Positions 1 through 25,050 of a DNA stretch of 25,050 nucleotides are shown here, in pieces. The notes beneath the pieces are model-generated. The model had not been told where the DNA came from, did not search any database, and saw only the letters and a program-made list of their open reading frames with translations. The stretch covers positions 1 to 25,050 of IMG/VR virus record IMGVR_UViG_3300020220_000304; one strand, 5' to 3'. The stretch is from a virus. Position numbers and translations under genes: made by a program. Position 1 is the first letter of the stretch. Each line of letters begins with the position of its first letter.

Positions 1-46
1 GAATCATAGCGGTTTCTTTCGCAACAAATGATGGGAGTTCTTTCAT
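1..46 (-). CDS. Start of a protein gene running off the left edge
   Basis: On the minus strand an ATG at 46-44 opens a frame reading MKELPSFVAKETAMI before it leaves the window. A GGAAAGGA ribosome site lies just upstream (about 52-60) and a sigma70-like promoter stands at 118-145, so this is very likely a true gene start. Too little is visible to name a function. Confidence 0.6.
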   Translation of the reverse strand, partial: MKELPSFVAKETAMI

Positions 47-117
47 ATTTTTTCCTTTCCAAAGATTATTTCTGGGATAATCCCAACACAACCATGATTA
101 TAGTGGTTGATAAGTCA

Positions 118-145
118 ATTATACCATAAATTCAATGTGAATCAA
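118..145 (-). promoter_or_regulatory. sigma70-like promoter for the leftward gene
   Basis: On the minus strand TTGATT (145-140) and TATAAT (123-118) are spaced by 16 bases, and TGG before TATAAT forms an extended -10. It drives the partial gene starting at 46 and is divergent from the gene at 231. Confidence 0.6.
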
Positions 146-178
146 AAAATTTTTTAGATTCAGGAAGATAATCTTTTG

Positions 179-187
179 TGGTATTAT
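179..187 (+). promoter_or_regulatory. Putative extended -10 promoter for the gene at 231
   Basis: TGG-TATTAT about 45 bases before the ATG at 231. No convincing -35 is seen, so this is a weak call. Confidence 0.35.
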
Positions 188-230
188 AAGTAATAAATAC
201 ATAGAACATATAGAAAAAGGTATATGAACC

Positions 231-536
231 ATGCTAGACGGTGAAGAATATTTTACGTGTGATTGCTCACACTTTAATCATACTCTAAGATTTGTCTTGG
301 ATCTTGATGAGTCTAGTATTAGACCTATTCCTTCGATTTATGTTGAAATAGGTCTTAACCATTATTTACCATGGTACAAGAGATTACTCGTTGGTATTAA
401 ATATATTTTAGGTGGTCAATCTGGTGCAGCTTATGATTGCTGGATGATTAATACGAAAAGTGATGATCCAGACAAAATGATTGTCATGCTAAAAAAATTG
501 AAAGAACGATTGAAAAATTTGGAAATTATGGTATAA
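231..536 (+). CDS. Small phage protein of unknown function (101 aa)
   Basis: A 101-residue protein beginning MLDGEEYFTCDCSHFNHTLR. The N-terminal CDC plus a nearby His, then a central hydrophobic/aromatic stretch (WYKRLLVGIKYILGG, about residues 47-61) and a Lys/Leu-rich helical tail are the visible features. The layout resembles small hypothetical proteins I recall from T4-like and marine phages, where a CxC...H N-terminus precedes a 'KR..xxIKYxxG' segment, but I cannot assign a function. An AAAAAGG site lies about 10 bases before the ATG. The -10 of the next promoter overlaps its stop codon. Confidence 0.7.
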   Translation: MLDGEEYFTCDCSHFNHTLRFVLDLDESSIRPIPSIYVEIGLNHYLPWYKRLLVGIKYILGGQSGAAYDCWMINTKSDDPDKMIVMLKKLKERLKNLEIMV

Positions 537-537
537 T
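510..537 (+). promoter_or_regulatory. sigma70-like promoter for the lipoprotein gene
   Basis: TTGAAA (510-515), 16-base spacer, TATAAT (532-537) with TGG directly before it. The -10 overlaps the TAA stop of the preceding gene. Confidence 0.6.
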
Positions 538-577
538 GGATAAAGTGTTAAAATTTTTTGGTAAAGGATAAACTAAT

Positions 578-778
578 GTGGTTTCGATCATTAAAGTTCT
601 TTTCATAAGCACAGTGTTGTTATTTTTGCCAGGATGTGTTGTATCTGTAGCCCCATATTATTCCACATATCCGGTATATCATGAGTATCGTGTAGTCGAT
701 CGGGTGTATTATCCGGAGTATCGAGTATTTCGACCATATCGGCACAGTTGGCGATCACATCATTATCACGGCTGGTAA
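578..778 (+). CDS. Small Tyr/His/Arg-rich lipoprotein (66 aa)
   Basis: A 66-residue protein with a hydrophobic N-terminal segment ending in a lipobox (FLPGC, Cys20 would be lipidated), so a membrane-anchored lipoprotein with a mature part of about 47 residues. The mature part is very rich in Tyr, Arg, His and Val-Pro and ends in HHYHGW. The start is GTG (578): an overlapping ATG at 576 gives only a 10-codon dead end, and AAAGGA at 562-567 is well placed for the GTG. Small phage lipoproteins can be outer-membrane spanins (Rz1 type), but no i-spanin partner is visible next to it and the Tyr/His richness is not typical of Rz1, so the role is open. Confidence 0.7.
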   Translation: MVSIIKVLFISTVLLFLPGCVVSVAPYYSTYPVYHEYRVVDRVYYPEYRVFRPYRHSWRSHHYHGW

Positions 779-796
779 ATAAAATTTTAAAAAATG

Positions 797-802
797 TATA
801 AT
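797..802 (+). promoter_or_regulatory. Putative -10 element
   Basis: TATAAT 30 bases before the ATG at 832, after an A/T-rich run; no good -35. Confidence 0.35.
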
Positions 803-831
803 AATGAATATAGGAGTTGGAGATAAAAACA

Positions 832-972
832 ATGAACGAAAACATATCAGGAATTGAAAAATTCAAAAATAGTATAACCGCTTTTGTGATGGAACAATAC
901 AGCAGATTCGGTTATCACCAAATTGAATTTCTAATTATTTTTGTTGTCGTCGTTTTTATTAGTATTCTATAA
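832..972 (+). CDS. 46-aa single-pass membrane peptide
   Basis: An ATG at 832 opens a 46-residue frame, preceded by GGAG sites at 813-822. Residues 1-29 are polar (MNENISGIEKFKNSITAF...) and about residues 30-46 form one hydrophobic segment (FLIIFVVVVFISIL) that ends the protein, so it should be a C-tail-anchored inner-membrane peptide. It follows the lipoprotein gene at a 53-base distance. No family is recognised; a role in lysis or envelope change is possible but unsupported. Confidence 0.6.
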   Translation: MNENISGIEKFKNSITAFVMEQYSRFGYHQIEFLIIFVVVVFISIL

Positions 973-1034
973 AAGAATTATTGTAAAATTAACTCACAGT
1001 ATTAACCCTTAAAAATAGAGAGAAGGAAAACAAC

Positions 1035-1268
1035 ATGAATATCAATACTATCCGCATCGATGACAAGCATTACAATGCCGACAATTTGACTGATGCCGCT
1101 AAGGCTATTTTGAGTGATCTTCAGAAGGTTGAAGGCCGTATGAATCAGCTTTCTTTGGACATCAGCATTATGAATTTGGCAAAGCAGACTTTGGTTGGCA
1201 AATTGGTTGAAGAGACTGCAAATCTTGAGGAAGTTGAAGCTCCTGTGGCTACTGAAGCAACTGCGTAA
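1035..1268 (+). CDS. Small helical phage protein, DUF6447-like (77 aa)
   Basis: A 77-residue protein that starts with a short strand-like stretch (INTIRIDDKHYNADNL), followed by a predicted long helix (about residues 20-62, with heptad-like Leu/Ile) and an acidic Glu/Val/Ala/Thr tail. 'IRIDDKxYxADNLTDxAK' at the front resembles the small phage family DUF6447, from memory, function unknown. AGAGAAGGA gives a good ribosome site. Codon use (AAG, GCC, TTG) is like that of the Ro60 and RNA ligase genes and unlike the A-rich gene that follows, suggesting strong expression. Confidence 0.7.
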   Translation: MNINTIRIDDKHYNADNLTDAAKAILSDLQKVEGRMNQLSLDISIMNLAKQTLVGKLVEETANLEEVEAPVATEATA

Positions 1269-1305
1269 AAATAAGGTTTATTCCTTGATTGACAACAATT
1301 TATTG

Positions 1306-1341
1306 TACTTGAGAAGAAAATTATATTTGTCTACTCAAGTA
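1306..1341. repeat. Inverted repeat abutting a late-type promoter
   Basis: TACTTGAG (1306-1313) and CTCAAGTA (1334-1341) are an exact 8-base inverted repeat with a 20-base spacer. The right arm shares its last two bases with TATAAATA at 1340-1347. It could be an operator, or a hairpin in transcripts arriving from upstream. Confidence 0.5.
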
Positions 1342-1347
1342 TAAATA
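1340..1347 (+). promoter_or_regulatory. T4-late-type promoter octamer
   Basis: TATAAATA, the T4 late-promoter core, 33 bases before the ATG at 1381. Single octamers are expected by chance in DNA this A/T-rich, so the support comes from position and from the similar sites elsewhere. Confidence 0.45.
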
Positions 1348-1380
1348 AATTAAAATTGCTTTTGACGAGGATATAATATT

Positions 1381-1650
1381 ATGATCAGGGGAAAAAATAT
1401 ACTACCAAAGCCACAAATTGATCAATCTAGTAGAGAAAGAGTTGCTGCGTTTTTTGGTCTAAAGCCTAGTGAAGTATCTGTTCAACCACAGGCAGATACA
1501 TTCAGTATTTTTATTGCTGATAATGCTGAAGCACAAGAAAAATACAAAACTATTGCTCCATGGGGAAATGATGTCACACATAGAGGAGCATACAATTTTA
1601 GAGATACTCTGCTTGTAATGTGGAACGGAAGAAAAATTCAACCAGTGTAA
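1381..1650 (+). CDS. Unknown phage protein (89 aa)
   Basis: An 89-residue soluble protein (MIRGKNILPKPQIDQSSRER...). GAGGAT lies 8-13 bases before the ATG. No transmembrane segment, Cys cluster or known motif is seen; a helical N-terminal half with 'AAFFGLKPSEVSV' is followed by a mixed C-terminal half. It is a single-gene unit: late-type promoter in front, strong terminator (1684-1717) behind. Confidence 0.65.
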   Translation: MIRGKNILPKPQIDQSSRERVAAFFGLKPSEVSVQPQADTFSIFIADNAEAQEKYKTIAPWGNDVTHRGAYNFRDTLLVMWNGRKIQPV

Positions 1651-1683
1651 TAAATTTTCATTTGGTAAATGTTTTTGGTTGTT

Positions 1684-1717
1684 AATCCCTGATTTACCCG
1701 AATCAGGGATTTTTTTA
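1684..1717 (+). terminator. Intrinsic terminator
   Basis: AATCCCTGATT / AATCAGGGATT, an 11-base-pair stem with a 6-base loop, followed by a run of seven or more T. Confidence 0.85.
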
Positions 1718-1815
1718 TTTTTAGAACAGATTTTTTGAAAAATTATTTTTGTTTTGATTTTGAAAAAATGTAGAATTAATAAAGAGAAAACATTTTATTT
1801 AATGGGATAATAAAA

Positions 1816-2739
1816 ATGGCAGATAAAAAAGTTAGAGTTCAGATATGGACAGACATTTATTACGCAAAGTTTATTGGAATCTGGCGTCCTGAAGAAGAAT
1901 CACCACCAGATCTAAATGATCCAAGACCTTCACAAGAACAAAATATTCCATATTTGTTTGTTTTGACAACAATGTATAAACCTAGAGACGAAGTAATTGG
2001 TCATAGTCCTATTGCTCCATCTCAACATCCGATGCATCCTTCCATCTTGAAAAAAAATATGCGTTGTATGGCTTACATATTTGCTAATGAATATGGTATT
2101 TTTAAGCCACCAACAAAAGCACATGCAACGGTTTGGCTTGCTAAACAAACTGTTGGATATGAAAAAGTTAAAGAATATGATATGATTGTTAGGCCTGCTG
2201 CCGGTGCAATGACATTAAAGGATTTAAGAGATCATCTAAACAGATATGATGATAAGTGGTTATCAGAACATTTTGCAATGATTACTGCGGAACATCCAGA
2301 TGATTCACATTCCAGATTTACAACTCATTTTGATGAATATGCTTATGATCCTAATATAACTGAAATTGATACAGAAAATGGAGCACCTGGAGGAGAAGAA
2401 ATCTTGCCAGAAGAAGATCCAATTCTTCAATACCTCACAATTACTAAAGTTATGCCGATATACAATATAGCAGATCCATACATTAACAAGTTTTCCGTAA
2501 CACCCGACACGGTTGATGAGAGTTTACCTCCTGGTACTGGAAATGCTCCATTGTCGCAAGGAGAAACAGGAAAATCAGAGAATGCAATTGCCACTAATGA
2601 TGCTGAACTAGCACTCCTCAAGAAGCATGATGAAATGATGGAAGTTATGGAAGTTAAAAGAACATTAACAAAAGAAGAAGTCCAAGCAGAATTGATTAAA
2701 GACCTCAGAAAAAAAGCTGGTGAACCTCTTGGTGTATAA
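1816..2739 (+). CDS. Unknown phage protein with acidic linker and helical tail (307 aa)
   Basis: A 307-residue soluble protein. Residues about 1-180 look like a folded domain rich in aromatic residues, Pro and His (for example the HPMHPSILKKNMRCMAYIF region). About 180-205 is an acidic linker (TEIDTENGAPGGEEILPEEDP), 206-260 a mixed region and 265-305 a charged helix likely to be a coiled coil. I recognise no family. The ribosome site is weak (GGGAT at 1803-1807). No clear promoter is seen; AATTAATAAAG at about 1775 is only loosely similar to the late octamer. A virion or morphogenesis role is possible but not shown. Confidence 0.65.
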   Translation: MADKKVRVQIWTDIYYAKFIGIWRPEEESPPDLNDPRPSQEQNIPYLFVLTTMYKPRDEVIGHSPIAPSQHPMHPSILKKNMRCMAYIFANEYGIFKPPTKAHATVWLAKQTVGYEKVKEYDMIVRPAAGAMTLKDLRDHLNRYDDKWLSEHFAMITAEHPDDSHSRFTTHFDEYAYDPNITEIDTENGAPGGEEILPEEDPILQYLTITKVMPIYNIADPYINKFSVTPDTVDESLPPGTGNAPLSQGETGKSENAIATNDAELALLKKHDEMMEVMEVKRTLTKEEVQAELIKDLRKKAGEPLGV

Positions 2740-2756
2740 GATATAAAAACCTCTCA

Positions 2757-2783
2757 TAGTGTGGTTATTTTTTAACCACACTA
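2757..2783. terminator. Stem-loop after the 1816 gene, no U-tract
   Basis: TAGTGTGGTTA / TAACCACACTA, a perfect 11-base-pair stem with a five-T loop. No T-run follows on + and none is seen on -, so it may protect the mRNA 3' end or pause polymerase rather than be a full terminator. Confidence 0.5.
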
Positions 2784-2810
2784 CCAAATACTTAATTCAT
2801 AATAATTTTT

Positions 2811-2840
2811 TTGACATTTTTTCGTAAATTTTGGTATAAT
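2811..2840 (+). promoter_or_regulatory. Strong sigma70-like promoter for the RNA ligase operon
   Basis: A consensus TTGACA (2811-2816), an 18-base spacer and TATAAT (2835-2840), with TGG forming an extended -10. It is the best promoter match in the window and lies 37 bases before the gene at 2878. Confidence 0.8.
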
Positions 2841-2877
2841 GATTGTAGGATAAACAGTTGTACCGGAGTGAAAGATC

Positions 2878-3183
2878 ATGCAATTAACTTATGATGAAGT
2901 AAGAGAAATTTGTAACACTGTTGAGTGTTTCAAGATGAAGACTCAAGTTATCGGAAATTCTACCATTGCCCAATGCACGTACTTTTTGGCTTCTGCCGGT
3001 GATTTTTTCCCTGACATGATTGAACTCGAAAAGGATGGTGAAACCATCATCATTTACGGTGAAACTGTCATCAATGGAAAAAAGGCCGCAGATATGACAG
3101 ACACCGAACTCGAAGCTTTGGGTTTTGATTTTCTGTCGAAGTTTGCGTTTGGTCTAAAGATTGAAGAGGAAACCGAACAATGA
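2878..3183 (+). CDS. Unknown protein translationally coupled to the RNA ligase (101 aa)
   Basis: A 101-residue acidic protein beginning MQLTYDEVREICNTVE, with CGGAG placed 9 bases before the ATG. The stop overlaps the start of the RNA ligase piece (ATGA at 3180-3183), so the two should be made together. Its segment ASAGDFFPD vaguely recalls the 'ASYSDWLLPD' stretch of the T4 Rnl1 N-terminus that the downstream gene lacks, but the rest does not fit, and I treat it as a separate unknown protein. Codon use is the G/C-richer class shared with the ligase. Confidence 0.7.
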   Translation: MQLTYDEVREICNTVECFKMKTQVIGNSTIAQCTYFLASAGDFFPDMIELEKDGETIIIYGETVINGKKAADMTDTELEALGFDFLSKFAFGLKIEEETEQ

Positions 3184-4022
3184 ACATTACTCGCCGAAAG
3201 GGCAATCTTTGTGAGCTGAGAGGCATCATGTTCATCCGTGAGGGTGATGGAGCATGGAAGCGTCATCTTTTCTTGGATAAGTTCTTTAATGTAAATCAGA
3301 CAGCCGGAAGTGATGTCACTTGGATGCAATTGACGATCAATGGCGCAACTCAAAAGATCAACATCAATCAGTTGTACGCTGATGCTGATGAGAAGTTGTA
3401 CCGCGCCATCGATTTGAAGCTTGGTCAGACTGTTGGCTTATATGATCGTGGAACGGAAGAGACTGGCACGATGTTTACCATCAAGTCACTGCAAAAGGAA
3501 ATTCTGCCTACTGACGTAAAGGAGAATTCCTGGATGTACGATGATTTGAAGGATTTGGAAGTTGAGCGTGTTGCCAATAAGGAAGACGGATCAGCTATTC
3601 GGTTTTTTATTCTGAACGGTGAACTGCGAGCAAAGACGAAGTTTTCTTTGGAGGCTGAGCAGGCTGAAATTGCGATGAAGGTTGTGGAAAATGATGCTCG
3701 TCTAAAAGCCTTTATTCTAAAGACATTAGAGAAGGGTTTAGCGGCGTTGTTTGAAATTGTATCACCGTTGAACAAAATCGTTCTTTCTTACCAAGAAACT
3801 TCACTGCGTCTGTTGCAGTTGCGTGTTGAAGCAACGGGTGAGTACCTGAACATTTACGACAACGAGCTTGTCAAGGAGTTCAGAGTTTTGACGACTGCAC
3901 AAGAGAATCTGGCAGAAATCAGAGCGATTGCTGACAAGTTTGACAATGCTGATGAACTCCGAGCAATACTTGGTGATTTAAAATTCAATTCTTTGGAAGA
4001 ATTCTTGAATTACCTAAAATAA
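3180..4022 (+). CDS. rnlA: RNA ligase 1 (T4 Rnl1 type), N-terminal piece
   Basis: This 280-residue protein is the nucleotidyl-accepting part of an ATP-dependent RNA ligase of the T4 Rnl1 family, which seals 3'-OH/5'-phosphate breaks such as cut tRNA anticodon loops. Visible landmarks: RGIMF...KFFNVN (residues 14-39, matching the T4 region before motif I), motif I KEDGS with nucleotidyl Lys134, motif Ia around RAKTKFSLEAEQA, motif III ALFEIVSP and motif IIIa LLQLRVEATGEYL. It stops after ...LEEFLNYLK, before motifs IV and V, which lie on the separate gene at 4968. Compared with T4 Rnl1 about 50 N-terminal residues are missing and about 70 extra residues sit between KFFNVN and KEDG. The frame cannot extend upstream (in-frame TGA at 3162). 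A GIY-YIG endonuclease gene follows. Confidence 0.85.
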   Translation: MNITRRKGNLCELRGIMFIREGDGAWKRHLFLDKFFNVNQTAGSDVTWMQLTINGATQKININQLYADADEKLYRAIDLKLGQTVGLYDRGTEETGTMFTIKSLQKEILPTDVKENSWMYDDLKDLEVERVANKEDGSAIRFFILNGELRAKTKFSLEAEQAEIAMKVVENDARLKAFILKTLEKGLAALFEIVSPLNKIVLSYQETSLRLLQLRVEATGEYLNIYDNELVKEFRVLTTAQENLAEIRAIADKFDNADELRAILGDLKFNSLEEFLNYLK

Positions 4023-4067
4023 ACTTGCATTTTTATCCGTTAAATAGCCGTGCAAAGCAAATTTTAG

Positions 4068-4075
4068 TATAAATA
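4068..4075 (+). promoter_or_regulatory. T4-late-type promoter octamer before the endonuclease
   Basis: TATAAATA ending 21 bases before the ATG at 4097. T4 intron and free-standing endonuclease genes are often under late promoters, which suits this position. Confidence 0.5.
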
Positions 4076-4096
4076 AAGATAAACGGATATACTAAA

Positions 4097-4927
4097 ATGC
4101 TTTATCATTACACATACAAATTAACTATACTGACACCAATAGATGAAAGAAAATATTACATTGGTGTCAGAACTACATCTGTTAAACCTCAAGAAGATTC
4201 AAATTATATTAGTTCCTCTAAAACTATAAAAGCACTTATTAAAAAACATGGGAAAAATATTTTTAAAAAAGAAGTAATCAAGATATTCGATACTAGAAAA
4301 GAAGCATTAGAACACGAAATAGAATTACACAATATCTATAATGTTTCGTCAAACAATGAATTTTTTAATAGAGCTATTCAAACATCAACCGGATTTGATA
4401 CCACCGGGATACCTGTAAACCATAATGATGAAACTAAGAAAACTATTTCAAATAAGGCAAAACACCGATACGCAAATGGATTTAGAGTTGTGCCATCACA
4501 AGAACAATTAGAAAAAATGTCAATGTCATTAAAAAACTATTATAAAAATACTGATCATCACACAAAAGGAAAAACTTACGAAGAAATAATGGGTAAAGAA
4601 AAAGCAGAAGAATTAAGAAAAATTCGAACTGAAAATAATCCAATGAAAAACAAAGCATACCGAGAGAAAATAAGCTTGGCTCTCAAAGGTACGAAAAAAA
4701 CTGAAGAGACAAAAAAACAATTGTCAGAATTAATACCAATAACTAATGGGTTGAATAATAAAAGAATAAAACCAGATCTGCTTACAGAATATTTAGATAT
4801 TGGGTGGTGGAAGGGTTACACAAGAAAACCTGAAAAAACATATAAATGTGAACATTGTGATACCGAGACAAATAAAGGTAATTTGTTAAGATGGCATAAT
4901 TCAAATTGCAAATTTAAAAAAATGTGA
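4097..4927 (+). CDS. GIY-YIG homing endonuclease inside the RNA ligase locus
   Basis: A 276-residue Seg/I-TevI-like homing endonuclease. The N-terminal GIY-YIG domain is seen as YKLTI...KYYIGVRTT (about residues 7-28), followed by the helical part with KHGKNIFKKEVIKIFDTRKEALEHEIELH, whose Glu is the expected metal ligand. The middle carries NUMOD3-like DNA-binding repeats (NNPMKNKAYREKISLALKGTKKTEETK). The C-terminus has a zinc finger (CEHC...HNSNC, about residues 252-273) of the 'GNLLRWHNSNCK' kind found in phage homing endonucleases. It lies between the two pieces of the RNA ligase, is A-rich unlike either flank, has its own late-type promoter and no strong ribosome site, and contains the -35 of the next promoter in its last codons. 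Confidence 0.9.
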   Translation: MLYHYTYKLTILTPIDERKYYIGVRTTSVKPQEDSNYISSSKTIKALIKKHGKNIFKKEVIKIFDTRKEALEHEIELHNIYNVSSNNEFFNRAIQTSTGFDTTGIPVNHNDETKKTISNKAKHRYANGFRVVPSQEQLEKMSMSLKNYYKNTDHHTKGKTYEEIMGKEKAEELRKIRTENNPMKNKAYREKISLALKGTKKTEETKKQLSELIPITNGLNNKRIKPDLLTEYLDIGWWKGYTRKPEKTYKCEHCDTETNKGNLLRWHNSNCKFKKM

Positions 4928-4933
4928 TATAAT
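4906..4933 (+). promoter_or_regulatory. Promoter for the C-terminal RNA ligase piece
   Basis: TTGCAA (4906-4911), 16-base spacer, TGA-TATAAT (TATAAT 4928-4933). It lies in the last codons and stop of the endonuclease gene and gives the ligase C-piece independent expression. Confidence 0.7.
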
Positions 4934-4967
4934 ATCATAACGTACTCAACAGCACAGGAGTCAAATT

Positions 4968-5498
4968 ATGAATATTCTAGAACTCTTGATGATTTCTTCA
5001 GAACACATTGAAAATAAAGAAGGAGTTGTCATCACTTTTTCAAACGGGAAGATGGCAAAGCAAAAAACGGTTTGGTACGCAAAAATTCATGGTCTCTTGA
5101 CCGATGGGTTGAAGGAGCACAAGCTCATCGCCAAAGTATTGGGAGAGACGATTGACGATGTTTTGGCGTACATTCCTGTTGACGCTTACGAAGAGCGGTC
5201 ATTTATCAACGATTTGACCGAAGTTATCGTAGCGAATGTCAACAAGAGAGCAACCGAAGCGTTTGATTTCTTCAATGCCAACTACAACGGTGATCGAAAG
5301 ACTTTTGCTATCACGTATAACAAGCATACGTTGTTTCGGTTTGTGACTGTTTTGTTTCAGAACAATACTTATGAGGCAATGAAGGATCGGATTGTCAAGG
5401 ATGTTTTGTTTGAGACTCGTAGATTGGAGCGTGCTCGTACTTATCTGCGAGACCTTGGTTTTGAGCGTGAATTGAAGATGATCGAGGATGATGGTTAA
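4968..5498 (+). CDS. rnlA: RNA ligase 1 (T4 Rnl1 type), C-terminal piece
   Basis: A 176-residue protein equivalent to the second half of T4 Rnl1. Near the start ENKEGVVITFSNGKMAKQKTVWY lines up with T4 '[23 protein letters not shown]': motif IV EGVV (residues 18-21) and motif V with Lys31 and Lys33. The remaining residues form the mostly helical C-terminal domain that in T4 Rnl1 gives tRNA specificity. It has its own promoter (4906-4933), an AGGAG ribosome site and ATG, and a terminator, so it is a complete expression unit. Together with the 3180 gene it holds all nucleotidyltransferase motifs, so the two polypeptides probably assemble into an active enzyme. This is inferred by analogy with the split nrdA of phage Aeh1. 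Confidence 0.85.
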   Translation: MNILELLMISSEHIENKEGVVITFSNGKMAKQKTVWYAKIHGLLTDGLKEHKLIAKVLGETIDDVLAYIPVDAYEERSFINDLTEVIVANVNKRATEAFDFFNANYNGDRKTFAITYNKHTLFRFVTVLFQNNTYEAMKDRIVKDVLFETRRLERARTYLRDLGFERELKMIEDDG

Positions 5499-5500
5499 AA

Positions 5501-5526
5501 AAGGTTTGGGAGAAATCCCAAACCTT
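5501..5526 (+). terminator. Hairpin terminator with GAAA loop
   Basis: AAGGTTTGGGA-GAAA-TCCCAAACCTT: an 11-base-pair stem closed by a GAAA tetraloop, directly after the ligase C-piece. The following T content is low (CTAATAATTG). The same stem/GAAA design follows the Ro60 gene. Confidence 0.7.
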
Positions 5527-5583
5527 CTAATAATTGTAGAATATGACTAATAGTAAAAACTCTATGGTTAAGGAATGTAGTTA

Positions 5584-6633
5584 ATGAAATCGGTCACATA
5601 CAAAGATTCTGGGGTCGATATTGACGAAGGAAATAGACTTGTAAGAATTATCAAACAAAGTGTTAAATCAACTTTTAGACCAGAAGTAAAATCAGATATT
5701 GGAGGATTTGGAGCGTTATTCAAACCAGATTTATCAAAGTATTCAAATCCTGTATTTGTTTCTGGCACAGATGGTGTTGGAACAAAACTAAAGATTGCCA
5801 ACATAATGGATAAACACGATACAGTTGGTATTGATCTTGTTGCGATGACAGTAAATGATATTGTTGTTCAGGGTGCAGAACCATTGTTTTTCTTGGACTA
5901 TTTCGCAACTGGTAAATTGGATGCAGAAAAAGCAGCACAAATTATTGAAGGAATCGCAGAAGGATGCAAACAAGCCGGATGCGCATTGATTGGTGGTGAA
6001 ACAGCAGAAATGCCAGGCTTTTATCAAGCCGATGAGTATGATTTAGCTGGTTTTTGTGTTGGAATTGTTGATCAAGATAAAATTATCGATGGTTCGACCA
6101 TTAAAAAAGGCGATCAAATTATTGGATTAGGTTCAACTGGTCCACATTCCAATGGTTATTCACTAATCAGAAAATTGTTTTATGGTGAACCCGCAATAGA
6201 TTACAATAACGAATTTGCAGGAAAAACTATTGGCGAATGGGTTCTTGAACCAACCAGAATTTATGTTAAAACCATATTAACATTGATCAAAAAATTCAAT
6301 ATTAAGGGAATAGTACATATTACTGGTGGTGGTTTTCAAGAAAATATTCCGAGAATCATTCCAAGTAATTTGGGTGCTACTATTGATGTTTCAACATGGG
6401 TAAGACAAGAAATTTTCAGTTTTATTCAGGCATTAGGAAATATTACTGATTATGAGATGTTTAGAACATTTAATTGTGGAATTGGCATGATTTTGATTGT
6501 TGATAAGAACGATTGCACCGATGTCATCAATAAGGCAATTAAATTGGGCGAAAAGGCATTTCATATCGGAGAAGTAAACGATACATCTCCGAATTCCGTT
6601 ACTTTTATCAACGCTGAAAAAATAATTTCTTAG
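5584..6633 (+). CDS. purM: Phosphoribosylformylglycinamidine cyclo-ligase (AIR synthetase)
   Basis: PurM closes the imidazole ring in purine synthesis (FGAM + ATP to AIR). The 349 residues match the usual length of about 345 and all family landmarks are present in order: YKDSGVDIDEGN (6-17), VSGTDGVGTKLKIA (about 59-72), MTVNDIVVQGAEPLFFLDYFATG, the ATP-site GCALIGGETAEMPGFY, HSNGYSLIRK, ITGGGFQENIPRI and FRTFNCGIGM. Nothing suggests decay. AAGGA lies 9 bases before the ATG. It stops at TAG (6631-6633); reading on would run into the tmRNA promoter, so TAG is a real stop here, which matters for judging the TAG in the tail fibre gene. It is a plausible auxiliary metabolic gene raising the purine supply. 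Confidence 0.95.
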   Translation: MKSVTYKDSGVDIDEGNRLVRIIKQSVKSTFRPEVKSDIGGFGALFKPDLSKYSNPVFVSGTDGVGTKLKIANIMDKHDTVGIDLVAMTVNDIVVQGAEPLFFLDYFATGKLDAEKAAQIIEGIAEGCKQAGCALIGGETAEMPGFYQADEYDLAGFCVGIVDQDKIIDGSTIKKGDQIIGLGSTGPHSNGYSLIRKLFYGEPAIDYNNEFAGKTIGEWVLEPTRIYVKTILTLIKKFNIKGIVHITGGGFQENIPRIIPSNLGATIDVSTWVRQEIFSFIQALGNITDYEMFRTFNCGIGMILIVDKNDCTDVINKAIKLGEKAFHIGEVNDTSPNSVTFINAEKIIS

Positions 6634-6646
6634 CTTGATAAAAAAA

Positions 6647-6674
6647 TTCAAAAATGGATTATTTTTTGTATAAT
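6647..6674 (+). promoter_or_regulatory. Promoter of the tmRNA gene
   Basis: TATAAT (6669-6674) with TTTTTTG before it and a weak TTCAAA (6647-6652) at 16 bases. Transcription would start near 6681, leaving a leader of about 45 bases with possible internal pairing (GGAAAT 6692-6697 region with ATTTCC near 6712), to be removed by RNase P. Confidence 0.55.
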
Positions 6675-6725
6675 TGTATATATAGAAGAGAGGAAATGGT
6701 TTCTCTCAACTATTTCCTTCAATAT

Positions 6726-7114
6726 GGGGCTGAAATGGTTTCGATAGGGTCGTAGAAATTGAAATTGCAAGTAGTGTGACAAGCTATAATTGTCGAAAAA
6801 AAATAAATGCAGGTGCTAAACTCTATATTCCACAGTCGGCGATGGCCACTGCTTAAACCTCTTTCTTCTTAGGAAGAGTCTGGAATGCCTAGCAAGGAGG
6901 TTCTCTAATTACCAAATTGCAATAGGTTCAACAAAATTTAGATAAGGGTTCGGAATGGTTGATGACCGAATCATGAAAATCAAGATAACCAACTCGTAAT
7001 CAGATGCGCCTGTTTGTCACAGATTATGAGTAATTGAAAAATGGGCTAAACTTGTAAACGAAATTTCAATGGAAGTGATTTTACACTGGGGTTCGACTCC
7101 CCACAGCTCCACCA
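6726..7114 (+). ncRNA. ssrA: tmRNA (transfer-messenger RNA), one piece
   Basis: A complete 389-base tmRNA for trans-translation. The 5' end GGGGCTG pairs with CAGCTCC near the 3' end (one G-U pair), followed by ACCA, so the 3' CCA is encoded. The T arm GGGG-TTCGACT-CCCC is intact, and the 5' TGGTTTCGA stretch matches the conserved tmRNA start. The tag frame begins at a GCA resume codon at 6809-6811 after AAATAAAT and ends at TAA 6854-6856, giving AGAKLYIPQSAMATA. AACCTC (6855-6860 region) pairs with GAGGTT (about 6897-6902) as in the helix after the tag. SmpB is not in the window and would come from the host or from elsewhere in the phage. The tag is longer than the usual 8-14 residues for many bacteria and ends ATA rather than LAA or VAA. 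Confidence 0.95.
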
Positions 7115-7144
7115 TAATCAAAAATGCCTTTACAAATAAATAGA

Positions 7145-7171
7145 TATAATACAACAAATGTATTATTTGTT
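7145..7171 (+). promoter_or_regulatory. -10 element followed by an operator-like inverted repeat
   Basis: TATAAT (7145-7150) is followed at 7153-7171 by AACAAAT-GTATT-ATTTGTT, an exact 7-base inverted repeat covering the likely transcription start. This is a classical repressor position, but it could equally form a 5' mRNA hairpin. Confidence 0.45.
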
Positions 7172-7189
7172 TAGAAAGGTTTTCCTTTT

Positions 7190-7678
7190 ATGTATGAGAT
7201 TGAAAAATTACACAATCATTTTAATTACAAAACATTTTGTGATGCACATATTCAAAAAGCATATGAAACTCTTAATTTTGAAGATGTAAGATTTGATTGT
7301 TATGAAAAATTGTGGCATCTATTTGGGATGCTTAAAGAAAGCAATACAACTTTAATTCAGCATTTCGAAGAAAACAAATTTGAGAATGTTGAATTTCCGC
7401 TCCAACGTGTTTACATGGGTGGAGCATTATTAGGTTTAGAATGTGTTGCTACATATACTAAAAATATTGGAATGGCTATTGCAAGAAAAGATTTTCCAAG
7501 AGCTTTAGAACTTTTTGACAAATATCATAATCAGTATAAAGTTTTCGATAATGCAGAAAAAGCACTCAAACATTATATTGATAGCTTAACTGAAGATTTT
7601 CAGAAAACAGACTTAAAATATTTTTCATTGTCCGAATTAATTGACAAAATGAAAGATAAAATAAAAGTAAAATTGTAA
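7190..7678 (+). CDS. Unknown, largely helical protein (162 aa)
   Basis: A 162-residue soluble protein (MYEIEKLHNHFNYKTFCDAH...) with amphipathic helices throughout and a Lys-rich end. No motif is recognised. Its AAAGG ribosome site (7176-7180) lies in a small hairpin with CCTTT just before the ATG, which would limit translation while it is folded. A second ATG at 7194 is out of frame. It is followed two bases later by a small membrane peptide gene, so the two are probably cotranslated. Codon use is the A-rich class. Confidence 0.7.
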   Translation: MYEIEKLHNHFNYKTFCDAHIQKAYETLNFEDVRFDCYEKLWHLFGMLKESNTTLIQHFEENKFENVEFPLQRVYMGGALLGLECVATYTKNIGMAIARKDFPRALELFDKYHNQYKVFDNAEKALKHYIDSLTEDFQKTDLKYFSLSELIDKMKDKIKVKL

Positions 7679-7679
7679 A

Positions 7680-7829
7680 ATGAAATTCAATGATGAAGAA
7701 AATTTTTTAGCAAAAATACTAATAAGCATTCTTGAATGGTCAACATTTATAATTTCTTTATTAGTAGTTTTGTTTATAGCGGATTTGATTAATAACATAT
7801 TTCGGAAAGTTACGAATTACATAAATTGA
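7680..7829 (+). CDS. 49-aa membrane peptide
   Basis: An ATG at 7680, one base after the stop of the 7190 gene, opens a 49-residue frame: an acidic N-terminus (MKFNDEEN), a long hydrophobic segment (about residues 10-37, WSTFIISLLVVLFIADLI) and a positive tail (FRKVTNYIN). It is a likely single-pass inner-membrane peptide with N-out or N-in orientation undecided. There is no separate ribosome site, so it probably depends on coupling to the upstream gene. Its function is unknown. Confidence 0.5.
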   Translation: MKFNDEENFLAKILISILEWSTFIISLLVVLFIADLINNIFRKVTNYIN

Positions 7830-8029
7830 TTACATCGTTTAATAAAAACACTAGGAAGTCGTTTGGTGATGGGATTCTCTTATCCAACCAAGTTTGAATG
7901 AAAATATAAAAGTATTTTCTCGACACAAAAAACAAACATCAAAAGGCATAAGACGCACCTCCTTCAATAAAACCCATTGATGTGTCAGAGGAACCCAATT
8001 TAGATTTCATCGTAACTTTTTTAAAATTC
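7830..8029. other. Structured gap upstream of the Ro60 gene
   Basis: This 280-base gap has no long reading frame. On + it holds a bulged hairpin at 7863-7891 (TTGGT, 2-base GA bulge, TGGG / TCCA, ACCAA) and a second helix ACATCAA (7936-7942) with TTGATGT (7977-7983) enclosing AAGG/CCTT. The inner sequence ACCTCCTT (7957-7964) equals the 16S rRNA anti-Shine-Dalgarno core. In bacteria Ro60 genes often sit beside Y RNA genes, so this is the place to look for one, but no clear Y RNA or YrlA signature was found. Confidence 0.35.
7851..7949 (-). CDS. Possible 32-aa ORF with a perfect Shine-Dalgarno
   Basis: On the minus strand AAGGAGG (7964-7958) stands 8 bases before an ATG at 7949, opening MPFDVCFLCRENTFIFSFKL and ending at TAG (7851-7853). 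It has one CxxC. Another minus-strand frame (8010-7939, 23 residues) overlaps its start in a different frame. Both are short and may be chance; the alternative is that the + strand CCTCCTT belongs to a structured RNA. Confidence 0.25.
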   Translation of the reverse strand: MPFDVCFLCRENTFIFSFKLGWIRESHHQTTS

Positions 8030-8052
8030 TTGCCGCTTGGTTATTGTTTTTT

Positions 8053-8060
8053 GATATAAT
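8053..8060 (+). promoter_or_regulatory. Extended -10 promoter of the Ro60 gene
   Basis: TGA-TATAAT (TATAAT 8055-8060) after TTTTTT; the best -35 candidate, TTGCCG at 8030, is at a long 19-base spacing. The leader is about 45 bases and carries AAAAAGGAAACC before the ATG at 8112. Confidence 0.55.
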
Positions 8061-8111
8061 AACCGTATTACCTGAAACAACTTTAACAACTTTTAAAAAG
8101 GAAACCGTCTG

Positions 8112-9674
8112 ATGGCTAAGTTCAACAGCACTAACACTACTCGTCGTTCAACTCCTACTCCTGTTGCCGTACAGACCAACATGGCTGGTGGAGTTTCCTA
8201 TACCCGTCCACTCCAGAAGGAAATTACTACAGTCGTTCTCAACTCCATGTTGAACGGCGAAGATTCCTACTACGAGTCTGAAAAGGATCGCATTGCCCGC
8301 ATTGAGGCTTTGGTGTCCACCGCCGAAAGAGACAATCGTGAAAACGATGCAAAGTTTCTTGCAAAGGCAATGGTTTACACCCGCAATGAGGGTCGTCTCC
8401 GCTCTGTTTCTCACTTCCTCGCTGGCTTGCTTGCTGAGAAGGTGAAGGGTAAGGAGTTTTTGCGTCCGGCCTTTGTGAAGTCATTTGTTCGTCCTGACGA
8501 CATGACTGAGGTTGTTGCTCTGTGGAACACTCGGAATAAGGGCAAGATGCTTCCTAACTCTCTTCGTAGAGCTATGAAGACTGCTCTGGAAACCAAGTTC
8601 GATGAGTATCAGTTCCGCAAGTATGCCGGTACTGGTTCAGTTGTGAAGCTGAAGGATGTTGTTAAGATGGTTCACCCTTCTCCTGCAAACTTTGAAGATC
8701 AGACCATTTTTCAGCGAGTTATCGAGGATAAGTTGGAGGCCATCGAAACTGCTCAGACTATCAACGCTGGAAAGACCGGTGAGGATCGTGTTGATGCCTA
8801 CATGGATCAGATTCGTTCCGGTAAGATGGGTTACATGGCATTGGTGAAGAATATCCGCAATCTGCTTGAGGGCGGAATTTCTGAAAACGATTTGAAGATT
8901 TGGTGCAATCTTGTCACCGATCCGGGCCGTGTGAAGAAGTCCATGTTGCTTCCTTTCCGTTTCGTTGATGCTTGGGCTGTTGTCAGTGAGCTTAACATTG
9001 ATGAGTTCAAGAAGAAGATGGTGAAGAAGGCTCTTGAACGGGCATTTGCATTGTCTGCCGGTAACACCAACATCGTTGAAGATGGTGAGAAGATCGCTAT
9101 TCTGCTTGATGAGTCCGGTTCAATGGGTAGCTCTGGTTACGGTAGCAAGGAAGACAAGAAGATGCCGTTTTACATCGGTAAGACTTTGGCAGCTTCTATG
9201 AAGGTCGGTTTGGATTCGGACAGATGCCTCTTCTACACTTGGGCAGATACCTGCACCAAGCGGGATGTGGAAAATATGTCTCCTTTCGACTTCATCAAGA
9301 ATGTCAACACTCGGGGTGGTGGAACCGATGTGGCTGCTCCGTTGAGAGAGTTGCTCAAGACCAAGACCTTTGTTGACAAGATTGTCATTTTCACCGACAT
9401 GCAGTTGTATAGTATGGGTTATGGTTATAATTCTGGAAATATGGCTGATCAGGTCAACAACTACATTGGTCAGTATCGCCAGGATATCAATCCAAACGTG
9501 AAGGTGCTGTTTTGGAATCTCGTTGGTTACGGCAAAGGTAGCCCGGTTGATCTGGAGAAGACCGCAGATGTGTTCGAGGTTGCCGGTTTCAGTGACACCA
9601 TGCTTCAGGTAATTCCAAAGTTGTGGTCAGATAAGGATTTCCTTATCAAGGAGATCGAAGCAGTAGAGCTGTAA
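8112..9674 (+). CDS. rsr: Ro60-family RNA-binding protein (TROVE + vWA)
   Basis: A complete 520-residue Ro60/Rsr homologue, a ring-shaped protein that binds Y RNAs and the ends of misfolded or damaged RNAs and, in bacteria, works with exoribonucleases or RNA-end repair enzymes. Residues about 30-310 form the HEAT-like TROVE domain (including the FLAKAMVYTRNEGRLRSVSH stretch typical of the family). Residues about 325-515 are the von Willebrand A domain with an intact MIDAS metal site: DESGS (Asp333, Ser335, Ser337), Thr405 in GGGTD and Asp429 in FTDMQ. Length agrees with known Ro proteins (about 520-540). It is a single-gene unit with an extended -10 promoter and a strong terminator, and uses G/C-ending codons and AAG, a mark of high expression. 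From memory, a Ro homologue is also known in mycobacteriophage Bxz1, so phage carriage is rare but has precedent. Confidence 0.93.
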   Translation: MAKFNSTNTTRRSTPTPVAVQTNMAGGVSYTRPLQKEITTVVLNSMLNGEDSYYESEKDRIARIEALVSTAERDNRENDAKFLAKAMVYTRNEGRLRSVSHFLAGLLAEKVKGKEFLRPAFVKSFVRPDDMTEVVALWNTRNKGKMLPNSLRRAMKTALETKFDEYQFRKYAGTGSVVKLKDVVKMVHPSPANFEDQTIFQRVIEDKLEAIETAQTINAGKTGEDRVDAYMDQIRSGKMGYMALVKNIRNLLEGGISENDLKIWCNLVTDPGRVKKSMLLPFRFVDAWAVVSELNIDEFKKKMVKKALERAFALSAGNTNIVEDGEKIAILLDESGSMGSSGYGSKEDKKMPFYIGKTLAASMKVGLDSDRCLFYTWADTCTKRDVENMSPFDFIKNVNTRGGGTDVAAPLRELLKTKTFVDKIVIFTDMQLYSMGYGYNSGNMADQVNNYIGQYRQDINPNVKVLFWNLVGYGKGSPVDLEKTADVFEVAGFSDTMLQVIPKLWSDKDFLIKEIEAVEL

Positions 9675-9687
9675 GGCTAAGTAGAAC

Positions 9688-9719
9688 AAAAGAGGGGAAG
9701 AGAAATCTTCCCCTCTTTT
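9688..9719 (+). terminator. Long GAAA-loop hairpin terminator after Ro60
   Basis: AAAAGAGGGGAAGA-GAAA-TCTTCCCCTCTTTT: a perfect 14-base-pair stem with a GAAA tetraloop. The terminal A/T pairs provide the U-run. Confidence 0.85.
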
Positions 9720-9733
9720 CACGTTTGGAATTG

Positions 9734-9898
9734 GTGAATAAAGGGTGTCCAATATTAAAAGATGTTGATTTAATTCGTAAACTATTCAACGATCCAGAAA
9801 TAGAATTATCAGATGATGGATCATCGTACAAACGCTCTCTTCCAACAGGCGGAAAAACAAAGTTAGAATCTGTATTTGGAAAACCGGTGTTAAAATGA
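9734..9898 (+). pseudogene. Orphan 54-codon open frame, possible gene remnant
   Basis: From a GTG at 9734 to TGA at 9896-9898 an open frame reads VNKGCPILKDVDLIRKLFND and on to KTKLESVFGKPVLK. The protein looks natural (balanced composition, Gly-Gly-Lys, no low complexity) but there is no ATG, no ribosome site and a terminator immediately upstream, so it may be the 3' end of a gene whose front was lost. The ATGA at 9895 opens a further 16-codon frame (MKLFFKLFGCRTVTEF). Expression is unlikely unless the GTG or the TTG at 9725 is used. Confidence 0.35.
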
Positions 9899-9997
9899 AA
9901 TTATTCTTTAAGTTATTCGGATGTAGAACAGTAACAGAATTTTGAGAAAAAGTTTCTAAAAATCATATTCCGAATTACTAAAAATTATTTTTTGTGA

Positions 9998-10005
9998 TAT
10001 AAATA
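9998..10005 (+). promoter_or_regulatory. T4-late-type promoter octamer
   Basis: TATAAATA ending 31 bases before the ATG at 10037. Confidence 0.5.
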
Positions 10006-10036
10006 AAACAAAACATATCAACAAAGAGTTATTATT

Positions 10037-10606
10037 ATGAAATTAGCAGATTTGGTAAGATTGGTTGAATCCGAGATTCCATCGGAAGAAATTTACCCAA
10101 TGGTTAAAGATTTACCAACAGAAACATTTGTAAAAAAATGCACAGGTTTTATTACTGCAGATAAACTTTCACCAGCAGAATTAGCAAAAGTAGGTACCTT
10201 TGATGGAGTTACCGATGGATCTGTAGAAGCCATTATGAAGTACATTGGTTCAAACAATTCAGAAGGTGTTTTGGCAGTACAAGATGGTGGTAAAGATGTT
10301 TATGCACCAAGCGCAAAAGCATTAGCAAAATATAAAGATGCATGTTCCGGCGATCCAGCATTGAAAAAAATGTTTCCAAGCATTCAATTTAAATCACAAG
10401 GAAATGCAAAAACAAGCATGGTTGATTTGAAGAAGGCTTCAAAAGAAGTCCAAGATATGATAAACAAAAATGGTATTAAGAAAAGTTGGGGTACACAGCA
10501 TACCTCAGGACACAAATACGGTACGTATATCGTTATTGAAGGAACCGATATTTACCTTTGTGGTAAAGATGCAAGTGGTTTACCAGAAAATTACCAAAAA
10601 GCATAA
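10037..10606 (+). CDS. Unknown protein with capsid-targeting-like N-terminus (189 aa)
   Basis: A 189-residue soluble protein. The first residues MKLADLVRLVE-SE form a short amphipathic helix ending in LVE. That resembles the T4 capsid-targeting leader, which the gp21 protease cuts after (I/L)xE. The neighbours starting at 10725 (MKLRDLLLE) and 19379 (MGRLTEILHE) begin the same way. The rest has no recognised motif; the C-terminal half (SWGTQHTSGHKYGTYIVIEGTDIYLCG) looks like a small beta-rich domain. A late-type promoter in front and a UUCG terminator behind suit a late virion protein. The internal-head-protein idea is inference. Confidence 0.65.
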   Translation: MKLADLVRLVESEIPSEEIYPMVKDLPTETFVKKCTGFITADKLSPAELAKVGTFDGVTDGSVEAIMKYIGSNNSEGVLAVQDGGKDVYAPSAKALAKYKDACSGDPALKKMFPSIQFKSQGNAKTSMVDLKKASKEVQDMINKNGIKKSWGTQHTSGHKYGTYIVIEGTDIYLCGKDASGLPENYQKA

Positions 10607-10638
10607 AACATAAAGAATAAAAAACAAAATTCAAAAAC

Positions 10639-10666
10639 AAAAAACCCAACTTCGGTTGGGTTTTTT
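10639..10666 (+). terminator. UUCG-loop intrinsic terminator
   Basis: AAAAAACCCAAC-TTCG-GTTGGGTTTTTT: a 12-base-pair stem with a stable TTCG loop and T-run. Confidence 0.9.
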
Positions 10667-10724
10667 ATTGCGAGAAATTATTTTGAAGAATAAATAAAGT
10701 AAAAATGATTTTAACATGGAGAAA

Positions 10725-11174
10725 ATGAAATTAAGAGATTTGTTACTTGAAGCAGTAAGAAGTGCTGAAGAAAGACGATTTGAAGCCGCCTGGAAGAAGC
10801 CCGGAAAGGCATTTTCCGTCGATTTTAATGATGTAAACAATAGTGCAGGAAGTATAACAATACCAAAATCAATAAGTCTACAAAAGGCCCTTGATACAAA
10901 TCTCGCAAAGATTATAAAACTAAATCATTTACCTGGAGTAAAAAAAGCTGATCAAGATACGGCTGTCAATCCATTCATAGATGCGTTCAAAGCCGGTAAA
11001 ATATCGATTAAGTTTTATCTTCAAGATGAGTCAACGGAAGTATTAACATATGCCGACACAGCAAAATATACAGTTGTTAGTGATAAAGACGCAGAAGTAA
11101 TAAGTGGTACTGCCGGTCTTGTTATGTTGACAACAGAATTTGAAAACAGCGTAAAAGAACGTAAATCCCTTTAA
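10725..11174 (+). CDS. Unknown protein with capsid-targeting-like N-terminus (149 aa)
   Basis: The frame opens with two in-phase ATGs (10716 and 10725). I prefer 10725 because it yields MKLRDLLLE-AV, parallel to MKLADLVRLVE of the gene upstream; GGAG lies close before it (10718-10721). With the first ATG the protein has 152 residues. After the leader comes a charged helix (RSAEERRFEAAWKKPGKAF) and a mixed alpha/beta remainder without known motifs. It sits between two terminators; only AATAAATA (about 10688-10695, one base off the late octamer) is seen as a promoter. It is a possible internal head protein, inferred from the leader alone. Confidence 0.6.
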   Translation: MKLRDLLLEAVRSAEERRFEAAWKKPGKAFSVDFNDVNNSAGSITIPKSISLQKALDTNLAKIIKLNHLPGVKKADQDTAVNPFIDAFKAGKISIKFYLQDESTEVLTYADTAKYTVVSDKDAEVISGTAGLVMLTTEFENSVKERKSL

Positions 11175-11177
11175 ATT

Positions 11178-11212
11178 AAAAAACCCTCAAAATTTTGTTT
11201 TGAGGGTTTTTT
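11178..11212. terminator. Bidirectional terminator between convergent genes
   Basis: AAAAAACCCTCAAAA / TTTTGAGGGTTTTTT, a 15-base-pair stem with a 5-base loop (TTTTG). T-runs exist in both directions, so it can serve the + gene ending at 11174 and the - tail fibre gene ending at 11274. Confidence 0.85.
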
Positions 11213-11230
11213 CATGTCTGAGATTATTTT

Positions 11231-11252
11231 CTCTCTACCTTGCGGTAGAGAG
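11231..11252. terminator. Second hairpin between convergent genes
   Basis: CTCTCTACC-TTGC-GGTAGAGAG, a 9-base-pair stem. TTTTATTT follows on +; on - it lies between the tail fibre stop and the stronger terminator. Confidence 0.6.
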
Positions 11253-11273
11253 TTTTATTTGATTATAAAAGGT

Positions 11274-12503
11274 TTATGGTGCAACGAGTTCTGTTGAAAG
11301 AGTACCATCATCACCTACTTTAACTCTGTAACGGGTTCCATTAGGAGATTTGATGATAAGACCTTTTGTATTATCAGAAACTTCGATATCGCTTGTCTCA
11401 ATGAGGTCAACTTTTTGACTAAGAACAGCAAAATGTTGGTCAATAAGAGCACTTGTCTCGATTTTGGTGTATTTGTCAAGATCAGTAATATCAGCTTCTA
11501 CATGTGCATGAACTGCATCAGCTTTGTCGGTGTGACTATGGCCAGTATTTGATTTTCCACCCAAAGCGGTGTCTACTTCTGCTTTGGTGTATTTGTCAAG
11601 ATCAGAAATATCGGCTTCTCCATGAGAATGAGCAGTATTAGCTTTGTCTGCATGATTGTGTGCGGTATCTGCTTTACCAGCAAGAGCTGCATCTGTCTCT
11701 GCTTTGGTGTATTTGTCAAGATTGGTAACATCTGCTTCTGCATGAGTATGTGCAACATTTGCTTTTGTAGCTACAGCTGCATTTACTTCTGCTTTGGTGT
11801 ATTTGTCAAGATCAGAAATATCAGCTTCTACATGACCATGACCAACATTAGATTTGTCTGCGTGGCTGTGAGAAAGAGCTGCTTTACCAGAAAGGGCTGC
11901 ATCTGTCTCTGCTTTAGTATATTTGTCAATACCTGGAACATCTGCTTCTGTATGAGCATGAACACTTTCAGCTTTACCAGCAACTGCAACGATTCTAGGA
12001 TCATTGTCACCAACTACAACTGGCTCTTCAGCGTTTGCAGCAGCAACGGAAAGTCTTCCAATACCTCTTGTTCCGGCGGTGGCTAAAGGAAATGCTCCTT
12101 CAAAACCAATGGAAAACCAATCTGCACCATTATTGGTATACTGCCAATTATTCTTTGTTTCATTCCATCTAATAGCTACATTTGATTCTGAACCACGATT
12201 AACTTCAATCGAAATATCAGATGCAGGAGCACCAGTATGAGCAGTGTTAAGGGTAAATACTGCTGAAGAAGTTCCATCACTGTCAGCTTTGCTTGCTAAT
12301 TCAGTATTCATTTGAAGAACATCTGGTTTTGTAGCAAGTTTGTCTAACAATCCGGTAATCGAAGTCATTGGATGAGAATCGGCTTCTGATCTATTTGCAA
12401 TAAGGTTATGATTTGCGATATAATGAGTATCGAAAATAGGTCTAATATCAAAAATCATATCTTCTGTAATCTTTGTATCAGAATCTTTAAGATAGATAGT
12501 CAA
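11274..12503 (-). CDS. Tail fibre protein, main (C-terminal) part
   Basis: A 409-residue frame counted from a TTG at 12503; in fact it stays open up to the in-frame TAG at 12611-12609, beyond which the same frame continues as the short N-terminal ORF. No ATG or ribosome site lies near 12503, so separate initiation is doubtful. The first part, through DSDTKITEDMIFDIRP, completes the adhesin/fibre N-terminal domain begun in the other piece. The middle (about residues 170-370) has HxH-containing repeats (KYTKAE.DAAL.GKA..H.H.DK), as in the iron-binding needle of T4 gp37. The end (TSDIEVSDNTKGLIIKSPNGTRYRV) looks like a small beta domain rather than a known receptor tip. It is read leftward, convergent with the 10725 gene, and ends at a bidirectional terminator. 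Confidence 0.85.
   Translation of the reverse strand: MTIYLKDSDTKITEDMIFDIRPIFDTHYIANHNLIANRSEADSHPMTSITGLLDKLATKPDVLQMNTELASKADSDGTSSAVFTLNTAHTGAPASDISIEVNRGSESNVAIRWNETKNNWQYTNNGADWFSIGFEGAFPLATAGTRGIGRLSVAAANAEEPVVVGDNDPRIVAVAGKAESVHAHTEADVPGIDKYTKAETDAALSGKAALSHSHADKSNVGHGHVEADISDLDKYTKAEVNAAVATKANVAHTHAEADVTNLDKYTKAETDAALAGKADTAHNHADKANTAHSHGEADISDLDKYTKAEVDTALGGKSNTGHSHTDKADAVHAHVEADITDLDKYTKIETSALIDQHFAVLSQKVDLIETSDIEVSDNTKGLIIKSPNGTRYRVKVGDDGTLSTELVAP
11463..11970 (-). repeat. Tandem coding repeats in the tail fibre (30/40-residue units)
   Basis: The DNA motif TTTGGTGTATTTGTCAAG and near copies recur at about 11463, 11583, 11703, 11793 and 11913, that is at steps of 120, 120, 90 and 120 bases. 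On - they encode LDKYTKAE and flanks. Eight HxH motifs (HAH, HSH, HGH, HTH, HNH, HSH, HSH, HAH) fall in this stretch. The 90-base step is a unit that has lost (or not gained) a 10-residue H.H.DK subunit. Confidence 0.85.
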
Positions 12504-12608
12504 AATTGGAAGATTAAGACTTGGAAGTGCTGGGAGTGCGGAAGGACTAGGTGACTCTTCACCATTAGTAATAACAAGTCCGCCAAGATCGTTAAGGGAA
12601 ACTAAAAC

Positions 12609-12803
12609 CTATTTAGCGCCAGCTGAAGGCTTAGTAAATTCAGGACTATTTCCGCCAACGTACTCCACCATTTTACCATTAATCCATGCAGTACCTGCAT
12701 TGATAAAAATTGTCATATTAGGGTCATTTTGTGCTTTCCCTTTAAGCATTTCAAAATGAGAATTCAATTTTCTAAAATCATTACCATGTGGTGGTTTATT
12801 CAT
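12609..12803 (-). CDS. Tail fibre N-terminal piece, ends at in-frame TAG (64 aa)
   Basis: From an ATG at 12803 with AGAGGA about 8 bases upstream and a late-type octamer at 12847-12840, 64 residues are read to a TAG (12611-12609). The end (TIFINAGTAWINGKMVEYVGGNSPEFTKPSAGAK) is the first half of a domain common at the N-terminus of phage tail fibre and baseplate proteins ('..G.ywINGk.v.y.GG.SP.f..Ps...k..l..in..G.l.i..G'). The second half, VLVSLNDLGGLVITNGEES, follows right after the TAG in the same frame. It is therefore best read as the front of the 11274 gene, interrupted by one amber codon, not as an independent gene. Confidence 0.8.
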   Translation of the reverse strand: MNKPPHGNDFRKLNSHFEMLKGKAQNDPNMTIFINAGTAWINGKMVEYVGGNSPEFTKPSAGAK

Positions 12804-12839
12804 TTTTGTATTCCTCTATAAATTGTAATTGTTTTGTTT

Positions 12840-12847
12840 TATTTATA
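12840..12847 (-). promoter_or_regulatory. T4-late-type promoter octamer before the tail fibre
   Basis: TATAAATA on -, 36 bases before the tail fibre ATG, as expected for a virion gene. Confidence 0.6.
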
Positions 12848-12995
12848 GTTGTTTTTATTTTTCTTGATTACAACGCTTTAATTTATTCTAAAACCATAGA
12901 AAAATAAGAAAGTTTTTATGGTAAATTTAAGGTTGTAAAATCACAACATTTTCCGAGTGATAAGATTTCCTCGCTGTTATACAAGTTATTTATTC

Positions 12996-13592
12996 TTACT
13001 CGTTTGTTTTCTCTACCTTAAACAGTCTATCAAAATTAGCCTTTTCAATGATTTTTCTAATGTGCTTAGAAGCATTGATAATCGGTATTTCGCAATTTCC
13101 TTTATCCAGATATTGTCTAAAAGTCAGCAATAAACCAAGTGCACTATCATCAATTTGTTCTGTATTTTTAAAATCCAAGACTACATCAATGCTTCTATTC
13201 CATATAATGGCTTTAATAAATTTCCATTCAATTTCTGAAACCGTCATATATGTGAATTTTTTACCAATATCAAATATTATGGTTTTTTTGGAAAATTTGG
13301 TTTTTCTCTTAGTGTTTACCAATACGAACTGATACCCTTCTTCTTGTCTAACAAGCTTATAAAAATCACAATTCATGCAACTTGAAAGACCCTCTTCAGT
13401 TTTATTCATACATTTTGTGTTATTAAGTGTCCAGCATAATCTTCCTCCATGTGTTCCTCCATTTATACCTTCTTCTGGATTTACTATAGAAGCAGGACAA
13501 ACTCCTTGCTTTTCAGCATTTTTACCACCTTCTTGTAGTCCACATTGTTTGTATTCCCAGCAATTTAATTTACTACTCTTGAATGCAGTCAT
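12996..13592 (-). CDS. Two-CW domain plus STAS domain protein (198 aa)
   Basis: The N-terminal part (residues about 9-90) has the two-CW arrangement: Cys11-Trp, Cys17, Cys32, GGRLCW with Cys53-Trp, Cys61, then SCMNC (Cys72, Cys75) and FYKLVRQEEG, probably a metal or redox site. Residues about 92-195 are a STAS domain, as in anti-sigma-factor antagonists, with the signature IDDSALGLLL; Ser150 is in the place usually phosphorylated. STAS proteins act as switches that sequester an anti-sigma kinase. A phage copy could therefore rewire a host sigma-factor or stress pathway, but no kinase partner is visible here. The gene is leftward with GGAG 8 bases before the ATG. I know two-CW proteins mainly from deltaproteobacteria, which hints at the host. 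Confidence 0.8.
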   Translation of the reverse strand: MTAFKSSKLNCWEYKQCGLQEGGKNAEKQGVCPASIVNPEEGINGGTHGGRLCWTLNNTKCMNKTEEGLSSCMNCDFYKLVRQEEGYQFVLVNTKRKTKFSKKTIIFDIGKKFTYMTVSEIEWKFIKAIIWNRSIDVVLDFKNTEQIDDSALGLLLTFRQYLDKGNCEIPIINASKHIRKIIEKANFDRLFKVEKTNE

Positions 13593-13655
13593 TTTAAAAT
13601 CTCCAGAGTAACAATTTTTTATTCATTATTTACAAAAAAATTGCAAAAAAAAGCA

Positions 13656-13841
13656 TCAGAAGGCACTAAATAATATGTAGTCCTTTAATGCTTGTTCTGT
13701 GTAAAGGAACTTCCTTTCACTGATTTGAATAAATTTCAATTTTCCAGCTTTTCGCAGTTGTGCAATTCTTCCAAGTGACAAATTCAATTTTTCAGCCACT
13801 TCTTGAGCTGTATAATATTTAACACCAGCAAGTTCAATCAT
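13656..13841 (-). CDS. Small excisionase/MerR-type HTH DNA-binding protein (61 aa)
   Basis: A 61-residue protein with the HTH_17 pattern: YYTAQEVAEKLNLSLGRIAQLRKAGKLKFIQISERKFLYTEQALKDYI, that is a helix-turn-helix followed by the winged 'R.K.F.Y...LKDYI' segment. Such proteins are excisionase-like or small transcription regulators. AGGAG lies 7 bases before the ATG; CATAAATA (13875-13868), one base from the late octamer, lies 27 bases upstream. There is no integrase nearby, so transcription control is likelier than excision. Confidence 0.8.
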   Translation of the reverse strand: MIELAGVKYYTAQEVAEKLNLSLGRIAQLRKAGKLKFIQISERKFLYTEQALKDYILFSAF

Positions 13842-13880
13842 TTCTTATCTCCTATTTTTTTTATCTATATTTATGTATAA

Positions 13881-13908
13881 TTGACATTAGTTTTCAAAAA
13901 CTTACAAT
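13881..13908 (+). promoter_or_regulatory. Promoter for nrdDG
   Basis: Consensus TTGACA (13881-13886), 16-base spacer, TACAAT (13903-13908). A second possible -10, TATAAT at 13876-13881, lies just upstream. Confidence 0.65.
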
Positions 13909-13944
13909 AGAATAACGAGTTTTTTTTGGGCGAAGAATTGTAAA

Positions 13945-15837
13945 ATGACACTAAATAATACAAAAGTCAATTCAACAAAAGAGGCGTATATGGTAAGGCT
14001 AAACCAGACTCAATTGCAAAAAAAGATTTCCTTCATTGAAAAATATATTAAATCATCAAATGCTGCTGAAGGATCTGTCTTCGATGCGAATGCAAATGTC
14101 GAAACAAAAAATATTGCTACTATGGAGGCAGAACTCCATAAAGATATTAACATTCAAATCAATCGTGAACTATTGAGACAAGAAATCGAAAATCTTTACG
14201 GGGCAGAATTGTCTCACGAATATATCAGTCAATTAGAAAAACACGAAATTTATACTCATGATGAGACTTCATTGAAGCCTTATTGTGTTTCTGTATCAAT
14301 GTACCCATTTCTGTTAAATGGTGTTACCGAATTGGGTGGAGAGTCAAAAGCTCCAAAACATCTAGCATCATTTTGTGGTTCGTTTATTAATTTTGTTTAT
14401 GCTACCTCATCTCAATTTGCTGGAGCAGTTGCTACAGTCGAATGGTTGATGTACTTTGATTATTTTTCCAGAAAAGATTTTGGTGATGATTATTTGACAA
14501 CACATAAAAAAGAAATCCAAGAGTCTTTTCAGCATGTCGTGTATTCGTTAAATCAACCGGCCGCAGCTAGAGGCTATCAATCTGTTTTTTGGAATATTTC
14601 TATTTATGATAGACCGTATTTTGAAGCAATGTTCGGTTCTTTTGTTTTTCCAGATTTAGAAGGAACTAGACCATCCTATGAATCACTCGACAAATTACAA
14701 CGGTTTTTCATGAAATGGTTTAACAAGGAAAGAATGGTATCTATTTTGACCTATCCGGTTGTTACCGTTGCATGCTTGACAGATGGAACAACTATGGTTG
14801 ATAAAGATTTTGAAGACCATTTAACACAAGAGTTATCAGAAGGAAATTCTTTCTTTATTTTTATGAGCAAAAATGCGTATGCTTTGTCAAGTTGCTGTAG
14901 ATTGAAAAATGATGTTTCAGATCAAATCAATGAGTTTAGTTATTCATTAGGTGCTGGTGGAGTAGCAACCGGTTCTATCAACGTAATTACAATCAATCTC
15001 AATAGATTGATTCAAAATGCTGTAAGAAATGACCAAGATATTTTTGAAGCTGTAAGAGAACAAACTCATAAAATCCACAAATATCAGATTGCTTACAGAC
15101 ATCTAATAGAAAGGTATAAAAAAGAAGGGTTATTACCCGTATATGATGCAGGTTTCATTTTCATCGATAAACAATTTTTGACTGTTGGTATTAACGGTTT
15201 GGTTGAAGCAGCTGAGTCTTTGGGTTTAGAAATTAGTGTGAACACTGCTTATATGGAGTTTTCGTCGAAATTACTCAAAACCATTTCTGATGAAAACAAA
15301 AGAATGGCATCTGTTACCAAATATAAGTTTAATACTGAATTTGTTCCAGCAGAAAACTTAGGTGTTAAAAACGCAATGTGGGACAAGAAAGACGGTTATA
15401 AAGTTAATCGTGATTGCTATAATTCCTATATGTATCTTGTGGAAGATGATACTATTTCTGTTACAGAAAAGTTCCAACTTCACGGTAAAGAATTTATGCA
15501 ATATCTTGATGGTGGTAGTGCTTACCATTGTAATTTAGAAGAGACTCCGACAAAAGAAGCATTTAAGAAGTTACTTGATGTTGCTGCTATTGAAGGTTGT
15601 GATTATTGGTGTGTTAATGTAAAGATTACAATTTGTAATGAATGCAATAACATTGATAAGAAAACTTTGTATATTTGTCCAAAATGCATGTCTAAAAACA
15701 TTGATCATGGAACAAGAATCATTGGATATTTGAAAAGAGTTTCTGCCTTTAGTGAAGCAAGACAAAAAGAACATAAGCTAAGATATTATGATAAACAAAA
15801 TAAGAGATGTAATGTAACATCATCGATATGTAATTAA
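13945..15837 (+). CDS. nrdD: Anaerobic (class III) ribonucleoside-triphosphate reductase
   Basis: NrdD reduces NTPs to dNTPs without oxygen, using a glycyl radical made by NrdG. The 630 residues hold the family features: LKPYC and GG.SKAPKHLASFCGSFINFVYATSSQFAGAVA in the first third, SCCRL with Cys317/Cys318 (thiyl-radical cysteine region), and the C-terminal zinc site Cys564, Cys567, Cys578, Cys581 followed by RIIGYLKR, in which Gly594 is the radical glycine. There is no N-terminal ATP-cone, so allosteric activity control is reduced, as in the T4 enzyme. The start may instead be the ATG at 13990, which has the better ribosome site (GAGG 5 bases upstream) and would drop 15 polar residues. nrdG follows 10 bases downstream. 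The gene pair implies growth in an anaerobic host. Confidence 0.95.
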   Translation: MTLNNTKVNSTKEAYMVRLNQTQLQKKISFIEKYIKSSNAAEGSVFDANANVETKNIATMEAELHKDINIQINRELLRQEIENLYGAELSHEYISQLEKHEIYTHDETSLKPYCVSVSMYPFLLNGVTELGGESKAPKHLASFCGSFINFVYATSSQFAGAVATVEWLMYFDYFSRKDFGDDYLTTHKKEIQESFQHVVYSLNQPAAARGYQSVFWNISIYDRPYFEAMFGSFVFPDLEGTRPSYESLDKLQRFFMKWFNKERMVSILTYPVVTVACLTDGTTMVDKDFEDHLTQELSEGNSFFIFMSKNAYALSSCCRLKNDVSDQINEFSYSLGAGGVATGSINVITINLNRLIQNAVRNDQDIFEAVREQTHKIHKYQIAYRHLIERYKKEGLLPVYDAGFIFIDKQFLTVGINGLVEAAESLGLEISVNTAYMEFSSKLLKTISDENKRMASVTKYKFNTEFVPAENLGVKNAMWDKKDGYKVNRDCYNSYMYLVEDDTISVTEKFQLHGKEFMQYLDGGSAYHCNLEETPTKEAFKKLLDVAAIEGCDYWCVNVKITICNECNNIDKKTLYICPKCMSKNIDHGTRIIGYLKRVSAFSEARQKEHKLRYYDKQNKRCNVTSSICN

Positions 15838-15847
15838 AGTAAGTACA

Positions 15848-16309
15848 ATGAACATATATTATTCACATCCACAACAAACATTTCAGGATGTGCCAGGAGA
15901 GATTTCCCTGGCACTATCCATTTCTGGTTGTCCACTCAGATGCAAAGGTTGTCACAGTACCGAAACATATCCTCCAGATTACGGTACTGAATTGACAATT
16001 GCTGAATTGCAAAGACTTTTGAAAAAATTCAAACATACTTCTTGTGTGTTATTCTTTGGTGGCGATTGGAACATGGAAGCATTAACTCCACTAATGGAAT
16101 ATGTCAAAAGTTTACATCTAAAGGTATGTTTATATACCGGAAGAAACCTTTCGTACTTTCCACAAGATTTTGTATGGTCGTTAGATTATCTCAAGACGGG
16201 GGCTTTTGTAGAGAATTTGGGATCATTAAAAAATCCAAACACGAATCAAAGGTTTTTTGAAATTATTGACCACAAACTCATTGAAAAAACACAGGTTTTT
16301 TGTTATTAA
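15848..16309 (+). CDS. nrdG: Class III ribonucleotide reductase activating protein (radical SAM)
   Basis: A 153-residue radical-SAM activase that installs the glycyl radical on NrdD. The [4Fe-4S]/SAM motif CPLRCKGC (Cys28, Cys32, Cys35) and the following GGDW stretch (matching the SAM-binding GG motif) are intact, and the length agrees with NrdG of other phages and bacteria (about 154-175). It lies directly behind nrdD and is surely cotranscribed. Its 3' end is convergent with the leftward gene at 16317, only 7 bases away, with no strong terminator between. Confidence 0.95.
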   Translation: MNIYYSHPQQTFQDVPGEISLALSISGCPLRCKGCHSTETYPPDYGTELTIAELQRLLKKFKHTSCVLFFGGDWNMEALTPLMEYVKSLHLKVCLYTGRNLSYFPQDFVWSLDYLKTGAFVENLGSLKNPNTNQRFFEIIDHKLIEKTQVFCY

Positions 16310-16316
16310 ATCGGGG

Positions 16317-16778
16317 TTATAGAGGAAAAGGCTTATTCTCAGTTGTGATTTTTAGCAAGTCATTCTGATGAGTTGCGACAAACTTGTCGGTGTGTACCTC
16401 AACCATAATGCTCCAACCACCATCAACATGAGTACAGTAAATCATTACAACGCTGGCGTAAAGTCTTTTATCGCGACAAATGAAATGAGCCTCATCTGCG
16501 CCAAGGCCATCATAATTGATTACATGGTAATTAGTGAGAAAAGTTGTTCCATCAAGTTGTTTGACCAACTTCTGGAATATTTCGGCGCATTTCTCTTTAT
16601 CATAAAACTCAATCCATGCGTTAATATCAGAAACCACGGTAATTGGTTTCAGTCCATGTATCATAGCAGCATGATCAACCAATGTCACTAATGTATCTCT
16701 GGAACAAGCGTACATTGCGTCATCTTCATCAGTCAATTCAAATTCTTTTATATCTTCAATATTTATAGTCATTATCAT
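16317..16778 (-). CDS. Unknown protein (about 153 aa)
   Basis: The open frame starts at 16811, but the ribosome site AGGAGAAGG (16788-16780) lies inside it, so translation should start at the ATG at 16778 or 16772 (MTINIEDIKEFEL). The protein has an acidic start, a helical middle (DAMYACSRDTLVTLVDHAAMIHG) and a beta-rich second half with FICRDKRLYASVVMIYC and GGWSIMVEVHTDKFVATH. No family is recognised. GATAAATA (16809-16802, one base from the late octamer) is a possible promoter, and it is downstream of the two tRNA genes on the same strand. Confidence 0.65.
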   Translation of the reverse strand: MIMTINIEDIKEFELTDEDDAMYACSRDTLVTLVDHAAMIHGLKPITVVSDINAWIEFYDKEKCAEIFQKLVKQLDGTTFLTNYHVINYDGLGADEAHFICRDKRLYASVVMIYCTHVDGGWSIMVEVHTDKFVATHQNDLLKITTENKPFPL

Positions 16779-16829
16779 CCTTCTCCTAGTAGGGTATATG
16801 ATATTTATCATATCTGTGGAGAAAAAAAT

Positions 16830-16905
16830 TGGCTCCCATTCAGGGACTCGAACCCCGGACCCAGGCGTTAACAGCGCCTTGCTCTGCCAACTGAGCTAAA
16901 TGGGA
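16830..16905 (-). tRNA. tRNA-Asn (GTT)
   Basis: 76 bases including an encoded CCA (16832-16830). The acceptor TCCCATT/AATGGGA is perfect, the D arm is TAGCTCAGTTGGCAGAGCA, the anticodon loop CTGTTAA is on an AGGCG/CGCCT stem, and the T arm CGGGG-TTCGAAC-CCCTG is intact. It reads AAC/AAT, among the commonest codons in this A/T-rich genome. Confidence 0.95.
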
Positions 16906-16913
16906 ACAAAATA

Positions 16914-16989
16914 TGGAGCCCGCAGGAGGACTTGAACCCCCCACCTGCTGCTTACAAGGCAGCTGCTCTACCAGATGAGCTATGCGGGC
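16914..16989 (-). tRNA. tRNA-Thr (TGT)
   Basis: 76 bases with encoded CCA (16916-16914). Acceptor GCCCGCA/TGCGGGC, anticodon loop CTTGTAA on a GCTGC/GCAGC stem, and a T loop TTCAAGT. It reads ACA, favoured in the A-rich genes. It is 8 bases before tRNA-Asn, and the two are cotranscribed from the promoter at 17114-17141. Confidence 0.95.
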
Positions 16990-17113
16990 ATTGTGTGGTA
17001 AACTGGATCCACCTCTCACATTTGTTAATGCCAGCTAAAGAAACTTTAGATAGTCATCCTCCCGAGTATGAAAGATATTGTTATTTATGCCTCTTTCTAA
17101 GAGTCATATCTAT

Positions 17114-17141
17114 ATTATACAATCTTTTTTTACATTTGCAA
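17114..17141 (-). promoter_or_regulatory. Promoter of the tRNA pair
   Basis: On -: TTGCAA (17141-17136), 16-base spacer, TATAAT (17119-17114). The same TTGCAA-16-TATAAT design is used for the RNA ligase C-piece. The stretch from 17110 to 16990 has no gene; it holds only a small hairpin CTAAAG-AAA-CTTTAG (17035-17049). Confidence 0.65.
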
Positions 17142-17149
17142 GGAAAAAA

Positions 17150-17398
17150 TTAGAGAATCCCCATTTTTTCTAATTTTTCTAGCTCAACCAGCAAACTTTC
17201 GGTCGTCAGACCTTGTTTTCCTTCTCTTCTTGCGAGTTCCTCTCTGGCCAAATTGTTTACTCGGAATATCATCATGAGATCGTCATATTTGGCTTCAGTT
17301 TCCGGATCCATATCGGCAGCCCAGATTTCATGATCAGACGCTTTACCATCAACCATTGCAAATGGACCTTTGCCTCTTAATTTTTCAATGTCTGTCAT
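17150..17398 (-). CDS. Unknown small helical protein (82 aa)
   Basis: An 82-residue acidic protein (MTDIEKLRGKGPFAMVDGKASDHE...) with two predicted helices rich in Arg/Glu/Leu (about residues 35-60 and 65-80). AAAGGAG lies 7 bases before the ATG and an extended -10 TATAAT at 17422-17417. No family is recognised. It is followed on - by the tRNA promoter. Confidence 0.65.
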   Translation of the reverse strand: MTDIEKLRGKGPFAMVDGKASDHEIWAADMDPETEAKYDDLMMIFRVNNLAREELARREGKQGLTTESLLVELEKLEKMGIL

Positions 17399-17416
17399 TA
17401 TCTTCTCCTTTACTAT

Positions 17417-17425
17417 ATTATATCA
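17417..17425 (-). promoter_or_regulatory. Extended -10 promoter
   Basis: TGA-TATAAT on -, after TTTTTTG, about 19 bases before the ATG at 17398. No clear -35. Confidence 0.5.
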
Positions 17426-17447
17426 CAAAAAATTCACAAAGTCGAAA

Positions 17448-19379
17448 TTATTTTTGAGCATTCAGATAAGCGTGGGTTCTGCTAAGATCCTTCATGTCAA
17501 GCTCACCCTCCCACTCTAAACTATTCTCCATACCAAGAAATAACATTGGTATAACTGAATAACCTTTAACGTCCTTCATCGCATTCAAACTCAATAGCGC
17601 CTTATATGAAATTGCATATTTTGTACCGCTTCTGGTAGCACCAACAGGTTTGAAGTTTTTTACAGCAACGTCTTCAGGTAATGTCTTGAATTTTTTTGGA
17701 TTATCATAAGTCATTTGAAATTCGATCGAACAGTTACCAAACAACAATGGTATTATTTTTTCAGCTTCAGGAGTTTTACCTTTAGCAACAAGGTCAATCA
17801 AGTTTTGAATTTCTTTAGTCATTGTCTTAGTATTTTTCTTAATATGGTCTGCAATAATTGGACCATCTTTATTTCCCAATGCCATCAAAACTGATCCAGA
17901 TACTCCATCCATCCATTGTGAAATTTTTTCAATTTGTTCGTAATTCTTTGGAACAAAACCATATCTAAACCAAGCATATCCACCAACATCAATATTAGCT
18001 AATAAATCTACTTTTTTAACATCGATGGCTTTGTATAACTCTAATGATCTTCTAAACAATTCTTTGTTAATACCACTACTTTGTGAAGCAGCCGGAATTT
18101 GAACAAAATCGGTATGAGCCTCTCTATTACCCTTATCATATCCTCTAATAACATATGCAAGATTTAATACATCACTATGTCCTGGATCAGCATCTTTAAC
18201 ACTGTTATCTACATCAACATACATATCACCATACTTATCTTTACCTGCAGAAATTCGCATTTGTGACCAAAATAATCTAAGGGCATTTAATTGAAGTTTA
18301 CCACCATTTTTTTTATCTGGTCTTTCAACTTTTACATTATCTATAGATTTCAAAATATCACTAACAAATTGAGTAGCGAAATTTGCATCGTAATTATTAC
18401 CATACTGCTTAACCTGATCATCATAAAATTTCGTAATAAAAGCATTTACTTCTTTATTAATAGCTGCATTATCGCCTTGTAAATTAACGTGAAATATATC
18501 AGCAGTTTTATTACTAGTCAACATTTTCTTTATTTCTAAAGATGTTTCTGGTGGTTTTGTTTTAGCAGCAATGATTGCATCAGTATTTTCTAAAGCCTTT
18601 TTAACTTCTGTAATAGTTTGTTTAGCCAATTTTTCTTTTACTGGATCAGATTTATCTTCTTCTGCGGCTAATGATGTAGCGGGTGGTGGTACAGCAGGTT
18701 CTGGTATAACTGCTGGTGGTGGAACTGATACGGTAGGTATAACAGGTTCTGGTATAACTGGTGCAGCCACATGTGGTACATCTTGCACAATAGGTTTTGG
18801 TGGCATTAATGGTGGTTCTGGCACTGCAACTGTTGGTTGGGCCGCTTGTGCTACTTCACCAGCTTGATCTACCATAGCCTCAAAACCAATTATAAAACCT
18901 TTAATAACATTTTTATCAGGACCAGTAAGATTCAATTCAGTATTTGATAATAAACCTTTACCAATAGCAACAACAGCTGCTCTCTTTGCTGATACTGTAG
19001 ATGCTCCACCGCTAGCAAATGCTGAAGCAATTGTAGTGCTTTTTCTTAATAAAGCATTATCTTTAGTCATTGGTAATAACAAATCTAATAATGCAACAAA
19101 GAAACTTTTCTTTTCAGCTATTGATGGATTTTTACCATCTTGCAGTGCTTTATTAACAGTATTAAAATATGTTTGTAGTTTTTTAACAGCAGCTTGATCT
19201 TGCCCAGTAATCATATTGGAAACCAATCCTCTATTACTGGTTTGTGGTATTTGTTGGTCCGGATTAGTAATCATCATCAATCTGAACAAATTACCGGCAT
19301 CTGAATACTTTTTATAATCAGCCGCATCAATAACAGCACCTTCAATCTGTTCGTGTAAAATTTCTGTTAATCTACCCAT
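17448..19379 (-). CDS. Large Pro-rich, probably virion-associated protein (643 aa)
   Basis: A 643-residue protein in three parts. Residues 1-180 are helical and begin MGRLTEILHE-QIEGAV, a short amphipathic leader ending in LHE like the capsid-targeting leaders suspected for the genes at 10037 and 10725. Residues about 180-240 are a low-complexity Pro/Val/Glu/Ala linker (repeats of the type VIPEPAVPPP). Residues 250-643 form a large mixed domain containing LLANIDVGGYAWFRYGFVP and LLFGNCSIEFQMTYDNPKKF. I do not recognise the domain with certainty; the GGYAW.RYGF segment might belong to an enzyme fold carried in the head. GGAG stands 6 bases before the ATG, and a late-type octamer 47 bases upstream. 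A structural or injected internal protein is a reasonable inference. Confidence 0.7.
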   Translation of the reverse strand: MGRLTEILHEQIEGAVIDAADYKKYSDAGNLFRLMMITNPDQQIPQTSNRGLVSNMITGQDQAAVKKLQTYFNTVNKALQDGKNPSIAEKKSFFVALLDLLLPMTKDNALLRKSTTIASAFASGGASTVSAKRAAVVAIGKGLLSNTELNLTGPDKNVIKGFIIGFEAMVDQAGEVAQAAQPTVAVPEPPLMPPKPIVQDVPHVAAPVIPEPVIPTVSVPPPAVIPEPAVPPPATSLAAEEDKSDPVKEKLAKQTITEVKKALENTDAIIAAKTKPPETSLEIKKMLTSNKTADIFHVNLQGDNAAINKEVNAFITKFYDDQVKQYGNNYDANFATQFVSDILKSIDNVKVERPDKKNGGKLQLNALRLFWSQMRISAGKDKYGDMYVDVDNSVKDADPGHSDVLNLAYVIRGYDKGNREAHTDFVQIPAASQSSGINKELFRRSLELYKAIDVKKVDLLANIDVGGYAWFRYGFVPKNYEQIEKISQWMDGVSGSVLMALGNKDGPIIADHIKKNTKTMTKEIQNLIDLVAKGKTPEAEKIIPLLFGNCSIEFQMTYDNPKKFKTLPEDVAVKNFKPVGATRSGTKYAISYKALLSLNAMKDVKGYSVIPMLFLGMENSLEWEGELDMKDLSRTHAYLNAQK

Positions 19380-19425
19380 GGTTCACTCCATAATTAACAA
19401 TTTAGGTTTTTAATATTATAGAGTA

Positions 19426-19433
19426 TATTTATA
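19426..19433 (-). promoter_or_regulatory. T4-late-type promoter octamer
   Basis: TATAAATA on -, overlapping the stop of the gene at 19429 and 47 bases before the ATG of the 643-residue protein. Confidence 0.5.
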
Positions 19434-19734
19434 TTGATGGTAAATTAAAATTTAGAGAACTATTATGAGCAATTATTTCATAATTATCATCTTTTCTATT
19501 ATATGCAACACTTAAAACGAATGGATTACCTTTATATTTTAGATTAGGTAAAAAACCAACAATTCTTCTAAATACATCTTCAGTAACTAAACTTGAAAAA
19601 TCTGTAGCTGTATAGGTATGTTGTATAAAATATTCTTCTGATTGAATAACTCTTGAATCAAGATATATTTTTCTTAAAATCTTACCAATTGTTTCATCAG
19701 TAATGGTTCTATCTGGTGTTGGTTTGAACGCCAT
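19429..19734 (-). CDS. Unknown phage protein (101 aa)
   Basis: A 101-residue protein (MAFKPTPDRTITDETIGKILRK...) with a helical first half and a second half that looks beta-rich (NPFVLSVAYNRKDDNYEIIAHNSSLNFNL). GGAG lies 7-8 bases before the ATG. It precedes the 643-residue gene on the same strand by 49 bases, so the two may be linked in assembly. No motif is recognised. Confidence 0.65.
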   Translation of the reverse strand: MAFKPTPDRTITDETIGKILRKIYLDSRVIQSEEYFIQHTYTATDFSSLVTEDVFRRIVGFLPNLKYKGNPFVLSVAYNRKDDNYEIIAHNSSLNFNLPSI

Positions 19735-19790
19735 TTATTTTCTCCGGTAAATAAAATAATTATTCTACAATAAAAGTTTTCAAGATTTTT

Positions 19791-19819
19791 TTGTATTTTT
19801 TATAACAATTTGATATAAT
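19791..19819 (+). promoter_or_regulatory. Promoter of the Cys-rich protein/cREC operon
   Basis: TTGTAT (19791-19796), 17-base spacer, TGA-TATAAT (TATAAT 19814-19819). Confidence 0.65.
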
Positions 19820-19861
19820 AATTCAATTCAACAAAATTTCTCTAACTCAAGGACACATCAG

Positions 19862-20050
19862 ATGACACTTCCATTTTGCCGAGCCGGCAACCCGTTCTAT
19901 GATAAACATTGCAGCAAATGCTCACAACGAGTCCTGGCCGACGAAACCATTCCTGTTGATCGGGCGTGTGACAAAGAATTCGTTATCCCTGAAAATTTTC
20001 CCTGTCCCGGATTTGAAGCCGGAAATCCCACAAAGGTGAATCAACCGTGA
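19862..20050 (+). CDS. Small Cys-containing protein coupled to cREC (62 aa)
   Basis: A 62-residue protein with five Cys: one at residue 6 (FCRAG), a CSKC pair (about 17-20), and two in ACDKE and FPCPG. It may bind zinc, but the spacing is not a textbook zinc ribbon. The stop overlaps the GTG start of the cREC gene (GTGA at 20047-20050), so both are translated together and probably work together. It has G/C-richer codon use like cREC. The function is unknown. Confidence 0.65.
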   Translation: MTLPFCRAGNPFYDKHCSKCSQRVLADETIPVDRACDKEFVIPENFPCPGFEAGNPTKVNQP

Positions 20051-20358
20051 CCATTGCTATTTATCTCGATGACATCAGAGTGCCCAAAACGGATGACTGG
20101 AAGTGGATCGTTCTCCGTTCGTCTGCTGAGGCCATCGAGTACGTTAAGAACCATGGTCTGCCCATTTTTGCATCATTTGATCATGATTTATCTGATGATG
20201 ATACCACGATGATTTTCTTACATTGGTTGATCAACCATGATCTTGACAATGGTGGGACGATCATTCCTACCAACTTCACATGGTTTACACACTCTGCAAA
20301 CCCAGTTGGAGTGAAAAATATCGATGGTCTCCTGACTTCCTACATGAAATCTAAGTAA
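20047..20358 (+). CDS. cREC-family protein (cyclic-phosphate processing receiver domain)
   Basis: A 103-residue single-domain protein with the family signature IYLDDIRVP (Asp8, Asp9), FASFDHDLSDD (Asp45, His46, Asp47), a Thr at 53-54 and THSANPVGVKNI (His82 to Asn91). This is the receiver-like cREC family that Burroughs and Aravind linked to processing of cyclic-phosphate ends in RNA-repair and conflict systems; the activity is predicted, not proven, in that work as I recall it. The start is GTG, overlapping the upstream stop. It stops at TAA 20356-20358; 10 bases on lies the convergent GIY-YIG gene, and beyond that a diverged second copy of the last codons of this gene (21226-21273). Confidence 0.8.
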   Translation: MTIAIYLDDIRVPKTDDWKWIVLRSSAEAIEYVKNHGLPIFASFDHDLSDDDTTMIFLHWLINHDLDNGGTIIPTNFTWFTHSANPVGVKNIDGLLTSYMKSK

Positions 20359-20368
20359 AATATAGAAC

Positions 20369-21040
20369 TTAAACAAATTTACATTGCCAACCAACCGTTT
20401 TTCCCTGTATTGGTTGGTAATGTGGATTTTTAGCCATCTCAGATAAAGTCCAACTAGAAATATTATGTTCTTTTGCAAAAGCAACAATTCCACCAGTAAC
20501 AATATATTGCTTTCCATCAGGATCTATTATTTCCCAAGTTTTAGCATTAGAATTATTTGAACCCTGATTTCTTTTTCTTGAGTATTCACCTATGATTTGT
20601 TTTGCTTCTACAGTATGGGTTTTACCAAACATGTTATTTTTTTCGCCAATACTTCTAATACGAGCTTTTTTCTTAAATTTTTCCATTTCTTCTTCTGTTT
20701 TATTTACCCACACTCTTTGATACTCATTTAGACCATCATAACCTTTTATTGTTCTTCTTTTTAAAATTTCTTCCGAACAACCACAACCGCCTTCATGAAT
20801 ATTATAGCCAATATTTCTATCCTGTGTGTTTAATAATTTAATCCAATATCTCTCTTTTTCATTTAATTCTGTTTCAGAAGAAGCAGTATCAATAACTTCT
20901 TTTAAAAAATTCTCTTTACCGTACTTGTTGATAGCAAAGTTGATTAAAATTCCCGAACCATAATACTCTGTTTTAAGAGTTAGTTCTTTTCCAACGTAAA
21001 TTTTTCCATTGATAAGATTAGTTGTTTTGTAGATATTCAT
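20369..21040 (-). CDS. GIY-YIG homing endonuclease behind the cREC gene
   Basis: A 223-residue endonuclease starting at the ATG at 21040 (GGAAAA 6 bases upstream); an in-frame ATG at 21070 has no ribosome site. GIY-YIG motif: IYKTTNLINGKIYVGK (residues 3-18), then EYYGSG, NKYGKENF and the Glu-rich helix ELNEKERYWIKLLN with the catalytic Glu. The middle has a NUMOD3-like NNMFGKTHTVEAKQIIGEYS. The C-terminal third has a NUMOD1/IENR1-like DNA-recognition segment (KTWEIIDPDGKQYIVTGGIVAFAKEHNISSWTLSEMAKN). A late-type octamer lies at 21153-21146, and the leader folds into three stem-loops. It separates cREC from an echo of the cREC 3' end. Confidence 0.9.
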   Translation of the reverse strand: MNIYKTTNLINGKIYVGKELTLKTEYYGSGILINFAINKYGKENFLKEVIDTASSETELNEKERYWIKLLNTQDRNIGYNIHEGGCGCSEEILKRRTIKGYDGLNEYQRVWVNKTEEEMEKFKKKARIRSIGEKNNMFGKTHTVEAKQIIGEYSRKRNQGSNNSNAKTWEIIDPDGKQYIVTGGIVAFAKEHNISSWTLSEMAKNPHYQPIQGKTVGWQCKFV

Positions 21041-21061
21041 AATAATTTTCCTATTGTATAA

Positions 21062-21129
21062 TTGTCTCAAGGGGACAACTGACTTTAATTCCTATTGTGT
21101 CAGCTTCAAAGAGGTCCGAACTCTTTGAA
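21062..21129. other. Three abutting stem-loops in the endonuclease leader
   Basis: TTGTC/GACAA (21062-21078, loop TCAAGGG), CTGAC/GTCAG (21079-21103) and TTCAAAGAG/CTCTTTGAA (21105-21129, loop GTCCGAA) follow each other with at most one base between. On - they lie in the 5' leader of the endonuclease mRNA. On + a TATAAT at 21057-21062 could start a short RNA through the second and third. Confidence 0.55.
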
Positions 21130-21145
21130 TTACCCTTATTATCTT

Positions 21146-21153
21146 TATTTATA
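21146..21153 (-). promoter_or_regulatory. T4-late-type promoter octamer for the endonuclease
   Basis: TATAAATA on -, 105 bases before the ATG at 21040, leaving a leader that contains the three stem-loops. Confidence 0.45.
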
Positions 21154-21225
21154 GCATTTCTAAGTTTTTCAAACAAAATTACCAGAAAAATTAATATTTT
21201 TTATATTTTTTTATCAACAACTTCA

Positions 21226-21273
21226 GACAATATTCAAAGCCTTTTAAATTCTTACATGAAGTCTAAAACTTGA
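21226..21273 (+). pseudogene. Diverged echo of the cREC 3' end
   Basis: Read in frame, this segment gives DNIQSLLNSYMKSKT and TGA. The end of the intact cREC gene (20314-20358) gives KNIDGLLTSYMKSK and TAA. Most base differences are silent (ATC/ATT, CTC/CTT, CTG/TTA, TCC/TCT, AAA/AAG, AAG/AAA), so this is a related coding sequence and not chance. Similarity does not extend further left. It lies directly beyond the GIY-YIG gene. Confidence 0.7.
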
Positions 21274-21350
21274 AGTGTTGTAAAAATGAACATAAATAAA
21301 AAACATTAGGTGCTGATTTATATACCTAATTAACGAAAGTGTGACAAAAA

Positions 21351-21369
21351 TACAACACTTGATGTTGTA
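21351..21369. promoter_or_regulatory. Operator-like palindrome at a -35
   Basis: TACAACA-CTTGA-TGTTGTA, an exact 7-base inverted repeat. Its right arm overlaps the -35 candidate TTGTAA (21365-21370) of the outer-membrane protein gene. This is a likely repressor or activator site. Confidence 0.5.
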
Positions 21370-21394
21370 AGTTTGATACAATTTTTTGTATAAT
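21365..21394 (+). promoter_or_regulatory. Promoter of the outer-membrane protein gene
   Basis: TTGTAA (21365-21370), 18-base spacer, TATAAT (21389-21394). The leader of about 110 bases contains TGGTAC (about 21432) and GTACCA (about 21490), which could pair just before the GGAG ribosome site. The gap 21274-21350 also has ATTAGGT (21305-21311) with ACCTAAT (21324-21330). Confidence 0.6.
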
Positions 21395-21509
21395 AGGTAA
21401 TATGGATTAACTCCTAATTTAGAAGTTTGAATGGTACTAAGAGCTTCGACAATTTGAAAATAAAAGAAATTTAACTCTAACTTATTTGTGTACCAAATGG
21501 AGAAAAAAA

Positions 21510-22211
21510 ATGAAAAAAATGTTATTGGCCGTAGCAGCAGCATTCGCACTTGGAGTGGCCGTCCCTTCTATTGCTCAAGCTGATGGCCTCAAAGCATCCG
21601 GAACAGCTGGTGTTCAGTCACGTTATGTTTATCGTGGTGTAGAAGACAATCAAGAGACTCCTGTTCTTTTGGCAACTGGTCAGGTATCTTACCTTTTTGT
21701 TCGTCTTGGTGGCGATGTCAGAACACTTAATATGAACGAGGACACTTCTCTTCTCAAGTGGAATGGTCATGCCGAGTTGTTTCATGATGTCTATGGTCAT
21801 GAGTTGAAGTTGGGTCTTGGTACTGATGAAGTGCTAAATTCTTCAAGTGAGATTTATGTTGGCGCAGCCGGTCCAATCCCATTGATTCCTTGGGGTTTGA
21901 AGTATGATGCAACTGTTTCCCGTTCCAATCAGCTTGGTGATGTTTGGTTGGATGGTGGTATTTCCAAGACTCTTGGTGATTTCACTCTTCGTGGTGGTCT
22001 CGCTGGTGGTTATTATGACAAGACTCGTTATCATAACGGACTTGAGACTGTTTCCGGAACTGTTACCTACAAATTGACTCAGGTTCCTCATTTGCAGAAT
22101 GGATCCATTAATCTTGGTGTTGTTCATCTTGTTGACGACAATCATATTGTTCGTGGTATCAGAACCAATGATGATAACATCTTCCAGGGTGGCGTAACCT
22201 TCACCTTCTAA
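21510..22211 (+). CDS. Outer-membrane beta-barrel protein with Sec signal (233 aa)
   Basis: The ATG at 21510 follows GGAG by 7 bases; an in-frame ATG at 21486 would place a useless extension before the signal. Residues 1-24 are a classical signal peptide (MKKMLLAVAAAFALGVAVPSIAQA, cut before Asp25). The mature part begins with SGTAGVQSRYVYRGVEDNQETPVL, like the proteobacterial TIGR02001 ('gcw_chp') outer-membrane family, whose hallmark is 'SdYvyRGvsq...pal'. It goes on with alternating beta strands rich in Gly/Thr/Leu and ends in FTF, the C-terminal Phe signal for barrel assembly. A phage-made surface protein may alter the host envelope, for instance to block superinfection. Codon use indicates high expression, and a strong terminator follows. 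Confidence 0.8.
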   Translation: MKKMLLAVAAAFALGVAVPSIAQADGLKASGTAGVQSRYVYRGVEDNQETPVLLATGQVSYLFVRLGGDVRTLNMNEDTSLLKWNGHAELFHDVYGHELKLGLGTDEVLNSSSEIYVGAAGPIPLIPWGLKYDATVSRSNQLGDVWLDGGISKTLGDFTLRGGLAGGYYDKTRYHNGLETVSGTVTYKLTQVPHLQNGSINLGVVHLVDDNHIVRGIRTNDDNIFQGGVTFTF

Positions 22212-22244
22212 TTTCCCACGTTTCAGTGTGAAATGGTAATTATA

Positions 22245-22282
22245 AATAAGGGTCATGCGAAAGTATGACCCTTATTTTTTTT
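22245..22282 (+). terminator. Intrinsic terminator after the outer-membrane protein
   Basis: AATAAGGGTCAT / ATGACCCTTATT, a 12-base-pair stem with an 8-base loop and a T-run. Confidence 0.9.
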
Positions 22283-22311
22283 GCTTTTTGGCATTTTTTT
22301 TGTATTAAAAA

Positions 22312-22319
22312 TATAAATA
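22312..22319 (+). promoter_or_regulatory. T4-late-type promoter octamer
   Basis: TATAAATA ending 37 bases before the ATG at 22357. Confidence 0.5.
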
Positions 22320-22356
22320 TTATAAAATGTAGTTTAGCAAAAGGAGTTACAAAATA

Positions 22357-22851
22357 ATGCGACTTATACTAGCTTTTAAACATACGCCAGATGATGGTAT
22401 TGCATGGTATTGGAGATGGGCGGCAAAAATAACTAAATGGGGGACAAAAAGTGATTTCTTTCATGTAGAGATTGCTATTGATGATAAATGGATTGGTGCT
22501 CATACTGAAAAAGGTATTGAAATCCACCCATTCCAAGAACTTTATGATAAAACTTTTGATTATTATGAACTCATTGTTGAGGATTTAACAGAAAGTCAAC
22601 ACATAAAGTTTTGGGAATTTGTAAAGGCTCAAGAGAAGACCGGTTATGATTGGAAGGGAATCTATCTGACTCAGGTTATAAAGATTGATTTGGAAAGCAA
22701 AAAGAAATGGTTCTGTAGTGAAATTGTTTCGAAAATATTACAGATGTTGTATGTCAAACCATTTATTGATATGAAACCTAGCAGAGCATCACCTCAAACT
22801 GTTTTCAATCTTATTATGAAACTTGGTGGAAGAAAAATTGATATGGATTAA
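22357..22851 (+). CDS. Permuted NlpC/P60 (YiiX-like) hydrolase (164 aa)
   Basis: A 164-residue papain-like enzyme of the circularly permuted NlpC/P60 type. The His comes first (DFFHVEIAI, His36 with Glu38), then W.GAH...GI.IHPF, then YDWKGIY and the Cys nucleophile in KKWFCSEIVSKILQ (Cys120), followed by the ASPQTVF segment typical of the fold. Such enzymes act on peptidoglycan peptides or lipid/amide bonds. With no signal peptide or cell-wall-binding domain it is not an obvious endolysin. AAAGGAG lies 9 bases before the ATG. It has a late-type promoter in front and a bidirectional terminator behind, and A-rich codon use, consistent with late expression in virion or lysis. Confidence 0.8.
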   Translation: MRLILAFKHTPDDGIAWYWRWAAKITKWGTKSDFFHVEIAIDDKWIGAHTEKGIEIHPFQELYDKTFDYYELIVEDLTESQHIKFWEFVKAQEKTGYDWKGIYLTQVIKIDLESKKKWFCSEIVSKILQMLYVKPFIDMKPSRASPQTVFNLIMKLGGRKIDMD

Positions 22852-22853
22852 AA

Positions 22854-22889
22854 AAATCCCTCAAACCATTATTATGATTTGAGGGATTT
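22854..22889. terminator. Bidirectional terminator
   Basis: AAATCCCTCAAA / TTTGAGGGATTT, a 12-base-pair stem with flanking A and T runs. It closes the + gene ending at 22851 and the - operon ending at 22894. Confidence 0.85.
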
Positions 22890-22893
22890 CTTT

Positions 22894-23049
22894 TTAACTT
22901 CTGCATATGTATTTCTTAAATCCTTTGCAAATCAAAAGAGAATTAACTGATTTGTTTTTATTACCTTTTTTCCTACAAAAACCACTTACCATACATTCGT
23001 GGTCAAAATACTCACAATAACCACAACATTTAGCGTGTTTAACTTTCAT
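22894..23049 (-). CDS. Cys-rich miniprotein, copy 2 (51 aa)
   Basis: A 51-residue protein starting MKVKHAKCCGYCEYFDHECM, with Cys at 8, 9, 12, 19, 26, 41 and 49. The pattern K.AKCC..CEYFDHE...GFCR..-NKN..VN..LIC..FK is shared with the gene just upstream (23046-23225), so the two are tandem duplicates. It is probably a small zinc-binding fold. Its ATG overlaps the upstream TGA (ATGA), so translation is coupled. It is the last gene of the groES operon. Confidence 0.75.
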   Translation of the reverse strand: MKVKHAKCCGYCEYFDHECMVSGFCRKKGNKNKSVNSLLICKGFKKYICRS

Positions 23050-23225
23050 TTCTTTAGCTCTTGCTCTTTATTATATTTTTGATGTTGCTTGAATTTACTA
23101 CAAATTAACCCCATATTAACTTGTCTGTTTTTATTACTTTCCTGTCTACAGAAACCATCTTTCTCCCATTCATGATCAAAATACTCACAAATAGCACAAC
23201 ACTTAGCTAGTTTAAGTTTAATCAT
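23046..23225 (-). CDS. Cys-rich miniprotein, copy 1 (59 aa)
   Basis: A 59-residue protein starting MIKLKLAKCCAICEYFDHEW, with Cys at 9, 10, 13, 26 and 42; it lacks two of the extra Cys found in copy 2 and has a longer charged tail (KQHQKYNKEQELKK). The shared CC..C...C...C set suggests one metal site. It starts two bases after the groES stop, with GAGAG inside the end of groES as ribosome site. No named family is recognised; similar short 'CxxCxYF' proteins occur in large phages, from memory. Confidence 0.75.
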   Translation of the reverse strand: MIKLKLAKCCAICEYFDHEWEKDGFCRQESNKNRQVNMGLICSKFKQHQKYNKEQELKK

Positions 23226-23227
23226 TT

Positions 23228-23500
23228 TTATTCTCTCACAATAGCAAATGCTTCATCAATCTCAAGAATCAGCAGTTTTTCACCATCAACTTCGACTTCT
23301 GTGCCAGAAAACTTTCCAAATAGAACTTTTGTACCAACATCTACATTAAAATCTTCTTTAGTTGTATCGTTAATAGCTACAATTGTTCCAACTGTAGGTT
23401 TATCTGCAGCATTGCCTGGAATAATGATACCAGTAGCAGTTTTCTTCTGAACCTCTTCCAATTTAACAACTATTTTTGTTCCAAGTGGCTCTAACTTCAT
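23228..23500 (-). CDS. groES: GroES-type co-chaperonin (90 aa)
   Basis: A 90-residue co-chaperonin that caps the GroEL ring. It begins MKLEPLGTKIVVK (start at 23500, where GGAG is 6 bases upstream; an in-frame ATG at 23512 overlaps that ribosome site). The mobile loop KKTATGIIIPGNAADKPTVG holds the hydrophobic III-Pro contact with GroEL, and VGTKVLFGKFSGTEVEVDGEKLLIL is the usual second half. It is of the normal bacterial type rather than the diverged T4 gp31 type. No GroEL is in the window, so it probably works with the host ring, as phage co-chaperonins do for capsid protein folding. It is the middle gene of a leftward operon. Confidence 0.95.
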   Translation of the reverse strand: MKLEPLGTKIVVKLEEVQKKTATGIIIPGNAADKPTVGTIVAINDTTKEDFNVDVGTKVLFGKFSGTEVEVDGEKLLILEIDEAFAIVRE

Positions 23501-23575
23501 TATTATCTCCATTAAATTAGTTTTTTAATGATTTTACAATTTTCATTGATAAAATCATACAACTCAAATTATAAA

Positions 23576-23887
23576 TTAAATAAACCTTTCTGGATATTGC
23601 TCAACTAATGTTTGATATTCCATAGCTATATCGAGAATACCTAGGTTATAAAGTTCAAAAATTTGATTATTAATAGTTTTTATCAAAACAGCTAAGGCTT
23701 CATTTTCGGTTTCAAACACATATTTTTGTGCTTTTCTTTTGGTCATCTTTCGTTGTCCCATTGTAACTTCCAGAACACAACATTTAGGAGTCATTCTAAT
23801 CAAAGTACCACAACGCAAACGACTTCTGTATCCAGAACCCTCAGTTGCCACATAATAGTATTGTTTGCCTTCAATGAAATTAGCCAA
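23576..23887 (-). CDS. Unknown basic protein (about 103 aa)
   Basis: The frame is open from 23938, but the only ribosome site (GGGAG, 23901-23897) sits 9 bases before a TTG at 23887, which overlaps the stop of the upstream gene. I take that TTG as the start; an ATG at 23938 lies well inside the other gene. The protein is rich in Lys/Arg (SRLRCGTLIRMTPKCCVLEV, GQRKMTKRKAQKYVF) with a helical C-terminal half. Beta strands with basic residues near the front suggest nucleic-acid binding, but no family is recognised. Confidence 0.55.
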   Translation of the reverse strand: MANFIEGKQYYYVATEGSGYRSRLRCGTLIRMTPKCCVLEVTMGQRKMTKRKAQKYVFETENEALAVLIKTINNQIFELYNLGILDIAMEYQTLVEQYPERFI

Positions 23888-24095
23888 ATAATTTCTCCCA
23901 TATAGTTTGCGGAATATCTTCTCTATTTTTATCAGCACGAGTAATTGCTTCCTCGATTTCAGTAATAGTGAACATAGCCCATTTTTCTACACCAGATGAA
24001 CTTTCAATCTTAACAGGGTAATACTCTGTTGCCGAACCGAACTTTCTGGCAGTGTTTTCCACCTTATTCTCAAGATAAATTTTACTCTTAGTCAT
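23880..24095 (-). CDS. Unknown small protein, first gene of the groES operon (71 aa)
   Basis: A 71-residue protein (MTKSKIYLENKVENTARKFG...) with SGVEKWAMFTITEIEEAITRADKNREDIP in the middle, ending TIWEKLFG. AAAGGA lies 8 bases before the ATG and a promoter at 24149-24177. No motif is recognised. It overlaps the start of the next gene by 8 bases, so the two are coupled. Confidence 0.65.
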   Translation of the reverse strand: MTKSKIYLENKVENTARKFGSATEYYPVKIESSSGVEKWAMFTITEIEEAITRADKNREDIPQTIWEKLFG

Positions 24096-24148
24096 AATTC
24101 AATTCCTTTTCTTGATTATTGGTAAATAATTGCTCAACCTATTATTTA

Positions 24149-24177
24149 ATTATACAATTCCTAATTCTTGTTCATAA
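24149..24177 (-). promoter_or_regulatory. Promoter of the leftward groES operon
   Basis: On -: TTATGA (24177-24172), 17-base spacer, TATAAT (24154-24149). Its -35 coincides with that of the divergent promoter at 24171-24199. Confidence 0.55.
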
Positions 24178-24199
24178 GATTTTTCTGTATTTGTATAAT
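24171..24199 (+). promoter_or_regulatory. Promoter of the EDxHD endonuclease gene
   Basis: TTCATA (24171-24176), 17-base spacer, TATAAT (24194-24199), 35 bases before the ATG. Confidence 0.55.
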
Positions 24200-24234
24200 A
24201 TTTTATAAGAACAAGTAGGAGAATTATTCATATA

Positions 24235-25050
24235 ATGGATCTCAAACAATATTGTCAAATACTACACGAAACAAAAAAATCTTATGCTTTCATATATCAA
24301 ATTAGAAAAGATAACTTGGAACACGAAATATTAAAAAATACAGCTTTTTTAGTTGATGATAGAATTAGTACAAGAGTTTATTGTATTCTTCATGATGTCA
24401 CGGAAATTCCAAAATGTGAATGTGGAAATCAATTGAGATTTAATCAATACTCGGCTGGATTTCACAGATTTTGTTCTGTCAAATGTTCATCAAATTCCGA
24501 TTACAAGCAAAATAAAATAAAAGAAACAAATCTTAAAAAGTTTGGTCATGAAAACGCTTTTCACTCTCCAAATGGAAGAGAATCATGGAATTGTTATGCA
24601 AATGATAATGAAAGAATTGATCAAGCAATGATTAAAATGAGTGATACATTAAAAGAAAAATACAATGTTGAGACAGTTAGAGAAGCACAACAGATTAGAA
24701 TGAAAATAGCATTAGAAGCAAATATAAAGAAACATGGGCGGCCATACAATAATAGAGAACAAGCTATAAAAAATAGAGATGAAAAGAAAATGATCGAGAC
24801 ATTAAAGAAAACTTGTATTGAAAAATACGGGGTGTATAACGCAATGCAAACACCAGAAATTTATAATAAAATGCAAAAAAGTGCATACAGAAAAAAAGAT
24901 TATGTTCTACCATCGGGCAAAGTAATAAAAGTTCAAGGGTACGAGCCTTTTGCCATAAACAAATTATTGTTGAATTTCAATGAAGAAGAAATTATTGCGG
25001 AAAATAAAGAAATGCCTATAATTTGGTATTTTGATAATGATAACAAAAAA
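24235..25050 (+). CDS. EDxHD/PDDEXK-like homing endonuclease, 3' end outside the window
   Basis: From the ATG at 24235 (AGGAG 12 bases upstream) 272 codons are open to the window end. Residues about 60-85 form a zinc ribbon (KCECGNQLRF...FCSVKC), followed by Lys-rich repeats with the 'KKFGHENAF', 'KEKYNVETV', 'KKHGRPYN' and 'EKYGVYNAM' pattern found in phage homing endonucleases. The last visible part, LPSGKVIKVQGYEPFAINKLL...MPIIWYFDND, matches the start of the nuclease domain of the I-Bth0305I-like EDxHD group, with Glu in GYE as first catalytic residue. The rest of the catalytic motif should lie just beyond the edge. It is a free-standing gene; its target is not visible. Confidence 0.75.
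   Translation, partial: MDLKQYCQILHETKKSYAFIYQIRKDNLEHEILKNTAFLVDDRISTRVYCILHDVTEIPKCECGNQLRFNQYSAGFHRFCSVKCSSNSDYKQNKIKETNLKKFGHENAFHSPNGRESWNCYANDNERIDQAMIKMSDTLKEKYNVETVREAQQIRMKIALEANIKKHGRPYNNREQAIKNRDEKKMIETLKKTCIEKYGVYNAMQTPEIYNKMQKSAYRKKDYVLPSGKVIKVQGYEPFAINKLLLNFNEEEIIAENKEMPIIWYFDNDNKK

Follow-up and report, generated by a model that had tools for sequence, protein, structure and literature searches.

A single in-frame TAG interrupts a tail-fibre-like gene in a virus contig with standard code use

Some large phages read the stop codon TAG as an amino acid, and an in-frame TAG in an otherwise open virion-type gene raises the question of how that codon is decoded. Such a case occurs on the minus strand of a 25,050-base contig of an uncultured phage from IMG/VR (the whole stretch analysed here, which we call the window), where a tail-fibre-like reading frame is open from its ATG to its terminal TAA except at codon 65. 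The original prediction had listed suppression, recoding, a nonsense mutation and a sequencing error as explanations without choosing among them. Here we describe the gene, the use of the genetic code around it and its relatives in other phages, and argue that an ordinary nonsense change is the reading best supported by the evidence.

One gene interrupted by one TAG

The TAG at codon 65 of 509 (minus-strand context GGC GCT AAA TAG GTT TTA GTT) is the only stop inside the frame, which confirms that the gene carries a single in-frame TAG (Table 1). We call the gene a tail fibre because PF12789 (phage tail repeat; PTR repeats) matches residues 317–368 of the predicted protein (E = 1.4e-6) with a score of 28.7 bits, above the Pfam gathering cut-off of 27 bits for this family. 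AlphaFold gave a poor model for the first 240 residues (pLDDT 43), and the model's placement of residue 65 in a predicted strand (residues 64–70) was given no weight.

The uninterrupted alignment of a phage protein across the site shows that this is more than a chance stop in a frame. Bacillus phage G gp255 (AEO93514.1; 611 amino acids, no stop) aligns without a break through the TAG (gp255 GGSTPEITKPNAQAK-F-VIVCITKTG; fibre GGNSPEFTKPSAGAK-stop-VLVSLNDLG), in a match that covers fibre residues 1–222 (E = 1e-39, about 40% identity). Identity is 31/64 before the stop (48%) and 59/155 over residues 66–222 (38%), and homology is again present at the C-terminal end, where 22 of the last 44 residues (466–509) are identical (50%; 49% over residues 461–509). 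Like the fibre, gp255 consists of an N-terminal region (1–222), a middle built of repeats and a C terminus that is conserved (SPNGTRYR...), but it is uninterrupted, has different middle repeats and carries Phe at the position of the TAG. The TAG is thus a genuine stop within a genuine gene, and the proposal that the two parts form one gene is supported. What had been described as a conserved domain is indeed continuous over the stop; its conservation is with gp255 only, the N-terminal half of the fibre scoring above cut-off against no family of Pfam or PHROG. Trp, which the original prediction named as the residue restored if a sequencing error had turned TGG into TAG, is only one option for the lost codon; the Phe of gp255 makes a hydrophobic or aromatic residue plausible here.

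Apart from phage G, no homolog over the stop region was found among viral contigs (by protein, by alignment and by DNA pattern across the site), genome contigs, phages or plasmids, and neither the viral nor the genome contigs yielded a close relative with the same site. Two further records (L001 and L002) and Synechococcus phages match the fibre only in short stretches past residue 180. The only homolog found over the site, gp255 (40% identity), has a sense codon at the TAG position.

Table 1 Features of the interrupted fibre-like gene (window positions)
Feature	Position	Strand	Remarks
Upstream region with Shine–Dalgarno AGAGGA	12804–12822	-	anti-SD duplex -6.0 kcal/mol
Tail-fibre-like gene	11274–12803	-	509 codons + TAA, ATG start; open except codon 65; gp255 homology; PF12789
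5' part, 64 codons up to TAG	12612–12803	-	48% identity to gp255
In-frame TAG, codon 65	12609–12611	-	aligned gp255 residue is Phe
3' part, 444 sense codons past TAG	11274–12608	-	own start without support
Stem-loop past the 3' end of the gene	11231–11252		called as terminator-like site, + strand

The two parts might instead be translated as separate proteins, one of 64 amino acids and one, the fibre body, begun at TTG 12503 or ATG 12458. Both codons are present in frame downstream of the TAG, but their Shine–Dalgarno energies are -0.2 and -0.9 kcal/mol, and that of a further ATG (12368) is -0.2 kcal/mol, against -6.0 kcal/mol at ATG 12803, a value typical for the window. Separate initiation is therefore unlikely, and starting at TTG 12503 would also lose the gp255-conserved residues between the stop and that codon; we consider two independently translated proteins very improbable. 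Neither TTG 12503 nor ATG 12458 has a Shine–Dalgarno sequence, in agreement with the original prediction that the second part lacks a good start. The 36-codon spacing given there did not hold, as TTG 12503 begins 35 codons past the TAG.

Standard code use in the window

In the 31 genes that are complete in the window (picked by eye from the table of open reading frames; about 6,500 codons), TAA serves as the terminator in 26 cases, TGA in 4 and TAG in 1 (purM). The only internal TAG among these codons is that of the fibre gene, the other 30 genes having none. Gln is encoded 186 times by CAA or CAG and Trp 73 times by TGG in the coding sequence of the window, and the fibre gene's own five Gln and four Trp residues are likewise specified by these codons. 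If TAG regularly coded for Gln or Trp, internal TAGs should be far more numerous, and regular coding by TAG is accordingly unsupported. The TAG of purM lies at 6631–6633 and the next in-frame TAA or TGA is 42 codons further, so that reading on would enter the tmRNA gene. These observations show standard code use in the window and bear out the earlier argument, made from purM, against genome-wide recoding of TAG.

Genome-wide or late-gene reassignment of TAG (code 15) is known from some large phages (PMC13037316, PMC9523058). In phages where TAG encodes Gln, internal TAGs are numerous and a tRNA with a CTA anticodon is often present (PMC13037316). The fibre gene resembles them in that its TAG falls within a virion-type gene, but the window differs in having one such codon in about 6,500, no CTA tRNA and TAG as a terminator. 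Set against the 186 Gln and 73 Trp codons of standard form, this single TAG leaves reassignment strongly disfavoured in this window, and we give it almost no credence.

Phage affiliation and gene setting

Kinship of the whole window with phage G was considered and dropped, as besides the fibre the matches to that phage are confined to a TROVE protein (22%) and two homing endonuclease-like proteins. Vibrio phages of 191–196 kb match the NrdD (75%), NrdG (about 50–53%) and TROVE (51%) proteins of the window; a fibre match was not found in these phages, in searches that included no positive control. The neighbours of the fibre gene include no recognisable structural genes, and in phage G, similarly, gp255 stands alone, flanked by genes of the opposite strand. 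Together with the few other matches to phage G, this setting suggests that the fibre gene is accessory and travels from one phage to another.

Several other features of the window were noted. A gene for a STAS-domain protein with a cysteine-rich N terminus (12996–13592) lies immediately upstream of the fibre gene and shares its strand. A phage-encoded tmRNA (6726–7114; tag AGAKLYIPQSAMATA) directly follows purM, and phage tmRNAs have been reported from phage G and some mycobacteriophages (PMC4131195). The TROVE/Ro60 plus vWA protein (8112–9674), whose nearest relatives are those of the Vibrio phages, is encoded about 1 kb from the tmRNA, and in phage G, too, a TROVE gene lies close to the tmRNA and the tRNA cluster. 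A T4 RNA ligase 1-like protein is spread over two open reading frames (3180–4022, corresponding to Rnl1 residues 90–195, and 4968–5498, corresponding to Rnl1 residues 221–325), between which lies an open reading frame for a SegE/GIY-YIG-like endonuclease (4097–4927); a search with Rfam detected no group I intron at this split gene (3180–5498). The protein encoded at 21486–22211 has a signal-peptide-like N terminus, looks outer-membrane-like by eye and has no Pfam match.

Nonsense change, suppression or consensus error

We consider it on balance probable that the TAG reflects a recent nonsense mutation, or a variant within the population, in a fibre-like gene that stands alone and looks accessory. 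This reading is favoured because homology runs through the stop with a sense codon in gp255, because no suppressor tRNA, second in-frame TAG or readthrough structure was found in the window, and because the 30 other genes have no internal TAG while purM terminates at one. A single-base change at codon 65 would have become fixed in the phage or would be one of the variants in the population that was sampled. Translation from ATG 12803 to the TAG would yield a 64-amino-acid stub without the remainder of the fibre, and little or no full-length protein would be produced. The downstream frame would still be intact because the change is presumably recent, and the phage may bear the loss, since the gene has the look of an accessory, horizontally moved fibre set apart from other structural genes. 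Precedents exist. Phage lambda mutants without side tail fibres, mostly frameshifts, are strongly selected in a gel (PMC2762979); they resemble the present case in that a small mutation inactivates an accessory fibre and leaves the phage viable, and differ in being mostly frameshifts in a laboratory phage whose fibre showed no homology to this one by any test here. In a survey of prokaryotic genes, in-frame stops were commonest in the mobilome category, and most were judged short-lived (PMC7918605).

What counts against a nonsense change is that the 444 codons past the stop show no decay, which would also fit readthrough that keeps the gene in translation. Amber suppression or leaky readthrough, by a phage- or host-encoded suppressor or by near-cognate misreading, would give a short and a long product from a frame that is intact and conserved to the C terminus. 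A suppressor would be cheap, because TAG ends only 1 of the 31 window genes. Stimulatory RNA structure is not always required for programmed stop-codon readthrough. Against suppression or readthrough, the RNA genes of the 25-kb window are tRNA-Asn, tRNA-Thr and the tmRNA only, with no CTA-anticodon suppressor among them; three folds around the TAG were no more stable than shuffled sequences (z = +1.2, +0.2 and +0.8); and one gene only is affected. Phages can encode suppressor tRNAs (PMC13037316), but none with a stop anticodon occurs in the examined tRNA clusters of Vibrio phage phiKT1024, which has nrdD, nrdG and TROVE in common with the window. Phage G, source of the closest fibre homolog, does have an annotated tRNA with a TTA anticodon beside its tmRNA (JN638751.1, 411932–412006; 2198–2271 in record L010; ARAGORN and GenBank annotation). 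Read by eye, its cloverleaf seems complete but its anticodon loop (CCTTACG) has C in place of U33; gp255 needs no suppression. An efficient TTA suppressor in phage G seems unlikely because U33 is absent and TAA is the majority stop there (378 of 523 open reading frames, with TAG ending 88). This tRNA is possibly an ochre/amber suppressor or a degenerate tRNA; it is a lead only and not evidence for the window. A scan of phage G for same-frame neighbours gave no information, since genes in tandem are often in the same frame. No result of this analysis shows ribosomes passing the TAG. Overall, we hold suppression or readthrough to be the less probable course, at roughly one chance in a handful. 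More doubtful still is its specific form in which a suppressor tRNA encoded outside the window, by phage or host, decodes TAG in the fibre gene alone, the code being otherwise standard and genes rarely ending in TAG, so as to give a tunable mix of no fibre (the 64-amino-acid stub) and full-length fibre.

The base itself may also be wrong, or a minority variant in a mixed-strain assembly, with a sense codon in the phage. The source is a lone contig, one substitution suffices and no other listed gene has an internal stop. That same absence of stops from the 30 other genes speaks against generally poor quality, and short-read assemblies seldom carry substitution errors in their consensus. We judge a consensus error unlikely, somewhat more so than suppression or readthrough taken broadly.

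If the TAG is a nonsense mutation, as we favour, the contig would be a snapshot of a phage shutting down an accessory gene for adsorption, an ordinary event in phage biology. Were the stop suppressed instead, the dose of fibre would be set by translation, a form of control rarely documented in DNA phages. The case also cautions against taking a lone in-frame TAG in a large phage as more than weak support for recoding.
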